A stretch of DNA of 64,000 bases, taken from assembly GCA_022750055.1 (NCBI GenBank), contig JAKIWL010000001.1, forward strand, positions 1-64,000, read 5' to 3'. The translations under genes were made by a program, and so were the position numbers. Below the pieces are notes generated by a model. The model worked only from the letters and a program-made list of their open reading frames with translations, was not told where the DNA came from and did not search any database. Positions 1 through 64,000 of the stretch are shown piece after piece (position 1 is the stretch's first letter; each line of letters begins with the position of its first letter). The stretch comes from Thermoplasmata archaeon. GTDB lineage: Archaea > Thermoplasmatota > Thermoplasmata > Lutacidiplasmatales > UBA184.

Positions 1-99
1 CCTGGCCCCCCTCTGCGGCGAGCCTGAGCCTCGCGAGCGCCCACCACTCGGGAGCGAAACCCGAACGCTCGGTCGAGTTCAGTCGAGAGATGGGTTCGA

Positions 100-172
100 T
101 GGGCCGGGACGGATTTGAACCGCCGATCTCCGCGTTGTAAGCGCGACGTCCTAACCGCTAGACCACCGGCCC
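100..172 (-). tRNA. tRNA-Val (anticodon TAC)
   Basis: Read on the minus strand this folds as a complete cloverleaf. The acceptor stem is seven perfect pairs (GGGCCGG with CCGGCCC). The anticodon loop CTTACAA carries TAC. The T loop is TTCAAAT, and an unpaired A acts as discriminator at position 100. No CCA is encoded and I see no intron. It lies just downstream of the leftward ArcS gene, itself a tRNA-modification enzyme. Confidence 0.95.
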
Positions 173-194
173 TGCCCTTGGACGTAGCACGCCG

Positions 195-2057
195 TCAAGT
201 CGCTGTCGGTTGCGGTTCGGGCTGAGCCACTCGAGTACGATGGCGTAATCGGACCCCGAGCCCGCGCCGCAGCTGGTTCATGAGCACGCCGGGGAGCACC
301 GCTTCTCCGACGGCCAGGACCGCCCCATCTCGCACGAGCAGCACCGCATCGCCGGTTCGGATGGCCGGGTCAGCATGTGCGATCCCCGGGACGAACAGGT
401 CGCCCATCATGGGAACGTCCGGCCGGACCTCTACTTCCATAGGGTGGGCCGGGGCCATCCGGAGTGCCCCGGCCATCGTCAGCTGGAAGAGACCCCTCTC
501 CTCCCGCCATGTCGCGAGGTCCTTGCCGCTCGCGTCGGAGAGCCGCTGAAACCACGGCCGTCCGTGGAGTCGAACCGATGGCTGGAACAGAAGGTGCGCC
601 GCCTCCGGGCCGAACTGGAAGGAAGCGATCGACTCGAGCTCCTCCCGAACGATCGCGAGAGGACCGCCCTCGATCGGGGTCAACGGTGCGAGCGCCCTCT
701 CTACTGCATCGCGCAGCGTTCTCAGGGAGACGGCGGAAGTGGTCCGTCCGTCCATGAGGGTCCACTCGACCGAGTGGGTGCCCGTCGCGAAGTCGGCCAG
801 AAATTCGTACTCCTTCGGGTCGAGATGTACGACGACCGATCGATAGGCTCCGAACCGGAGGAGGTGGCCAAGGGCATCGGTGACGGCCGTCCGTTCCTCC
901 TCGTCCCATCGGTGCGTTACGGGAATATCGTAGTGGCGCGCGGGTGGGACATCCTCCAGCTCCCTAGGTACCACTCCAAGGGGCGAGGTGACCGACGCGA
1001 CGTGGAGCCTGGGCCGGTTCGGCACGCCCTCCAGGGCGTTCATCAATCTTCGGTGGGACGGGGAGTTCCGGTAGGGTTTGGTACGTGAGCAGGGGACCAC
1101 GAGCAGGACCTGTTTCGACGGAGGAGGACGGTAGCGCTCGCCCAGCCGCGCCCGGAACCGCAAGGCTTCAGGTCGGCGTTGCGATTCCTTCAGGATGTAG
1201 TTGTGGGCCAGGGCACTCGTCACGGGGCTGCGCTCCTCGAGCGCCCGGCCGAGGATCTCGTCTGCGTATCGCAACAGCTCAGCAAGGACCGGTTCGGACG
1301 TCAACCGCGCCTCGACGAGTTCCCGCAGCCGTTGGGCTCGCAGGGCGGACCGGACGAGACGCATCTCCCGTTCAAGCGACCATTCGACGTGCCCGCCGGT
1401 CTCGACGGCGGCTCCGGATCGACAGCTCGGGCAGTCGCACGCCCGCTCCGCCGCGGAGTCCACGACCGGGAAGGGGCCGAGTTCCGCCGTGGAGAAGACA
1501 CCCTCGGCGGCTTGGAACAGCGCTTCGGTCGAATCCACGAGGTCGACCCCAAGGTAGGTCAGCATCGCCAGACGGTGAGGAAGGGCAACCCGCGGGGTCC
1601 AGAGGAGCGGGTTGGCTCCCAGGCGTCGCCGGATCTCCTCGAGCGCTCGCACGAAGGGCTCGCCCTCCCGGAACAGGATCCGGGCGTTCCCGAGCACGAT
1701 CGCTTCGGGGTCCGCGTCCCGGAGCCGGACCCATTCCTCCTCGGCCAGCGGCCAATGCACGACCCACACTCCGGGGGATGCCTGGCTGGCTTCGCCTCGA
1801 CCCGCGCTGATCTCAGGGGTCGCGACCGGGAATTCGAGCCGCAGCGCGGTCGTTCCGTCCGACAGCTGGAGCGCCCGGCGGCCGGGAGCAGGATCGCCAG
1901 CGTCGGACAGGTTCAAACGAGCGGGACCTCCCGGCGGCGGAAAGGCAACGCCTCCGGTCCGGCTCCAGAGGACCGACGGGACCGGCAGGGAGATCGGCCC
2001 GATCGTGCCACGGCCGGCGACCGCGAGCCCTTCGAGCCGATCGTAGCTGCGCGTCAC
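195..2057 (-). CDS. arcS: Archaeosine synthase alpha subunit (ArcS/TgtA2)
   Basis: 620 aa. ArcS converts preQ0 at position 15 of archaeal tRNA toward archaeosine. The diagnostic PCSRTKPY motif, followed by SPSH, is at about residues 322-335 and is the core signature of this family. An N-terminal TGT-like half includes a CDCPSC cysteine cluster near residue 207. The last 80 or so residues look like a PUA RNA-binding domain. The start is GTG with a purine-rich GGAAGGGG stretch upstream. It is the last gene of a leftward group that may begin at UbiD. Its partner TgtA is not in the window. The family call is strong. I infer from the motif, not from activity data, that it acts as lyase or amidotransferase. 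Confidence 0.9.
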   Translation of the reverse strand: MTRSYDRLEGLAVAGRGTIGPISLPVPSVLWSRTGGVAFPPPGGPARLNLSDAGDPAPGRRALQLSDGTTALRLEFPVATPEISAGRGEASQASPGVWVVHWPLAEEEWVRLRDADPEAIVLGNARILFREGEPFVRALEEIRRRLGANPLLWTPRVALPHRLAMLTYLGVDLVDSTEALFQAAEGVFSTAELGPFPVVDSAAERACDCPSCRSGAAVETGGHVEWSLEREMRLVRSALRAQRLRELVEARLTSEPVLAELLRYADEILGRALEERSPVTSALAHNYILKESQRRPEALRFRARLGERYRPPPSKQVLLVVPCSRTKPYRNSPSHRRLMNALEGVPNRPRLHVASVTSPLGVVPRELEDVPPARHYDIPVTHRWDEEERTAVTDALGHLLRFGAYRSVVVHLDPKEYEFLADFATGTHSVEWTLMDGRTTSAVSLRTLRDAVERALAPLTPIEGGPLAIVREELESIASFQFGPEAAHLLFQPSVRLHGRPWFQRLSDASGKDLATWREERGLFQLTMAGALRMAPAHPMEVEVRPDVPMMGDLFVPGIAHADPAIRTGDAVLLVRDGAVLAVGEAVLPGVLMNQLRRGLGVRLRHRTRVAQPEPQPTAT

Positions 2058-2102
2058 TCTGGAGTTCCCCTTCCTCGGTGGAGTTCGGGCGGCCGCCCCT
2101 GG

Positions 2103-2450
2103 CTAGGCCGATCGCGCCGGGCCCTTGCGGCTCCGGCCGCCGCCGGTCGTGGGCGGGAAGGTTCCCTCCCACTGCGCGACGAGCGTCTCGCGGCGTTCGA
2201 CCCCGCCCTCGGACCGGCCTATCGATCGGATCAGCGGGTCGTGGGTCTCCCGGACCTCCCGGAGGAACGCGACCGGGCGCTCGCTCGCCTTCTCGAACCC
2301 GTAGACTCTGAGCTGGTGCAGGAAGCTCGACCGACCCCTCCACCCCATCCGACGGCGCACCACGGGGTTCAGATTTCGCTTCGCCATCCGCCAGTCGGCT
2401 GCCGGGGTCTTGTCGTCCCGCGCCGACAGCCCGATCATGATCTGCGTCAT
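2103..2450 (-). CDS. Small basic protein of unknown function
   Basis: 115 aa, arginine-rich, no family recognised. The central part (about residues 20-75) reads like a real soluble domain with mixed aromatic and charged residues. The C-terminal 20 residues are low-complexity Gly/Arg/Pro. It fills a 500-bp space between ubiA and arcS on the same strand. A TATA-like CATTTGAAC lies about 30 bp before the ATG and a GGGGAAGG stretch sits just upstream. No better frame exists on either strand. It could still be a chance frame in GC-rich DNA. Confidence 0.45.
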   Translation of the reverse strand: MTQIMIGLSARDDKTPAADWRMAKRNLNPVVRRRMGWRGRSSFLHQLRVYGFEKASERPVAFLREVRETHDPLIRSIGRSEGGVERRETLVAQWEGTFPPTTGGGRSRKGPARSA

Positions 2451-2561
2451 CGCGCCTTCCCCGGCCCGGGAACGAATCGACCGTTCAAATGGGCTTGGGA
2501 GACTTGGACACGCCCGTACGCGACGTGGATGGGCGCCGATTCCTCGGAGGAACCTCGGGTC

Positions 2562-3443
2562 TCACGGTAGAACCCACGCTGCAGGAAAGAATACGGCCAA
2601 CGCGACTCCCACCAGGAACACTCCCCCGAGGATCATGTGGGTCCGGAACGGCCCCACGACCCCCGATGGCGAGCGGATCAGTCTCCCATCCGCTCGGGCG
2701 GCGAGGAGGCCGATCGCGGCGAGGGCCACGAAGAACAGGCCCCCGAGGTGGGCGAGTACGCCGAACAGGGCAAACGAACCGAGGGAGAGCGCGTGCAACA
2801 CCGCCACGGCGCGGGACGACGTCCTAACCCCGAACTGCGCCGGGATCGACGAGAGGGCGAGCCGGAGGTCGGATTGGACATCTCCAAGGCTGTGGACCGT
2901 CTCGAAGGCGGTCCCCCACAGGAGCATCCCGAGGACCGCGGCCCACGCCTCCCACGGCAGCGTCCCCTGGACCGCGACAAACGCTGCCGCCGGCGTGATG
3001 GCTTCCACGAGGCCCAGATAGACCGTGGTGCCCCAGCCGAGCCGTTTGGTGTAGCTGTACCCCAGGATCAGAACGAGCGCCACCGGCGCGAGGAGGAGGG
3101 CGAGCGGATTCAGGAAGAACGCGGCGAGACCCAGGAGGAGGGCATTCGCGGCGACCAGGGCAAGCGCGAATCGCTCGGAGAAGCGCCCGGTGACGAGGGC
3201 ACGACCCTGAGTGCGGGGGTTCGCCCGGTCCTGCTCCCGGTCCGCCCATCGATTGAAACTGTGGCCCGCGTTGCGCGCAGCGACGAAGGCGATCACCACC
3301 AGGACGAACGTACGCAGGCTAGGGAGGCCCCCCGCGGCGACGAGGAGGAAGGCGAGCGCGAAGGAGAGGTTGAGGCCCAGGTTTTGGATCTCGAGGAAGC
3401 GTCCCAGCTCCGTGACCGGGGAGCGCTCCGTCGGTCCGTTCAC
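2562..3443 (-). CDS. ubiA: UbiA-family prenyltransferase
   Basis: 293 aa integral membrane protein, probably prenylating an aromatic acid in quinone biosynthesis. The first Asp-rich motif is NRWADREQD, with Arg where NDxxDxxxD usually has the second Asp. The second is the DVQSDLR region. YSYTKR lies between them. About eight hydrophobic helices are visible. I chose the GTG at 3443 because it overlaps the UbiD stop as GTGA, which couples the two genes; a longer reading would run into ubiD. A UbiA beside UbiD strongly suggests a prenylated 4-hydroxybenzoate-like route. Other UbiA members make archaeal lipids or heme, so the substrate is inferred from context. Confidence 0.87.
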   Translation of the reverse strand: MNGPTERSPVTELGRFLEIQNLGLNLSFALAFLLVAAGGLPSLRTFVLVVIAFVAARNAGHSFNRWADREQDRANPRTQGRALVTGRFSERFALALVAANALLLGLAAFFLNPLALLLAPVALVLILGYSYTKRLGWGTTVYLGLVEAITPAAAFVAVQGTLPWEAWAAVLGMLLWGTAFETVHSLGDVQSDLRLALSSIPAQFGVRTSSRAVAVLHALSLGSFALFGVLAHLGGLFFVALAAIGLLAARADGRLIRSPSGVVGPFRTHMILGGVFLVGVALAVFFPAAWVLP

Positions 3444-4921
3444 AGGGGGGAACGCTGGAGCAGTCGCTTCAAGACCGGGTCGGCGGCGACCAGCGCGTCC
3501 ACCCGACCGATCGCCTGCGGGTCGGAGCGGATCTCCTCGGGCCACGCCCTTGGAAAGCCGTCCTCGGGTCCCTTGCGGGTCGCGTCGATCCCGACCTTTG
3601 CCCCGAGGTTGGGGATCGGGTTGGAGATCGAGAGCTGGTCCACCGGTCCCTCGACCCGCTCGAGGTCGCGCCCGGGGTCGGCCTGGAGACCGACGCGGTA
3701 GAGGACCTCGGACAGGTCGTGGACGTTCACGTCGGCATCGACCACCACGACGTACCGGGTGAACATCAGCTGGCCGAGTCCCCAGAGGGCGTGCATCACC
3801 TTGCGGGGGTGCCCGGGGTAGCTCTTTCGGATCGAGATCACGGCGACGTTGATGAAGAGGCCCTCGACCGGCAGATTCATGTCAACGACCTCGGGGAGGA
3901 CGAGGCGAACCACCGGCAGGAAGATCCGCTCGACCGCTTTCCCGAGGACCGAGTCCTCCGTCGGCGGCTTGCCCGTTACGGTGCTCAGGTAGACCGGCTT
4001 TGCCCGGTGGGTGAGATGGGTCACGTGGAAGACAGGGAACGGCTCCGGCGCCGAGTAGTAGCCCGTGTGGTCGCCGAACGGTCCCTCGACGTGCCGCTCG
4101 GAGGGGTCGACGTACCCTTCGAGGACGATCTCCGCCTCGGCCGGAACCTCGAGGTCGACGCGTTGGGTGCGGACGAGCTCGAGCGGTTCGCCCCGAAGGA
4201 AGCTCGCGAAAACGAAGTTCGAGATCCCTTCCGGGACCGGCGCTAGCCCCGAGAGGATCGTCACCGGGTCGGCGCCGATCACCGCTGCCACCTCCATGCG
4301 GGTCCCGCGCGCGGCCCACTTCCGGTAGTTGTTCATCCCCACCCGGTGGACCTGGGCGTGGAAGCCGAGCGTGTCGGGCCCGTACTGTTGCAACCGGTAG
4401 ACCCCGGTGTGCGTCTCCCCAGTATCCGGGTCCTTCGTCACGACGACCGGGAAGGTGATCGTCCGGCCACCGTCGCCCGGCCAGCAGCGTAGGATCGGTA
4501 GGCTCGAGAGGTCGATGGTGTCTGTGGCGACCTCCTGGCACGGCCCGGTGCTCACTCGCTTGGGGCCGAGCGAGCGCACCGTCTGGAGCAAGTCGATCGT
4601 GCCGCCGAGGTCCCGCAGCGCGGCCCCGATCCCCGACGGTGGCTTGAGACGGACGAGGCGGCTGATCCGCTCCGCAGTCTCGGAGAATTCCTTGACCCCC
4701 AAGGCCCGGGCGATGCGCCGGGGGGAGGCGAGGACCCCCATCGCGACCGGCATCGACGCGCCGACGACGTTCTCGAAGAGGAGGGCCGGTCCATCCCGCG
4801 CCACGACCCGTTGGGTCAGCTCGGTGATGTCGAGGTCCGGTCGGACCGGGGCCCGCACCCGTAGGAGGTCGCCGGCGCTCTCGAGGTCTTCGAGGAACGC
4901 CCCCAGGGAGCGAAAAACCAT
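3440..4921 (-). CDS. ubiD: UbiD-family (de)carboxylase
   Basis: 493 aa, the normal length for UbiD. These enzymes use prenylated FMN to decarboxylate aromatic or alpha,beta-unsaturated acids. Family landmarks seen are the GVYRLQQYGPDTLGFH segment, EGPFGDHTGYYS with acidic and His residues near the active site, and the GIDATRKGPEDGFPR C-terminal region. The ATG at 4921 is about 25 bp from a TTTAAATA box, so a leaderless transcript is likely. It is first in the operon and overlaps ubiA by four bases. A UbiX flavin prenyltransferase is not in the window. Together with ubiA and the UbiE-like gene at 26.5 kb it suggests quinone synthesis. Confidence 0.92.
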   Translation of the reverse strand: MVFRSLGAFLEDLESAGDLLRVRAPVRPDLDITELTQRVVARDGPALLFENVVGASMPVAMGVLASPRRIARALGVKEFSETAERISRLVRLKPPSGIGAALRDLGGTIDLLQTVRSLGPKRVSTGPCQEVATDTIDLSSLPILRCWPGDGGRTITFPVVVTKDPDTGETHTGVYRLQQYGPDTLGFHAQVHRVGMNNYRKWAARGTRMEVAAVIGADPVTILSGLAPVPEGISNFVFASFLRGEPLELVRTQRVDLEVPAEAEIVLEGYVDPSERHVEGPFGDHTGYYSAPEPFPVFHVTHLTHRAKPVYLSTVTGKPPTEDSVLGKAVERIFLPVVRLVLPEVVDMNLPVEGLFINVAVISIRKSYPGHPRKVMHALWGLGQLMFTRYVVVVDADVNVHDLSEVLYRVGLQADPGRDLERVEGPVDQLSISNPIPNLGAKVGIDATRKGPEDGFPRAWPEEIRSDPQAIGRVDALVAADPVLKRLLQRSPL

Positions 4922-4945
4922 GGGCCGTCGACGATTCGACCGTCG

Positions 4946-4953
4946 TATTTAAA
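4946..4953. promoter_or_regulatory. TATA box between divergent ubiD and HTH regulator
   Basis: The sequence TATTTAAA reads as TTTAAATA on the other strand, so one AT-rich island sits between two divergent genes. On the minus strand it is 25-28 bp before the ubiD ATG, the spacing of a leaderless archaeal promoter. On the plus strand it would start transcription near 4975, giving the regulator gene a short leader of about 26 nt. Confidence 0.65.
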
Positions 4954-5000
4954 CCGCCCTAGCCGTCTTGGGGTTCACGGCGGAACCCGCGATTCGCCCG

Positions 5001-5726
5001 ATGCAGACGGTCACTCTGGAATTCGATTCGGACGACCTGCGAGCGCTCGGGATCATCCCCGGTGGCTTCTTCGAGCACTTCGAGGAGGTCGAGCTGCTCG
5101 AAACGCTGCGCCTCGAGAGTGGTTGGAGGCTCCAGCTCCTTCGGCTGAGAAGCCGCGGGGGGTTGCGTTCGGAGCGCGAGCTCGAGCGAGAGTCACGACG
5201 GATACGCCGTCTGTACGGCCTCGAAGGGTTCGAGCTCGTCGAACGGCGACCCCGAACCCGCGACTACATCCTGCTCGTCCGCCAAAAGAACCCGACCGTG
5301 CTGCGCGCGCTGATCGACCTCGCGGGCGGTGAGGTCTCCCCCATCGCACCCTTCCGACTGAGCGAGAAGACCTCCGTCGCGACCTTCCGGGCCGAGGAGG
5401 GCGCCCTTCGGCGCGTCCTCGCCCGACTACGGAAGGAGGAACTCCCGTTCCGGGTTCTGAGGACGTCGAGCCGGCCTTTTCTTCCCGGCCCCGGAGCCGC
5501 GACCCTCACGGACCGTCAACGTGACGTGCTGGGCCGCGCCTGGACGCTCGGCTTCTACTCCGTTCCGAGACGGATCACCCTCACCCAGCTCGCTCGGACC
5601 ACGGGGCAGAGCCCGCCCGCGCTCGGGAAGATGCTCCGGCGGGCGGAGCGCCACCTCGTGGCGCGCTTCCTTGCCTCGGAGCTTCCCTCCGGGTCCGTGG
5701 AGCTGATCGGAGACGGGAAAAGATAG
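5001..5726 (+). CDS. Bacterio-opsin-activator-type HTH transcription regulator
   Basis: 241 aa. The C-terminal 55 residues (about 175-230) match the HTH_10 domain of the bacterioopsin-activator family: LTDRQRDVLGRAWTLGFY, then LTQLARTTGQSPPALGKML, then a recognition helix ending ERHLVARFL. The N-terminal part looks like the BAT/GAF-like sensory half common in these archaeal regulators. I prefer the ATG at 5001 to an upstream TTG at 4968, since the predicted transcription start falls near 4975. Being divergent from ubiD-ubiA, it could regulate them, which is inference only. Confidence 0.8.
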   Translation: MQTVTLEFDSDDLRALGIIPGGFFEHFEEVELLETLRLESGWRLQLLRLRSRGGLRSERELERESRRIRRLYGLEGFELVERRPRTRDYILLVRQKNPTVLRALIDLAGGEVSPIAPFRLSEKTSVATFRAEEGALRRVLARLRKEELPFRVLRTSSRPFLPGPGAATLTDRQRDVLGRAWTLGFYSVPRRITLTQLARTTGQSPPALGKMLRRAERHLVARFLASELPSGSVELIGDGKR

Positions 5727-5752
5727 AAGCCGCAGGGCGCGTCGACCCGGCC

Positions 5753-6196
5753 GTGTCAAGGGTCGCGTTTCGGGTGGTGGTGGAGCGGATCGGTCGGGGA
5801 GCGGTCCCGGCGCTCCCGACCCGAGCGACCCGAGGGGCCGCCTGCTTCGACCTCGCCTCGGCCGAGACCGTCTCCCTGACGCGACGCCGGGTGACGCTCG
5901 TGCGGACCGGATTCAAGATGCGGCCGCCCGCGGGCACCTTCCTCGAGGTCCGGCCGCGAAGCGGACTTTCGACCAAAGGGGTCCTCATGGTCAATGCTCC
6001 CGGGACGATCGACCGCGACTACTCCGGCGAGGTCCGGGTCCCCCTCACGTACCTGTTCTCCGGCACGTACGTGATCCGGGCCGGAGACCGCATTGGACAG
6101 GTCCGGATCGTCCCCGATGAGCAGGCACGCTTCTCCTTCGGACCGGTACCACCCCGTCGCAGCCGGGTCGGCGGGTTCGGAAGCACCGGAACCTGA
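5753..6196 (+). CDS. dut: Trimeric dUTPase
   Basis: 147 aa. It hydrolyses dUTP to dUMP and diphosphate, keeping uracil out of DNA and feeding thymidylate synthesis. All five family motifs are present in order: RGAACFDLAS, RPRSGLSTKG, NAPGTIDRDYSGEV, AGDRIGQV and the C-terminal GGFGSTG arm that closes the active site. GTG start. It follows the HTH gene by 26 bp and is probably co-transcribed. Its stop is followed by the convergent helicase gene about 50 bp away. Confidence 0.93.
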   Translation: MSRVAFRVVVERIGRGAVPALPTRATRGAACFDLASAETVSLTRRRVTLVRTGFKMRPPAGTFLEVRPRSGLSTKGVLMVNAPGTIDRDYSGEVRVPLTYLFSGTYVIRAGDRIGQVRIVPDEQARFSFGPVPPRRSRVGGFGSTGT

Positions 6197-6248
6197 CGGG
6201 CGCGCGGATCCCGCTTCGATGGGGTGGAGCCACTCCGGTCCGGTCCCG

Positions 6249-7862
6249 TCACTCCGACGGAGGGAACTCTTCGAGGGAGCGTTGGACGACGTGCGGCAGC
6301 GGCCCCCGGACCGATCCGCTGCGCGCCTCGGCCTCGATACGCTCGAGCATCTCGTGCATCCGCCGTTCCTTGCCGCGCGCCGAGCGTTGCAGCCCTACAT
6401 CGCGTGTTCCTTCGGCGACGAGCACGACCACCCGGCCCGCGCGGGCTCGGCCCGTCCTGCCCCTCCGCTGGATGGAGCGGATGACGTCGGGGACCGGCTC
6501 GTAGAAGACGACCAGGTCCGTGTTCGGGATGTCGAGACCCTCCTCGGCGACGGACGTGGCGATGAGGCAGTTCACCATGCCCGACCGGAACGACCGCAGC
6601 TGTTCGACCTGCTCGCGCTGGCTCATCCCGACGTCCTCGCCATGGGTCGCCTGACCCACGAACCGTGCGGCCCGGATCCCCGGGTCCGCCTGGGCGGCGA
6701 ATTCCTTCAGCAGGAGGTCGGCGGTCTGTCGATACTGGGTGAACACGAGTACGCGGGACTCCGGAGACCCCCGGAGCTGCTCGCCGACGATATCGAGGAC
6801 CTTCTGCACCTTCGGGTGCTCGAGCTCGAGCCCGCGCAGTCGGGAGCCGACCTCGACCACATCGGGGTCTCCCAGGAATGCTCGAAGGGACGGGGAGGCC
6901 TTGAGGTCGGCCTGTCGGGCGAGGAACGCTCGGAGGGCCTCCACGCCCTGGGTTTCGACGAGCTCTAACGCGTGGATCCCCTTCATGGCGGCGGCCTGGG
7001 CGGTGATGGCGGCCCATACGCCGGCCGGGGCGGGCTCGCGTCGGGTCCTCGCCCCGGCGACCTCCGCGTGCAACCGGGCTCCGAGCTCGAGGAGGGGACG
7101 ACGGCTCACGGCGCCCACGGGGAGGCGATGGAGCTCCACAAGACGGTCCGTCTGCCGTCGGACGGCGGCCCGCAGTCGGACGGCGAGATGCTGCACCTCG
7201 GCCGGCACGGTCACCTCGACCGCCTCCACCCCGATGCCGTGGACGAACGGAGCGACGTCGGGGTCGTCGGAGGTCCGGTATTCGACATGCTCGAGGCTCA
7301 GGTTCGCCCACACCTGTCGAATCGTCGGCAGACTCGATCCGGGCGAGGCCGTCATCGCGAGGACCCGGGCCCTCGGTCCGGCCCGATTGCTCTCCCCGAT
7401 CCGGACGTACGGGTAGTCGCCGACGGCACGGTGGGCCTCATCGAACACGATGAGCGAGACGGTGTCGATCGGAAACGCTCCGCGGGCGAGGTCGTTCGCG
7501 ACGACCTGGGGAGTGGCGACGATCACCTGCGGCGGATGGAACAGGGTAGCGCGGTGCGCGGCGGACACCGCGCCGGTGAGCACGAGCGGAGGAGGGGCGA
7601 GCAGGGATTCGGTCACGCTCTTCCCGTGTTGCACCACGAGCGGACGAGTGGGAGCGAGGAGGAGGATCGAGCGGGTCGGCTCGCGCCGGAGGAACTCCGC
7701 CGCGACCCGGAGCGCGATGGCGGTCTTCCCGAGACCCGTCGGCACGACCACGAGGGTGTTGCGTTCGACCGCCCGTTCCGCGATCCGGCTCTGGTAGAGC
7801 CGTTCCTCGAGCACCCCGGGCCGGATCCTGGGATGCTCGACCGTGGCCACAGCGCCGCCCAC
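6249..7862 (-). CDS. Hef/FANCM-like superfamily 2 helicase
   Basis: 537 aa. Walker A PTGLGKT is at residues 41-47, DEAH at 141-144, and the motif VI region QRRGRTGR near 465. Between the two RecA folds (about 200-320) is a helical insertion typical of Hef/FANCM/Mph1 rather than of plain DEAD-box proteins. Archaeal Hef acts on stalled and branched replication forks. Euryarchaeal Hef usually continues into an XPF/ERCC4 nuclease domain, but this protein stops just after the helicase core. Start is GTG at 7862, 25 bp from a TTAAATA box. Confidence 0.82.
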   Translation of the reverse strand: MGGAVATVEHPRIRPGVLEERLYQSRIAERAVERNTLVVVPTGLGKTAIALRVAAEFLRREPTRSILLLAPTRPLVVQHGKSVTESLLAPPPLVLTGAVSAAHRATLFHPPQVIVATPQVVANDLARGAFPIDTVSLIVFDEAHRAVGDYPYVRIGESNRAGPRARVLAMTASPGSSLPTIRQVWANLSLEHVEYRTSDDPDVAPFVHGIGVEAVEVTVPAEVQHLAVRLRAAVRRQTDRLVELHRLPVGAVSRRPLLELGARLHAEVAGARTRREPAPAGVWAAITAQAAAMKGIHALELVETQGVEALRAFLARQADLKASPSLRAFLGDPDVVEVGSRLRGLELEHPKVQKVLDIVGEQLRGSPESRVLVFTQYRQTADLLLKEFAAQADPGIRAARFVGQATHGEDVGMSQREQVEQLRSFRSGMVNCLIATSVAEEGLDIPNTDLVVFYEPVPDVIRSIQRRGRTGRARAGRVVVLVAEGTRDVGLQRSARGKERRMHEMLERIEAEARSGSVRGPLPHVVQRSLEEFPPSE

Positions 7863-7882
7863 GACGCGCTACCGGAAGCCGG

Positions 7883-7889
7883 TTAAATA
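7883..7889. promoter_or_regulatory. Single TATA box serving two divergent leaderless genes
   Basis: TTAAATA lies midway between the helicase GTG (7862, minus) and the glycosyltransferase ATG (7911, plus), about 24-25 bp from each. The 48-bp intergenic space has no other AT-rich stretch, so both transcripts probably use this element. Confidence 0.6.
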
Positions 7890-7910
7890 CGGGGCGCCTC
7901 CCCGGGGTCG

Positions 7911-9050
7911 ATGGTCGAGCTGTGGCTGCTCCTCGTCGTCTTCGGAGGATCCCTCTTCGCCCTGATCTTCCAGGGGGTGGCGATCGTCCTTGCCCTCGAC
8001 ATGCCCAACCTCGGCCCGGCCCCTGCGGCCGGACCGAATGCCCTGCCCACCGTCAGTGTGGTCATCGCGGCGCGGAACGAGGAGCGAGACCTCCCAGGCT
8101 GCCTCGACGACCTGCTCGCCCAGGATTACCCAAACCTCGAGATCGTGGTCGTCGATGGCGCATCGACCGACCGGACCGGTGAGGTCGCGAAGGCTCGAGC
8201 GCGTCGGGTCCGTCTGGTCGAGGAATCGCCGGTCCCGGACGGATGGGTCGGAAAGAACTGGGCGTGCGAGATCGGATCCCGGGAGACGCGGGGCGAGTGG
8301 ATCCTGTTCACCGACGCCGACCTACGCTACCATCCGACCGCCGTACGCGCGACGGTGGAATGGGCCGAGCGGGAGCACGCCGACCTCGCGACCCTCGCCC
8401 CGCGGATCGTCGCTGCCGGGTTCTGGGAGCGGGTCGTGATGCCCTTCTATGCGCAGATGGTACTCACGTACTTCCGGACCCCCCGGGTCAACCGCGCCAC
8501 CTCGAAGGCCGCGATGGCCAACGGCCAGTACACACTGGTCCGGCGGGGGCCCTACGAACGATTGGGCGGGCATCGCGCCATCCGATCCTCTGTCTTGGAG
8601 GACGTGCGTCTCGCGCTCCTGTATCGGAAGGCGGGTCTCACCCTGCGAGTGGCGTGGGCACCGGACCTGATCTCGACCGAAATGTATCGGGACCGTTCCG
8701 AGATGTTCGAAGGGCTGTTGAAGAACGTGCACGGGTTGCGATTCTCCGCGGCCCGGCAGGCGGCGTTCCTCGCGGGGCTCGTCGCTTTCTTCTGGTTGCC
8801 GTTGGCCGTGCTCCCGGTCGCTCTCCTCTGGGGGTCTCCCATCCTGGCGCTGTGGGGAGCGGTGCTGTACCTGGCGCTGTTCGGAAAGCACGTCGCCTTT
8901 GCCCGTGGGCTGCGCCTGAACGCCTGGTACGGGCTCGCCTTCCCGATCGCTGTCGGCTACTATGCCGTGCTCGTCGCCACGTCCGTAGGGCGTGGCATTC
9001 GAGGGCGCAGCGTCGTTTGGAAGGGTCGGGCCTACCCATTGGAACGCTGA
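7911..9050 (+). CDS. Membrane family 2 glycosyltransferase
   Basis: 379 aa. A single N-terminal membrane helix (residues about 3-25) is followed by a GT-A fold: VVIAARNEE, VVDGASTDRT for nucleotide-sugar binding, and FTDADL as the metal-binding DxD-type motif near residue 138. Two or three further membrane helices occupy the last 100 residues. This layout and the NWACEIG segment resemble HpnB and carotenoid-type (CrtQ) glycosyltransferases, which act on membrane lipids. The acceptor cannot be read from sequence. It is leaderless from the shared TATA box and is followed 95 bp later by an aldehyde dehydrogenase. Confidence 0.82.
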   Translation: MVELWLLLVVFGGSLFALIFQGVAIVLALDMPNLGPAPAAGPNALPTVSVVIAARNEERDLPGCLDDLLAQDYPNLEIVVVDGASTDRTGEVAKARARRVRLVEESPVPDGWVGKNWACEIGSRETRGEWILFTDADLRYHPTAVRATVEWAEREHADLATLAPRIVAAGFWERVVMPFYAQMVLTYFRTPRVNRATSKAAMANGQYTLVRRGPYERLGGHRAIRSSVLEDVRLALLYRKAGLTLRVAWAPDLISTEMYRDRSEMFEGLLKNVHGLRFSAARQAAFLAGLVAFFWLPLAVLPVALLWGSPILALWGAVLYLALFGKHVAFARGLRLNAWYGLAFPIAVGYYAVLVATSVGRGIRGRSVVWKGRAYPLER

Positions 9051-9145
9051 GCCCTCGAGTGCGGCGCCGTTCGGTCCGGGGCTGGGTTCTCTCCTTCGGT
9101 CCCCGGGAACCTTAATGACCCGCCTCGTTCCGAACTCGCGCGGGC

Positions 9146-10624
9146 ATGACCGAGGCGGTGGAACCCTCCTACGAGCTGTTCATCGGCGGGGCCAGCATCC
9201 CGTCGTCGTCCGGCGAACGCCAGACCCTGATCGACCCGGCGAACAATCGACCGCTCGCCGCAGTCGCCCGGGGGCACGCCGACGACGCCCGGCACGCGAT
9301 GGAGGTGGCCCAGGCGGCGTTCGAGGCGTCCTGGTGGGCCTCGGACGACGGCGCTCGACGCGGAAAGACACTCTTCCGGCTTGCCCAGAAGCTCGAGGAA
9401 CGGCTCGAGGAGTTCGCGCGGCTCGAGACCCTCAATATGGGCAAGACCCTCCGGGAATCGCGCGGCGACGTCGGCTTCGTCGTGCGGACCCTGGAGTATG
9501 CGGCGGGCCTCGCCGACAAGATCCAGGGAGAGACGATCCCGGTGCCGGGGGCCCGTCTCGACCTCACCCTTCGGGAACCGTTGGGGGTCACCGTACACAT
9601 CGCTCCCTGGAACTACCCCCTCCTGCTCGCGATGCGCTCGGTCGCGCCCGCGCTCGCGGCCGGGAATGCCGTCGTTCTGAAGCCGGCGAGCCTGACACCC
9701 CTGACCGCCCTAGCCTTGGGCCGAATGTCGAAAGAGGCGCTCGTTCCCGACGGAATCTTCAATGTGGTTCCGGGCCCCGGTAAGGACGTCGGCGAAACCC
9801 TCGTCGCCGACGCACGATGCCGATCCGTGTCGTTTACCGGGGGAGGAACGGCCGGACGGCGGATCGCGGAGGTCGCCGCCCAGCACGTGGTGCCCGCGAC
9901 GCTGGAACTCGGGGGGAAGGGGCCGGTGGTCGTCCTGCCCGACGCGGACCTCGACCGGGCCGCCCGAGGGGTCGCCTTCGGGATCTTCGGCAACGCGGGC
10001 CAGATGTGTTGGGCCGGATCGCGCCTGCTCGCCCATGAATCCGTCGCTGAAACGCTCCTTTCGAAGATCGCCCGGATCGCGGAGAAGTACGCCCTGGGTC
10101 CTGGAGTCGCGGAGGGGGTGGAGATGGGCCCGCTCGTCTCGCGCGAGCATCTCGAATCGGTGCTCCAATTCATCACCGAGGCCGAAGCCTCAGGGGCGAA
10201 GGTCGTCGCCGGCGGGCGGCGGGCGACCGATGCCCCCCTCCAGGAGGGGAACTTCCTGCGCCCGACCGTCCTATCGCAGCTCCCGGCGCCGGCCCGCGTC
10301 CTCAAGGAGGAGGTGTTCGGGCCGGTCCTATCCGCCGCGACCTTCACGGACACCGACGACGCCGTCCGCCAGGCGAACGACACCCGCTACGGGTTGTTCG
10401 CTTCGGTGTGGACGAAGGAGTTGGCCCACGCCATCCCGCTCGCTCGACGGCTCGAGTCGGGCATGGTGAGCATCAACGAGGCCCCCTCTACCTTCCCGCA
10501 GACCCCGTTCGCGGGGTTCAAGGAGAGCGGGCTCGGGTTCGAGCAGGGCATCGACTCGGTGCGCTCCTACACCCGGCGAAAGAACGTGCTCATCAACTAC
10601 AGCCTGCCCAAACCGAAGAACTAG
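9146..10624 (+). CDS. NAD(P)-dependent aldehyde dehydrogenase
   Basis: 492 aa, full family length. It oxidises an aldehyde to the acid through a cysteine thioester. Seen are the APWNYP segment, the SFTGGGTAGRRI cofactor loop, ELGGKGPVVV with the general-base Glu, and GQMCWAGSR with the catalytic Cys. The C-terminal PFAGFKESGLGFEQG is also typical. It resembles betaine-aldehyde/succinate-semialdehyde members, and the substrate is not determined. A TATA-like CTTAATGA lies about 30 bp before the ATG. Confidence 0.9.
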   Translation: MTEAVEPSYELFIGGASIPSSSGERQTLIDPANNRPLAAVARGHADDARHAMEVAQAAFEASWWASDDGARRGKTLFRLAQKLEERLEEFARLETLNMGKTLRESRGDVGFVVRTLEYAAGLADKIQGETIPVPGARLDLTLREPLGVTVHIAPWNYPLLLAMRSVAPALAAGNAVVLKPASLTPLTALALGRMSKEALVPDGIFNVVPGPGKDVGETLVADARCRSVSFTGGGTAGRRIAEVAAQHVVPATLELGGKGPVVVLPDADLDRAARGVAFGIFGNAGQMCWAGSRLLAHESVAETLLSKIARIAEKYALGPGVAEGVEMGPLVSREHLESVLQFITEAEASGAKVVAGGRRATDAPLQEGNFLRPTVLSQLPAPARVLKEEVFGPVLSAATFTDTDDAVRQANDTRYGLFASVWTKELAHAIPLARRLESGMVSINEAPSTFPQTPFAGFKESGLGFEQGIDSVRSYTRRKNVLINYSLPKPKN

Positions 10625-10663
10625 TGCAGTTCCGTCCTGAGAACCCACGCCGGACCCGGGGCG

Positions 10664-11968
10664 TTAGGTCCCGGAACGGTTCGTGACGCAGGTCATGCAG
10701 CGTGCCCCACCGTACCCGCCGGTGATCTCACCCAAGCCAAGGGGAACGACCTCGATCCCCCGGTCCCTCACCGCAGCCGTGTGCGGGAAGAAACCGCGGC
10801 CCGCCCGCAGTTCCGTACGCTCGCGTTGGACCAGAGCCGACAGGGCCCCGTACCGGTGCGGGTCGCGCCGTGCCGATTCGGAGAGCCCGGCGAGGACCCG
10901 ATCGAGCTCCTGCTCGACCTCGACCGCGAGGATCTTTCGGTCCTGAACGCACAGGAAGTTCGATGCGTAGCTCATCTGCTCGAGCGTCGAGAGCGGGATG
11001 ACCTCGAATCGTTTCTCGGAAAGGTACTCGCTGAGCGAACGCGTTTTCGCTTCGCGGACCATCCGGCCGCCGCCCCGGCGTCGGAACACTTCTACCCGAG
11101 CGGCCCGCAGCAGGACCTCGCAGCCGACCGCGACCCCGTCCCCAGGGACGTTGAAGTAGGTGTCGAGGTGCATGTCGATCATCGGGTCGGGGTCGTCCCC
11201 CGGGATCGCGGGGTGCGCGGGTTGGTGCACCACCCCCACCTCCTCGAATCCGGTCTTCATCGCGAGGATCTGCCGAACGCCGCTGGAGTTGGTCCGGTCT
11301 CCCGTGCCGAGGAGGGCGAACCGGCCGAGCGGAAGGAAATCCCCACCTTCGAAGGTGCCCGGCGCCCGCACCTCACCGGCGAATGTGGCGCCCGTGGCGC
11401 GCAGGAGCGCGCCCGTGAGCAGCGGTTCGTTGCGTCGCTGGGGCTTCGACATTCGCCCGAGCACGAACCCGGTGCTCGTCAGTGCCTGCTGGTCGCGCAT
11501 GAAGTACAGGTTCGCGAGCGGGCCGTCGAGTTCGACGCGGGGAACGATCGAACGGTCCCCGCGATGACGCTCGAGGTGGACCGAGGGTCTCAGGAGCATG
11601 ATGTTGAACAGCGTCTCGGCGTCGAAGGTCGGGAGGTTGCGCTTCAGGGCTTGCCGGGCGCGAGCGACCATCTCTGCCGGGCCGGAGTACCGGACCATCC
11701 GTTCGGCGTACCGGCGGAACCGCTCCTCGACCTCTGGATGCCGGGCGCCGACGTCGAGGGCCAGGCGCTCCAGCCGCAGGACGTTCACGCCGGCTTCGGT
11801 GAGCGCGTGCTCGAGCACGGTGTGCTCGTAGATCGCCTCGTCCACGCCGAATGCGCGTTCGTAGAGAAAGGAGTACGGTTCCATCAGGCCGAAGAACACC
11901 TCGATGCCCGGGCGGTGGAGGATCACCTCCCGCAATCGGTGCCATTCGGCCTTGGCCGCGTTCCCCAT
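10664..11968 (-). CDS. arcA: Arginine deiminase family protein
   Basis: 434 aa. Arginine deiminase converts arginine to citrulline and ammonia. Catalytic landmarks appear in family order: YFMRDQ, EGGDFLPL, DMHLDTYFNV with the His-Asp pair, and GGARCMTC near the C terminus with the nucleophilic Cys. Length fits ADI. No ornithine carbamoyltransferase or carbamate kinase lies nearby, so a complete ADI energy pathway is not shown here. It stands alone, convergent with the aldehyde dehydrogenase. A related amidinotransferase activity cannot be excluded. Confidence 0.83.
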   Translation of the reverse strand: MGNAAKAEWHRLREVILHRPGIEVFFGLMEPYSFLYERAFGVDEAIYEHTVLEHALTEAGVNVLRLERLALDVGARHPEVEERFRRYAERMVRYSGPAEMVARARQALKRNLPTFDAETLFNIMLLRPSVHLERHRGDRSIVPRVELDGPLANLYFMRDQQALTSTGFVLGRMSKPQRRNEPLLTGALLRATGATFAGEVRAPGTFEGGDFLPLGRFALLGTGDRTNSSGVRQILAMKTGFEEVGVVHQPAHPAIPGDDPDPMIDMHLDTYFNVPGDGVAVGCEVLLRAARVEVFRRRGGGRMVREAKTRSLSEYLSEKRFEVIPLSTLEQMSYASNFLCVQDRKILAVEVEQELDRVLAGLSESARRDPHRYGALSALVQRERTELRAGRGFFPHTAAVRDRGIEVVPLGLGEITGGYGGARCMTCVTNRSGT

Positions 11969-12170
11969 CGTCCCAGGTCTCTAGACGGCCGGGCGTATGG
12001 CATTGGGCACCCCCCTTCGATCCGGCGCATCCCACCGCGGAGGGACTCGAGGACTACGGATCGGCGAACGGGGCTGCGCAGCCGCGAATTGCGGCCGCTC
12101 CCCCCCTTTGAACCGAGCCGGTGGGGGTGGCGGCTCTCCGACGCCGGGGGGAGGGACGGGTTCGTACGAA

Positions 12171-12815
12171 ATGGGGAAAGCTCCACCGTCGGCTTCCGAC
12201 ACCCTCTCCGTGACCGACGATCCGAAGGCTTGGGGAACCTGCACGTACTGCGGGGATGCCTTCCCCCCGAAGTCCCTGAAGTGCCCGACCTGTGGCAACA
12301 CCCGTTCGGTCCGCCCCGGGGAGCCCGTCTCTCTGCCGCCCCGGGAGCACCGACACCTGCGCTTCGTCCAGGGGATCCGAATGACGCTCGTCGTGGGCGT
12401 CGTCGTGCTGCTCGCCTATCTGATGGTCACGGCCGTGTTCACCCCGCCCGCCTCGGTCGCGGACCCGCTGACGACCCGGGGGTCGTGGTTGCTGGGACCC
12501 GGGAACTACACGGCCCTGGGTGGGGACGTCACCGGGGGAGACTACGTCGTCGGGAACTATTCGGTGAGCACCCCCCTGGGAGCGGCGGTGACGTTCCTCG
12601 TGTTCAACAACACGGAGTTCTCGGCGTTCGCCCAGCACCGTAGCGCCACGCCGCTCGACCGGGTCACGGGTGGAACGAGCTCTCCCGTGGTCTTCTCGGC
12701 TCCCTATACCGACAACTTCCATTTCGTCTGGGCGAACGAATACGCCCTGACGACCGGGATCGTCCTGACGGTCTACGTGGTCACGAACTACGAATCGAAT
12801 GCCCTCGTCGAGTAG
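12171..12815 (+). CDS. Zinc-ribbon membrane protein of unknown function
   Basis: 214 aa. The cytoplasmic N terminus carries a zinc ribbon (CTYC, then CPTC, residues about 23-44). One membrane helix follows (about 72-92, VVGVVVLLAYLMVTAVF), and then an outward domain of about 120 residues rich in Gly, Thr and Tyr. The ATG at 12171 was chosen because the in-frame sequence before it is low complexity. About 200 bp separate it from the divergent deiminase gene. No family recognised. The layout suggests an anchored sensor or envelope protein. Confidence 0.7.
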   Translation: MGKAPPSASDTLSVTDDPKAWGTCTYCGDAFPPKSLKCPTCGNTRSVRPGEPVSLPPREHRHLRFVQGIRMTLVVGVVVLLAYLMVTAVFTPPASVADPLTTRGSWLLGPGNYTALGGDVTGGDYVVGNYSVSTPLGAAVTFLVFNNTEFSAFAQHRSATPLDRVTGGTSSPVVFSAPYTDNFHFVWANEYALTTGIVLTVYVVTNYESNALVE

Positions 12816-12822
12816 GTCCGAT

Positions 12823-13467
12823 CTAGCTCGCGAGCGCGCCGTGCCGCTTCAGGAATTTCGGCGGCACCTGGTCGGTCAGGTATACGGTGCGCGCGGCCTT
12901 CATGATGACGAGGCCGTCGTCCCGCGCCGCGCGCGTATCGATGGCGAGGATGACCGGGTCCGGATGACGCACGGCACCGGCTGCCCGTGCGTCCTCGGCC
13001 GTCTTGGACAGGTGGACCCGACGGCGGTCGGAGGGCTTCAGGCCGACCTCGAGTACGATCGGGGCCTCCTCCGGGGTCACGGGAAAGAACAGCTCGTCGG
13101 GGATGTCCTCGGTCGGTAGGTCGAGGTCGACCTCGAGCGTGTGGCCGTACGTCGCTCGGACCTTGTCGTCCCGGACCTCGTAGCGGCCCTTGGGGTCGCT
13201 CTCCGCGATGGCGACGAGGTGGTGGGGCCGAAGCCAGTGGTATCCGCGGTGGCGGCCGGAGATCGCCTGCACCAGCTGGGGGAGGGGGATCCAGCCATGG
13301 GGTTCCATCTCGAGCCCGTACTTCTCCGGGAAGTGCCGCAGGATGCCCGTCATCACCCGCCCGAGGTGGTCGAGCTCGTGGTCGTTCATCAGGAACCGGC
13401 CCGCCTGGCCGCAGACCGGGCAGGCCTCTTCCCGGAAGTAGCCGTGCTGGGGGCACTCCTTCAGCAT
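12823..13467 (-). CDS. kptA: RNA 2'-phosphotransferase (Tpt1/KptA)
   Basis: 214 aa. The enzyme removes a 2'-phosphate left at RNA splice junctions by transferring it to NAD+. A zinc-binding N terminus (CPQHG, CPVCG, residues 5-20) precedes the KptA fold. HGWIPL, RATYGHT and VHLSKT are the conserved catalytic and NAD-binding segments. It lies 18 bp downstream of rpoL and is probably in the same transcript. Its 3' end is only 7 bp from that of the convergent membrane gene. Confidence 0.9.
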   Translation of the reverse strand: MLKECPQHGYFREEACPVCGQAGRFLMNDHELDHLGRVMTGILRHFPEKYGLEMEPHGWIPLPQLVQAISGRHRGYHWLRPHHLVAIAESDPKGRYEVRDDKVRATYGHTLEVDLDLPTEDIPDELFFPVTPEEAPIVLEVGLKPSDRRRVHLSKTAEDARAAGAVRHPDPVILAIDTRAARDDGLVIMKAARTVYLTDQVPPKFLKRHGALAS

Positions 13468-13485
13468 TGGACCTTGGGTCCCGTC

Positions 13486-13773
13486 CTACGACTTGACTTT
13501 CTCGGCCTTCTTGTCGAAGTCCGCTAGCGCGTCCCCGTACACGTCGGCGAGGTCCTTCAGGACGCGCTTGAGGACCTGCTGGGGCTTTTCGCCCTTGGTC
13601 TTGAGGTAGAGGGACGGGCGCTCGAGGAACGGATGGCCCAGATAGTAGCGGGCCTCGACGACCTTCTCCTCCGCCTGGAGGGCCTCGACGAGCGGAATGA
13701 GCAGGGTCTCCTCCTCCCGGGGGAACTCGACTCGGAGCGAATCGTGCTCCTTCTCGACCACGTGGATCTCCAT
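13486..13773 (-). CDS. rpo11: RNA polymerase subunit Rpo11 (RpoL)
   Basis: 95 aa, typical size. It pairs with Rpo3 in the assembly platform of archaeal RNA polymerase. The family core is present: EHDSLRVEF, EETLLIPLVEAL, and a helix with HPFLERPSLYLKTKG then QQVLKRVLKDL. The ATG at 13773 starts at the usual MEI(H) position, and the frame before it is unrelated. Downstream kptA follows after 18 bp. Confidence 0.92.
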   Translation of the reverse strand: MEIHVVEKEHDSLRVEFPREEETLLIPLVEALQAEEKVVEARYYLGHPFLERPSLYLKTKGEKPQQVLKRVLKDLADVYGDALADFDKKAEKVKS

Positions 13774-13885
13774 GGCCCGCCGACCACCCGGATTGCCTTC
13801 ATAACGATGGCGGCGAAGTGAGCGGCCCACGACGCCGGTTCACGGAATCATTTTAACCGTGGGCCCGTCGGGACCCCGGGAACCG

Positions 13886-15298
13886 ATGCGGGTCCTCGTG
13901 GTCGGCGGCGGCGCCCGTGAGCATGCGATCGCTCAGACCCTCGTGACGGCCGGGGCCGAGGTCCTCGCGCTGAGCGCGCACGCGAATCCCGGACTCCTGC
14001 GATTGGCCCGGGAGGTCAAGAGGGCGGCCCCGACCGAGGGCGAGGCGGTCGCGACCTTCGCGAAGGCCCGGTCCGTCGACTACGCGGTGATCGGCCCGGA
14101 GGCCCCGCTCGCGGCCGGGGTGTCGGACTCGCTGCGCGCGGCCGGCGTTCCTGTCGTCGGACCCTCGAAGGCGGCCGCCCGGATCGAATCCTCGAAGGAG
14201 TTCGCCCGAGAGCTCCTTACGAAGCACGGTATAGGGGGCCTCCCCCGGTACGCGTCGGTCCGGTCCGTCGACGAGGTCGACCGGGCCGTCGCCGGATTCA
14301 CGACCCCGATCGTCGTGAAGCCCGTGGGCCTCAACGCCGGCAAGGGCGTCTGGGTCCAGGGCCATGACTTCGCGACGGCGGAGGAGGGCGCGGCGTACGC
14401 GAAGCAGCTCCTGACCCTCGGCCACGAGGCGGTCGTGCTCGAGGAACGGTTGGACGGGGAGGAGTTCAGCCTGATGGCGTTCGTGACCGACTCGGGCATC
14501 TATCCGATGCCCCTCGTCCAGGATGCGAAGCGTGCTCTCGAAGGAGACCAGGGCGCGAACACGGGCGGAATGGGCTGCTACTCGCAACGCGACCACCTGC
14601 TTCCGTTCCTGGCCCGGACCCACCGGGATCGGGCTCTCGAGATCGTCGCCCAGACCGTCGCTGCGATGCGCTCCGAGGGTCTCGCCTATCGAGGGATCCT
14701 CTACGGCGGCTTCATGCTGACCGCGAAGGGACCCTACCTCGTCGAGTTCAATGCCCGGTTCGGCGACCCGGAATCGCTGAGCGCCCTCGCCCTGTACGAG
14801 GAGGGAAATTTCGCCGAGCTGCTCGCCGGGGTGGCCGGGGGTTCGCTAGACCCAACGCTCCTGCGCTTCCGGCTTCGTGCCACGGTGGTCAAGTACCTCG
14901 TACCGCCCGGCTACGGCCTCGCTCCGAAGGCGGGCGGCACGATCGAGCTCGACGAGCCGAGGATCGAGGAGGCCGGGGTCAAGGTCCTTTTCGGAGACGT
15001 CGAATCGGCAGGGCCGGGTCGTTTCACGATGGGCACATCCCGGTCGATCGCCCTGGTGGGCGAAGCGAGCGCGATCTGGGAGGCGAGCGTCCGGGTCGAT
15101 GCGGCCCTGCGATTTGCGAAGGGGGAGTACTACGTGCGACGGGACATCGGCACGAAGATCGACCTCGCCCGCCGGACGGAGCGCATGCGCTCCCTCTTCG
15201 TTCCGGGAGCGAAGCCGTCCCCCCTTCCGCTGAGCGTCGCGGCCCCGGACGCCCCGCCCTCGAGCCTCGGCACCACCGCCCAAGTGATCGGGGAGTGA
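13886..15298 (+). CDS. purD: Phosphoribosylamine-glycine ligase
   Basis: 470 aa. It makes glycinamide ribonucleotide, the second step of purine synthesis. An ATP-grasp fold is clear: LVVGGGAREHAIA at the N terminus, PSKAAARIESSKEF, KPVGLNAGKGVW, and NARFGDPE. GDQGANTGGMG is the family signature loop near residue 225. The last 25 residues are Pro/Ala-rich and beyond the usual end. An ATTTTAACC box lies about 32 bp before the ATG. No other de novo purine gene is adjacent. Confidence 0.95.
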   Translation: MRVLVVGGGAREHAIAQTLVTAGAEVLALSAHANPGLLRLAREVKRAAPTEGEAVATFAKARSVDYAVIGPEAPLAAGVSDSLRAAGVPVVGPSKAAARIESSKEFARELLTKHGIGGLPRYASVRSVDEVDRAVAGFTTPIVVKPVGLNAGKGVWVQGHDFATAEEGAAYAKQLLTLGHEAVVLEERLDGEEFSLMAFVTDSGIYPMPLVQDAKRALEGDQGANTGGMGCYSQRDHLLPFLARTHRDRALEIVAQTVAAMRSEGLAYRGILYGGFMLTAKGPYLVEFNARFGDPESLSALALYEEGNFAELLAGVAGGSLDPTLLRFRLRATVVKYLVPPGYGLAPKAGGTIELDEPRIEEAGVKVLFGDVESAGPGRFTMGTSRSIALVGEASAIWEASVRVDAALRFAKGEYYVRRDIGTKIDLARRTERMRSLFVPGAKPSPLPLSVAAPDAPPSSLGTTAQVIGE

Positions 15299-15346
15299 CT
15301 CGGGCCACCAACCCTCAAATACGCTCCGCCGGATTGTTTCGCCTCC

Positions 15347-15655
15347 ATGTTCTGCCCCAAGTGCAAGCGCTTGATGCGACCGGACAAGCCCGCCCACGTC
15401 TGGCGGTGCGCCGCCTGCGGCACGACCGTTCCCCTCGGGAAGGCGCTCGAGGTGGGCCGGGTGGAGGCAGCAGGCCGTTCGGTCTCCGTGATCGAGACGA
15501 AGGTCGCCACGCTTCCCTCGACCGACGAGGAGTGTCCGAAGTGCGGGAACAACAAGGCCTACTGGGTGCTGCGCCAGACCCGCGGGGCCGACGAGCCCGA
15601 GACCCGCATCTTCGAGTGCACGAAGTGCGGCCATAAGTGGCGAGAGTACCAGTGA
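15347..15655 (+). CDS. tfs: Transcription factor S (TFIIS-like cleavage factor)
   Basis: 102 aa. It rescues backtracked RNA polymerase by stimulating transcript cleavage. Two zinc ribbons are present: N-terminal CPKC/CAAC (residues 3-24) and C-terminal CPKC/CTKC (64-96). The RGADEPET loop keeps the acidic pair that enters the polymerase funnel, so this is a cleavage factor rather than the subunit Rpo9-like paralogue. A TCAAATACG box is about 30 bp upstream. It couples by GTGA overlap to asnS. Confidence 0.92.
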   Translation: MFCPKCKRLMRPDKPAHVWRCAACGTTVPLGKALEVGRVEAAGRSVSVIETKVATLPSTDEECPKCGNNKAYWVLRQTRGADEPETRIFECTKCGHKWREYQ

Positions 15656-16959
15656 GCGCCGCGCGCGCGCACGACCCCATCGCCCGAGTGCACGCCGTCG
15701 ATTCGGTCGGAACGACCGTCCGGGTGCGCGGATGGGTGCTGCGGTCGCGGTCCTCCGGCGGGATCCTCTTCCTGATCGTCCGGGACCGGACCGGCTCGGC
15801 GCAGGTCACGGCTCGCAAGGATCGTGTCGGCGAGGCGAAGTTCGCCGACGCCGAGCGACTCCAATCCGAAGGCGTGGTCGAGGTCTCGGGCCCGGTGGCC
15901 GTCGACCCGAGAGCCCCGGGGGGTCGCGAGGTCCGCGCCGAGACGATCGAGGTCCTCTCCGCCGGGGAACCGTTCCCGATCTTTCAGGACCAGACCGAGG
16001 AGTTCCTGCTCGACCATCGACACCTGGCGATCCGCTCCCAGGACCTGGTGGCCACGGTGCGGGTCAAGGCCGAACTGTTGGGGGCGTTCCGCCGATTCCT
16101 CGAACGCGAGGACATCCTGGAGATCACGCCGCCGATCCTGACGGGGAACCCCGCGGAGGGCGGGGCGGAGGCGTTCCAGATCGACTACTTCGGCCGGCCG
16201 GGGTACCTCTCCCAGTCCGCCCAGCTCTACCTCGAGGCGATGCTCGCGCCCCACGAGCGGGTCTACGCGATCACGACGTCGTTCCGGGCGGAGAAATCCC
16301 GGACCCCCCGACATCTCACGGAGTATACCCACCTAGAGGTAGAGCTCGCGTGGACCGACCTCGACGGGATCATGACGTTCCTCGAGCGGATGCTCGCCGA
16401 CGTCCTCCACGACCTCGCCCAACGCCGGCCCGAGGAGCTCAAGCGACTCGGACGTCCGCCGGAAGAACTCCTCGCCCTCGCTCCCCCCTTTCAGCGGCTC
16501 CCGTACGCCGAGGCCGTCGATCGGCTCCAGGCGCAGGGGCTGCCCGTCGCCTGGGGGAGCGACCTCGGCACCGCCGAGGAACGCGCGCTGACGATCTCCG
16601 AGAAACGGCCGTTGTTCCTGACGCATTTTCCCCGCGAGGTCAAGGCGTTCTACATGCTCCGATCGACGGTCGACCCCCGCACCGTCGAGGGGGCCGACCT
16701 CCTCGCCCCCGAAGGGTACGGGGAGATCGCCGGGGCGAGCGCGCGGGAGACGGACGTGGAAAAGCTCATCGAGCGCCTGCGCGAGACCGGCGCGCCGGTA
16801 GAGGAATACGAGTGGTACCTCGACCTTCGGCGCCACGGCAACGTTCCGCACTCCGGATTCGGCATCGGGGTGGAGCGCGTCCTTCGCTGGGTCCTACGTC
16901 GAGAGCACATCCGCGACACCACGCCGTTTCCGCGAACCCCCTCGCGACACACACCGTGA
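15652..16959 (+). CDS. asnS: Asparaginyl-tRNA synthetase
   Basis: 435 aa class IIb synthetase. An OB-fold anticodon-binding domain (about 1-105) leads into the catalytic core. Motif 2 reads TTSFRAEKSRTPRHLTEYTH, ending EVELAW, and motif 3 reads GFGIGVERVLRWVL. The EKSRT and EYTHLE residues match AsnRS rather than AspRS, which usually has EEHNT and EFTS. The GTG at 15652 overlaps the tfs stop. A non-discriminating AspRS-like enzyme is the alternative. Confidence 0.83.
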   Translation: MSAARAHDPIARVHAVDSVGTTVRVRGWVLRSRSSGGILFLIVRDRTGSAQVTARKDRVGEAKFADAERLQSEGVVEVSGPVAVDPRAPGGREVRAETIEVLSAGEPFPIFQDQTEEFLLDHRHLAIRSQDLVATVRVKAELLGAFRRFLEREDILEITPPILTGNPAEGGAEAFQIDYFGRPGYLSQSAQLYLEAMLAPHERVYAITTSFRAEKSRTPRHLTEYTHLEVELAWTDLDGIMTFLERMLADVLHDLAQRRPEELKRLGRPPEELLALAPPFQRLPYAEAVDRLQAQGLPVAWGSDLGTAEERALTISEKRPLFLTHFPREVKAFYMLRSTVDPRTVEGADLLAPEGYGEIAGASARETDVEKLIERLRETGAPVEEYEWYLDLRRHGNVPHSGFGIGVERVLRWVLRREHIRDTTPFPRTPSRHTP

Positions 16960-17046
16960 GGCTCGTGCGAACGGGGCCAGTTGGGCAAAGTTCATTTGGC
17001 AGCGCGCCCATGCAACGCCGGCGCATCTAGGACCGAGGCAACAGGC

Positions 17047-17589
17047 GTGGGAACTCAGGAAGGCTCGGGTCTAGGGCCGGCTCGCCCCGACACCAATTCG
17101 GAAAAGCCCGCCTCGGTCGCGAAGGCGATCGTGGTGGAACGGCTGACCCACCACGACATCCCGGAGATCTGCTCGCTCTACAAACGCGTCTGGGAGCCGT
17201 TCAAGTCCGAGCTCCCGGTCGAGATCCTCCGGGCGTGGACCCCGACCCCGCTCGAGTTCACGAGCTCGATGGAGGGCGTCACCTACTTCGCGGCCCGCCG
17301 CGACACGAAGATGGTGGGCGCGATCGGCTGCCATATCTCCGACGGGAGCTGCCGGATCCTCCACCTCGCGGTCGACGCCGACCAGCGTCGCCAGGGGGTC
17401 GCGAGTGCGCTGGCTCACGCCGCGGTCGAATGGGCGCGCCACAGCAACTGCCACTCGGTCTGGGCCGACGCCCCCGCGAAGCTCGAAATGGCCGCGGCGA
17501 TGTTCATCCAGCTCGGCTTTCGGGAGTGCGGTCTGTTCCACCGCCACTACTACACCGAGGACGTCAGGCTGTTCGAGATGGTCCTGTAG
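17047..17589 (+). CDS. GNAT-family N-acetyltransferase
   Basis: About 180 aa. The acetyl-CoA loop is visible as LAVDADQRRQGVASAL, with a preceding beta strand and a C-terminal EMAAAMFIQLGF helix-strand, all standard for GNAT. The acceptor (protein N-terminus, amine or small molecule) is unknown. The start is uncertain: I use the GTG at 17047, but GTG at 17131 or an upstream TTG at 16981 are possible. Its last 26 bp overlap the convergent gene at 17564. Confidence 0.75.
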   Translation: MGTQEGSGLGPARPDTNSEKPASVAKAIVVERLTHHDIPEICSLYKRVWEPFKSELPVEILRAWTPTPLEFTSSMEGVTYFAARRDTKMVGAIGCHISDGSCRILHLAVDADQRRQGVASALAHAAVEWARHSNCHSVWADAPAKLEMAAAMFIQLGFRECGLFHRHYYTEDVRLFEMVL

Positions 17590-18511
17590 GGCCGACCGAA
17601 CCCGGTCGCGCCGCGGACGTCGCGCGCTCGGGAAGGGCCCGATCCTCGGCGAGGAGCTTGAGTCGCCGAACGGCCTCCTCCGGCCGCCCGTCGGAGTAGG
17701 CCTTGGCGCTGCGCGCGAGTTCGGCGATCGAAGCGCCGACGTCGCGCCCGTGGTCGCGCTCCGCCGCGAGGAATTCGCCGTAGCGGGCGACGTAGCTGGG
17801 TAGCGAGGCCCTCAACGACCGAACGATGTCCAGGCGCAGGGCCCGCAGCTGCTGCTTGAGCGGCGCGAGACGGCCCTCGCGCAACACGCCTTCGAGCTCT
17901 TCGGCCAGCTCCTTCGGCTCGTAGGGCACTGAGATCCGCAAGGCCCGGATGTCCCGGACCAGTTCGGTCAGATGCTCGAGCTCCTGCCGCGCGGCCTCCA
18001 GATGGCGCTCCTTGAGGGTGATCACACGGTCGACCTGTTGGACGACGCCGAGGCCGCGGGCGATCTCCCCGGCCCGCGCGGCCCCCACCGCGTCCTCGAC
18101 CTGTTCCCGCTCGAGGCGACCATCGATGGAGTACGACTCGAGACGTTGAAGGCGGCCCAGGGTTCGCTTTTCCCACCCCGAGAGGGCCTCGAGGGTCTTC
18201 GCCCTGGCACCCTGCTCGACCTCGTCGAGGAAGCCGATCCACTCGCCGTTCGACTGTCGGGCTCGGGCCTCGACCCAACGAGGGACCATCGGGAGTTCGA
18301 CTCCGAAGGTCTCGGCGGCCGCCCGCCACCGTTCGAGGAGGTGGAGCCGTTCGGCCACCTCGGTCGAGGTGCCGTTCTCGGCCCCGCCGGCGCCCTTGGC
18401 GGCGGTCGGGGCGGCGACGTCGGAGAGGGCCTGACCGCACGCGGGGCACTCCGACAGGCCTTTCGGCATCGGTTCGGCGCAATGCGGGCAGGGGGCAGTG
18501 TCGTCGCTCAT
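17564..18511 (-). CDS. Zinc-ribbon coiled-coil protein, unknown function
   Basis: 315 aa. A zinc ribbon (CPHC ... CPAC, residues 8-25) is followed by a long, highly charged helical region (about 50-300) with heptad-like Leu spacing and many Glu/Arg, predicted coiled coil. The C-terminal tail is Ser/Pro/Gly-rich. No catalytic motif. Proteins of this build often act as scaffolds, but nothing here fixes a role. It lies just downstream of tRNA-Leu on the same strand. Confidence 0.7.
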   Translation of the reverse strand: MSDDTAPCPHCAEPMPKGLSECPACGQALSDVAAPTAAKGAGGAENGTSTEVAERLHLLERWRAAAETFGVELPMVPRWVEARARQSNGEWIGFLDEVEQGARAKTLEALSGWEKRTLGRLQRLESYSIDGRLEREQVEDAVGAARAGEIARGLGVVQQVDRVITLKERHLEAARQELEHLTELVRDIRALRISVPYEPKELAEELEGVLREGRLAPLKQQLRALRLDIVRSLRASLPSYVARYGEFLAAERDHGRDVGASIAELARSAKAYSDGRPEEAVRRLKLLAEDRALPERATSAARPGSVGPTGPSRTA

Positions 18512-18532
18512 GGTTCGATCCGGTCAGTTCGA

Positions 18533-18617
18533 TGCAGGGGGTGAGATTTGAACTCACGAACTCCTACGAGACCAGGACCTCAACCTGGCGCCTTTGACCA
18601 AGCTGGGCCACCCCTGC
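18533..18617 (-). tRNA. tRNA-Leu (anticodon GAG)
   Basis: Minus-strand type II tRNA with a long variable arm (CTCGTAGGAGT region). The acceptor GCAGGGG pairs perfectly with CCCCTGC. The anticodon stem CCAGG/CCTGG encloses TTGAGGT, giving GAG. The T loop is TTCAAAT and the discriminator is A, as expected for Leu. A TATA-like GGTTATGG is about 35 bp upstream on the minus strand. Confidence 0.95.
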
Positions 18618-19066
18618 AGGGCGTCGCCGCCTACGGGCTTCGAGCCATAACCTTTGCTTGAACGGGGTCGCTGCCAACGGTCCCTCCGGAGAAGAGAAAC
18701 TGGTCGCTCCCCCATAATGTGCCTTTGGGCCGGGCCGGTTCGCCCCGCTCGTGCGAACCGGGCCTGGGAAGGCGAAGGCGAGCGCATGCCTTCGAGCCAC
18801 GGGGCCGCCGGTCGATCTCGCAGGCCGCTCGGGGGAGCGGACGGCCCCGTCCCAACGCTGGACGAGCCGATCGAGCCCGATCTGCTCGGCCCGCCCCTTC
18901 GCCCTCGCGCGGGAGCCGTCAGGCACCTGGGTCGCCTTCGGTCCGGGGCGCCCTATTATCGGGCAGCGGGTGTTGGCGCAACCCCTCCTCGGAGGGCAGG
19001 GACGGACCAAGTGACCCTCACTGCGAACCGAGCCGGTCCGGTTCGGATCCAGGGGGTCGTCCACCC
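18618..19066. other. Gene-free, inverted-repeat-rich intergenic region
   Basis: No convincing coding frame. Several inverted repeats are packed together: CCGGTTCG/CGAACCGG near 18740-18765, GGGGCCG/CGGCCCC enclosing CCGCTC-GGGG-GAGCGG near 18805-18855, GATCG-AGCC-CGATC near 18870, and a 9-bp long-range match GCGAAGGCG/CGCCTTCGG joining about 18773 to 18930. TATA-like CATAATGTG (about 18713, plus) and GATAATAGG (about 18955, minus) could start an RNA in either direction. I looked for RNase P and SRP RNA signatures and did not find them. High GC makes chance hairpins common. Confidence 0.4.
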
Positions 19067-19849
19067 ATGAACCGCTCGAGCCGGTTCCCCACCCTCGACC
19101 GATTCTGCCTCGCCGCCCAGGTGCCCGAACCCCGAGAGCGGGGGATGCGCTTCTCCTCCCGACGGTATCCGGCTATCGCTGAGTTCCTTGCGCCGTTCGG
19201 TCCCTGGGGAGGTCGGACCCTCCTCGACCTCGGCGGCGGAGTCGGAGGTCTGTCGGTGGTCCTCCACGAACGGTTGGGCGGAACCTACGACGTGGCGGAT
19301 TTCGCACCATTCCCAACCCCGGTCGGTCGGGACCTCACAGAATTCGGGATCCGTCGGTACCTTCCGGCGGATCTCTCCCGACCCGATGGGCTCGATCCGC
19401 TTCCGGGCGGCTACGATGCGGTGCTCTTCGTCGAGGTCCTCGAACATCTCCTGGTGGATCCGGTCCGCTTCTTCCGACGCGTCGCGGAGCATCTGGCTCC
19501 GGCCGGACTCCTCCTCGTGACCACCCCGAACCAGGCCCGAATGCACAACCGGATCGGCCTTCTCCTGGGACGTTCGATCCGAGAGTCGGACATCTACCCG
19601 GACGACCCGCGGCTCGCCTACGGTCACGTCATGGAGTACACTCTGGGCGATCTGGTCGGGTACGCCCATCGTGCGGGATACACCCCTCTCGATAGCCGGG
19701 TCGTCCAGAATCCCCCGGGACGGCCGGAGGACCGCCTTCGGCGGTGGGGGGCCGCCTTGCTCAATCGCCCGGCGTTCCGCTCGCTCGGCCTCGGGGACGA
19801 CCTGCTCGTATTGTTCCAGAAAACCGAGCCCCTCCCACCCCACTCCTAG
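19067..19849 (+). CDS. Class I SAM-dependent methyltransferase
   Basis: 260 aa. SAM-binding motif I is LLDLGGGVGGLS (about residues 46-57), followed by YDVADF and then YDAVLFVEVLEHLL, the post-motif region of small-molecule and lipid methyltransferases. LLVTTPNQ ends the core beta sheet. The substrate cannot be read from sequence; the family resembles those methylating isoprenoids or sugars. The ATG at 19067 is used because the preceding in-frame sequence is low complexity and Arg/Pro-rich. Confidence 0.8.
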   Translation: MNRSSRFPTLDRFCLAAQVPEPRERGMRFSSRRYPAIAEFLAPFGPWGGRTLLDLGGGVGGLSVVLHERLGGTYDVADFAPFPTPVGRDLTEFGIRRYLPADLSRPDGLDPLPGGYDAVLFVEVLEHLLVDPVRFFRRVAEHLAPAGLLLVTTPNQARMHNRIGLLLGRSIRESDIYPDDPRLAYGHVMEYTLGDLVGYAHRAGYTPLDSRVVQNPPGRPEDRLRRWGAALLNRPAFRSLGLGDDLLVLFQKTEPLPPHS

Positions 19850-19938
19850 GGAACCTCTCGGTCTTCGAGCCTGCGTCCCCCGAAGGCGCAGTCCAGGGCC
19901 ACACTAAGTCTAAGTCGCTCGCCCGCTAGGTCCCCGCC

Positions 19939-20352
19939 ATGCCCGCACCGCGCCCTCCCCCGCCCGCTCCCGGCGGAGCGACCGTCTTCATCGGACCGCG
20001 CCCTACCATGTCCTACGTCTTCGAGGTCGTCGCCCAGTTGCACAGCGGTGCGGGCCCGGTAGTCGTGAAGGCACGCGGACTCGCGATCGCAAAGGCGGTG
20101 GACGTGGTCGAGGTCGTGCGGAACAAGTTCCTCGCCGGCGAGGTGGTGGTGGGAGCGATCCGGATCGAGACCGAACGCCTGACGAACCGCTCCGGCCGCG
20201 ACACGAACGTGAGCTCGATCGCGATCCCGCTCGAGCGTTCCGTCCCGGTCGGGGGCGTCCCGCCTCCCTCTACGGGGACGGTAGCCGCCGCGGGCGGACG
20301 CGGACCCACGTCCCCGCCAAGTAGTCCCCCACGCGCTGTCGTTCCGGGCTGA
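19939..20352 (+). CDS. albA: Alba chromatin/RNA-binding protein
   Basis: 137 aa. The Alba fold spans residues about 14-105, with VFIGPRPTMSYVFEVV, VVVKARGLAIAKAVDV and the beta-hairpin RLTNRSGRDTNVSSIAIPL. The first 13 residues are Pro-rich and the last 35 are a Pro/Ser/Gly tail absent from minimal Alba. Alba compacts DNA and binds RNA in many archaea. It overlaps the convergent RDD gene by 83 bp, all within the low-complexity tail. A TATA-like ACTAAGTCTA lies about 30 bp upstream. Confidence 0.88.
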   Translation: MPAPRPPPPAPGGATVFIGPRPTMSYVFEVVAQLHSGAGPVVVKARGLAIAKAVDVVEVVRNKFLAGEVVVGAIRIETERLTNRSGRDTNVSSIAIPLERSVPVGGVPPPSTGTVAAAGGRGPTSPPSSPPRAVVPG

Positions 20353-22108
20353 CCTGGATCCCCGCCCATCCGATCAGCAGGACGAGGAGTACGAGGCCCA
20401 GGACGATCCCCGCGAGGAGCACCGCACCGAGACCGAGATAGGTCAGGGCTCCCGAGGAGGACGACGTGCTCGCATCGACCACGAGCGCGGTGACCACGGC
20501 GCCTCCCAATCCAACGAGCTCGAGGGGGATGAGCTTCGGTACGTTCCGCAGCAGGACCGCCACCGGGCCGGGCCGTCGTTGGTCCCGGTCCGTGACCTCG
20601 AGGCCAACGGCCCACTTCCCGATCGTGGTCCCCGTCGCGGCCTCGGCGAGGACGAGGTAGAGGAAGGCATAGGCCGGATAGCCGATCGCCGCAGCGAGGA
20701 ACGGGAGGGAACTCCCGAATCCGAGGATCCCGCCGCCCGCGTTCCACCCGAGCAGCGCCCAGACCATCACCGCGATAGGAAGAGTCACGGCGAGGTCGAG
20801 ACCGAACGCGGCCCCCCTTCGTTCCGCCGTCGCCAGGGGACGCCGGGCGAGCTCCCGGCCCAACCGGACGAGCCAGGCCGAGGTGGTCCAGGCGCGCCCG
20901 GCGTCCACCGCGTCCGCGCTCTCTGCGGAGGCGAGTGCCCGAAGGTTCTGATGGTCGGCTTCGACCCAGGGCGGGACCCCGAGGCCCGCCCACGGGCTGG
21001 GGGTGGAGAGCACCACGGCGCCGAGCGATCGACGAGCCTCGCGAACGGCCGACTCCGCCGCGAGCGCCGAGGCCGCGGCCGACTCGGCATTGCGACCGGC
21101 GATGCCGAGCTCGAGCGCCTCGTTCAGCAACGCACTGGGGGTCCGAGCTGTCTGGGTAGCGTGGGCGTTGACCAAGGTCGTGGGGCGACGCTCTACGAAC
21201 TTCAGGAAGGCGTACGCCGAGCCGGCGGCGATCAGGCCGGATAGGTAGATCAGGTCGAGCAAGCCCGCCCCCCCGATCGCGAGCAGGGCCGGCTTGCCGA
21301 CCCCATACAGGGGGGGTTGACGCAGGACGTCAGCGCCAACCAAGGTGCCGAGCGTCGTCGTCGCGTACGCCAGGGACAGGCTCGACCCGAGCGTGCTCGA
21401 CGCGGCGTATCGGGCGAGCGGGACCGCCACGAGCCCGGCCGCGATCGGGGCGAGCAGATAGAACGGGAAGATCGATTCGATCCCGACCCCGACCACCGCC
21501 TGCGTGGTCAGGAACGTCAGGAAGAGCACCGTCGAGGTCAGGGCAAGGGGGAGGGAGGCGCGGCGGCCGGATCCTTCCGAGCCACCGCCTAGGCGGGCCG
21601 CCAGGACGAAGAGTAAGGGACTCGCCACGCACACGAACAGGGCAGCGAGGTCGAGCGAGCGGGCGTCCGAGACGAGGACCACGAGCGCGAACAGGACCGC
21701 CGACTCGACGGCCAAGGCGCCGACGAACCATCCGAGGGTTCGCGTGTGGGGCCGGAAGAGTCGGGCCAGGAACAGCCCCGAAAGGACGATGGGGAAGACC
21801 CCACCCACGAGGTTGAGCGCGAGGATATCGCCCGACCAACTGAAGAACGGCAACAGGCCGAGAGACCAGGCGATCGCACCGGCGGGGACGAGAAGCCAGA
21901 AGGTCCGTCGCCCGAACCCGGACCCGAGGGCGATCTCGGGGTCCTCCCAGGCGACGTAGTAAAGGAAGAGCCACAACACGGCGGGGGTGGAGAGGTAGAC
22001 CGTGGTCTGGAGGACGTCGCTTCCGAGCGTCCCGAGGTCGACCACGGATCCCCTCCACCGCCGAGCGCGGGGCCCCGCGGCGGACCGACGAGACGAGCGG
22101 TCGGCCAA
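20270..22108 (-). CDS. Large RDD-domain membrane protein
   Basis: 612 aa. About seven membrane helices in the first 300 residues, a soluble helical stretch (about 320-400, Ala/Glu-rich), then an RDD-like domain (about 420-600) with GAAFGLDLAVTLP, TIGKWAVGLEVTDRD and three helices. The Arg-Asp-Asp signature is only partly kept. RDD proteins include transporters and unknown membrane proteins; no substrate can be assigned. A GTG at 22045 is an alternative start. It is divergent from aspA. Confidence 0.7.
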   Translation of the reverse strand: MADRSSRRSAAGPRARRWRGSVVDLGTLGSDVLQTTVYLSTPAVLWLFLYYVAWEDPEIALGSGFGRRTFWLLVPAGAIAWSLGLLPFFSWSGDILALNLVGGVFPIVLSGLFLARLFRPHTRTLGWFVGALAVESAVLFALVVLVSDARSLDLAALFVCVASPLLFVLAARLGGGSEGSGRRASLPLALTSTVLFLTFLTTQAVVGVGIESIFPFYLLAPIAAGLVAVPLARYAASSTLGSSLSLAYATTTLGTLVGADVLRQPPLYGVGKPALLAIGGAGLLDLIYLSGLIAAGSAYAFLKFVERRPTTLVNAHATQTARTPSALLNEALELGIAGRNAESAAASALAAESAVREARRSLGAVVLSTPSPWAGLGVPPWVEADHQNLRALASAESADAVDAGRAWTTSAWLVRLGRELARRPLATAERRGAAFGLDLAVTLPIAVMVWALLGWNAGGGILGFGSSLPFLAAAIGYPAYAFLYLVLAEAATGTTIGKWAVGLEVTDRDQRRPGPVAVLLRNVPKLIPLELVGLGGAVVTALVVDASTSSSSGALTYLGLGAVLLAGIVLGLVLLVLLIGWAGIQVSPERQRVGDYLAGTWVRVRPRRLPSP

Positions 22109-22142
22109 AACGCTTTCAAGTCCACCCCCCTCGGAGGCCCCG

Positions 22143-23543
22143 ATGCCGGCGCCGCGAGTCGAAGAGGACTCCCTCGGGACTCGCGAAGTGCCCTCCGAGG
22201 CCTACTATGGGATCCAGACCCTGCGGGCCAAAGAGAACTTCCCGGTAAGCGGGTTGACCGCGTCCCGGCACCTGACCCGAGCCTACGCCATCGTCAAACT
22301 CGCCGCCGTCCGGACCAACAGTCGGCTCGGCACCGTGGACGCTCGGCGGAGCGCGGCGATCGAACAGGCGGCTCGCGAGATGGCGGACGGTCGGTTCGAT
22401 TCGGAGATGATCGTGGACATCTTCCAGGCCGGCGCCGGGACGAGCTTCCACATGAACGTGAACGAGGTCCTCGCGAACCGAGCGCTCGAGGTCCTCGGCC
22501 ATCCGAGGGGGGAGTACGCCGAGCTGAGCCCGAACGACCACGTCAACCGGGGCCAGTCGACGAACGATACCTTTCCGACGGCCACCCAGCTGGCCACCCT
22601 GTTCGCCTTCGCGGAACTGCGGCGATCGGTCGAGGTCCTGATCGCGAGCCTGCGGCGCAAGGGCGAGGAGTTCGCCCGCCTGCCGAAGGCAGGCCGTACC
22701 CACCTGAAGGATGCGATGCCCGTGACCCTCGGCGCAGAGTTCCACGCGTACGCCTCCGCGCTCGAACACCTCCTCGAGCCGCTCCCGTCCGTCGAGAAGG
22801 GACTCGCCGAGGTGCCGCTGGGAGGCAGCGCGGTAGGGAGCGGGGTCAACACGGTGCCCGGGTTCCGGGCGGCCGTCGTCGAGGAACTGGCCCGGCTCTC
22901 GGGGTTCCCTATCCTGGTGGCCCGCGACCCGTTCGAGGCGATGCAGAGCCGGTGGCCGATGGGGGCCGCCTCGGCCTGGCTCCGCGGCCTTGCTCTCGAG
23001 CTCATCCGGATCGCAAACGACCTCCGGCTCCTGGCGAGCGGACCGGCGACCGGCCTCGATGAGATACGGATGCCGGAGATCCAGCCGGGGTCGTCGATCA
23101 TGCCCGGCAAGGTCAACCCCTCGGCGGCCGAATGTCTGAACATGGTCGCCTTCCACGTCCTCGGCGCGGACCTCGCTACAGCGATGTCGGTCCAGGCCGG
23201 CCAGCTCGAGATCAACGTGATGATGCCGCTGGCGGCGGCCGAGACCCTCTTCTCCGCCGACATCTTGACGAACTACCTGCCCGTGTTCGCCAAGACCGCG
23301 ATCGATGGGATCACGGCGAACCGAGCCCGTCTCGACCACTTCCTGATGGACTCGACCGCCCTGGCGACGATCCTGACGCCGCGCTTCGGCTACCTGAAGG
23401 TCGCCGAACTCATCCACGAGTCCGACCGCACCGGCGTGGCCGTGCGTACCCTGCTGGTCGACAAGAAGCTCTTGACCTCCGCGGAGGTCGAGGAGCTCCT
23501 CGGCCCCGATGCTCTCCTCAAGCTCGCCCGGCCCGTCCCATGA
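22143..23543 (+). CDS. aspA: Aspartate ammonia-lyase (aspartase)
   Basis: 466 aa. Member of the fumarase/aspartase superfamily. EAYYGIQTLRAKENFPVSG and QAGAGTSFHMNVNEVLANRALE favour aspartase over fumarase C, which usually has TNMNVNEV after GSGTQ. The superfamily signature is GSSIMPGKVNPS. It would release ammonia and fumarate from aspartate. It couples by ATGA overlap to a TrmB-like regulator. Fumarase remains possible. Confidence 0.82.
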   Translation: MPAPRVEEDSLGTREVPSEAYYGIQTLRAKENFPVSGLTASRHLTRAYAIVKLAAVRTNSRLGTVDARRSAAIEQAAREMADGRFDSEMIVDIFQAGAGTSFHMNVNEVLANRALEVLGHPRGEYAELSPNDHVNRGQSTNDTFPTATQLATLFAFAELRRSVEVLIASLRRKGEEFARLPKAGRTHLKDAMPVTLGAEFHAYASALEHLLEPLPSVEKGLAEVPLGGSAVGSGVNTVPGFRAAVVEELARLSGFPILVARDPFEAMQSRWPMGAASAWLRGLALELIRIANDLRLLASGPATGLDEIRMPEIQPGSSIMPGKVNPSAAECLNMVAFHVLGADLATAMSVQAGQLEINVMMPLAAAETLFSADILTNYLPVFAKTAIDGITANRARLDHFLMDSTALATILTPRFGYLKVAELIHESDRTGVAVRTLLVDKKLLTSAEVEELLGPDALLKLARPVP

Positions 23544-24364
23544 CGGAGAAGTATCCGGCCCCGGCCGCCCCCTCCGCCGCGAGCGCCACGGGGCACGCCC
23601 TGCCGAAGTCCCCGGAGGAGTCCGCGGCGATCCCGCTGGGGTCGGACTCGACGGCGGAGTACCGACGCACGGTCGAGATCCTCGGCAAGGTCGGGCTCAC
23701 GGTCTACGAGGCGCGCGCGTACATCGCGCTCGTCGCCCGCGGCGTCGGCGATGCCGCCACCCTCGCTCAGGCGGCCAAGATCCCCCGGACCTCCGCCTAC
23801 AAGGTGCTCGAATCGCTCGCCGAGAAGGGGTACGCTACCCCCACAGGCGGCAAGCCGATCTTGTTCCGCCCCAAGTCGCCGCTCGACGTGGCGGAATCCC
23901 TCAAGGGGTCGATCCAGGAGGTGTTCGAAGGGCTGGACTCGCTCCATCGGATGGTCGCCGAGCACGGCGAACCGCAGCTCGTCTACCTGCTGGCCGGACG
24001 GGTCCGGGTCCTCGGCAAGATCGGCGAGCTCCTCGACCAGTCGACGAAGACCTACATCCTGACGACCCCGCAGGTCTCCGAGGTGCGAGAGGGGCTCTCG
24101 AAAAAGGTCGCGAGCGCGATCAAGCGCGGGGTGACGATCACGTTCGTCACGGCGCCGCTCCAGAAGATCCCGGAGGGGGTCCAGTACGTCGCCCGCGAGA
24201 ACCTCGTCGCCACGGAGGTCCTGGCGGACGGGGAGCATGCGTTGCTCGCGGCCCCGGGGCTCGATGCCTGCGGGTTCACCGACAATCCGATCCTGACGAA
24301 CCATCTCAAGCAGTTCCTCGAGGTCATTCTCGAGGCGGGCGAGCCCAAGGCGAACTCCCCGTGA
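23540..24364 (+). CDS. TrmB-family transcription regulator
   Basis: 274 aa. After a Pro/Ala-rich N terminus of about 45 residues, a winged HTH of TrmB type is clear: LGKVGLTVYEARAYIALV, ATLAQAAKIPRTSAYKVLESL and EKGYATPTGGKPILFRP. The C-terminal half resembles the TrmB sensor domain. TrmB proteins control sugar and central metabolism genes in archaea. The ATG overlaps the aspA stop, and the gene ends in GTGA overlap with taw2. Confidence 0.87.
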   Translation: MTEKYPAPAAPSAASATGHALPKSPEESAAIPLGSDSTAEYRRTVEILGKVGLTVYEARAYIALVARGVGDAATLAQAAKIPRTSAYKVLESLAEKGYATPTGGKPILFRPKSPLDVAESLKGSIQEVFEGLDSLHRMVAEHGEPQLVYLLAGRVRVLGKIGELLDQSTKTYILTTPQVSEVREGLSKKVASAIKRGVTITFVTAPLQKIPEGVQYVARENLVATEVLADGEHALLAAPGLDACGFTDNPILTNHLKQFLEVILEAGEPKANSP

Positions 24365-25248
24365 CCGGCCCGCGGATTCCTTCGCGGGGGGGTCCGGGTC
24401 CGGTGTCTCAGGTTCGCACCCGGGTCCAGGCCGAGTTCGGCGAGGCGGCGGCCCGCCTGGTCCCGAGCGGATACCAGCGACTGGGATCGGTGGTGCTCCT
24501 CCGACTCCCGGAATCCCTGCGCCCCGCCTTCCCGACGATCGGCGCCGCCTTCCGATCGGCGCTGGGGGTCGACACGGTCCTGCGCCGCATCGGACCGGTG
24601 GCAGGAGAGTTTCGCGAACCGTCGGTGGAGCCCATCGCTGGGGGAGGAGGGGAAACGACCGTGCAGGAGCATGGGATCCGGTACCGGTTCGACGCGACCC
24701 GGGTGCTCTTTGCCCGGGGCAACCGAACCGAACGGCACCGATTCGGACGACTCGTCCGCGAGGGGGAGACCGTCGTGGACCTGTTCGCCGGGATCGGCTA
24801 CTTCAGCCTCCCCGCTCTCGTCACCGGCCGGGCCGCCCTCGTCCACGCCGTCGAGAAGAATCCGGTCTCGTTCGGGTACCTGTCGGAAAACCTCCGGATC
24901 AACCATGTGGAGGGACGGGCCCGCATCCATCTCGGGGACAATCGCGACGTCGCCCTGCCCAAACGGACGGCCCACCGGGTCGTGCTCGGCTATCTTCCCT
25001 CCTCCCTGCCCTGGGTCGGGAGCGCCCTCCCGCTCCTTCTGGCGTCGGGTGGATGGCTCCACGTCCACCTCCTGGTCGGGAATCGCGAGGGTCCCTCGGG
25101 AGCGGCGCGCCAGGTCGAGGCGGCGGTCGGCGCCTCGGCCGGCGGATCGGCCGAGGTCCGAGCGCGCGAGGTCAAGCCCTACGGTCCCGGATGCTCGCAC
25201 GTCGTGGTCGACGCTTGGGTGACGCCGGGCCCGTCGGTGGAGGACTAA
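24361..25248 (+). CDS. taw2: Trm5/TYW2-family tRNA enzyme, probably Taw2
   Basis: 295 aa. Taw2 transfers an aminocarboxypropyl group from SAM to the wyosine precursor at G37 of tRNA-Phe. The Rossmann core has VVDLFAGIGYFSLP, VEKNPVSFGYLSENLRIN, then GDNRDV. The position that is NxP in Trm5 methyltransferases reads VVLGYLPSS, the pattern I associate with Taw2. The GTG overlaps the TrmB stop. Its 3' end overlaps the convergent aminotransferase by four bases. Trm5 is the alternative. Confidence 0.78.
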   Translation: MTGPRIPSRGGPGPVSQVRTRVQAEFGEAAARLVPSGYQRLGSVVLLRLPESLRPAFPTIGAAFRSALGVDTVLRRIGPVAGEFREPSVEPIAGGGGETTVQEHGIRYRFDATRVLFARGNRTERHRFGRLVREGETVVDLFAGIGYFSLPALVTGRAALVHAVEKNPVSFGYLSENLRINHVEGRARIHLGDNRDVALPKRTAHRVVLGYLPSSLPWVGSALPLLLASGGWLHVHLLVGNREGPSGAARQVEAAVGASAGGSAEVRAREVKPYGPGCSHVVVDAWVTPGPSVED

Positions 25249-26378
25249 CCGGCTTTAGGGGGGGTGATCCCCGACGTTCGAAGCGCCGCGATGGCTTCGG
25301 GGAAGGCCCGCGCGAATCGCTCGATGTCCGCCGGCGGGTTCGAGAACGAGGCCCGGATGAATCGGCCCCCGAACGTCGGAGAGAGATAGCTTCCGGATCG
25401 CAGAAAGACCCCGTGGTGGAGCAGGAGCTCCCTCTGGAGGTCCTCCGGGGCGAGACCCGTGGAAGCGATGTCGATCACGAACATGTTCGCCTGCGAGGGG
25501 AAGACGGGGAGCGAGGTGCCCGGGACCCCGGCCACCACCGAGCGGATCCGGTCCTGATTGCCCCGAGTCGTCGACCGGACGCCCCCGATCCATCCGGATT
25601 TGGTCCGCAACGCGGCGATTGCAGCGACCTGGGCGAGGATGTTCACGCCTAGGTCGTTCGTGTTGTACCGAGCGACCGAGCGAACGAGCTCCCGTTGGCC
25701 GGCGAGGCCGCCGAGCCGCAATCCGGCCATCCCGCAGTTCTTCGACACCGACCACACCGTCAACGTCTGTTCCGGCGCGTACGGGTACGCCAGCGTCGGG
25801 CGTTCGGCGAAGTCCCGATACGTCACGTCGTTGACAAGCCAGAGTTTGCGGTCGTGGGCGATCTCGGCGATCGCGCGGACCTCCGATTCCGGGTATCCCG
25901 ATCCCAGGGGGTTGAGCGGGTCGATGAGAAGGATCATCCGGGTCTGGGGGCCGATCGCCTCCGCGACCCGTTCTGCGGTAAGTCGGTAGGGAGGCGCGTA
26001 GATGTCGAGGTTCTTCGTCCGGGCTCCCGAGAGTTCGATGAACTTGTGGATGATGAGGTAGCTCGGGTCGGAGGCGATGACCTCCTCCCCGGGATGGAGG
26101 AGCGCCCGCGTGAGCATGTAGAGCGCCTCGGTCCCGCCGGCAGAGATCTGGACCTGGGAGTCCGCCGGGAGTCCGAGGTCTAAGATCACGCGTTCGGCGA
26201 GCTCCGGCAGACCGGACGCGTACGGATACCCCTCATACCGTCGCTCGCGCAGCGCCTCCTCCACGGCCCCGCGGACGATCTCGGGTGGGACGAGATGGTT
26301 CGTATTCTGGCTCATCCAGACCACGGAGTCGCGGTGTTCGTGGGCGTATCGGAAGGCGTCGAATGGGATCTCCGGCAT
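25245..26378 (-). CDS. PLP-dependent class I/II aminotransferase
   Basis: 377 aa. The fold type I signature is present: SAGGTEALYMLTRALL, SDPSYLIIHKF, LIDPLNPLGSGYP with the Asn/Pro loop, and WSVSKNCGMAGLRLGG with the PLP lysine. The C-terminal RFIRASFSNP provides the substrate-carboxylate Arg. It resembles histidinol-phosphate or aspartate aminotransferases; donor and acceptor are not fixed. ATG at 26378 is preferred because the sequence before it is low complexity. Confidence 0.85.
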   Translation of the reverse strand: MPEIPFDAFRYAHEHRDSVVWMSQNTNHLVPPEIVRGAVEEALRERRYEGYPYASGLPELAERVILDLGLPADSQVQISAGGTEALYMLTRALLHPGEEVIASDPSYLIIHKFIELSGARTKNLDIYAPPYRLTAERVAEAIGPQTRMILLIDPLNPLGSGYPESEVRAIAEIAHDRKLWLVNDVTYRDFAERPTLAYPYAPEQTLTVWSVSKNCGMAGLRLGGLAGQRELVRSVARYNTNDLGVNILAQVAAIAALRTKSGWIGGVRSTTRGNQDRIRSVVAGVPGTSLPVFPSQANMFVIDIASTGLAPEDLQRELLLHHGVFLRSGSYLSPTFGGRFIRASFSNPPADIERFARAFPEAIAALRTSGITPPKAG

Positions 26379-26512
26379 CGCTCCGTCGCGTCCGGGGTCT
26401 ACCCACGTCGGCTTAACGGCTCCGTGCCATCTCCGAGAATCGGGCTCGAGGGAAGGGGAGAACGGGGCGATGGGGACTCGCCGGCTGAGGGGGAACGCGG
26501 GCGTCCCGCGGC

Positions 26513-27337
26513 CTATCGAACGACGATCGGCGCGTCCTCCGCGGTGGACCCCGAGCGGTCGCCCGCCCCGTCCGGGGCCTGGGCGAGATAGCTCGTGACG
26601 ATCCCCAGCGATTGAGGGCGAGTCTCCACCCGGTCGAATCCGGCGCGGTGGAGGAGCGCGAGCATCGCAGAGCGGGCGGGCAAGGTCCGAAGCGATTCGG
26701 GGAGGTAGCGGTACGGTCCCTCGCTGCCGACCGCTGCGCCGAGCCACGGGACGAAGGTGTCGAAGTACGCATGGAAGAGGGACCCGAACCAGGCTGCGGC
26801 CGGTTCGGTGATCTCCAGGGTCAAGAGCGTCCCGCCGGGCGCGACGACCCGACGCAGCTCCGAGAAGGCGTCGGGAAGCCTCGGCAGGTTCCGGACGACG
26901 AACGCCGACATCACGAGGTCGAACGTCCCCGTACGGAACGGAAGCCGGAGCGCCGTGGCCTCCCCCCAGTGAAGCCGTCGCCCGTCCGCCGCGGGAACTC
27001 GACGGGCCCGTGCCCTCGAGAGCATCGCCGGAGTGACGTCGACCCCCACGACCCGACTTCCGGGGAAATGGTGCGACGCGAGGATGGAGAGGTCGCCGGG
27101 GCCGCAGCCCACATCGAGGATCGACCTCGGGATCCGTCCATCTCGGAACCGGTCCACATCCCAGAGGGCCCGCGGCCTCCAGAACAGGTCGTTTCCCAAG
27201 GAGGCGACGTGGTCGAACCAGTCGTACCCGCGTGCGATGTGCGCGAACATCGCCCGTACGTCCCGTTCGAACGAGGGGTCGGACCGGTCGGGATAGGGCG
27301 AGCCGTCGGAGGCCTTCCTTCCCGGCGAGGGCGTCAC
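26513..27337 (-). CDS. UbiE/MenG-type methyltransferase
   Basis: 274 aa. Typical UbiE/COQ5 order: ARGYDWFDHVASLGNDLFWR, motif I ILDVGCGPGDLS, VVGVDVTPAML, LPFRTGTFDLVMSAFVVRNL, then GGTLLTLEITEP. In that family the enzyme C-methylates the quinone ring after decarboxylation, which fits UbiA and UbiD at 2.6-4.9 kb. The GTG at 27337 lies about 25 bp from a GGTATA box on the minus strand, so I take it as a leaderless start. The exact quinone is unknown. Confidence 0.83.
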   Translation of the reverse strand: MTPSPGRKASDGSPYPDRSDPSFERDVRAMFAHIARGYDWFDHVASLGNDLFWRPRALWDVDRFRDGRIPRSILDVGCGPGDLSILASHHFPGSRVVGVDVTPAMLSRARARRVPAADGRRLHWGEATALRLPFRTGTFDLVMSAFVVRNLPRLPDAFSELRRVVAPGGTLLTLEITEPAAAWFGSLFHAYFDTFVPWLGAAVGSEGPYRYLPESLRTLPARSAMLALLHRAGFDRVETRPQSLGIVTSYLAQAPDGAGDRSGSTAEDAPIVVR

Positions 27338-27359
27338 GTCGAGGTCAGCTCCCACCTCA

Positions 27360-27366
27360 CTATACC
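27360..27366 (-). promoter_or_regulatory. TATA box of the UbiE-like gene
   Basis: The minus strand reads GGGTATA here, about 25 bp before the GTG at 27337. This spacing is what decides the start of the UbiE-like gene. Confidence 0.55.
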
Positions 27367-27439
27367 CTCCTCCCACGGTGCTGGGGCCGACTCCAGGAAT
27401 CGCAACGGTTATGTTCCGACCCAACCGTGGAACCCCGTC

Positions 27440-27709
27440 ATGGTGGAAGCCGGCGGGGAGTCGGAGACCCCGGCGGAGGGGTCGACGCCTTCGCTCTTCT
27501 CGCTGTCGCTCGCCCACCGGGCCGCCTTCTGGGGATTCGCGGCGCTCGCGATCTCGGGGCTGGCATTCTACCTGTGGTGGGGTCTCTCCTTCGGACGGTG
27601 GGTCGATAACGGAGTCTACGCGGTCGTGGTCACCTTGGTCGGGTTCGGTCTTGCCGGCATGTGGCTCATGACGCCGAATCCCGTCCGCCCGATCCCTCAC
27701 CGACAGTAG
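27440..27709 (+). CDS. Small two-helix membrane protein
   Basis: 89 aa. About 28 hydrophilic residues, then two hydrophobic helices: HRAAFWGFAALAISGLAFYLWWG (in part) and VYAVVVTLVGFGLAGMWLM. A short Pro/Arg tail ends the protein. A GGTTATG box lies about 30 bp before the ATG. It is divergent from the UbiE-like gene. No family recognised. Confidence 0.7.
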   Translation: MVEAGGESETPAEGSTPSLFSLSLAHRAAFWGFAALAISGLAFYLWWGLSFGRWVDNGVYAVVVTLVGFGLAGMWLMTPNPVRPIPHRQ

Positions 27710-27824
27710 GAATCCCCCGAGCCCCGATCGGGCCGGTCGGACCGCCACCGATCGTACCCTACCTGCTCGCGATTTTCCGGGCGGAGATACCCGCCCTTCG
27801 ACGAATTAGAGGGCGAGACCGGGG

Positions 27825-29252
27825 TCACATCGGGCGGCCCGCGAGGGCCCAACCCGTTCCGCTCGCCTCTCCACAGGCTAGGCAGGGACCCAAGGAGGGC
27901 ACGGGTAGGGGGAGCTCTCCCTCGGGCGTGCCCAGCAGGGCGCCGTCGATCGCGGACTCGATGGCGCGTCCACATGGTTCCTTCCCACACCAGGCCACGA
28001 TCCGGACGGTCGTCGAGTTCGCGAGCTCCGCGAGGGTCGAGGCCGGGGAGAACGCGTTCCGGAACGCCGAGAGCGCCCGGTCGTAGAGGGCCTTGTCGAA
28101 TTCGCCAAGGGCCGCGAGCACGCCTTCCTCCAGGGAGGCCGGACCGACCTTCGTCTTGGTCCCCAAGCGGTTCACCGCCGTCACGGTCCCGCTCGCGGCC
28201 TCTCGCGCTCCGATCTCGAGACGAAGCGGGGCGCCCGCCGTCTCCCAACGGTAGTACTTCGCGCCGGGCCGATCGTCCGACCGGTCCACGAACACCCGGA
28301 GTCCTCGGCCGGTCAGCCGACGAGCGATCTCCTCGGCGTACTGGCTGACCTCGGGTCCCTTCTCTCCGGAGGGGATCGGAACGATGACCACTTGGTACGG
28401 GGCGACCTCGGTGGGGAACACGGCTCCCTTGGCGTCCCCATGGACCGCCACGATCGCGCCGATCAGGCGTTCGGAGAGACCGAAGGTGGTCTGGTGGACG
28501 AATCGTTGGCTCCCGTCCGGCGCTTCGAAGGCGATGTGGTACGGGCGGGAGAAGTTCTCGCGATAGTGGTGCACGCTCCCGATCTGCAGCGTTCGCGCCC
28601 CGCCGATCGGGATGTCGAGGGCGACCGAGTAGAACGCTCCCGGGAACTTGTCCCAATCGGGGCGGCGAACGGAGACGAAGGGCAGGGCGAAGGAGCGGGC
28701 CATCCGCCCGAACGCCTCCAGGTTCGATCGGACCCGGACGGTCGCCGATTCCTCGTCCAACTGGCAGGTGTGCTCCTCGAAGAAGTGGATCTCGCGCACC
28801 CGCAGGAACGGCCGGGTCGTCTTCGTCTCGTAGCGGAACGTGTTCACGATCTGATAGACGTTCAGCGGAAGGTCGCGGTGGGAACGGACCCACAGGGAGA
28901 AGACCGGGTACATCGCGGTCTCGCTCGTCGGACGAAGGACGAGAGGGACGTCGAGCTCGCTGTCGCCGCCGCGAGTGACCCAGTAGACCTGCGCGTCGAA
29001 CCCCTTGATGTGCTCGCCTTCCTTCTGGAACTCGGTCCGGGGGATCAGGGCCGGGAACTCGACGGGGACGCTCCCCGTCGCTTCGATCTCGCGAACCATG
29101 ATCCGGTCGAGCTCACGGCGCGCTCGGAACCCGTACGGGGTCCAGACGTTCATGCCCTTGACCGGGTAGCGCTTGTCGGACAGGCCGGCGGCCTCAACGA
29201 CCTCGAGGTACCAATCGACGAAGGACGTTGTCTTGTCCGGGAGGTCGGCCAT
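27825..29252 (-). CDS. proS: Prolyl-tRNA synthetase (archaeal/eukaryotic type)
   Basis: 475 aa, the archaeal length without the bacterial editing insertion. Class II motifs: ALIPRTEF after motif 1, motif 2 VNTFRYETKTTRPFLRVREIHFFEEHT region, and motif 3 FGLSERLIGAIV. The C-terminal zinc-type domain is present with CGKEPCG and CLAC. A CTCTTATAG box on the minus strand is about 30 bp from the ATG at 29252. It is divergent from the DUF373 gene. Confidence 0.95.
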   Translation of the reverse strand: MADLPDKTTSFVDWYLEVVEAAGLSDKRYPVKGMNVWTPYGFRARRELDRIMVREIEATGSVPVEFPALIPRTEFQKEGEHIKGFDAQVYWVTRGGDSELDVPLVLRPTSETAMYPVFSLWVRSHRDLPLNVYQIVNTFRYETKTTRPFLRVREIHFFEEHTCQLDEESATVRVRSNLEAFGRMARSFALPFVSVRRPDWDKFPGAFYSVALDIPIGGARTLQIGSVHHYRENFSRPYHIAFEAPDGSQRFVHQTTFGLSERLIGAIVAVHGDAKGAVFPTEVAPYQVVIVPIPSGEKGPEVSQYAEEIARRLTGRGLRVFVDRSDDRPGAKYYRWETAGAPLRLEIGAREAASGTVTAVNRLGTKTKVGPASLEEGVLAALGEFDKALYDRALSAFRNAFSPASTLAELANSTTVRIVAWCGKEPCGRAIESAIDGALLGTPEGELPLPVPSLGPCLACGEASGTGWALAGRPM

Positions 29253-29521
29253 CGACGGCCGGGAGGGCGGCCGGGCCGCTATAAGAGTATGCTCGAAACA
29301 CGCGTTCGGACTCACCTCGGCCTCGACGCCCGCGCCAGGCGACCGACTCGCCCTGGGTCCGAGCCCCCCGGGCGGGAAGCGCCATCGAGCTCTCCATCGG
29401 GCTCGCGATCGTCGGGAATGGGACCTTCCACCTCGGTCCCGGCCCGCCCGGGCGCCGGAGCATGTGCACGGGAAATTTTGAACCAATGTTATTATGGTGG
29501 GTCGAAGGCTGAACTAGGTGC

Positions 29522-30628
29522 ATGCGACTCGTCGTCTGCGTCGACCGGGATGACGACCTGGGCCGGAAGGCCGGGGTCGCCGGCCCCATCGTGGGGCGCG
29601 ACCAGGTGCTCGACGCGGCGACGCGGCTCGGGATGGCCGACCCGGAGGATTCCGACACCAACGCGTTATTCGCCTCCATCGGGGTCCTCGATGATCTTCG
29701 GAAGGCCGGCGAGGAGGCCGAGGTCGTGGTCCTCACCGGAGCGGCTCAGGTCGGTCTCCTGTCGGACCGGCGCGTCGCCGAGCAGTTCGACCGGGTGCTC
29801 GCAGAGCTCCACGCCAAGTCGGCGTTCCTCGTCTCGGACGGCGCCGAGGACGAGTACCTCTACCCGATCCTCTCCTCCCGGGTCCGGATCGATGGGGTCC
29901 GGCGCGTCTACATCCGCCAGTCCGCGAGCCTCGAATCGACGTACTACACGGTCGTTCGGGCGCTGAAGGACCCGAAGCTTCGCGCGAAGACCGTCCTCCC
30001 CCTCGCCTTCGTCCTGCTCACCCTCGGGCTCGCGGCCGCGAGCGGGGTGATCGGCTGGGGGATCATCGGGATCGTCGTCCTCCTCGGGGTCTATCTCATC
30101 CTCTGGACCTTCGACATCGACGAGGCGATCATCGACTCGGTCCGGTCTGCCTCCACCGACATCCGGCAGGGTTCGGCGGCATTCGGCTTCGGTCTGTTCG
30201 CGCTCGCCCTCGTCGGCGTCGGCTTCCTCTCCGGCTACAACGTGTTGGTCTCCCTCCCCCGGGAGACTCCGCTCGATCGCGTCCTCCTCTTCACGCAGGC
30301 CGCGCTCGTCTTCTGGGTCTTCGGGGCCTTCGTATGGGAATGCGGCCGGGCCATCCGGCGCTACTTCCTCCGCGGTCGATTCCCTCGCTCCTTCCTCGTC
30401 GCCACCGTCTCGATCGGCGGAACGGGCCTCCTTTCCTACGGGATCGTGTTCACCGTCGAATTCCTGGAGGTCCTCGTCGCGCCCGCGACGCTGCCGCTCG
30501 TGGTCAGCACCCTCGTGGCGGGTCTCGCGCTGATCATCGGCGCCGGCGTGCTCCAGCAGTATCTGAGGTCCCGCTCGTCGACCGAGGACCGCTCCGCGTC
30601 GTCGGTCCCCGAATCGGGTCAGCTCTAG
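29522..30628 (+). CDS. DUF373 membrane protein
   Basis: 368 aa. The N-terminal soluble half (1-150) has MRLVVCVDRDDDLGRKAG and GMADPEDSDTNALFAS, the conserved Asp-rich face of DUF373, an archaea-specific family of unknown function. About six membrane helices follow (155-345). A GTTATTATG box is about 30 bp before the ATG. Its stop overlaps the convergent phosphoribosyltransferase by four bases. Confidence 0.85.
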   Translation: MRLVVCVDRDDDLGRKAGVAGPIVGRDQVLDAATRLGMADPEDSDTNALFASIGVLDDLRKAGEEAEVVVLTGAAQVGLLSDRRVAEQFDRVLAELHAKSAFLVSDGAEDEYLYPILSSRVRIDGVRRVYIRQSASLESTYYTVVRALKDPKLRAKTVLPLAFVLLTLGLAAASGVIGWGIIGIVVLLGVYLILWTFDIDEAIIDSVRSASTDIRQGSAAFGFGLFALALVGVGFLSGYNVLVSLPRETPLDRVLLFTQAALVFWVFGAFVWECGRAIRRYFLRGRFPRSFLVATVSIGGTGLLSYGIVFTVEFLEVLVAPATLPLVVSTLVAGLALIIGAGVLQQYLRSRSSTEDRSASSVPESGQL

Positions 30629-31278
30629 TCGTCGTCGGAACGCGAACGGGGGCCCGGGGCGGACGGAGTCCGCGCCGACGGGATCACAGCCCGAAGGTCC
30701 GGGATCGACACCGTCAGACCGCAGCGCGTCGCCAACAGGTCTCGGGCGCGTCCCAGGTCGTGGGTCTCCGCGTAGGCCCGGCCCCCGAGCGTCGTCAGGT
30801 CTTCCCAATAGTTCCACGGAAATACGACCCAAACCCAATGGTCCCGGTCGATCTCCTCCGCTACATAGGTCGGCCGGAACTTCGAGTGAGTGATGTGGAG
30901 GAGGGCAGCGCTCTCCAGGCGCTTCGCCCCGGCTTCGCCGACGTTGGCGGTGGCGAGTTCGAGGCTCTCGCCGGTATCGGTGATGTCATCGATCACGAGG
31001 ACGTTCTGGCCCGCCACCGACCCGCTCAACCCCTCGGTCAGCTCGGCCCGTCCACTCGGTCGGGCGGTCACTCCCCAGTGCTGGGCCCGCACAGAGAGAA
31101 GCCGGTGGATGCCGAGCCGGTCGGCCACGAGCCGAGCCGGGACCCAACCGCCGCGGGTCAGGGCGACGAGCGTGTCGGGGATCTTCGCGGCGTCCGTGAC
31201 CTGCTTCGCGACGGCGCCCGCCCACCGGTCGATGTCCGCCCACGCGGCGAGTCGGCACGTGGGGAATTCCTCGGGCAT
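30625..31278 (-). CDS. Purine-type phosphoribosyltransferase
   Basis: 217 aa. The PRPP-binding loop is VLVIDDITDTGESL (about residues 92-105), in a type I PRTase fold. VALTRGGWVPARLVAD is the preceding strand-loop. PWNYWED near 155 is shared with archaeal xanthine/hypoxanthine-guanine-type enzymes. It probably salvages purine bases. ATG at 31278 is preferred over a TTG at 31311. It follows glutamate dehydrogenase by 45 bp on the same strand. Confidence 0.82.
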   Translation of the reverse strand: MPEEFPTCRLAAWADIDRWAGAVAKQVTDAAKIPDTLVALTRGGWVPARLVADRLGIHRLLSVRAQHWGVTARPSGRAELTEGLSGSVAGQNVLVIDDITDTGESLELATANVGEAGAKRLESAALLHITHSKFRPTYVAEEIDRDHWVWVVFPWNYWEDLTTLGGRAYAETHDLGRARDLLATRCGLTVSIPDLRAVIPSARTPSAPGPRSRSDDD

Positions 31279-31323
31279 TCGGTGTTTGGAATGGGTTCGG
31301 CCGATCCGCAACCGAGGGGGGAT

Positions 31324-32595
31324 CTACGGATAGATCCCGCGGATCCGGATCGCGTCGGCAACGCGCTGGATCGCGACCACGTACGCGGCGGTCCGGTTGT
31401 GCACCTGGCGAGCCTGGGCGACCTCGTGGATGTCCTTGTAGGACTGGACCATGACTTGCTCGAGGCGTTTGGTCACCTCGGCGAGCGGCCAGAAGTAGCC
31501 CTGTATGTCCTGGGCCCACTCGAAGTAGCTCACGGTGACGCCGCCCGCGTTCGCCAGGATGTCGGGCAGGACCGTGATCTTCTTTTCGAACAGGGTCGTG
31601 TCCGCCTCGGGGACGGTGGGCCCGTTGGCGGCCTCCGCCACGATCTTCGCCTGGATCTTGTCGGCGTTCTTCTTGGTGATCTGGTTCTCTAGCGCCGCCG
31701 GGATCAGGATGTCCACCTTGGTCTGGAGCAACTCCTCGTTCGAGAGAGGCTTGGCTCCGGCGAAGCCCACGACCGATCCGGTCTTCGACTTGTGGGCGAG
31801 CAGCGCGCTGCAATTGATGCCCTCGGGCTTGTACACTCCCCCCCGAGAGTCGGAGGCGGCGACCAGCTTCGCGCCCTGCTCTTCACACAGGATCTTCGCG
31901 GCGACGCTCCCGGCGTTCCCGAATCCCTGTACCGCAAAGCTCGCCCCCTTGACCTTCACCCCCGCGTTGGGCGCCGCCTCCCGGATGACGTAGGCACATC
32001 CCCGTCCCGTGGCTTCGCCCCGGCCCTGGCTGCCGCCGAGGGAGATCGGCTTGCCTGTTACGACGCCGGGAACCGAGTAACCCTTCTGCATCGAGTACGT
32101 GTCCATGATCCAGGCCATCGTCTGGGAGTCCGTGTAGACGTCGGGAGCCGGGATGTCCATCTCCGGCCCGATGATCGGGAGGATCTCGCTCGCAAACCGC
32201 CTCGTGAGTCGCTCCAGTTCGCCCTTCGACATCTTCTTCGGATCGCAGATGACGCCCCCCTTGGCGCCACCGTACGGAAGGTTGACGACCGCGCACTTCC
32301 ACGTCATCCATGCCGCGAGGGCCCGGACCTCATCGAGGGAGACCTGTGGGTGGTAGCGGATCCCTCCCTTGGACGGGCCCCGGGCCATGTTATACTGGAC
32401 CCGATACCCGGTGAACATTCGGTAGGAGTCGTCGTCCATCCGGACCGGGAAGTTGACCGTGAGCTCGCGTTTCGGGCTCTTCAGGAGCTCGCGCATCCAG
32501 GGTTCCAATCCGATGAGGTCGGCGACGATGTCGATCTGGCGGCGAGCGGTCTCGAACGGATTGATCTGCGCAGCCTCGTGTGCCAATTTGGCCAC
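31324..32595 (-). CDS. gdhA: Glutamate dehydrogenase
   Basis: 423 aa hexameric type. It links 2-oxoglutarate, ammonia and glutamate. Landmarks are GGIRYHP, the catalytic LPYGGAKGGV lysine region, PAPDVYTDSQTMAWIMD, and the dinucleotide-binding FAVQGFGNAGS. The start appears to be GTG at 32595. It lies 28 bp after thiL. With aspartase and arginine deiminase in the same window, amino acids are likely substrates. Confidence 0.95.
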   Translation of the reverse strand: MAKLAHEAAQINPFETARRQIDIVADLIGLEPWMRELLKSPKRELTVNFPVRMDDDSYRMFTGYRVQYNMARGPSKGGIRYHPQVSLDEVRALAAWMTWKCAVVNLPYGGAKGGVICDPKKMSKGELERLTRRFASEILPIIGPEMDIPAPDVYTDSQTMAWIMDTYSMQKGYSVPGVVTGKPISLGGSQGRGEATGRGCAYVIREAAPNAGVKVKGASFAVQGFGNAGSVAAKILCEEQGAKLVAASDSRGGVYKPEGINCSALLAHKSKTGSVVGFAGAKPLSNEELLQTKVDILIPAALENQITKKNADKIQAKIVAEAANGPTVPEADTTLFEKKITVLPDILANAGGVTVSYFEWAQDIQGYFWPLAEVTKRLEQVMVQSYKDIHEVAQARQVHNRTAAYVVAIQRVADAIRIRGIYP

Positions 32596-32623
32596 CCTCA
32601 GTGGCGCGGGGACGAAACCATGC

Positions 32624-33667
32624 CTACTTGAGAGTAACGAGGAGCGGTCGGTACCGACGCACGGTGGGAACCGGAGCGAACGGGTCCCATCCCGGTCTCG
32701 GCATGGGACCGAGCCGGCCCTGGGTGCTCAAGAAGGCGCCCCGCCCGCGGCTCACGGCCCCGATGACGGTCGCCTTCGTCCCGGTCCGGGAGACCGCCCG
32801 AATCGCCCGGCGAAGGCGGGAGGGAGGGAGGACCGCGACGAGCTCGTAGTCTCCCCCATACAGACCCCAATGGACCCGGCGCGAGGCCGGTCGGAGGCTT
32901 CGCACGCCCGGGTCCCACGGAATCCGCTTCTCGTCGACCACGACGCGAACCTCGCTCGCATGGGCCAGGCGGCGTGCCGCATCGGCGAGGCCGTCGGAAG
33001 AGTCGATCATCGCATGGGCGAGGGGGGCAAGGGCTTCGCCCTCCCGCAACCGCGGTTCGATCCGCAATAGGTCGACCAGCTCGCGCCGGCCCGCGCGATG
33101 CCCCTCGAGGAACGCCCTCGCTCTCGCACCGCCCCGGCCGACTGTACCGGTGACGAGGAGGAGGTCGCCCGGCCGCGCGGAATCCCGACGCGGTAGCCGG
33201 GCGATGCGCGAGGTGCCGACCGCGGTGCCCACCACCGAGCGGCCCTTGGCGGCCTTCGTGTCTCCGCCGACGACGTGGCATCCCTCCCGCGCCGCGCGTC
33301 GTTCCGCGCCGCTGACCACCCGCTTCACCCAGCGGGCCGGCGTCGCGGGGGGGATCAGGAGGTCCAGGAGGACCGCGACGGGTCGTCCTCCCTTGGAGGC
33401 GAGGTCGCTGAAGCTCGCTGCCACAGCGGCGTCACCGATCCATTCGGGGGGGGACCGATCCTGAAAATGGGTTCCTTCGGAAAGTGCGTCGGTCGTAAGG
33501 AGGACGTTCCTCCCGCCCAATTGAAGGGCCGCGACGTCGTCCCCCATCGGCAGGAGGCCGCTCCCGCCCCGCCGAAGCGCGCGCTCGAGCCATCCATGGA
33601 AGCTCTCTTCGCGGAACCGTCGCGCCTTCGGCCCGCTGTGGGCCCGGGCTCTCTTCGGGGTCCTCAC
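32624..33667 (-). CDS. thiL: Thiamine-monophosphate kinase
   Basis: 347 aa. It phosphorylates thiamine monophosphate to the active diphosphate. The PurM-like ATP-binding fold shows MGDDVAAL, TTDALSEGTHF, VGGDTKAAKG, DSSDGLADAARRLA and GLYGGDYELVAVL in the expected order. The GTG at 33667 overlaps the acyl-CoA dehydrogenase stop as GTGA. A longer in-frame reading upstream overlaps that gene and is not real. A basic N-terminal extension of about 18 residues is present. Confidence 0.93.
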   Translation of the reverse strand: MRTPKRARAHSGPKARRFREESFHGWLERALRRGGSGLLPMGDDVAALQLGGRNVLLTTDALSEGTHFQDRSPPEWIGDAAVAASFSDLASKGGRPVAVLLDLLIPPATPARWVKRVVSGAERRAAREGCHVVGGDTKAAKGRSVVGTAVGTSRIARLPRRDSARPGDLLLVTGTVGRGGARARAFLEGHRAGRRELVDLLRIEPRLREGEALAPLAHAMIDSSDGLADAARRLAHASEVRVVVDEKRIPWDPGVRSLRPASRRVHWGLYGGDYELVAVLPPSRLRRAIRAVSRTGTKATVIGAVSRGRGAFLSTQGRLGPMPRPGWDPFAPVPTVRRYRPLLVTLK

Positions 33668-34857
33668 GGATAAGGGAGGAACTCCTTGCCGAGGAGTTCG
33701 CGGCCGAGGATGATCCGCATGATATTGAGGCCGCCCTCCGCGCCGACCAGGTAGGACATGACGCCGCGAAGTCCTCGCTCGAGGCCCACTTCCTTCGTGT
33801 ATCCCGCCGCGCCGAACCACATCATCACCCGCTTGACGGTCTCGAACGCGATAGGTGGCGCCGTGAGCTTGACCGAGGCGACGGCGCGATTGACCTCGGA
33901 CCGATGGGTCTCGTCGCCCGTCAGGGGGTAGCGGTCGAGGAGCCATGCGGCCCGACGACACTGCCACTTCACCGCCTCCACCTGGGCGAACAGGTCGGCG
34001 AGCTCGAACTGGATCCCTTCGAACCGTCCGAGCGGCTGCCCGAACGCCTCCCGGGTCCGGAGGTGCGCCATGCCGATCTCGAGGGCCCGCTCGGCCGCGC
34101 CGATGCAGGCCGCTGAAACGAACGTGCGCGCCACCTGGAACCCGCCGAGGGCCAGTTGGAAGCCGTGACCGGCCTCGCCGAGGAGGTTCGACGCGGGCAC
34201 CCGGACGTGGTCGTAGGAAAGCGACCCGGTCGAGATCCCCATTCGCCCCATGTTCTCGAAGCGCTGCGTCGTGAGGCCGTCGGACCGAGTGGGGACGTAA
34301 AGGAAGTGGAACCCCTGACCGCCGGCATCTCGAGCGAGGGTCAAATGTCCGCCGCCCATCTCGCCGGCCTCCGTCGTCCCCGAGACGAACGTCTTCTCCC
34401 CAGTGAGCTCGAACCCGTCCGGGGTCCGGCGCGCCTGCGTCCGCATCCGGGCGAGGTCGGAGCCTCCACCGGGCTCGGTCGTGGCGATGCCCAAGAACGC
34501 TTCCCCGCGGCAGACGGAAGGGAGGAACGAACGGCGAAGCTCCTGGGTGCCGTGACGCGCCAGGGTCGATCCCCACCCGGCCTCGAGAAGAAAGAAGACG
34601 GCGGTCGCCATCGATAGGTCCCCGCGGCCGACCTCCTCAGCGGCGAGCTCGGTGAGCACGGCCGATGCGCCCATTCCACCGTACTCGCTCGGGACCGGCA
34701 TGGCGAGCAGGCCGAGGTCGGCCATCGCCCGCAACACCTCGGGCGGGATCCGACCCCCCTCGTCGATCTTCGCCTCTGCCGGGCGCAAGACCCGGTCTCC
34801 AAAGCGGCGAACCGCTTCCTGGAACGCGCGTTCCTCATCGCTGAGTTCGAAATCCAT
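33664..34857 (-). CDS. Acyl-CoA dehydrogenase
   Basis: 397 aa flavoprotein. The family order is complete: MDFELSDEERAFQEAVR, GIATTEPGGGSDLA, the FAD-binding TGEKTFVSG, and RTREAFGQPLGRFEGIQF. The final third is the helical C-terminal domain ending LLGKEFLPYP. The usual catalytic Glu region reads YLVGAEGG; chain-length specificity cannot be read. It is the first gene of a leftward group with thiL, gdhA and a phosphoribosyltransferase. No electron-transfer flavoprotein genes are in the window. Confidence 0.9.
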   Translation of the reverse strand: MDFELSDEERAFQEAVRRFGDRVLRPAEAKIDEGGRIPPEVLRAMADLGLLAMPVPSEYGGMGASAVLTELAAEEVGRGDLSMATAVFFLLEAGWGSTLARHGTQELRRSFLPSVCRGEAFLGIATTEPGGGSDLARMRTQARRTPDGFELTGEKTFVSGTTEAGEMGGGHLTLARDAGGQGFHFLYVPTRSDGLTTQRFENMGRMGISTGSLSYDHVRVPASNLLGEAGHGFQLALGGFQVARTFVSAACIGAAERALEIGMAHLRTREAFGQPLGRFEGIQFELADLFAQVEAVKWQCRRAAWLLDRYPLTGDETHRSEVNRAVASVKLTAPPIAFETVKRVMMWFGAAGYTKEVGLERGLRGVMSYLVGAEGGLNIMRIILGRELLGKEFLPYP

Positions 34858-34955
34858 GGTGGCCCGAGGACCACGACGGGACCGGAGGTAAAGTCGTTCC
34901 GCTGCCGGGAACTCCTTTAAGTCCGCGGCCGGTCGAGGGATGGAAGCGAGTTCGG

Positions 34956-35987
34956 ATGCCCATCAAGGTCGCGGTCAACGGATACGGAACGATCGGCAAA
35001 CGGGTGGCGGATGCGGTCGCGAGGCAACCGGACCTCCGGCTGGTCGGCGTCTCGAAGAGCCGACCGAACTACGAGGCCGAGATCGCCCGATCGAAAGGGT
35101 ACCCTCTCTTCGTGGCAGGGTCGGGAACGACCGCTGCGTTCGAGTCCGCCGGCCTGAACGTGGCCGGGTCCGTATCCGACCTCGTCCGCGCCGCGGACAT
35201 CGTCATCGATTGCGCTCCGGAATCGGTCGGCCGGGAGAATGCGAAGCTGTACGGATCGGCCGGGGTCCCGGCCGTGTTCCAGGGCGGCGAGAAATCCGAT
35301 GTCGCCGAGGTCTCGTTCTCGGCGCTTGCCAATTTCGAGGCCGCCCGTGGAAAGAAGAGGGTGCGTGTCGTCTCGTGCAACACCACCGGCCTCGCGAGAT
35401 CGGTCGCAGTGCTGCGGTCGGGCTTCGGCGTCGACCATTGGGAGGCGACCTTGGTTCGACGGGCCGCCGACCCCGCGGAGAGCGAGCGCGGGCCCATCAA
35501 TGGGATCCTGCCCTCGTTCAAGATCCCGTCCCACCATGGGCCGGACGTGAGGACGATCTTCCCCGACCTGTCGATCACGACGACCGCCCTGGTCGTTCCC
35601 ACCACGTTGATGCACGTCCACGTCAACCACGTGCGCCTGTCTAAGCCCCCGGCATCGATCCAGGCGGTGCTCGAGCGATTCCGGGCGACGCCCCGATTCC
35701 ACGTATTCCGGGAATGGGAAGGCGTGGACGGGACCCCCCAGGTAATGGAGTACGCCCGCGACCGGGCCACGGGCGCGCGGGCCGACATGATGGAGAACGT
35801 GCTGTGGGAGCACGGCATGCGACTCGAGGGGCCGGACCTGTACTTCTTCCAAGCGATCCACCAGGAGTCCATCGTGGTCCCGGAGAACATCGATGCGGTC
35901 CGGGCGATGCTCGGGGGTCGCGAGAGCGCAGCGGCCTCGATCGAGATGACCGACCGGAACCTCGGGATACCCCGTCCGGGCGCCTGA
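34956..35987 (+). CDS. gap: Glyceraldehyde-3-phosphate dehydrogenase, archaeal type II
   Basis: 343 aa. The N-terminal Rossmann motif is VAVNGYGTIGKRVADAV. The catalytic loop is SCNTTGLAR with the active Cys at about residue 142, diagnostic of the archaeal NAD(P)-dependent form. The IPSHHGPDV and VVPTTLMHVH segments are also family-specific. A CCTTTAAGTCC box is about 35 bp upstream. It is divergent from the acyl-CoA dehydrogenase gene. Confidence 0.95.
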   Translation: MPIKVAVNGYGTIGKRVADAVARQPDLRLVGVSKSRPNYEAEIARSKGYPLFVAGSGTTAAFESAGLNVAGSVSDLVRAADIVIDCAPESVGRENAKLYGSAGVPAVFQGGEKSDVAEVSFSALANFEAARGKKRVRVVSCNTTGLARSVAVLRSGFGVDHWEATLVRRAADPAESERGPINGILPSFKIPSHHGPDVRTIFPDLSITTTALVVPTTLMHVHVNHVRLSKPPASIQAVLERFRATPRFHVFREWEGVDGTPQVMEYARDRATGARADMMENVLWEHGMRLEGPDLYFFQAIHQESIVVPENIDAVRAMLGGRESAAASIEMTDRNLGIPRPGA

Positions 35988-36036
35988 AGCCCTCCGGGGG
36001 CGGCAGCCTTTTCCCGACCTTCCGGCTGGCCGACCG

Positions 36037-36759
36037 ATGTCCGGGCGCGCCTCGTTGACCCACGGCGCCGAGGCGCACCCACGTCGGTCGTTCCTTTCCG
36101 ATTTCATCCTGGGCAGCCAGGACGGGCTCGTCAACGTGCTGGGCATTCTCCTCGGCGTCACGGCCGCCTCCTCCAATCTGCGGATCATCTTCGTCGCGAC
36201 GCTCGCCGCCCTGGGCGCCGAGGCCATCTCGATGGGGGCGGTCGCCTACACGTCCACGGCCGCCCGCCGACGGTTCTACCTCGGGGAAGAGGAAAGGGAA
36301 CGACGCGAGATGCGGGAGGTCCCCGAGGTCGAACGCGCCGAGGTGCGCGAGGTTCTGTCGAATTGGGGCTACACGGGCGAGGCCCTCGATCGGCTCTTGA
36401 CGGCGATCTGCGAGAACCCGAAGGCGATGCTCGAGTTCATGATGGCGTTCGAGCTCCGGCTCCAGCCCGTCGACGCGGAGGAACCCAAGCGGAGCGGACT
36501 GACGGTGTTCGCGGCGACCGTGGCGGGCTCCTTCGTCCCGATCGCCCCGTTCCTCTTCTTCTCCGCGAATCTCCACGCGGCCATCTATTCCTCGGTGCTC
36601 GTGAGCGGCATCGTCCTGTTCTTCATCGGGCGCTACGAGGCCCGCACCACGAACTCCTCGGTCTGGCGCAGTGGGCTCACGATGCTCATCATTGGCCTCG
36701 CCGCCGGGTTCGCGGGGTTCCTGATCGGGCATTTCTTGGGTGCGCCGGGCGTCCTGTGA
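36037..36759 (+). CDS. VIT1/CCC1-family iron/manganese transporter
   Basis: 240 aa. The first helix carries SDFILGSQDGLVNVLGILLGV, the conserved VIT start with its Asp for metal-proton exchange. A cytoplasmic charged region with EEERERRE lies between helices 2 and 3 (about 75-130), matching the metal-binding domain of VIT1. Three more helices follow. It probably exports Fe(II) or Mn(II) from the cytoplasm. It lies about 50 bp after gap. Confidence 0.85.
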   Translation: MSGRASLTHGAEAHPRRSFLSDFILGSQDGLVNVLGILLGVTAASSNLRIIFVATLAALGAEAISMGAVAYTSTAARRRFYLGEEERERREMREVPEVERAEVREVLSNWGYTGEALDRLLTAICENPKAMLEFMMAFELRLQPVDAEEPKRSGLTVFAATVAGSFVPIAPFLFFSANLHAAIYSSVLVSGIVLFFIGRYEARTTNSSVWRSGLTMLIIGLAAGFAGFLIGHFLGAPGVL

Positions 36760-36816
36760 TCCTCCGCGGCCGACGGGGGGAAAATCGCGCGATCGCCCCC
36801 TTGCCGATTCGCAACC

Positions 36817-36824
36817 ATAAAATA
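36817..36824 (+). promoter_or_regulatory. TATA box of the rpo7 operon
   Basis: ATAAAATA lies 26-33 bp before the ATG at 36850 but only a few bases before an earlier ATG at 36826. The spacing argues that 36850 is the real rpo7 start and that the mRNA is leaderless. Confidence 0.65.
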
Positions 36825-36849
36825 GATGACCCAACTCGCGCGCGGAGCG

Positions 36850-37518
36850 ATGTACCTCATCGACCACCGGCGAGACGTCGTCCGGATACCCCCCTCCCGG
36901 CTCGGCCCCAAGATCGAGACCGTGCTCACCGAACTCGCCCAGCAGCAGTTCGAAGGGAAGCTCGTGGACGGACAGAATCTCACGGTCATGATCCAGGCCG
37001 TTACCCCGATCGGCGAGGGCCACATCATCCACGGCGACGGGGGTGTCTATCAGGAGGTCGAGTACCAGGCGCTCATGTTCCGCCCCGAGATCCAGGAGGT
37101 CGTGGAGGGGGCGATCGTCGAGATCCGGAAGTTCGGCGCCTTCGTCCGGTTCGGTCCGCTTGACGGCCTGCTCCACGTCTCCCAGATCATGGACGATAGG
37201 GTCAACATCGACGAGCACAATCAACGGCTCGTCGGCGTCGAAACGAAGCGCGACCTGAAGGTCGGCTACAAGGTCCGCGCCCGGGTCGTCTCCCTCTCCC
37301 TGTCCGAGATCTCCCCGAGGGACAGCAAGATCGGCCTCACGATGCGACAACCCGGACTCGGCCGCCTGGAGTGGATCCAGGAGGCCCACAAGAAATCGGA
37401 GCCCAAGCCCGCGAAGAAGCCCGCCGGCGGCAAGGCGCTCCCGAAACCGGCGGCCCCCGCGGCGAAGCCAGCGGTCACGCCTGCGAAGCCGGCCGTGGCG
37501 GCGGAGAAGGCCGGATGA
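36850..37518 (+). CDS. rpo7: RNA polymerase subunit Rpo7 (RpoE')
   Basis: 222 aa. With Rpo4 it forms the stalk of archaeal RNA polymerase. The N-terminal RNP-like domain (1-80) starts MYLIDHRRDVVRIPPSRLG. An S1 domain follows, with IVEIRKFGAFVRFGPLDGLLHVSQIMDD. The last 45 residues are a Lys/Pro/Ala-rich extension not found in minimal homologues. The start follows the TATA spacing. It couples by ATGA to spt4. Confidence 0.93.
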   Translation: MYLIDHRRDVVRIPPSRLGPKIETVLTELAQQQFEGKLVDGQNLTVMIQAVTPIGEGHIIHGDGGVYQEVEYQALMFRPEIQEVVEGAIVEIRKFGAFVRFGPLDGLLHVSQIMDDRVNIDEHNQRLVGVETKRDLKVGYKVRARVVSLSLSEISPRDSKIGLTMRQPGLGRLEWIQEAHKKSEPKPAKKPAGGKALPKPAAPAAKPAVTPAKPAVAAEKAG

Positions 37519-37700
37519 TCAGCCTCAAGGCATGCCGGACGTGCCGGTCGATCACCGACCAGACCAAGTGCCCGAAGTGCGGCGGCGAGGTCTCGCGCGA
37601 GTGGCAGGGCTACCTCGTGGTGATCGACCCCGACAAGTCCGAGATCGCCCGGAAGATGGGAATCCATGCGAGCGGTCGGTACGCGCTCCGGGTCAAGTGA
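37515..37700 (+). CDS. spt4: Transcription elongation factor Spt4
   Basis: 61 aa, normal for archaeal Spt4. It binds Spt5 at the RNA polymerase clamp. A four-Cys zinc site is formed by CRTC and CPKC, followed by GGEVSREWQGYLVVIDP and SEIARKMGI, both family-typical. The ATG overlaps the rpo7 stop. Spt5 is elsewhere. Confidence 0.93.
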   Translation: MISLKACRTCRSITDQTKCPKCGGEVSREWQGYLVVIDPDKSEIARKMGIHASGRYALRVK

Positions 37701-38223
37701 GGAGCGCGTCTGGGCCGTTCCGGAATCGCTGAGGCCCTCGCTGGCCCGGCGATACGGCCCGGTCTACGACGACGTCGAGGCCCGCAAGCGGCTTCGGAAC
37801 CTCGGCCCGTTCGGCTCCTGCGGCGACCGCGTCACGACCCTCGCCGTGTCCGTCGGCAACCTCCCGATCCTCGGGATCGTCGACTACAAGACCCAGCGCC
37901 ACGAGGCCATCGACCCGTCGAGTTTCGCCCCGCTCGCTGCGCGCGGCCGTCGACGTGTGAAGAACCCCGCGGGACTGCTCACGGAGCGGCTGCGGCGCGC
38001 GGTCAAGGAGATGCTCGCGGCGGGCGGAGGGCTCATCGAGGTCGACGGAGAAGAGGACTTGGGCTCTCTCGCGCTCGTCGAGTCGCTCCCTCTCGGGGCC
38101 ACCGTTATATACGGAATCCCGGGTGAGGGGGTCTCGTTCGTCGCGGTCGACCGGATCGCCAAGGAAAGTGTCCGAGCCCTGATCGCGCAGATGGAACTTC
38201 GCAAGGTGGACCTTGGAGATTAA
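37666..38223 (+). CDS. GTP-dependent dephospho-CoA kinase (DUF359)
   Basis: 185 aa. This archaeal enzyme performs the last step of coenzyme A synthesis using GTP. The core shows SCGDRVTTLAVSVGNLPILGIVDYKTQR, ending GLIEVDGEEDLGSLAL, with acidic residues that bind metal-GTP. It sits between spt4 and rps24e, the common archaeal order. The only in-frame ATG overlaps spt4 by 35 bp, so the start is not secure. Confidence 0.88.
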   Translation: MRAVGTRSGSSEERVWAVPESLRPSLARRYGPVYDDVEARKRLRNLGPFGSCGDRVTTLAVSVGNLPILGIVDYKTQRHEAIDPSSFAPLAARGRRRVKNPAGLLTERLRRAVKEMLAAGGGLIEVDGEEDLGSLALVESLPLGATVIYGIPGEGVSFVAVDRIAKESVRALIAQMELRKVDLGD

Positions 38224-38581
38224 GATCGTCGAGGAACGCAAGAATCCGCTCCTCCACCGGACCGAGTACCGGTTCGAAGTGGACCATCCGACCGCCGCGA
38301 GCCCGACGCGGGCGAATGTCCGTGTCGAGCTCGCGAAGCTGGTGATGGTGCCCAAGGACCGCCTCGTCATCGAGCGGATGAACGCGCAGTTCGGACTCGC
38401 CCGGTCGAATGGGTTCGCGGTGGCGTACGAGACGAAGGAGGCCCTGGACGTCACCGTCCGGGAGCACATCCTGGTCCGAAACGGGCTCCGGGAGAAGAAG
38501 AGCGCCGCACCCCCGGCCGAACCTGAGGCCCCACCGGCGAAGCCCGCGCCCGCGGCGGAACCCGAACCCAAGAAAGAGTGA
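38213..38581 (+). CDS. rps24e: Ribosomal protein S24e
   Basis: 122 aa. Small-subunit protein. [19 protein letters not shown] is the family N terminus, followed by [13 protein letters not shown] and [20 protein letters not shown]. The last 28 residues are a Pro/Ala/Glu tail. The start is TTG at 38213, overlapping the kinase stop by 11 bp. Confidence 0.94.
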
Positions 38582-38784
38582 TCGAGATGGCCAAGGCGCG
38601 CGTCGGACTCTACGCGATCCAGGGGGAGACGTTCACCCGGACGCACCGCTCCTGCCCGAAATGCGGTCCGGGCGTCTTTCTCGCCGAACACGCGAACCGT
38701 CGGTCCTGCGGACGATGCGGGTTTTCCGAACCGCGCGATACACCGGCCACCCCGGCGCGACCCCCACGGGCGGGCAAGGCCTGA
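38578..38784 (+). CDS. rps27ae: Ribosomal protein S27ae
   Basis: 68 aa zinc-binding small-subunit protein. Two CPKC/CGRC knuckles (residues about 26-47) with [11 protein letters not shown] are diagnostic. The GTG at 38578 overlaps the S24e stop; an ATG at 38587 is equally plausible. The C-terminal 18 residues are Pro/Ala/Arg-rich. It ends the operon. Confidence 0.9.
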
Positions 38785-38913
38785 CCCGGACGCGCATCGA
38801 CGCACCGATCCCATCCGAACCCGGGCGCCGGCCCGGTCCCCCGCTCCGACTCTCTTCGACCGGTCATCAGAGGCTCCCCGTCCCAGCGGCACTCGGGTTC
38901 CGAGCTCGCCGGC

Positions 38914-40548
38914 TCAGGACAATCCGACGATCCGGCCGTCCGGATCGAGGTCGATGTGCTCGGAGGCCGGACGGGCGGGCAGTCCGGGCATCGTCTCGAC
39001 CGATCCGAGCCGAACGACCGTGAACCCCGCCCCGGCCGAACGGTCGACGTGGCGGACTTGGACGACGAATCCTTCGGGCCGACCTCGCTTCTTCGGGTCG
39101 TCGGAGATCGAGAGCGGGGTCTTCGCCATGCACACCGGTCCCGAGACCTCCCCGAGCTCCTGGAGAACGGCGAGCTCCGCCAGGGCTTCCTCGGTCCATT
39201 CGGCCCCGGCCCCGCCGTAGATCGTTCGGACGATCGTCTCGACCTGCCGGACCGGGTCGGCGCCCGGGTCGATCGCGGGATGGCTGTGCCGCCCGAGGCC
39301 GGCCGCGGCCTCGACTGCGGCGGCCAGGGCGAGGGCACCCGCTCCCCCCTCGGAAAACAGCCGATGCTCCACGGCCTCGACGCCGCGTTCCCGACAGTAC
39401 GACCGGACCCGCTCGGTCTCCTGCGGGTCGTCCGAGGGATGTCGGTTGATCGCCACGACGACCGGGACCTGGAAGGTCTTCAGGATCGACAGGTGCTGCC
39501 CGAGGTTCGGGAGCCCACGCTCGAGGGCCGACCGGTCGGGATGCTCGGTCGACCCATCCGCCGCTCCGCCGTGATATCGAAGGCTAGGCAGGGTGACGAC
39601 CAGGACAGCCGCGTCGACGTCGACCCCGAGGATCGGGGTCACGATATCGACGAACTTCTCGCCGCCGAGCTCGGTCGCGAACCCCGCTTCGACGACGGTG
39701 TACTCCGCGCAGCCGAGCGCGAGCTCGATCGAGAGTCGGCTCGCGGTCCCGTGGGCGATGTTCGCGAACGGTCCGGCGTGGATGAGGACGGGATTCCCCT
39801 CGGAGGACTGGGCGACGTTCGGCTCGAGGGCATCGCGAAGCAGCGCCGCCATCGCCCCCGCCGCAGCGAGGTCGCCCGTCCGCACCGCCTTCCCGGATCG
39901 GGTCCGCCCGAGGAGCATCCTGCCGAGGCGCTGCTTCAGGTCGGAATAGTCCCGCGCGAGGGCCAGGACCGCCATGACCTCCGAGGCGGCCGTGATCAGG
40001 AATCGTCCGTCCCGGGCCGGCACACGGCCTCCGGGCTTCGACCAGGTTTGCACCTGCCGTAGGGCCCGGTCCTCCACATCGAGCGTGCGGGGCCACCCGG
40101 TTCGGGCCGGGTCGATGTCGAGCGCGTTCCCGTGGTACAGGTGGTTGTCGATGAGCGCGGACAGGAGGTTGTGGGCCGACGCCACCGCATGGATGTCCCC
40201 GGTGAACCCGAGGTTGATCGATGCAGAAGGCTCGACGGTGGACCGGCCTCCCCCGGTGGCCCCCCCCTTGACCCCGAAGACCGGCCCCATCGAGGGTTGG
40301 CGGAGGCAGGCGACCGACCTCCGGCCGTGACGGACCAATGCGTCCGCGAGCCCGATCGTCGTGACGGTCTTGCCCTCCCCGTGGCGGGTGGGGGTCATTC
40401 CGGTGACGAGGATGAGCTTCCCCCGTCGCGCGGAGCTGGCCCGGCCCCGAACGACCGAGACCGCCACTTTCCCAGCCGAGGCACCGGCCGGATGGATCTC
40501 CTCGCGCCCGAGACCGAGGGCCTCGCCGAGCTCCGCGACCGACCGCAT
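38914..40548 (-). CDS. fhs: Formate-tetrahydrofolate ligase
   Basis: 544 aa. It makes 10-formyl-THF from formate, ATP and THF. The P-loop region is TPTRHGEGKTVTTIGL (about 52-67). LRQPSMGPVFGVKGGATGGG and INLGFTGDIHAVASAHNLLS are family signatures. VVAINRHPSDDPQE and PVCMAKTPLSISDDP are also conserved. The enzyme is mostly bacterial and is patchy in archaea. It starts about 130 bp after the dienelactone hydrolase on the same strand. Confidence 0.95.
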   Translation of the reverse strand: MRSVAELGEALGLGREEIHPAGASAGKVAVSVVRGRASSARRGKLILVTGMTPTRHGEGKTVTTIGLADALVRHGRRSVACLRQPSMGPVFGVKGGATGGGRSTVEPSASINLGFTGDIHAVASAHNLLSALIDNHLYHGNALDIDPARTGWPRTLDVEDRALRQVQTWSKPGGRVPARDGRFLITAASEVMAVLALARDYSDLKQRLGRMLLGRTRSGKAVRTGDLAAAGAMAALLRDALEPNVAQSSEGNPVLIHAGPFANIAHGTASRLSIELALGCAEYTVVEAGFATELGGEKFVDIVTPILGVDVDAAVLVVTLPSLRYHGGAADGSTEHPDRSALERGLPNLGQHLSILKTFQVPVVVAINRHPSDDPQETERVRSYCRERGVEAVEHRLFSEGGAGALALAAAVEAAAGLGRHSHPAIDPGADPVRQVETIVRTIYGGAGAEWTEEALAELAVLQELGEVSGPVCMAKTPLSISDDPKKRGRPEGFVVQVRHVDRSAGAGFTVVRLGSVETMPGLPARPASEHIDLDPDGRIVGLS

Positions 40549-40679
40549 CGGGGGAGCGAGCCCGCCTTCGGTCTTGAAGGGAATGGCCCTCGACGCTCAG
40601 GCGAACGAGAGAACCGCTGAGAGGGGCGAGCGCCTTGCGACCAGCGCCGGTGAGGGTCGTCGGCCCACCGTTCGACCGT

Positions 40680-41513
40680 TCAGCGATTCAACGTCTCCCC
40701 GAAGAACCGGACCATCCGGTCCCAGGCATCGTTCGCGCTCATCCGGTGGTAGTTCGGTCGGGTGTCGTTGAAGAAGCCGTGCTTGGCGCTCGGGTAGACC
40801 TGATACTCGAACCGTTTCCCGGCGGAGGCCATCGCGGCGGCGAACGCGGGAACCGACTGCGTGACCCCGGGGTCTTCGCTCCCGTAAAACCCCAATACAC
40901 GAGCGCGGATTGAAGGGACGGCCTCCAACGGCGGCGCATGGCCGTAAAAGATCACCGCTGCCCGGAGGAGCGGATCGGCCGTCGCCAGGCGTGCGGACAT
41001 CGACCCTCCAAAGCAGAATCCGACCGACGCGAGGCGGCTCGGGTCGACCTCGGGTAGGGCGCGAAGGTGCTGGCCGACGGCCAGGAGGTCCCGGGTGAAT
41101 CCCTCCTGGACGTTCGGAGCGCTGACCCGCGCGAACGCCTCAAGGAAGGGTCGACGCTCGGAAGGCTGGGAGGCCGCGAATTCAGCCATTTTCGCTGGGT
41201 CCCGCCGAAGTTCTGGCGGGGCGTCCGAGAGGGAGCGCATCGCGAGGCCGATGTTGGTCGGGGTCAGGATCCGCCGGAGCGGTCCCGTGAACAGGTCGGG
41301 CGCGGCGACGACGTACCCGAGCTCGGAGATCCGCCGGCAAACGTCCTGAATGTGTTCATTGGGGCCCACGATCTCGTGGATCACGATCACCGCCGGATGT
41401 CGTTCTGCCCCATCCTCCTCGGGAAACACGACGGCGCAATCGATGGACCGGCCGTCACCGAGGATCGATGTGTTTCGCCTCAACGCCTGGACCGCAGTCG
41501 GACGAATCCCCAT
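40680..41513 (-). CDS. Dienelactone hydrolase family protein
   Basis: 277 aa alpha/beta hydrolase. The nucleophile is Cys in VGFCFGGSM, the acid is Asp in GSEDPGV, and the His is in AKHGFFND, forming the Cys-Asp-His triad of this family. PAVIVIHEIVGPNEHI is the oxyanion region. Substrates range from dienelactones to unknown esters. It may share a transcript with fhs, but no functional link is obvious. Confidence 0.87.
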   Translation of the reverse strand: MGIRPTAVQALRRNTSILGDGRSIDCAVVFPEEDGAERHPAVIVIHEIVGPNEHIQDVCRRISELGYVVAAPDLFTGPLRRILTPTNIGLAMRSLSDAPPELRRDPAKMAEFAASQPSERRPFLEAFARVSAPNVQEGFTRDLLAVGQHLRALPEVDPSRLASVGFCFGGSMSARLATADPLLRAAVIFYGHAPPLEAVPSIRARVLGFYGSEDPGVTQSVPAFAAAMASAGKRFEYQVYPSAKHGFFNDTRPNYHRMSANDAWDRMVRFFGETLNR

Positions 41514-41604
41514 GGGAAGATGACTCGTTCGGCGGTCGGGCGCCCGCCCTACTCCGTGAAAGAAGAGTAATGCTTTTGGACGGGGCCGACTCCCCCGCGA
41601 CGGT

Positions 41605-41678
41605 GGGCCCGTAGTATAGCTTGGATATCACAGAGGCCTCCGGAGCCTCGGACCCGGGTTCGAATCCCGGCGGGCCCG
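41605..41678 (+). tRNA. tRNA-Arg (anticodon CCG)
   Basis: Complete cloverleaf: acceptor GGGCCCG/CGGGCCC, anticodon stem GAGGC/GCCTC around CTCCGGA (anticodon CCG), T arm CCGGG-TTCGAAT-CCCGG and discriminator G at 41678. The last 20 bases of this gene recur, with two changes, near 43.7 kb. Confidence 0.95.
41659..41678 (+). repeat. attL-like tRNA-Arg 3' end
   Basis: TTCGAAT through the discriminator of tRNA-Arg matches 43686-43705 at 18 of 20 positions with no gap, including an identical final 12 bases. tRNA 3' ends are the usual target of archaeal tyrosine integrases. Confidence 0.45.
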
Positions 41679-42027
41679 CCTGTCGATGTGAACCATTCAC
41701 GAGCGAGATCGCCATTGTTGCCTCCGAGCGCGGCAGGTCCGGAGCCTCACTCGGTCACTTTGAGGCCCGCCGAGCGCCGCCGGGAGGGCGTCGGGTCGCA
41801 GACCCCGTCGAAGACGCTTGAAACGGCCATACGACGAGCAGAATCCCTCGTATTGCCTCCCGGAGGAGGGCGGGATCGCGATCATACCCGAACCAGAGGG
41901 AGGGGATCGAGCGCATCGGCAGGTGCGCCGCGCCGACGATCTCCGAGCGCCTCACCGACGGTCGGGATCGACCGTCTGAGCCACCACGCTCCCGGAATGG
42001 TCCGGGCGCAAGGACTCCTCTCCTGCC
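41679..42027. other. Gene-free stretch after tRNA-Arg
   Basis: No complete gene. On the minus strand, 41755-41960 encodes a run with several Trp, Phe and Leu residues (AAHLPMRS, LWFGYDRDP, GILLVVWPF) that reads more like the end of a real protein than like noise. It has no start and could be a decayed gene. I recognise no family. Confidence 0.3.
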
Positions 42028-42783
42028 ATGGGAACCTTCAAGAGCGGAGGAATCAACGATGCCCTGCACGGTCGGGGATCGATCAAGATGACCGAGGACA
42101 AGCCCATGCGGATCATCGTCCATCCGAACGGACCGTATCGGGTCCTGGGAGGTGTTCCGCTCGCCGTCCAGACGATCACACCGAACCAGGAGGGGGAATC
42201 TTGGGATTGGGTCCAAGGGCGGTCGTTCCACGTCGGACCGGAGTATTTCCTTTGTCGTTGCGGCCGGTCCTCCAACAAGCCGTTTTGTGATAACAGTCAT
42301 CTCTCGGCTGGGTTCGTGGGGGCCGAGACCGCTTCCCGGCGTCCGATCGAGCGGCAGTCCGAGCACCTCGACGGGCCCACCCATGTGCTGAGCGATGCCG
42401 AGGGCCTATGCGCCTTCGCCCGTTTCTGTGACCCGGGGGGCAAGATCTGGGCTCTCATCGGGCAGACCGACCAGCCCGAAGTCCGAAAGCTGGTAGTCCG
42501 GGAGGCCTCCCATTGTCCTGCTGGACGCCTCGTCCTCCGAGAGAAGGCGACCGGGAAGGTGGTCGAGCCCGAGCTACCGCCGTCGATCGGTTTGGTCGAG
42601 GATCCGGCGCTGCACTGTAGCGGGCCGCTCTGGGTTCGCGGGGGCATCCCGGTCGAATCCTCCAACGGGGTTCCGTACGAGGTGCGCAACCGGCTGACGC
42701 TGTGCCGATGCGGCGTCTCCACCAACATGCCGTTCTGTAACGGCAGCCACGCGTCCATCCGATTCCAAGACGGGCTGGTCTAA
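42028..42783 (+). CDS. Double-CDGSH iron-sulfur protein with central Fer4_19-like domain
   Basis: 251 aa. Two CDGSH-type 2Fe-2S sites are seen: CRCGRSSNKPFCDNSH (about 75-90) and CRCGVSTNMPFCNGSH (about 225-240). Each keeps the three Cys and one His ligands. Between them, GLCAFARFCDPGGKIW and HCPAGRLVLRE match a divergent Fer4_19-type domain. Such fusions occur in bacteria and archaea, with unknown roles in redox or Fe-S transfer. Start may be 42028 or 42088 (MTEDKPM). It uses more TGT and TTT codons than its neighbours, consistent with transfer. Confidence 0.85.
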   Translation: MGTFKSGGINDALHGRGSIKMTEDKPMRIIVHPNGPYRVLGGVPLAVQTITPNQEGESWDWVQGRSFHVGPEYFLCRCGRSSNKPFCDNSHLSAGFVGAETASRRPIERQSEHLDGPTHVLSDAEGLCAFARFCDPGGKIWALIGQTDQPEVRKLVVREASHCPAGRLVLREKATGKVVEPELPPSIGLVEDPALHCSGPLWVRGGIPVESSNGVPYEVRNRLTLCRCGVSTNMPFCNGSHASIRFQDGLV

Positions 42784-42890
42784 GGTTCGCCGCCCGCTCC
42801 GCCGGTCAGGGCCGGTACGCGGACGACGGGGTGAAACCCTCCGGATCCTGCGGCCGACTCACCGCCCTTCCGAGAACGTCAGGCGGTGGT

Positions 42891-43607
42891 TCACGCCGAT
42901 CGACCCGGGGCCGAAGCGAGAAGGACTCGAGTCCCAGCCTTCGCGCGAAGCGATACCTCTGCGACGCCTTCGAGCAACGCGCCGGCACCCGCGTCGACGA
43001 GCTGATCGCTGATCCATGCGGTCCCCTCAAATACATAGGCGACCGCCCTCCGCTCTCGACCCACCCGGCAAACGCACTGACCCGCGGCGCCAAACTCAAA
43101 CTCGACGCAGTCGAGCCCGGAGCCCGACGCGACCGCCCCACCCCGTCCGACCAGATGGCGTTCGGTGCACCCTTCCCCGGCCCGCGTTGGAACCGGTCCG
43201 CGCGCGCGCTGGACGAGATGCGGGGGGCCACCGGCCGTCGGGGGGCATTGAACCGTGACGGAGAGCCAGCGAGCTCGCGGTGGCGTCTTCGCCGTCAGAT
43301 TGTGATGGCCCACCAGGCGAGCCGTCAGCAGCGAGACCATTCCCGCTTCGAGCAGGGACGTGACCCCTTCGTCATCCTCGTGTTCCACCCGCCCCTCGAT
43401 GACGTAGTTCAGGACCTCTTCCGCTCGATGGTCGTGACCCTCGCTGACTCCCACCTGCCGACTGATGGTGGTTTCCGCCACGCGGACGAACGGCATCCAG
43501 GGACCTTGGTTAGGGGACGGAAACAGGGTGCGGCCCGAAACATCGTCGAGGTCCATTTGGCTCGACACGACCCTCAGTTCTCGCGGCGACCCTCCGGAAT
43601 GTGCCAT
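42891..43607 (-). CDS. Pirin-like cupin protein
   Basis: 238 aa. The N-terminal cupin has GHDHRAEEVLNYVIEGRVEHEDDEG, close to the pirin HxHRGxE...GEVEHxD pattern, and a second metal-site-like HH in LVGHHNLTAK. The C-terminal cupin (about 150-235) is degenerate. Pirins bind one metal and include quercetinases and regulators. It faces the CDGSH gene tail to tail inside the tRNA-Arg-flanked segment. Confidence 0.72.
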   Translation of the reverse strand: MAHSGGSPRELRVVSSQMDLDDVSGRTLFPSPNQGPWMPFVRVAETTISRQVGVSEGHDHRAEEVLNYVIEGRVEHEDDEGVTSLLEAGMVSLLTARLVGHHNLTAKTPPRARWLSVTVQCPPTAGGPPHLVQRARGPVPTRAGEGCTERHLVGRGGAVASGSGLDCVEFEFGAAGQCVCRVGRERRAVAYVFEGTAWISDQLVDAGAGALLEGVAEVSLRAKAGTRVLLASAPGRSA

Positions 43608-43685
43608 GGAATCTGCGCTCCTCAGAAGGGAACTGGGAGTTTGAACCCCACTTGACGCTTATCGATTCCGTCCCATCCCGGGGCA

Positions 43686-43705
43686 TTCGAAATCCGGCGG
43701 GCCCG
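43686..43705 (+). repeat. attR-like copy of tRNA-Arg 3' end
   Basis: TTCGAAATCCGGCGGGCCCG differs from the tRNA-Arg 3' end only at its seventh and eighth bases and stops exactly at the discriminator base. No acceptor 5' half or anticodon arm lies next to it, so it is not a second tRNA. It could mark the far end of an integrated segment. Confidence 0.4.
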
Positions 43706-43746
43706 TCGCGTATCGCTGAACCACCGCCGGGGGCTCGAGCGCCGTA

Positions 43747-44745
43747 ATGAGTTCGACGCGGTATCGTAGGTGCATGCGCATTTCCCCACGGGTCCGAACC
43801 TGGTTGACGCAGCCCGCGGCCGATCCGAGCGTTCGGTCACGATTCTGGACCGAGGTGGAGGGGCGACCGCCTGGGGAGGCCCGTGTGGTTGCAGCCCGCC
43901 GGTCGATCGGCCGCACCGGATGGGCCGCGGGGTTGCTCCGGCACCAGTTTCGGGATGGCCATTGGGCTTCGCCCGGGTCCTCCGATGAGGAGCTCTACCG
44001 GCCAAAGTACCTCGCGACGAACTGGCGGGCCATCGTGCTCGCCGAGCTCGGCATGACCCGGACGGATCGGCGGATCCGACGCACCGCCGAGCTCATCCTG
44101 CGCCGATGGACCGGACGTGGGGCGGACCTATTGGGCGGCCCGGACGGTGAGATCTGCATCACCGGCAACGCGGCGCGATCCCTGATACGGTTCGGCTACC
44201 TCGACCACCCGGTCGTCCAGCGTTCCCTCGCCTGGATCGTCCGAACTCAGAAGTCGGACGGCGGGTGGCACTGCTTCCGCTCCCGTACCGGGTCGTTGGA
44301 TTGTTGGGAAGGACTCGCCGCGTTCGCGGAGATCCCTCCGGAGGCGCGTGACGCGGCGGTTCGTCGATCCCTCGAACGGGGGGCGGAGTTCTACTTGCGC
44401 CGCCATCTGATGAACGAGGGCCGGGTCCGGTATCCCCCCTGGTTCCGGATCCACTACCCCGTCCACTACTACTACGATCTGCTCGTCGGACTCCGAGTCC
44501 TGACCCGCCTCGGATATGGGTCCGATCGCCGCCTGCGGCCGGCCCTTCGCTGGCTCCTCGGCAAGCGGCGGAGGGATGGTACGTGGGCGATCGACGCCGA
44601 CCATCCGGACCTGGACCCTCGACATGGAGGGTACGTCTTTGACGAAGGACCCGTCTGGCCCCTGCGTCTGGAACCCCCGGACGAGCCGAGTCGTTGGGCG
44701 ACCGTCGAGGCGCTCTCCGTGCTGGCCCGAGCGGAAGCGATGTGA
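43747..44745 (+). CDS. Alpha/alpha-toroid (prenyltransferase/squalene-cyclase-like) protein
   Basis: 332 aa. Repeats of helix pairs with QW-like segments (TQKSDGGWHCF at about 178, KRRRDGTWAID at about 278) indicate the alpha/alpha barrel of terpene cyclases and protein prenyltransferase beta subunits. The DXDD acid motif of squalene-hopene cyclase is absent and the protein is half its length, so cyclase activity is unlikely. An ATG at 43774 is an alternative start. Role unknown. Confidence 0.65.
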   Translation: MSSTRYRRCMRISPRVRTWLTQPAADPSVRSRFWTEVEGRPPGEARVVAARRSIGRTGWAAGLLRHQFRDGHWASPGSSDEELYRPKYLATNWRAIVLAELGMTRTDRRIRRTAELILRRWTGRGADLLGGPDGEICITGNAARSLIRFGYLDHPVVQRSLAWIVRTQKSDGGWHCFRSRTGSLDCWEGLAAFAEIPPEARDAAVRRSLERGAEFYLRRHLMNEGRVRYPPWFRIHYPVHYYYDLLVGLRVLTRLGYGSDRRLRPALRWLLGKRRRDGTWAIDADHPDLDPRHGGYVFDEGPVWPLRLEPPDEPSRWATVEALSVLARAEAM

Positions 44746-44974
44746 GTTCTCGGAAGCGGTCCCAAGGCGGGACTCTTGGGGACCCCCCGGCGGAGCCTAC
44801 CGAAGGCGCGACTCCCGGTGGGCCGTGGGCCCATTCGCCGCCTCGGAGTCCCTCTGGCTCCCGGCGGAAAGGGATGGATCAATCGGTTCGTCCAGGCCCC
44901 TCGCATCGGGGCGATGCTGCCCGTGGACCTAAACGCTTACAACCCCCACGCCGCCTGAATCGTTCTCGTTTCGC

Positions 44975-45724
44975 ATGGCGCCTTCGGAGGTCGGCACGCT
45001 CTATCTCGGACCGCTCCTCGGGGTCATCTTCGACCTCGACGGCACGCTCGTGGAGAGCGCCCACGATTACCTGAGGATGCGGCGGGAGATCATTCGCATC
45101 GCCGAGGCGCACGGCGTGATGCCCGGTCACCTTTCGGCCCGCGAGCCGATCCCCAAGATCATGGATTCGGCGCTGTCCGAGCTCTCCCTCGGGGGGCTCC
45201 CGGAAGGCGACCGGTTCCGGTTCGAGAGCGAAGCGAACGACACCGTCGACCGGATCGAGCTCGAGGCGCTCCCGCGGACGCGCGCGCAGCCCGGAGCCAT
45301 TCCCCTTCTGCGTTCGCTGACCGGTCGGGGATTCCGTCTCGGCATCCTCACGCGCAGTTCGGAGGTCTTCTGCCGCGCCGCCCTCCAGAAGACCGGATTG
45401 AAGGAGTTCTTCCCGTACTTGCGCACGCGCAGTTCTCCCGGCCCCGCCAAGCCCTCCCCGGAGTCGCTCCTGTTGCTCCTGAAGGAAATGGGCGTCCCCC
45501 TCGACCGGGCGGTCTTCGTCGGGGATCATCCGTTCGATGGCGAGTGCGCGACCCGAGCGCGCGTGCGATTCCTCGGCGTCACCCCACCCGGCCCGCCGGA
45601 GTCTGACCTTTCGGAACGGCTGAAGAAAGCGGGCGCGCTCGCAGTGGCCGCGAACCTCGAGGGGATCGGCCGGGTCCTTGGCTTGGGCGCCAACGAGCTG
45701 CCCGTGCCCCGCGTAGGTAGCTAA
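44975..45724 (+). CDS. HAD-family phosphatase
   Basis: 249 aa. Motif I VIFDLDGTLVES holds the nucleophilic Asp, motif II is LGILTRSS, motif III Lys lies in SSPGPAKPSPES, and motif IV is VFVGDHPFDGECA. A helical cap lies between motifs I and II. This is the phosphoglycolate-phosphatase-like subclass. Substrate not determined. The 229 bp before it hold only a possible CTTACAA promoter element. Confidence 0.87.
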   Translation: MAPSEVGTLYLGPLLGVIFDLDGTLVESAHDYLRMRREIIRIAEAHGVMPGHLSAREPIPKIMDSALSELSLGGLPEGDRFRFESEANDTVDRIELEALPRTRAQPGAIPLLRSLTGRGFRLGILTRSSEVFCRAALQKTGLKEFFPYLRTRSSPGPAKPSPESLLLLLKEMGVPLDRAVFVGDHPFDGECATRARVRFLGVTPPGPPESDLSERLKKAGALAVAANLEGIGRVLGLGANELPVPRVGS

Positions 45725-46716
45725 AGGTAGTAGGAATAGGCGTGCAGGACCGCCCGTTCCGCCGTGGCCCACGCCTCGGGGATCTGGTTCCAGCCGTTCC
45801 GTAGGTCCCCGACGCAGTACAACCCCGGGATCGGCCGGGCTCCCGCCCCGAGAGCTCGGCAGTCTTCGTCGGTCACGACGTAGCCATCCGGGTCGAACGT
45901 GGTGCCGAGGGACCGAGGGATCGCATCGTGCATGTCGAACCACCCCAGGGCCGAGAAGCCCTTGTCGTAGGTTCGGGTCGACCCGCCAGCGAAGGTGACG
46001 CCGAACCGTTTCTCTCGGATGCCATCGAAGCCCACGACCGCTTCCTCGAAAGAGGTCACCCCGGCCTCGGACAGTTTGCGTAGAAGCTCGTCGCGCTCGG
46101 CGGGAGCCGCTTCTCCGAGGAGCGGCCGGCCGTGGGTCAGGATCTCGACCGCCTTCACCCCGAAGTGGCCGAGGTCGAGAGCGGTGAGCGCCGCGAATGC
46201 GTCGTGCCCGAGCACGGCCACCGTCTTTCCCGCCAGTGTGTGGCCGTCGCAGAAGACGCAGAAGTCGACGATCCCGAAGTTCGCCCACGGGAATATCGGC
46301 TGGATCGAGCCCCCGACCTCGAGGATCCGGTCGACGACCCCGAGGGCGAGGACGAGAGCCCGGCCGGTCACCTCCCGCTTCTGGCCGAGCCAGTCGAACT
46401 CGACCCGGTACCCGCTAGGCTCGAGGCGCCGGGCGCCCGTGACTCGAGCGGGAGAGAACAGTCCCACGGCCGGGTCGACCGCCCGCACCTGGAGGATCTG
46501 ACGGTCCAACAGCTCGTGCCCCGAGATCCCGTCGGGGAACCCCGGTATGTTGTCCATCTTCGGGGCGTAGTACGACCTCGAGTACTTCGGACCCCGGTCG
46601 ATGACGCATGCGCTGTGGTTCAGCATCGCGCACTTCAGGCCGGCCTGAAGGCCCGCGTGCCCTCCCCCGAGGATCACGAGGTCGTAGGCGTCCTTCAGGC
46701 GGGGAAAGCCGGGCAC
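45721..46716 (-). CDS. Thioredoxin-reductase-like flavoprotein
   Basis: 331 aa. FAD-binding YDLVILGGGHAGLQAGL at the N terminus, NAD(P)-binding TVAVLGHDAFAALTA mid-protein, and GLYCVGDLRNGWNQIPEAWATA at the C terminus, the usual TrxR-like order. The redox site position reads DFCVFCDGH, a CVFC in place of CAxC, so both cysteines are kept. The NAD(P) loop reads GHDAFA rather than the usual GGGxSA, so coenzyme use may differ. It overlaps the HAD gene stop by four bases. Confidence 0.82.
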   Translation of the reverse strand: MPGFPRLKDAYDLVILGGGHAGLQAGLKCAMLNHSACVIDRGPKYSRSYYAPKMDNIPGFPDGISGHELLDRQILQVRAVDPAVGLFSPARVTGARRLEPSGYRVEFDWLGQKREVTGRALVLALGVVDRILEVGGSIQPIFPWANFGIVDFCVFCDGHTLAGKTVAVLGHDAFAALTALDLGHFGVKAVEILTHGRPLLGEAAPAERDELLRKLSEAGVTSFEEAVVGFDGIREKRFGVTFAGGSTRTYDKGFSALGWFDMHDAIPRSLGTTFDPDGYVVTDEDCRALGAGARPIPGLYCVGDLRNGWNQIPEAWATAERAVLHAYSYYL

Positions 46717-46880
46717 GGCGCGGCCTACCCATGAATCGTATTGACGCTTTCCGGACCGTCGGTCCCGGGATCGCGCCGGGACGGGTCGCGAGCGACACAG
46801 CGCGCGACGCCCTGCCCTTTTTTCGTCGCAATCCTTATGCCCGAAACCCCTCCTGCGATTCGTTGGGTTTTCGAACGCCA

Positions 46881-48035
46881 GTGCCTCCGGGGCCTGAATC
46901 CGCCGTCCTCTGGGGGACGTTGTTCCTCGAGGACGGGACCCGGTTCGAGGGACGCGGGTTCGGGGCGCCGACGTCGAGCGTCGGTGAGGTCGTCTTCAAT
47001 ACCGGGATGACGGGGTACCCGGAGTCGCTGACCGACCCGTCGTACCGGGGCCAGATCCTGACCTTCACCTTCCCCCTGCTCGGGAACTACGGCGTCCCCG
47101 ACCCGCTCGTCCGCGACGAATACGGCCTCCCTCGGTACTTCGAATCCGACGGTGTGCAGGTCCGGGGGGTCGTGGTGCGCGACCTGACTCGCGCCAGCCA
47201 CTGGCAAAGCCAACGGAGCCTCTCGCAATGGCTCGCCGATTCGGGCATCCCGGGCATCGCCGGGATCGACACGCGCCGGCTCACCGAGCACCTGAGGTCC
47301 CACGGCGTCCTCCGGGGCGTCCTCGACGTCGGACCCGCCGCCGACCGCCCGAGCTCCGAGGAGCTTCAACGCCGGCTCCGAAGCGCCCCGGTTTATCCGG
47401 AGCAAGCCCTCGTCCCGGAGGTGTCGGTCCGTTCCCCTGTCGTCTATGGAGGGACCCAAGGGCCGCTCGTCGCGCTCCTCGACTGCGGCGTGAAGGCGAG
47501 CATCGTTCGATCCCTCCTTTCGCGAAGGCTCTCTGTCCTGAGGCTCCCGCACGATCACGAGGTCCCCGAGCGTTGGGAGGGACGACCGGTCCGAGGATTG
47601 CTGATCGGCAACGGTCCCGGGGATCCGGAACAGTTGACCGAGACGGTCGCGGAGCTTCGCCGGCCGAGCACGCGGGCCCTCCCGACGCTCGGGATCTGCC
47701 TCGGCCACCAGTTGATCGCGCTCTCGCGAGGCGGCTCCACCTTCAAGCTCAAGTTCGGGCACCGAGGGCAGAACAAGACCGTCTGCTTCCCGGACGGCCG
47801 GGCGGTGATCGTGAGCGAGAACCACGGGTACGCGGTCGACCCCGATTCGATCGAGAAGGGCGGCCTGGAACGGTGGGCGGTCAATCCCGACGACGGTACG
47901 CTCGAAGGGCTCCGCGACCCCCGAGGGGGGCTGCTCGCCCTGCAGGGCCATCCCGAGGGTCACCCGGGACCGCAGGAGGCCGGCTTCGTCTTCGACCGCT
48001 TCCGCGGGATGGTCGAACGGGGGTCGACCGGATGA
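46881..48035 (+). CDS. carA: Carbamoyl-phosphate synthase small subunit
   Basis: 384 aa. Provides ammonia from glutamine for carbamoyl phosphate. The N-terminal domain has LFLEDGTRFEGRGFG and FNTGMTGYPESLTDPSY. The class I amidotransferase domain shows LLIGNGPGDP, the nucleophile in GICLGHQLIAL, and GHPEG near the end with the catalytic His. I use GTG at 46881; TTG at 46864 is possible, given a CCTTATG box about 30 bp before it. It overlaps carB as ATGA. Confidence 0.93.
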   Translation: MPPGPESAVLWGTLFLEDGTRFEGRGFGAPTSSVGEVVFNTGMTGYPESLTDPSYRGQILTFTFPLLGNYGVPDPLVRDEYGLPRYFESDGVQVRGVVVRDLTRASHWQSQRSLSQWLADSGIPGIAGIDTRRLTEHLRSHGVLRGVLDVGPAADRPSSEELQRRLRSAPVYPEQALVPEVSVRSPVVYGGTQGPLVALLDCGVKASIVRSLLSRRLSVLRLPHDHEVPERWEGRPVRGLLIGNGPGDPEQLTETVAELRRPSTRALPTLGICLGHQLIALSRGGSTFKLKFGHRGQNKTVCFPDGRAVIVSENHGYAVDPDSIEKGGLERWAVNPDDGTLEGLRDPRGGLLALQGHPEGHPGPQEAGFVFDRFRGMVERGSTG

Positions 48036-51000
48036 CGCCGCCCGACCGACCTCGCAAGGTCGTCGTGCTCGGCTCGGGTGCCCTGAAGATCGGGGAGGCG
48101 GGCGAATTCGACTATTCCGGCAGCCAGTGCCTCAAGGCACTCGAGGAGGAGGGGGTCTATGCCATCGTCGTGAATCCGAACATCGCGACCCTGCAGACCG
48201 ACCCGTCGAAGCTGGGCCGGGTCTATTTCCAGCCTTTGACCCCCGAGTTCGTCGAACCGATCCTCGAGGCGGAACAACCCGACGGTCTGCTCCTGTCCTT
48301 CGGGGGCCAGACGGCCCTCAACTGCGGTATCGCCCTCGCCGACCGCGGCGTCCTCGACCGGCTGCACATCGGGGTCCTGGGCACGCCGCTTTCCGGGATC
48401 CGGGGGACCGAGGACCGGGCGGAGTTCGTCCGGTTGATGAACGAGGCCCACGTGCCGACGCTCCCGAGCCACGCCGTCTACTCGCTCGACGAGGCGGCCC
48501 GGGCAGCCGAGGGACTCGGATTCCCGGTCATGGTGCGCGTCGCCTACACCCTCGGGGGGAAAGGGGGAGGCGTCGCCCGGAGCGCCGAGGAACTCGTCGA
48601 GGTCGCCCGTCGCGGATTGCGGGCGAGCCCCGTCGGCCAGATCCTGCTCGAACGTTACGTCGGGGCGTTCAAGCAACTCGAATACGAAGTCGTCCGGGAC
48701 CGGCTCGGGAACGCGCTCACCGTCTGCAACATGGAAAACGTCCTCAGCATGCGCGTCCACACCGGCGACAACGTCGTCATCGCCCCGTCCCAGACGCTCA
48801 CGGACTTCGAATACCAGATGCTCCGACAGGCGGCCCTGCGCGCCGTGGAGACGTGTGGGATCGTCGGGGAGTGCAACATCCAGTTCGCGCTCGGCCCCAC
48901 GAGCGAGGAGTACTATGCGATCGAGATCAACGCGCGGCTCTCGCGTTCGAGCGCGCTCGCGAGCAAAGCGACCGGTTACCCGCTCGCCTACATCGCGGCG
49001 AAGCTCGCCCTCGGCTACACCCTGCCGGAGCTGAAGAACCGCGTCACCGGGGTCACGACGGCGTTCTTCGAGCCGGCCCTCGACTACGTCGTCGTCAAGC
49101 TCCCGCGCTGGGACCTCGACAAGTTCGCGCGCGCGGACCGCCGGCTCGGGCCGTCGATGAAATCGGTCGGGGAGGTCATGGGGATCGGGGCCTCGTTCCC
49201 GGAGGCGCTGCTCAAGGCGGTCCGGATGAGCGACCCGAGGTCCGACCTGGTGCCCCCGGCGGAGACCCGTTCTCGCTCGGCGATCCTTCGCGACCTCGCG
49301 GAACCGACGCCCGAGGTCCTCTTCCGGGTGCTCGAGGGGCTGCGGGCCGGCCTCGATACGAGCGCGATCTCTGGGGCGAGCTGGATCGACCCATGGTTCA
49401 TCGATGCGCTCGCCGAGGTCGAGGAGGTCGACCGCACCCTGCGGCTCTCGAAGGGAGGGGCGAGCCTCGCCGACCTCCGACGGGCGAAGGAGCTCGGGTT
49501 CTCCGACCGGGCGATCGCGCGCGCGTCGAGGATGGACGAGGAGGAGGTTCGACGCACCCGCCTGGCCGCCGGGATCCGCCCGCGCATCCGCATGATCGAC
49601 ACGCTGGCCGGCGAGTGGCCGAGCCCGACGAACTACCTCTACCTCACCTACCGGGGGGACGCCGACGACGTCGGCCCCTCGCCCGCGGGGAGCGTCCTCG
49701 TTCTCGGGGCCGGCCCCTATCGGATCGGGTCCTCGGTCGAGTTCGACTGGTCGACGATGAACCTCGTCGAGGGTTTGAAGGCCGAAGGGATCCCGACCGT
49801 CGCACTCCTCAACTCCAACCCCGAAACGGTGTCGACCGACCACGACCGTTCGGACCGGCTGTATTTCGAGGAGATCACGCTCGAGCGAGTGCGCGACCTC
49901 GTCGAGCTCGACCATTTCCGCGGCGTCGTCACCTGCGTCGGGAGCCAGATCGCCCAGAACCTGACGCCCCTGTTGCACGCCTGCGGGATCCCGATCCTTG
50001 GTACCCGCCCCGAGTCGATCGACATGGCCGAGGACCGGGCGCGCTTCTCGACCCTCCTCGAGAAGCTCGGGATCCCGCAGCCCGCGTGGCGCGCGTTCAC
50101 CACGGACGAGGCCGCGGCGGCGTTCGCTGACGACGTCGGCTACCCGGTCCTCGTCCGCCCTTCCTACGTCCTCTCGGGCCAGGCGATGCGGGTGATCTAC
50201 GGACGGACCGACCTCGCCCGGTTCCTCTCCGAAGCCGCGAGGCTCTCCCCAGAGCACCCGGTCGTGATCACGAAGTTCATCGAGGGCGCCGACGAGGTGG
50301 AGCTCGACGCGATCTCCGACGGCGAACGCGTCCTCGTCGCGGGCATCCTGGAGCACGTCGAGCGCGCGGGGATCCACTCTGGCGACGCGATCTTCTGCCT
50401 GCCACCGAGGCGGACGGCGCCCGAGGTCCAGGCGAAGCTCGTCGACGCGGCCGGTCGGATGGCCCGGGCGCTCTTCATCCAGGGTCCGTTCAACGTCCAG
50501 TTCCTCGTCAAAGGGGCCGACTACCAGATCATCGAGCTCAACCTACGCGCGAGCCGTTCCCTCCCCTTCCTGACCAAGGCCACGGGGGTGCCGCTCCTCC
50601 GCGAGGCCGCGCGAGCGATGCTCGGACGCGGCCTCACCCGGGAGGGGGTCGTCCCCCTGCCCCCGGGTCGCTGGGGAGTGAAGGTCCCCCAGTTCTCCTT
50701 CCTCCAGCTCACCGGGTCCGACCCGCTTCTCGGCGTCGAGATGCAGTCGACCGGCGAGGTCGCCTGCTTCGGGCCGACGTTCGCCGATGCGCTCGTCAAG
50801 GCGCTCGTGGCGACCGGCGTCCGTATCGTGCCCGAAGGGGGGAGCGCGTTCCTCTCCGCGGGCGGTTCGGACCTCAAGGCCCAGATGTTGCCCGCGGTCC
50901 GCCAGCTCGTGGACCTCGGCTTCGCCCTCTCCGCGACGGAGGACACGGCTGCCTACCTTTCCGCTCGCGGCTTCCGGGGCGTCCGGACCCTTCACAAGGT

Positions 51001-51379
51001 GAGCGAACCCGACCGCCATCCGAACGTCCTCGAGGCGCTCGACGGGGGGGACATCGACCTGATCCTCAACGTCCCGTCCTCGCTCACTCAGGAAAAGCTC
51101 GAGCGCATGCTCGAGGACGAGTACGTGCTGCGCCGACGGGCCGTCGAGCTCGGGCTCCCGCTCTTCACGAGTCTCGAGGCGTTTCAGGCCTACATCGAGG
51201 GGATCGCCTGGATGCGCAGCCACCCGCTGACCGTGACCGCCCTCTATGGGTCGCCGGAACCGGGCCGCCCCCGGGGAGGCGCTCCGACGGCCCGCGGGGT
51301 CGTCCCGACCCGCGCCTCCTCGCGGCCCGACGCCTCCAGCGCGGGACGCCCGCCGGCGGACCTAGCGCCGGCCGACTAG
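48032..51379 (+). CDS. carB: Carbamoyl-phosphate synthase large subunit
   Basis: 1115 aa. Feeds pyrimidine and arginine synthesis. Two ATP-grasp halves are complete: KVVVLGSGALKIGEAGEFDYSG with VGECNIQFA in the first, VLVLGAGPYRIGSSVEFDWS with GPFNVQFLV in the second, followed by the MGS-like allosteric domain (FLSAGGSDLKAQ region onward). The last 50 residues are a Pro/Arg/Ala-rich tail beyond the usual end. Confidence 0.96.
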   Translation: MTPPDRPRKVVVLGSGALKIGEAGEFDYSGSQCLKALEEEGVYAIVVNPNIATLQTDPSKLGRVYFQPLTPEFVEPILEAEQPDGLLLSFGGQTALNCGIALADRGVLDRLHIGVLGTPLSGIRGTEDRAEFVRLMNEAHVPTLPSHAVYSLDEAARAAEGLGFPVMVRVAYTLGGKGGGVARSAEELVEVARRGLRASPVGQILLERYVGAFKQLEYEVVRDRLGNALTVCNMENVLSMRVHTGDNVVIAPSQTLTDFEYQMLRQAALRAVETCGIVGECNIQFALGPTSEEYYAIEINARLSRSSALASKATGYPLAYIAAKLALGYTLPELKNRVTGVTTAFFEPALDYVVVKLPRWDLDKFARADRRLGPSMKSVGEVMGIGASFPEALLKAVRMSDPRSDLVPPAETRSRSAILRDLAEPTPEVLFRVLEGLRAGLDTSAISGASWIDPWFIDALAEVEEVDRTLRLSKGGASLADLRRAKELGFSDRAIARASRMDEEEVRRTRLAAGIRPRIRMIDTLAGEWPSPTNYLYLTYRGDADDVGPSPAGSVLVLGAGPYRIGSSVEFDWSTMNLVEGLKAEGIPTVALLNSNPETVSTDHDRSDRLYFEEITLERVRDLVELDHFRGVVTCVGSQIAQNLTPLLHACGIPILGTRPESIDMAEDRARFSTLLEKLGIPQPAWRAFTTDEAAAAFADDVGYPVLVRPSYVLSGQAMRVIYGRTDLARFLSEAARLSPEHPVVITKFIEGADEVELDAISDGERVLVAGILEHVERAGIHSGDAIFCLPPRRTAPEVQAKLVDAAGRMARALFIQGPFNVQFLVKGADYQIIELNLRASRSLPFLTKATGVPLLREAARAMLGRGLTREGVVPLPPGRWGVKVPQFSFLQLTGSDPLLGVEMQSTGEVACFGPTFADALVKALVATGVRIVPEGGSAFLSAGGSDLKAQMLPAVRQLVDLGFALSATEDTAAYLSARGFRGVRTLHKVSEPDRHPNVLEALDGGDIDLILNVPSSLTQEKLERMLEDEYVLRRRAVELGLPLFTSLEAFQAYIEGIAWMRSHPLTVTALYGSPEPGRPRGGAPTARGVVPTRASSRPDASSAGRPPADLAPAD

Positions 51380-51392
51380 AGGCGGTCGCGCC

Positions 51393-52073
51393 CTAGAATG
51401 CGAACTTCGAGACGGACAGTTCCGGAACGAGCGTGCTCGTATCGAGCACATCCGGGATGGAGCGGATGCGCGTCGTGACGAAGTCGAGGATCTGACGCTT
51501 GGGACTCGTCGATTCGGGGAACTCGAGGATCGCGAACATATCCCAGTCACCGGTCAGTACGTGGATCTCGCGCACCTCGGAGAATCCGAGCAGCAGCCCC
51601 CGGATCCGGTCGAGGTCCCCGCCGCGCACCTTGAGGTAGGTGAAGGCACGGCGCGTGGTCAACTCGGCCGGCATCATCTCGCACAGGTGGTCCTCGGTGA
51701 ACGCCTCGACCCCTTCGAGCCGATGGTCGTACGGGCCGACGAGTACGGGGAAGGTGGAGACCGACCGCAGGCGTTCTGAGATGATTCGCTCGAGGCGGCC
51801 CACCCGGGCTACATCGACGACCTTCACCCGGTAGCCACGGCGTTCCGCGAGCTCCTCGGCAAGGGCGACGCAACGGGCCTGGTCGTCGGAGAGGAAGAAT
51901 GCCTCCCCCGACGCGACCGTGTCGTCGCCGCTCCCGCGACCCGAGACGTCCGACCCATGGGCCTCGGGCGTGATGCCCAGGTCGACGGGGCCGCTCGGGG
52001 GCCGATAGAACGAGGTGATGACCTTCTTGCTCTGGACGTAGAGGGAGAGCTCCCGGGCAGCGTCGTCGGCCAT
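51393..52073 (-). CDS. Degenerate thioredoxin-fold / AsnC-RAM domain fusion
   Basis: 226 aa. The C-terminal 85 residues match the Lrp/AsnC ligand-binding (RAM) domain: FTYLKVRGGDLDRIRGLLL, EIHVLTGDWDMFAIL, FVTTRIRSIPDVLDTST. There is no helix-turn-helix. Instead residues about 65-130 resemble a glutaredoxin-like fold (SDDQARCVALAEEL, YRVKVVDV, TFPVLVGP with the cis-Pro, LEGVEAFTEDHL), with SDDQ where CxxC would be. Probably a metabolite sensor or partner protein. A GTAATACG box sits about 28 bp upstream. Confidence 0.68.
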   Translation of the reverse strand: MADDAARELSLYVQSKKVITSFYRPPSGPVDLGITPEAHGSDVSGRGSGDDTVASGEAFFLSDDQARCVALAEELAERRGYRVKVVDVARVGRLERIISERLRSVSTFPVLVGPYDHRLEGVEAFTEDHLCEMMPAELTTRRAFTYLKVRGGDLDRIRGLLLGFSEVREIHVLTGDWDMFAILEFPESTSPKRQILDFVTTRIRSIPDVLDTSTLVPELSVSKFAF

Positions 52074-52156
52074 CCGAGCTCCCCGACGTTGGGGGAGGTA
52101 ATACGATTTTCCGAGGGAGCTGGGCGTTGCGGGGGCCATGATCGGCTCCCCACCTA

Positions 52157-52194
52157 GGGGAAAAGGTAGGGCGGCCCCGGAACCGGGGCCGCCC
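52157..52194 (-). terminator. Hairpin terminator after ssb
   Basis: On the minus strand, 13 bp after the ssb stop, a perfect 12-bp inverted repeat (GGGCGGCCCCGG and its complement, two bases apart) is followed by TACCTTTTCC. Such a hairpin plus T-tract is the clearest intrinsic-terminator-like element in the window. Confidence 0.7.
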
Positions 52195-52206
52195 GAAGTC
52201 GCTCGC

Positions 52207-52743
52207 CTAGTAGCGCTTGTAGCTGTCGGACCGGTCGCGGCCACCACCGCCGCCACCGCCCCCACCGCCACCGCCGCCACCGCCGCCGCTGCCGCCACCA
52301 TAGCTGCGGCCGCCGCCGCCGTAGCCGCCGCCACCGCCGCCACCGCGGTCACGGTAGCCGCCGCCGCCGAACGACCGGCGCTCGGATTCGAACTCCTGCT
52401 GGCTCATGTCGAGGGACTGGTTGACCTCGGCGATCGTCTCGGTCGACTTGGTCAGCGTCCCGTAGCGTCCGACGTTCAGGCGCATGTGCCCCCGAACGAG
52501 GGAGACGTAGCCGTTGTCGATCAGGATGACGTCATCCTTCGCGATCGTGCCGATCTGTTCGTTCCAGAGGGAGAGCGTGATGGTGGCCGTGTCGTCGCCG
52601 ATGACCGCTTCGGCCACTTTTCGGGCGTCGCCATACTTGCCCATGACCTCCTTCGGCTCGCCCACGCTGGTCACTTTCGCGAGGACGTTCACTTGTTTCG
52701 AGCTCGGAGTCAGGTCTCGCACTTTCGTCAGGGTCTTCTCCAT
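52207..52743 (-). CDS. ssb: Single-stranded DNA-binding protein with glycine-rich tail
   Basis: 178 aa. One OB fold (residues about 5-105: VRDLTPSSKQVNVLAKVTSVG, ATITLSLWNEQ, DVILIDNGYVSLVRGHMRLNVG) matches crenarchaeal SSB and human SOSS-B rather than bacterial SSB. From about 123 the protein is a low-complexity Gly tail with Tyr, Arg and Ser, including a run of 16 Gly, ending YKRY. Flexible RGG/YG tails in this family bind partners. It has a structured leader and its own hairpin terminator, so it is probably monocistronic. Confidence 0.88.
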   Translation of the reverse strand: MEKTLTKVRDLTPSSKQVNVLAKVTSVGEPKEVMGKYGDARKVAEAVIGDDTATITLSLWNEQIGTIAKDDVILIDNGYVSLVRGHMRLNVGRYGTLTKSTETIAEVNQSLDMSQQEFESERRSFGGGGYRDRGGGGGGGYGGGGRSYGGGSGGGGGGGGGGGGGGGGRDRSDSYKRY

Positions 52744-52863
52744 TGGGTTCCTCTCTTTCGCTTTTCGCGTTTCGTGGATGCCGCTGGCCCCAGCACTTCA
52801 AAAGTCACGCGTCAAAAATCATGACGAGGGGCGTTCGCAGTGTCTGGGGTATCGGAATCCTTC
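52744..52863 (-). promoter_or_regulatory. Structured 5' leader of ssb
   Basis: Unlike most genes here, ssb appears to have a long leader. A TTAAATA box (52886-52892) puts the transcript start near 52863, about 120 nt before the ATG; a CTAAAATT at 52864-52871 could give a shorter one. Inside, 52839-52849 pairs with 52788-52797 over 10 bp with one bulged base. The enclosed loop is AT-rich and holds a small CGTCA/TGACG hairpin. GAGAGG just before the ATG is a likely ribosome site. Confidence 0.5.
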
Positions 52864-53259
52864 GAATTTTAGGAGGTGGGTCCTGTATTTAATGGCTGGG
52901 AGGGGGGGACGATGGACGGCCGTGGAACCTCGTGCTTCGCCCGCCCCATGCAGGCCGCACGATGGGGCCGATCGAGGGGGTGGACTGCGTCCGATTGAAC
53001 CGTTTGGGTCTAGGCGAGGAGCTTCGCCCTGGAAAAATTCTTCCTCCAACTCCCCACTCCGCAGGATCGCCTCTGGCGGGATCGGCGTGACCGGTCGCGG
53101 TGTGGGGGCCGGGGGGTTATTCAGCACGACGTACCGATTGCCGTTTCTGACCCGCGGTGTCGAACGAGTCGGCGTGTTCCGGACACGAACTCCAATCCAA
53201 GTGCCGGTTGGCTTGAGGTCCGGGTTGCCCCGGGCATCGGCGCCGAACTCCTTCCCCAC
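52819..53259 (-). CDS. Doubtful small protein
   Basis: 146 aa if real. The middle (NGNRYVVLNN, then a Pro/Thr-rich stretch, then GELEEEFFQGE) looks protein-like, but no family is recognised, no promoter is visible, and the C-terminal part is read from the ssb promoter. It covers most of a 650-bp stretch that otherwise holds only the ssb leader and the TPR-gene promoter. Confidence 0.25.
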   Translation of the reverse strand: MGKEFGADARGNPDLKPTGTWIGVRVRNTPTRSTPRVRNGNRYVVLNNPPAPTPRPVTPIPPEAILRSGELEEEFFQGEAPRLDPNGSIGRSPPPRSAPSCGLHGAGEARGSTAVHRPPLPAIKYRTHLLKFEGFRYPRHCERPSS

Positions 53260-53376
53260 CTGCGGAGCGCGGGAAAGGACCTACGAATGGGCGGCGGTGC
53301 ACGGACCGATCCAGGTGGGCGATCGCACCGTTCGCTTCGAGGGTAGGGTTTATCATCGGGCAGGGCGGAGCGGGTC

Positions 53377-53393
53377 AAGGGTCCGGGACCCTT
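53377..53393. promoter_or_regulatory. Perfect palindrome overlapping the TPR-gene start
   Basis: AAGGGTCC-G-GGACCCTT is an 8+1+8 palindrome whose last bases overlap the TTG start at 53392. A TTTATCA box lies about 25 bp upstream, so the site falls near the transcription start. It could be an operator or an RNA hairpin masking the start codon. Confidence 0.4.
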
Positions 53394-54177
53394 GGATAGC
53401 CAGAGGTACGATATCGCAGTCAGCTACTTCATCCGGGGCGAGCACGAACGGGCGGCCCGCACGTTCGCCGAGATCCTTCAGGACACTCCGGACGAGCCTC
53501 GATGCTGGACCTATCTGGGGATGGCGTATGCCCACCTGGGTCGTGCGGCCGAGGCGGAGCAGGCGCTGTCCAAGGCGATCGAGCTCGGGCCGAAGAATCC
53601 GGATGCTTGGTTCCACCTGGGCGTCGCTCGAGGCATGCGTTCGGAGTGGACGCGGGCGGTGTCGGCCTATCGATACGCCGTCGCGCTCGCGCCCGACGAC
53701 CTGGTCGCGTGGCACCGCCTCGGGGTAGCGCTCGCGGAATCGGGGGACGAGGCCGGCTCCGAGGCGGCATTCGAACGAGCTCTCGTCCTTTCCCGAGAGA
53801 CCGGGGCGGAGAGCCTCGGTGCCGGGGGAACAGGCGGTTCGGCCGCCCGCGACGGCCCCGACGACCATCTCTCCGAGCAGGGCGAGGTGGAGACCATCCG
53901 CGAAGCGAAGAGCTGGCTCGACCTTGCGCTTTCCCTCCTTTCGTTGGGGGACGAAGAGGAAGCGGTCGCCGCCTTCGAGCGCGCCTATACCCTCGACCCC
54001 GAGCGCGCTCGTCAGTCTCTGTTTCGCCCCATGCTCCGCCTCGTGGCTTCCGCGACGGGCGATCCGGATCCCTCGACGGGCCCCGCTCGGCCCGGACCCC
54101 CCCAGCGACCCCCCCGGCCTGGGACGGCCCCGGTCGAACCGGATCTGTCCGACCTACTCGGCCCCGAAGTTCCCTAG
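53392..54177 (+). CDS. TPR-repeat protein
   Basis: 261 aa. Three or more tetratricopeptide repeats are clear in residues 5-130 (AARTFAEILQDTPDEPRCWTYLGMAY in part, AEAEQALSKAIELGPKNPDAW, AVSAYRYAVALAPDDLVAWHRLGVAL), and another near 170-200. The C-terminal 40 residues are Pro-rich. TPRs make protein-protein scaffolds; the partner is unknown. The start is TTG, since no ATG precedes the first repeat. Confidence 0.82.
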   Translation: MDSQRYDIAVSYFIRGEHERAARTFAEILQDTPDEPRCWTYLGMAYAHLGRAAEAEQALSKAIELGPKNPDAWFHLGVARGMRSEWTRAVSAYRYAVALAPDDLVAWHRLGVALAESGDEAGSEAAFERALVLSRETGAESLGAGGTGGSAARDGPDDHLSEQGEVETIREAKSWLDLALSLLSLGDEEEAVAAFERAYTLDPERARQSLFRPMLRLVASATGDPDPSTGPARPGPPQRPPRPGTAPVEPDLSDLLGPEVP

Positions 54178-55343
54178 CGGTTCGGGCCGCCTGGAGGGGC
54201 GGCGCCGGGCGGAGGCGATTCGATGATCAGCGATTCGGCCCAGGGTCGTACCCGTTCGCGCCGCTCGGAATGGGCGGTGAGGAACGACTGGACCCGGGGG
54301 GTGAGGCGGGCCTTGCAATCGCCGCACAATAGAGCTCCCGAACGGCAGTCGCGCGTGATCTCGTCGAACTCGCGGTCGTCCTTGGCGAACTTCGTTCGCC
54401 ACATCGACCAGACCGAGCAGACCTCGGGGGTCGCCCCGAGCCGGCGTTGCTCCTCGACGGTGGCCCGTCCTCCGGTGAACGCGTTCGCGATCTTCCGCCC
54501 CACCGCTTCGGGTCGGTCGTTCAGGAAGATGGCGTTCTCCTCGACCGGCCCGGTCGTCGAGATGCTCTGCGTGCCCTTCAACCCGATCGACATCTGGCTG
54601 TGGAGGATGGCCGGCTTGGGGAACCCCAACCCCTCGGCGATGTCCCGGGTGACGCGAAAGTGCGGGTCCTGGTCGATCCCGCAGGGGATCAGACACGGGA
54701 CGGTGCGACCGGTTGCCCACGAGGGATAGAAGCACGGGACGGTCTGCAGCGCCGTGTAGAAGATCAGTCCGATGTTCGTCGAGGGACGGAATCCGAACAC
54801 CGCCTTGACGGTCGAGAAGTTGATGCGACGGGCGACCTCGACGGCGAGCGGGTACAGGGCGCGGATCGACCGGGTGTCGAAGAAGACATGGGTCCGCTCC
54901 CGGTCGAATCCGAGCGCGAGGATGTCGAGGAGATTCTCGCGACCCCACCGGGCCGTCTCCGCGCTCGGGATCCCACGGGCCCAAGCCTTCTCATCGTCGG
55001 TGATCTGGATGTACATCTCGCATCCGAACCGCTCCTGGAACCACCGGCACAGTTCGAACTGCATCAGATGCGCCGTGTGCAGCGGACCGGAGGGACCCCG
55101 CCCGGAGTACACGAAGAACGGCTGGCCCCGCTCGAACCCGTCGAGCACAGTGGCCAGGTCCCGGTGGGAATAGTAGACACCGCGGCCGATCAGCGGGTGG
55201 ACCGGCCCGCGAGCGAGGCGGGCGAGCCGCTTGACGAGGTCCGAGCCGAGTTCCTCGGTCCCGAACTGCTCCCGCAGCCGGGCGTAGTCGATGCGGCCCT
55301 TGACCTCGTACGGGGTAACGACGAACCCTTCCTCGGGAGGCAT
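54174..55343 (-). CDS. trpS: Tryptophanyl-tRNA synthetase with degenerate KMSKS loop
   Basis: 389 aa, archaeal/eukaryotic type. The HIGH-like motif is GPSGPLHTAHLMQF (about 82-95). ITDDEKAW, PCGIDQDPHFRVTRD and FTGGRATVEEQRRLG are typical of TrpRS. The KMSSS position, before the conserved AIFLNDRP, reads TQSISTTG, lacking the usual lysine. It overlaps the TPR gene stop by four bases and lies 16 bp downstream of a small zinc protein on the same strand. Confidence 0.9.
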   Translation of the reverse strand: MPPEEGFVVTPYEVKGRIDYARLREQFGTEELGSDLVKRLARLARGPVHPLIGRGVYYSHRDLATVLDGFERGQPFFVYSGRGPSGPLHTAHLMQFELCRWFQERFGCEMYIQITDDEKAWARGIPSAETARWGRENLLDILALGFDRERTHVFFDTRSIRALYPLAVEVARRINFSTVKAVFGFRPSTNIGLIFYTALQTVPCFYPSWATGRTVPCLIPCGIDQDPHFRVTRDIAEGLGFPKPAILHSQMSIGLKGTQSISTTGPVEENAIFLNDRPEAVGRKIANAFTGGRATVEEQRRLGATPEVCSVWSMWRTKFAKDDREFDEITRDCRSGALLCGDCKARLTPRVQSFLTAHSERRERVRPWAESLIIESPPPGAAPPGGPNR

Positions 55344-55359
55344 CGCAGCCGGGTGACCC

Positions 55360-55668
55360 CTACCCTTCGGGGAAGGTGATCTTCGACAGGATCGAGCTCC
55401 GTTCGTGCGACGGCACGCCCACCGACGCGAGGGCCATGGAGAAACAGGTGCGGCTGTGGTCGTAGACGATCGTATTCCCGCAGGAGGGGCACGGACAGGT
55501 GCCTTGGATCAGTCGCCGCAACGCCTCGCGATTCCCCGCGGTCTCCCGACGGGCGAATCGGTCGACGAGGGCGGCGCCGGCGCTTGAGCTCTCCAGGTTC
55601 GTCAGCGGGACCCGGACCTGAGCGTTGCAGACGGGACAGCGCGCTGGGCTTGGGCAGGTGCAGACCAT
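55360..55668 (-). CDS. Small cysteine-rich zinc protein
   Basis: 102 aa. Two Cys clusters, CTCPSPARCPVC (3-14) and CPCPSC (58-63), flank a helical segment and probably bind zinc. No family recognised. A TATA box GCTATAAAC on the minus strand is about 28 bp before the ATG, so it is first in a leaderless transcript with trpS. Confidence 0.65.
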   Translation of the reverse strand: MVCTCPSPARCPVCNAQVRVPLTNLESSSAGAALVDRFARRETAGNREALRRLIQGTCPCPSCGNTIVYDHSRTCFSMALASVGVPSHERSSILSKITFPEG

Positions 55669-55906
55669 CGGCCACGAGAACGGAAGTGTGGTTTATAGCC
55701 TGCCGCTCGCAGGAGCCGAACTTTCGCCCGGTGGCCGCTGACCTCGATCGCACCCGGGGAGCGGGGGGGTTCGGTCCGAGGCCGTCTCCGGTTCCAGAAG
55801 GCCGGGAGGCATCCCGTGCTCCATTCCGGTCGTTTCCGACCCTTCCGAGCCGCTCGCGCGGACCAGAATGCTCTATGTACCACCTGGTTCGATAGATTCC
55901 GCCCGG

Positions 55907-56248
55907 ATGGAGCTTTCCACCAAGCCGGATCCACTTCGGGAGACCCTCATCGATATCCTGCGCCAATTGAACCAAGCCGAGACCCGTCACGAGGGCCAAG
56001 AGCCCGAGCAGGCTCTCGAACTCACGGAGATCGAGGGGCGCCTGGAGAACCAAAAGAACCCGCGGTCCACGGAGGTCAACGTTGCGTTGGCGGTGGGACT
56101 CCTCCTACGTAACGGACTCGTCCGGGCGGTCGGCGTCGCCGACTACTCCTGGCAACGCCAGCGCGAGAGCCGGCAGCGCTACCAGATCACCTCCGAAGGG
56201 AAGAAGTTCCTCGTGGACGCTCTCGAAAACGCCGACCGGGTCCGTTGA
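55907..56248 (+). CDS. Winged-helix-like protein
   Basis: 113 aa. ALELTEIEGRLENQKNP, STEVNVALAVGLLLRNGLVRAV and RQRYQITSEGKKFLVDALE fit a small winged helix, the last being a wing and final helix. It may be a DNA-binding regulator. ATG at 55907 is about 30 bp from a CTCTATGTACC element. Family uncertain. Confidence 0.6.
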   Translation: MELSTKPDPLRETLIDILRQLNQAETRHEGQEPEQALELTEIEGRLENQKNPRSTEVNVALAVGLLLRNGLVRAVGVADYSWQRQRESRQRYQITSEGKKFLVDALENADRVR

Positions 56249-56298
56249 CCCGTTCATCCCAGCGCCACAGTTAAGAACCTCAACAGTTCGTCGCGTTC

Positions 56299-56754
56299 GT
56301 GTCCCGGATTCACTCCGGCCGCCGAGGGCGGTCGGGTTCGCATCGACCCTATCCCTGGCAGAAACCGGACTGGGTCACCGCCGACCCCAAGGAGATCGGC
56401 GAGGAGGCCGTGAAGCTCGCCAAGGGAGGGATGGGACCCGCCCAGGTCGGCGCCACCCTTCGGGACGGGATGGGGGTCCCTTCGGTCCGGGTGGTCACCG
56501 GGAAGCGGATGACCCGGCTGCTCTCCGAATCCGGCGTCAAGCCCGACCTACCCGACGACCTTCAAGCCCTGTTGAAACGCGTGGTCCACCTCCAACGCCA
56601 CCTCGCCCTCCACCCGAAGGACCTCTCCAACCAGCGGGGTCTCTCGCTCATGGAGTCGCGGATCCGCCGCCTCGCCCACTACTATCGGGCCCACAAGCGA
56701 CTGCCCGAGAACTGGCGGTACACGTCCGCTGGCGCGGTGCTCCAGGTGGAGTGA
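56299..56754 (+). CDS. rps15: Ribosomal protein S15
   Basis: 151 aa, archaeal/eukaryotic type with an N-terminal extension. MSRIHSGRRGRSGSHRPYP is the family start; the S15 helices follow with LLKRVVHLQRHLALHPKDLSN and LMESRIRRLAHYYR. GTG start, with a CAGTTAAGAA box about 30 bp upstream. Its stop overlaps the next gene by one base (TGATG). Confidence 0.95.
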   Translation: MSRIHSGRRGRSGSHRPYPWQKPDWVTADPKEIGEEAVKLAKGGMGPAQVGATLRDGMGVPSVRVVTGKRMTRLLSESGVKPDLPDDLQALLKRVVHLQRHLALHPKDLSNQRGLSLMESRIRRLAHYYRAHKRLPENWRYTSAGAVLQVE

Positions 56755-58142
56755 TGCCTTCGGGCCCCGAACACTTCGTTACCCAGCCGGCCTACTCGAC
56801 CGAATTCACCCGTGCGCGCGCCCTGCTCCTCGCCCACCCGGGCCGATGGCGAGTCATCTACCACTACGATGGCGACGGGATCGCGAGCGCCACCTCGGCG
56901 GTCCGGATGCTGCTGCGCCTCGGCTATCCCGTCCAATCGACCCCGTTGATCGGGGTCGAACGGGCTCGGATGGACGCCCTGCTCGACGCGACCCGCGGGC
57001 CGGTCCTCGTGGTGGACACGGGGGCGAGCTGGCTCGACCGGTTCGTCCGGCATGCGAGTCCCGTCATCATCCTGGACCACCACAAGTATCCCGGGGTCCC
57101 GGACCCCCCCGCTCTCCCCGACCACGTGGCCCTGGTCAACCCGCTCGACTGGGGCGTCGACGGGATGAGCGAGCTGTGCGCCGCGACGCTGACCTGGCTC
57201 TTCTCGGTCTTCATCGACCCGACGAACTGGGACAACGCGCCCTGGGGCCTCTCTGGAGCGATCTCCGATCGGCAGCATGTCGGTGGCTTCAAAGGGCTCA
57301 ACGCAAAGCTCGTCGAAGAGGCCCGCGTTCGCGGGCTCGTCGAACCGTTCCCGGGGCTCCCGCTGTTCGGCGCCAGTCTCTCGGAGGCGCTCGCCCGTTC
57401 CATCGACCCGTTCCTCCGAGGCCTGTCGGGCCGCCCGGTAGAGTGCGACCGATTCCTGACGGCGCTCGGCGTGGACCCGCGCCGGCCCATCGACTCGCTC
57501 GATGGAACCGAGCGCGCCCGCGTGGGGTCGGCGATCCTCGCCCGCCTCGTCCAGCAGGGGACCCGTCCGGAGTTCGTGGAGGCGTTCCACGCCCCGCGAT
57601 ACCGCCTGCCCTCTCTGTCGATCGACGCCGAGGAGCTCGCGAACCTTCAGAACGCGACCGGTAGGGAAGGGACCCCCTCGGAGGGGATCGCCCTCGCCCT
57701 CGGGGACGCGCGGGCCTTCGCCCGGGCCCGGGCGGCCGAGGAGGCCTGGCGGACCGGGGTGCTCACGGGCTTGCGCCGCATCGAGGAGGCGGGGGTTAAT
57801 TCCCTGAGCGCGCTGCAGTGGTTCGAGAGCCCCGAGGGTCCCCTCGCCGGAACTCAAGCCGGACTCGCGATGAACTACCTGCTCGACCCAGCCCGACCCG
57901 TCGTGGTCTTCTCCCCCGGCGAGGAGGTCTGGAAGGTCTCGGGGCGGGGCACGCTGTGGCTCGTCGGCCGCGGGCTCGACCTAGCGACGGCGTTCCGAGA
58001 GGCGGCCGACGCCGTGGGTGGCGAGGGCGGCGGCCATCGCGTCGCCAGCGGCGCGACGATCCCCCAGAGCGCCCGGGACCGCTTCCTCGACGAGACCAAC
58101 CGACGCGTCCTCGCCCAGATCCCATCGTCCGAGGCCCGATGA
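56754..58142 (+). CDS. DHH-family RecJ-like nuclease (GAN-like)
   Basis: 462 aa. Motif I is [15 protein letters not shown] (about 36-50), motif II VVDTGAS, and the DHH triad LDHHKYPG at 108-110. A DHHA1-like end has [16 protein letters not shown]. Archaeal members include GAN, the GINS-associated 5'-3' exonuclease of the replisome. It sits between S15 and gyrA with overlaps at both ends. Nuclease activity is inferred from the intact metal motifs. Confidence 0.85.
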
Positions 58143-60742
58143 GCGCGCCGGCCCAGCCGGCGCCGACGGTCGCCGGACGCGACGATCCCTCCCGGATCAA
58201 GGACCACTCGGTGGAGCGCGAGATGCACCGCTCCTACATCGATTACGCGATGAGCGTGATCATCGGCCGCGCGCTGCCCGAGGGGCGCGATGGTCTGAAG
58301 CCCGTCCACCGGCGGATCCTCTGGTCGATGTGGGAGTCCGGGGCCACGCACGACAAACCGTATCGAAAGTCGGCGAGGACGGTGGGCGATGTCCTGGGGA
58401 AGTACCATCCCCACGGCGACCTCTCCGTCTACGATGCGCTCGTTCGGATGGCCCAGCCCTTCTCCCTGCGCTACCCGCTCATCGACGGGCAGGGGAACTT
58501 CGGCTCCATCGACGGGGATTCGCCGGCCGCGATGCGCTACACCGAGGCGCGCCTCTCCCCCCTCGCCGCCGAAGTGCTCGAGGACGTGGAGAAGGACACG
58601 GTGCCTTGGGGCGACAACTTCGACGGGACCCTCAAGGAACCGCTCGTCATGCCCGGCAAGCTTCCGAACCTGCTCGTCAACGGCTCGGCCGGGATCGCCG
58701 TGGGGATGGCCACCAACATGCCGCCCCACAATCTGCGCGAGGTCGTCCACGGTCTCGTCCTTCTGCTGGACCGACCGGAGGCCTCCTTCGACGAGCTGCT
58801 CCAGAAGATACCGGGACCGGACTTCCCGACGGGGGGCCTCCTGTCCGCCTCGAGCGGGATCCGGGAGGCCTACGAGACCGGTCGGGGGATGCTGCGGATC
58901 CGAGGGAAGGCCGAGATCCGCGAACGCGACGGTCGCGACGAGATCGTCATCACGGAGATCCCCTACGAGGTCAACAAGACCTCGCTGCTCGAGCTGATCG
59001 CCGACCTCGTAAAGACCAAACGGATCGATGGGATCATCGACCTCAAGGACGAGTCCGACCGCCACGGCACCTCCGTGGTCCTCGAGCTGAGGCGGGATGC
59101 CCCGGCCGAGATCGTCCTCAATCACCTGTACGAGCACACGCCGCTCGAGACGAGCTTTGGCGTGATCAACCTGTGTCTGGTGGAGGGACGGCCGAAGGTC
59201 CTCCCGCTGAAGGAGCTGCTCCTCCTGCATCTCGCCCATCGCCGGGACATCCTGACCAAGCGCACCCGCTCCGACCTTTCGAAGGCGGAAGCGCGGCGCC
59301 ACCTCCTCGAGGGGTTCCTGACCGCCATCGAGCACATCGACGAGGTCATCCGGATCATCCGACGCTCGGCCGACGTGGGGGCCGCGGAGAACTCGCTGAT
59401 GGGCAAGTTCCTTCTCTCGAGCGAGCAAGCGAAGGCGATCCTCGACATGCGCCTTGCGCGACTCACGGCGCTCGAGCGCGAGGCGATCCTCAAAGAGAAG
59501 GTGGAGAAGGACGGGGCGATCCGCCGGTACAAGGAGATCCTCGGCTCGCCCCATCTGCTCGACGGCCTCGTCCGCGCCGAGCTCCTCGACCTCGAGACCC
59601 GGTTCGGGGACGACCGCCGGACCCAGATCGTACCGGCCTTCACCGAGCGGACCCTCGAAGACCTGATCCCCGATACCGAGGTGGTCATCCTCGTCACCCG
59701 GGACGGCTACATCAAGCGCCTGCCGCTCGACCAGTACCGCCGGCAGCGGCGCGGGGGGCGGGGCCTGATCCGGATGGAGACCAAGGAGGAGGACTACGTC
59801 ATTCGCACCTTCCTGACGCGCACTCACGACAACGTCCTGTTCCTGACGAACCTCGGTCGAGTCTACCGGATCAAGGCGTACGAACTGCCCGAGGGGAGCC
59901 GCCACTCCAAGGGAAAGGCGGTGATCAACCTCCTCCCGAAGTTGAAGGACGGAGAGACGGTCCAGACGCTCCTCCCCATCCGCGACCTCGCGACGGAGGG
60001 ATCTCTCCTGTTCGCCACCCGCCGCGGCCTCATCAAACGCACGGGCCTCGAGGAGTACCAGAACATCCGCACGAACGGGATCCAGGCGGTCCTGCTGGAG
60101 GAGGGCGACGAGCTCGTGGACGTGGCGCTCGTGGCCGGCGAGGGGACCGAGGCGGTCCTCGCGACCCGGTCGGGCCAGCTCGTGCGGTTCCCGGTCTCGG
60201 AGGTACGCCCCACCGGACGCGCGACCTACGGCGTGATCGGAGTGCGGCTCTCCGAGGAGAAGGGCGACCGCGTCGTCGGCATGGCGGTGGTCGACGCGCG
60301 GCTCCCGGACCTGTTCACCATCACCTCCACCGGGTTCGGCAAGCGGTCGCCCGTGGACGATTACCGGGAGACCCGACGCGGGGCGCACGGGGTCCGGACG
60401 ATACGCACGGGCGGCCGCAACGGTGAGGTCGTGGCGGTCCTTCCGACCGGGGAGGGTTCCGAGGTCCTGGTCACGACCCAACGGGGGATCACGATCCGCC
60501 TTTCCGCCGCCTCGATCCGCTCGCAGGGACGCAACACGCTCGGGGTACGGATCATCCGCCTCGACGAAGGCGACGAGGTCAAGGACGTCGTCCTGCTTCC
60601 GGGAGGGCTCGGCGACGGGACCGACCCCGGCGGGGACGCCTCCGCCCCGGACCCGGGGACCCGGCCCAGCCCGCCCAGCCCGCCCGGCCCGGGGGTCGAT
60701 GAGGTCGACCCCGAGGACGATGAAGCGACGCAAGCGCGGTAA
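58139..60742 (+). CDS. gyrA: DNA gyrase subunit A (bacterial type)
   Basis: 867 aa. Breakage-reunion subunit of the topoisomerase that adds negative supercoils. [38 protein letters not shown] and the catalytic Tyr134 in [10 protein letters not shown] are intact. QRRGGRG at about 540 is a GyrA box, which supports gyrase over topoisomerase IV ParC. A six-blade beta-pinwheel C-terminal domain follows, then a short Pro/Asp tail. gyrB is not in the window. ATGA overlap with the nuclease gene. Confidence 0.95.
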
Positions 60743-60899
60743 GCCGATCCTACACTGCCCCCAGTGCGGTTCCACCCGCCTCACGTACGTCGGAGGACTG
60801 ATCCTCGGTCAGGTCTACCACTGCCTGAAATGCGACTACGTCGGCTCCTTCGTCTACGAAACGGACGGGCCGGTCGAGCCGGCGAGCGACGACGCCTAG
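60720..60899 (+). CDS. Small zinc-ribbon protein
   Basis: 59 aa. A basic start (MKRRKRGKP) leads to CPQC and CLKC knuckles separated by about 18 residues, a classic zinc ribbon, then an acidic tail. It overlaps the end of gyrA by 23 bp, so it is translated from the same message. It resembles small archaeal transcription- or translation-linked ribbons, but no family is certain. Confidence 0.65.
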
Positions 60900-60972
60900 T
60901 CCGAGCGAGTCCGAACCGGCCCGGGGCATCCCTCCTCGGTCGGCGCGACCCCTGCGAAGGCGCGGTCCTCTC

Positions 60973-62214
60973 CTATCCGAGTCGTGGGAGGCGGTCGGCC
61001 AGCCGGAGGGCGCGAACCGTGGGCCCAACGTCGTGGACCCGCACGATATCGGCTCCTCGCTGTGAGGCGGCCACGGCCGCCGCGAGTCCGGCCTCGGCGC
61101 GTGCCTGGATCGGTGCTCCCCCGAGGGCCCATCCCAGGAACGACTTCCTGGAGGCACCGACGACGACGGGGGCACCGAGCGAGCGGAACTCCGAAAGGTG
61201 GCCGAGTAGCTCGAGGTCCTGTTCGGGAGACTTCCCGAAGCCGAGACCGGGGTCGATGAGCAGCTGGTCGTAGTGAACGCCCTCCGAGACCGCGAGCGCG
61301 CAGGCGTCCGAGAGGGCGCCGTACACCTCTGCGCGTAGGTCGGTATAGACGAGGTTCGATCGCATCGTCGTCGGGTCCCCCCGCATGTGCATCAAGATCA
61401 CGGGAGCGCCGGAACGGGCGACCAGCGCGCGCATGCCCGGTTCCCGCAGCCCCCCGACGTCGTTCAGGAGGTCGGCGCCGTGCTCGATCGCCCGTTCCGC
61501 GACCGCCGGATGGCGCGTGTCGACCGAGATCGGGACCGAGATCGAGCCAACGAGCCGCTCGAGCACCGGCCCGATCCGGGCCCATTCGGTCTCCGCCGAC
61601 ACGGCTGTGGCCCCCGGGCGCGTCGATTCCCCGCCCACGTCCAGCAGGTCCGCCCCCTCCTCGGCGAGGCGATGCGCCTGACGAGCCGCGAGCTCCGGGT
61701 CGAAGAACCTACCGCCGTCGGAGAAGGAGTCCGGTGTGACGTTGACGATCCCCATCACGAGGGTTCGGCCCCCCACGGTGAACGAGCGATGAAGCCCTCG
61801 GACGATCCGTTCGGATCGCCGGATCCGATGGGTGATCGCCGTGCCGATCGCCGTGCCGACCTCCTGCAACGCGGGCGGGCCGTCGGCGAGGCGGGGGAGG
61901 AGCTGCTGGTACTGTCCGAGGGTCGCGGTCAACACGACGGCGGAGCGTGCCATGGTACGGTCCCCGGGGCTCGGAACCATGGCAAGGTCGCCACCGAACG
62001 CGAGGAGGGCCGGTTTCAACGCGCTGGCTTCCGTCGCGAAGAGGTCGAGGCCGATCTGAACGACGCGCCCGTTCGCACCCTGGCACGCGAACTCGTTGGG
62101 GTCGGCGGCGGTCCGCCCGCGCCCCTCGATGGCCTCGCCCGTCGGGTGAAGGTCGAGGACCCGGGCGTGGAATCGGGCCAGCCCCCGGGGGTCCGCGGAA
62201 GGATATCCCGACAT
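60973..62214 (-). CDS. folP: Dihydropteroate synthase with N-terminal extension
   Basis: 413 aa. Joins pterin and p-aminobenzoate. The TIM barrel (about 135-413) has MGIVNVTPDSFSDGG, LLDVGGESTRPGA, SVDTRHPAVAERAI, NDVGGL, LMHMRGDP and DPGLGFGKSPEQDLELL, with VGASRKSFLG near the end. The first 130 residues are an extra domain not in bacterial FolP. The start is set by a CTTATATTG box about 25 bp upstream of 62214, so the mRNA is leaderless. Confidence 0.9.
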   Translation of the reverse strand: MSGYPSADPRGLARFHARVLDLHPTGEAIEGRGRTAADPNEFACQGANGRVVQIGLDLFATEASALKPALLAFGGDLAMVPSPGDRTMARSAVVLTATLGQYQQLLPRLADGPPALQEVGTAIGTAITHRIRRSERIVRGLHRSFTVGGRTLVMGIVNVTPDSFSDGGRFFDPELAARQAHRLAEEGADLLDVGGESTRPGATAVSAETEWARIGPVLERLVGSISVPISVDTRHPAVAERAIEHGADLLNDVGGLREPGMRALVARSGAPVILMHMRGDPTTMRSNLVYTDLRAEVYGALSDACALAVSEGVHYDQLLIDPGLGFGKSPEQDLELLGHLSEFRSLGAPVVVGASRKSFLGWALGGAPIQARAEAGLAAAVAASQRGADIVRVHDVGPTVRALRLADRLPRLG

Positions 62215-62235
62215 GCGGCCGGGAGTTGGAGACTC

Positions 62236-62243
62236 AATATAAG
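62236..62243 (-). promoter_or_regulatory. TATA box of folP
   Basis: The minus strand reads CTTATATT here, 22-29 bp before the folP ATG at 62214. It fixes that ATG over an upstream frame. Confidence 0.55.
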
Positions 62244-62278
62244 CCACCGAGCGCGGTCGCGTCCGAGGGCGGCTGAAC

Positions 62279-62983
62279 GTGGGCGAGAGCAACCGGAGCC
62301 GCGGATCGGCCGGTCGAACGATCGCCCTGGAGGGAGCCTCCGGCGTGGGGAAGAGCGCGGTGGCCCGATCCCTAGCACGGGCGTTGTCGGGGACCCTGGT
62401 CCGAGAGGCCTACGAGCGGCTCGAGCCTCCCCTGGCGCTTGACTTCGCCGACGGCCCTACCCTCGCGGCCCTCCAGAGGAGGCTTCTCGAGGAGGAGAGC
62501 CGCCGATTCAAAGAGGCCGAAGGGCAGCGCACTCAAGGGGGAGACGTGGTCCTCGATACGGGATTCCTAGGGCCGTTGACCTACAGCGCGGGCCTCGCCC
62601 ATCTGGAACCGGCCTGGGCCGCGGCCCTTGGGTCGGTGGGGCGCGCGGTCCTCCGACGGGTCCGGGACGATCGTCTCGGCCTCGCCGACCGGACGATCTA
62701 CCTCGACCTCGAAGCTCGAGCCGTCGCCTGGCGCGTCGCGGGGGACCCGGTCGGGCACCCCCCGGAGCGCGCCGCGCTCCACGCCCGGGTCCACTCTTGG
62801 GAGCGCTATCTATGGCTCGATCGGTTCCCGTCCGTGTGCGAGGGCCGCCTCGAGGTGATCCGAGCGGATCGTCCGGTCGAATCTCTCGTCCAGACGGTTC
62901 TTCGGAGGCTGGCGAGGCCCGGTTCGCTCCCCCACCCGCGGCCGCTCGAGGCGGCCCGAGTGGTCCGCTCCTTCCTGCGTTGA
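62279..62983 (+). CDS. P-loop nucleotide kinase-like protein
   Basis: 234 aa. Walker A is ALEGASGVGKSAVA (residues about 16-29), and VVLDTGFLGPLTYSAG follows the pattern of the deoxynucleoside/thymidylate kinase superfamily. YLDLEARAVAWRV and an Arg-rich lid-like region follow. Substrate unknown. GTG start. It is divergent from folP with about 65 bp between. Confidence 0.7.
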   Translation: MGESNRSRGSAGRTIALEGASGVGKSAVARSLARALSGTLVREAYERLEPPLALDFADGPTLAALQRRLLEEESRRFKEAEGQRTQGGDVVLDTGFLGPLTYSAGLAHLEPAWAAALGSVGRAVLRRVRDDRLGLADRTIYLDLEARAVAWRVAGDPVGHPPERAALHARVHSWERYLWLDRFPSVCEGRLEVIRADRPVESLVQTVLRRLARPGSLPHPRPLEAARVVRSFLR

Positions 62984-63088
62984 CTCTCGACCGGGCCACC
63001 CGAGCGTAGCCCAATCCCGCTTCGCGTCCGACCGGGAACGTCCCGCGGGCAAGCGTTATGAACCGTTCCCGGCCTCGCCCTCGCTCCC

Positions 63089-63160
63089 ATGCCGACTCTC
63101 GAAATCCGGCGCGCCCCGGCACCCCCCACGGCCCAGGTGCGAGCGGAGCCCGTCCGTTAG
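63089..63160 (+). other. Possible 23-codon upstream ORF before rpl37e
   Basis: An ATG at 63089 opens a frame of 23 codons ending TAG, nine bases before the rpl37e ATG. A GCGTTATGA box about 30 bp upstream makes it the first start on a leaderless message. Many archaea place an LSm gene here. The peptide shows no LSm similarity. It could be a leader peptide or chance. Confidence 0.3.
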
Positions 63161-63169
63161 AAACACCGC

Positions 63170-63331
63170 ATGACGAAAGGGACACCCTCCCGGCGCGGCG
63201 GCAAGATCGTGCACGTCATCTGCCGGCGGTGCGGCAAGCATTCCTACCATCGCCAGAAGAAGGTCTGCGCCTCGTGCGGGTTCGGGGATACCGCCCGCCG
63301 GCGTGGCTATGACTGGGCGAAGCTGAAGTAA
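63170..63331 (+). CDS. rpl37e: Ribosomal protein L37e
   Basis: 53 aa large-subunit zinc protein. MTKGTPSRRGGK is the family N terminus, then two knuckles, CRRCGKHSYHRQKKVCASCGFG (in part), and the RRRGYDWAKLK end. Complete and of normal length. The only in-frame start is the ATG at 63170. Confidence 0.93.
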   Translation: MTKGTPSRRGGKIVHVICRRCGKHSYHRQKKVCASCGFGDTARRRGYDWAKLK

Positions 63332-63333
63332 GG

Positions 63334-63927
63334 TCACCGCGACGATCGCAGGGGCCGGGAGATCCACCGGTTCCCATCGAGGACGAATCGCAGCGGACGG
63401 TCCGCATCGTGCCGGATCCCGACGCGTACGCCGCGACGGATCCGCCCAACGGGGGCCGGCCCCGACAGGATCCGGACCGGCCCGTCGATCAGGCTGGTGC
63501 CGTTTTGCTCCATCCCGATCCGCAGGACCCGGCATAGCCGGCCCGGGCCCCGGGGGTTCCCGATCGCCCCGGCTCCCGGTTCCGCCGCCCGGAACAGGAC
63601 GGCCTCGCCCGGACGAGTGACCGCGTTCGCAAGATGGACCTGGTGGATCCGGTAGACATACAGCGTGCCGGGCGGTCCGAACATCGACCGGTTGCGCATC
63701 GTCGGCCCGAGGCGAGCATGGTTCGCGAGGTCCCCGGAGACGTAGGCCTCGGTCTCCACCAGCCGGACGATCCGGTACCGATCGGCGGTCCGGTGAACGA
63801 GGTAGCGACCCAACAGCTCCCGCGCCACTCGAACGGTGGGACGGTCGTACCACGCTATGGGAAGAGCTCGGGCGAATTCGCTCCGGGGGTCGGGGCCCCG
63901 ACTCAGAACAGCTGGCCCCGGTCGCAT
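63334..63927 (-). CDS. DNA-3-methyladenine glycosylase (AAG/MPG type)
   Basis: 197 aa from ATG 63927; an ATG at 63990 would add 21 residues. Removes alkylated purines from DNA. VARELLGRYLVHR, IVRLVETEAYVSGDLANHA with the catalytic Glu, RNRSMFGPPGTLYVYRIHQVH and GEAVLFRAAEP follow the AAG fold throughout. This animal-like family is also found in bacteria and some archaea. GGGAGAG precedes the 63927 start. Its stop is two bases from that of convergent rpl37e. Confidence 0.9.
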   Translation of the reverse strand: MRPGPAVLSRGPDPRSEFARALPIAWYDRPTVRVARELLGRYLVHRTADRYRIVRLVETEAYVSGDLANHARLGPTMRNRSMFGPPGTLYVYRIHQVHLANAVTRPGEAVLFRAAEPGAGAIGNPRGPGRLCRVLRIGMEQNGTSLIDGPVRILSGPAPVGRIRRGVRVGIRHDADRPLRFVLDGNRWISRPLRSSR

Positions 63928-64000
63928 AGGGCTCTCCCGTCGACCGAGACCGTAGCCTTCCCGATCACGATCCAGGAGAGGAACGGGCATCGGTTCGAGC

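Follow-up and report, generated by a model that had tools for sequence, protein, structure and literature searches.

The 2,007-bp segment that lies behind tRNA-Arg(CCG) at positions 41679-43685 of the 64,000-nucleotide stretch analysed here (the window) is likely to derive from an old insertion into the 3' terminus of this tRNA gene, left as an integrase-less scar in an additive island of the genus. In the mechanism that we propose, a tyrosine recombinase would recombine a circular DNA molecule with the last 20 bases of the tRNA gene; the tail brought in on the circle would restore the tRNA end, and the original tail, now displaced, would form the distal core at 43686-43705. In related genomes, core-bounded units of 0.65-5.2 kb, carrying toxin-antitoxin pairs or single enzymes, are stacked behind the tRNA. 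In the window a single such unit is left, whose kept cargo is a CDGSH iron-sulfur protein and a pirin, and since its distal core is worn, it is probably mobile no longer.

The tRNA-Arg(CCG) gene occupies 41605-41678 on the plus strand. ARAGORN calls it at 41605-41680, and its end was taken from the sequence, the acceptor stem placing the discriminator base at 41678. Its last 20 bases (41659-41678, plus strand), which read TTCGAATCCCGGCGGGCCCG, constitute the attachment core, and a degenerate copy on the same strand at 43686-43705, reading TTCGAAATCCGGCGGGCCCG, forms the distal core of the segment. The preliminary description of the window had reported this repeat with 18 identities out of 20, no gap and an exact match over the final 12 bases; sequence comparison reproduces all of these figures, and the observation as a whole is confirmed. 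On both strands of the window, no other match to the tail was found at up to four mismatches, and at the same threshold the tRNA-Val and tRNA-Leu genes of the window have no tail copies.

That the 3' end of tRNA-Arg(CCG) acts as an attachment site had been proposed on general grounds, and this site proves to be much used in the genus. Our sample comprised 61 tRNA-Arg(CCG) loci, including the window and the relative AcS5-34 (L003), with some genomes giving two loci; 48 of the 61 have at least 1.5 kb of downstream sequence. Ten extra copies of the core with at most two mismatches occur at eight loci, the window's being one of the ten, and every one of them lies downstream and on the tRNA strand, the side and strand expected of an insertion. 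At the same threshold there are no copies downstream on the opposite strand or upstream on either strand of the 61 loci (sequence scanned, 363,580 and 361,724 bases). Allowing three mismatches gives 13 copies downstream and 1 upstream on the tRNA strand, and 1 downstream and 0 upstream on the opposite strand. Some contigs without an intact tRNA carry more cores, with seven in 8 kb on G017:C125 (L234) and four on G009:C187 (L233). On the minus strand of L233 near 7296, and in L234 near 2453, the sequence before a core resembles the rest of tRNA-Arg, by about 80% over the full gene in G009:C187, and some arrays seem, by this resemblance, to hold decayed whole tRNA copies.

Among the relatives compared, no empty site for the window segment was found. 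One candidate, tRNA-Arg directly before a beta-CASP RNase gene, was set aside: in L365, L265 and L274 a KH/beta-CASP RNase gene (Pfam) begins about 25 bases after tRNA-Arg, and this arrangement may be a deletion, since the left side of the gene is occupied by other conserved sequence in G014 and G017. A second copy of the beta-CASP gene, 70-74% identical, is present in a few genomes. In addition, G092 (L353 and L365) has two versions, at 97% and 91% to G017, and this MAG may mix two strains.

The segment opens with a leader (41679-42087) that has no recognisable gene and no trace of a methylase-type arm or an integrase. It is followed by a double zf-CDGSH protein (42088-42783, plus strand; PF09360, 2.7e-35), with an additional weak match to Fer4_19 below the cut-off of that model, and by a pirin-like bicupin protein (42891-43607, minus strand; PF02678, 3.8e-08). 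The Pfam matches thus agree with the two products that the preliminary description had named. The CDGSH reading frame opens at 42028 and homology begins near 42088, so comparison with relatives suggests the latter position as the start of the gene. Between the window and L003, dN/dS is 0.10 for the CDGSH gene (231 codons) and 0.25 for the pirin gene (199 codons), and therefore both genes are kept under purifying selection. Less GC-rich codons had also been noted for the CDGSH gene, and this holds to a slight degree: against 48 window genes predicted with a custom script, GC3 is 0.78 for CDGSH (29th percentile) and 0.72 for pirin (17th percentile), and the codon score of both is at the 6th percentile, so their composition is mildly unusual and no more.

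The decayed-looking minus-strand frame mentioned in the same description is present in the leader (41697-41885, 62 aa). Pfam gives nothing for it at E<=0.1, and it is not clearly similar to any of the array, integrase or methylase proteins compared, for which the best alignment covers 33 aa with an E of 0.003, the search being very small. Similarly, a search of the leader with protein profiles for an integrase remnant gave no trace in the segment, and within 41679-42090 neither a methylase arm nor any array protein, integrase included, could be detected. The assembly of the window genome (1.52 Mb, 5 contigs) contains one PF00589 match, of a strength seen once in most genomes of the genus, which we take to be Xer; it has no match to the array integrase described below, an absence that is expected if the segment is a relic.

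The nearest named relatives of the CDGSH protein are from Thermoplasmata MAGs, including Candidatus Lutacidiplasma silvani, and a strong match (E below 1e-30) exists in 11 of 25 genus genomes compared. Among the 36 genome_contigs loci listed, which come from several phyla, the gene lies beside tRNA-Arg in L003 alone, and the position of the other homologues away from tRNA-Arg counts against an insertion. A closer pirin (59%) is found in G043, in a stretch (L180) without any core of 14/20 or better.

AcS5-34 (L003, JAKIWH010000065.1) carries the pair in the order tRNA-Arg, PIN-domain gene, CDGSH and pirin, with both genes of the pair oriented as in the window and nucleotide identities of 84.8% for CDGSH and 75.9% for pirin. 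The backbone of the left flank is 73.8% identical, which is close to the value for pirin, and the pair could therefore have been inherited by both lineages since their split. The blastn homology stops at window position 43671 (L003 6078), 15 bases short of the copy, and a gapped alignment places an eroded CGGGCCCGTTGCG of L003 opposite the end of the window copy; beyond this eroded repeat, nothing convincing aligns with the window. Relatives with both genes in place and no second repeat had been named as the finding that would speak against an integrated segment. L003 goes halfway towards this case, with the pair present and its second repeat eroded. Two features of this locus count against the insertion reading: its distal core is only partly recognisable, and the PIN-domain gene between the tRNA and CDGSH has no adjoining core of 14/20 or better.

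Left of tRNA-Arg(CCG), a homologue of the window gene at 37666 is present in 31 of 59 loci, the genes before it often being in the same order as in the window, and it is absent from L252, L269, L275 and L356, four loci that each have over 5 kb of sequence on that side. The window also has a formate-tetrahydrofolate-ligase-like gene (38914-40548, named by eye) left of tRNA-Arg; homologues of it lie right of tRNA-Arg in L377 and L375. The right neighbour, outside the segment, is a squalene-hopene-cyclase-like protein (43747-44745, plus strand; PF13243, 3.9e-06), a 61% homologue of which stands immediately to the right of the final core in G014 (L232). Genes like that at window 43747-44745 are found again in L386, L387 and L388, a few kb or less from tyrosine integrases.

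The genes to the right also bear on a different origin of the repeat. Among them, the HAD gene (window 44975-45724) is found right of the tRNA elsewhere only in G023 (L380), where, as in the window (43706-45724), it shares this side of tRNA-Arg with a thioredoxin-reductase-like gene and carA. In eight genomes, a count covering those with HAD and tRNA-Arg placed on one contig, HAD is inverted and stands roughly 45-124 kb upstream of the tRNA. This gene order points to a large inversion that ended at tRNA-Arg in the window and in G023. The core copy could then be a by-product of the inversion that brought the HAD-carA block to tRNA-Arg, with a piece of the tail duplicated or moved at the breakpoint and two genes trapped between. 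We consider this explanation improbable: G024 (L253) has HAD 84 kb upstream and yet has a core copy downstream of the tRNA; L231, L232, L351, L354 and L283 have copies, with HAD absent from the downstream stretch examined; and the gene pair of L003 stands at tRNA-Arg with a different right flank.

Another explanation would be a chance match in GC-rich DNA, the CDGSH and pirin genes being ordinary neighbours of the tRNA. The tail is indeed GC-rich, and in 64-kb sequences simulated with a first-order Markov model of the window, matches of 16/20 arise at a rate of 0.87, and those of 17/20 at 0.13, per 64 kb. However, an 18/20 match appeared in none of 30 such sequences, and the reversed tail pattern, at up to two mismatches on both strands, gave no match in any of 78 genus genomes. 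The forward pattern matches in 74 of these 78, and the listed matches mostly correspond to this tRNA or to a tRNA-Lys whose tail is similar. Chance has very little probability left and is rejected on the basis of the simulation, the reversed-pattern control and the strict bias in side and strand.

An insertion at the tRNA end, the reading that we prefer, has parallels throughout the genus, where the tRNA-Arg(CCG) site takes different cassettes in different relatives and the cassettes are bounded by tRNA direct repeats. When the 300 bases left of the core were compared among 41 sites, 13 similar pairs were obtained, and in none of the 13 were the 300 bases on the right similar at E 1e-4. In nine of these pairs the similarity reaches within 10 bases of the core, although one of the nine (L234:2453 with L372) merely reflects resemblance to the tRNA itself. 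Left arms are shared, for example, by L234:384 and L353:949 (98.7%), L233:843 and L353:2903 (96%), L234:8135 and L351:4030 (93%), and L246:773 and L247:478 (97%). The arms of the window's sites match no other site at E 1e-4, which counts against the insertion reading.

Some units can be followed from core to core among different neighbours. The glyoxalase-VapBC unit at 6434-8135 of L234, sixth in its array, matches the tRNA-adjacent units of L351 and L231 at 87% and 84%, respectively, over 1.7 kb. Moreover, L263 has next to its tRNA the unit that stands second in L351 (92% over 2,151 bases, starting 48 bases past the core and running to the end of the L263 contig), and therefore L263 is without the first 1.7-kb cassette. 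Similar pairs with and without a cassette are L354/L266 and L246/L370, in which homology starts 35-191 bases past the core. Thus, loci that differ by the presence of a cassette exist at tRNA-Arg(CCG) for cassettes other than that of the window. The VapBC unit occurs in four genomes (L231, L234, L351 and L360) at different array positions, together with the glyoxalase gene in L234, L351 and L360.

In total, 27 units are bounded by cores with at most three mismatches, the window's included, and 18 of them have at most two at both ends; ends with three mismatches may include chance cores. Their median length is 1,742 bases (range 650-5,184). An integrase trace is present in two units, and 25, that of the window among them, show none in a search with nine integrase queries, one of which itself comes from such a unit. 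Toxin-antitoxin proteins were found in 14 of the 27 units, whereas the 353,836 bases of sequence upstream of the tRNAs have one such place; this contrast is only indicative, given that most seeds were drawn from the units themselves or from their contigs, with one from L003, and that the units are in part related to one another. The Pfam names in the tested toxin-antitoxin proteins are PIN, HepT-like, nucleotidyltransferase and MazE, and further genes in or beside units include short-chain dehydrogenase, RibD_C, glyoxalase, PEBP, CYTH, GNAT, ABC transporter and DinB. We infer that the window segment arrived as these other units did, its recombinase having acted from elsewhere or been lost.

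The ends of the units carry traces of two proteins. To the right of many cores, about 300 bases correspond to the beginning of an N6/N4 DNA methylase (PF01555), which in L366 is open to the contig end and elsewhere is found in shorter pieces; in L282, a 339-residue methylase match adjoins tRNA-Arg, interrupted by one stop. A model of this arm, trained on 15 of its own hits and applied to loci mostly chosen for a tRNA or core, gave 24 hits, of which 22 abut a core, one runs past the end of its contig and one lies inside the methylase gene of L366. It has no hit in the window segment, and the possibility that this segment is the remnant of a methylase-type element is unsupported, the arm being absent. 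At the other end, the C-terminus of a tyrosine integrase lies left of one core in L233 (PF00589, 9.9e-09), and a second remnant is present in L234. Other genomes of the genus have relatives of this array integrase (48-60% identity), and full-length integrases of the array type are found in G021:C20 and G058:C15.

Integrase ends adjoin tRNA-tail copies at other loci as well. Of 12 loci with a member of the array-integrase family, nine have a tRNA or a copy of a tRNA tail after the integrase, the tails being named by eye unless they are ARAGORN genes. L426 and L434 are the arrays themselves; L431, L432 and L433 have tRNA-Gln tails; L427 has an intact tRNA-Gln on the other strand; L435 has an intact tRNA-Thr; and L428 and L429 have another tRNA-like tail. 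The remaining three loci (L430, L436 and L437) have no tRNA or tail copy after the integrase. A class-2 arm (TCCCGTCAGAGAAAA...) is present right of the core at L233, L234, L238, L354 and L366. Compared by eye with L428 and L429, it resembles, in reverse complement, the sequence ahead of their tRNA-like tail, which would suit an element with inverted arms at its two ends. Among viral_contigs, the exact 21-base core pattern has no hits and the array helicase-like protein no relatives; the methylase has 10, at 33-46% identity.

One locus joins the two proteins. In L430 (G088:C61, 448-1743), tRNA-Lys(CTT) is directly followed by the same methylase-type arm as tRNA-Arg, and just right of this tRNA an open frame of 367 residues starts as methylase and finishes as integrase (PF00589, 2.5e-10; PF01555, 2.2e-05, just below the cut-off). 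This fused frame therefore ties both ends to one element whose middle has been lost. Together with the methylase starts and integrase ends, it favours the view that the units are whole elements decayed by internal deletion. The recurrence of units with different neighbours, mostly with no integrase, fits movement in trans or deletion between cores. Thus, the earlier proposal of a 2-kb remnant of an integrated element whose integrase was lost finds partial support: the attachment site is a used one, the copy is on the expected side and strand, and the homology with L003 ends at the copy, but the segment has no integrase trace and may be either the remnant of a full element or a small cassette moved in trans. 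The lack of an integrase or methylase remnant, the lack of an empty site and the mild composition all count against the insertion reading.

It is tempting to go further and view the tRNA-Arg(CCG) locus as an archaeal capture system, superintegron-like without being an integron. In this scenario, cassettes that carry one or two genes and no integrase, and that toxin-antitoxin pairs keep stable, would be inserted, removed and reordered at the 20-base cores by a tyrosine recombinase encoded elsewhere, which would also serve other tRNA tails. We hold this to be doubtful, and have lowered our estimate of it because the fused frame of L430 favours internal deletion of whole elements. That the locus is a true integron, with an integron integrase moving cassettes at attC sites, is barely credible: the small units, the many toxin-antitoxin pairs and the single direction of all cores would suit one, but the junction is a tRNA tail, and we reject membership because the recombinases scanned are far below the TIGR02249 cut-off, with 14 of 15 genus tyrosine recombinases scoring 20-43 bits (cut-off 265) and the remaining one, L405, matching nothing in the NCBIfam scan.

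An old insertion within a site of repeated use remains our preferred reading of the segment. Comparison with relatives thus links a worn 20-base repeat next to a tRNA with an insertion site in frequent use in a group of uncultured archaea. At sites of this kind, small toxin-antitoxin cassettes can accumulate in integron-like rows, apparently with no integron integrase involved, and the presence of such rows in an archaeal genus is the interesting side of these results. The locus, its core sequence and a candidate recombinase family are now defined for testing cassette capture in archaea.

Islands anchored at tRNAs are known from bacteria and tRNA insertions from archaea; the titles and abstracts of open PubMed Central articles (subscription literature being outside this scope) contain no description of this tRNA-Arg array. 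PYG1 of Pyrococcus yayanosii, inserted at tRNA-Gln, spans about 21.4 kb with 44-bp repeats (PMC9897764). Like PYG1, the window segment has an intact tRNA at one end and a partial tRNA copy at the other; in contrast, it is 2 kb long, with a 20-base repeat and no integrase. Tycheposons (4-200 kbp, as described in PMC10872708) similarly hold cargo bordered by a tRNA, with a tyrosine recombinase, whereas the units described here are small and mostly without a recombinase trace. Integrons, archaeal ones included, consist of small cassettes in arrays, each acquired or lost as a whole (PMC9668308), and toxin-antitoxin genes are frequent in large bacterial arrays, making up 12% of Alteromonas integron genes (PMC4119200). 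Our arrays share the small cassettes behaving as units and the toxin-antitoxin genes, but there is no IntI-class integrase among the recombinases scanned and the site is a tRNA tail. Finally, additive flexible genomic islands with tRNA direct repeats are reported from Ca. Actinomarinales (PMC7771536), from Alteromonas (fGI1; PMC4119200) and from Methylophilaceae, where fGI-2 has repeats of the last 20 nt of tRNA-Lys (PMC10872708). As in these bacterial islands, a conserved tRNA gains cassettes, repeats of the tRNA end mark them and the content varies among relatives. Unlike them, the island described here belongs to an archaeal genus and to tRNA-Arg(CCG), has units of a median 1.7 kb, 14 of 27 with toxin-antitoxin proteins, reaches up to seven cores in 8 kb, and shows element ends of methylase and tyrosine-integrase type.
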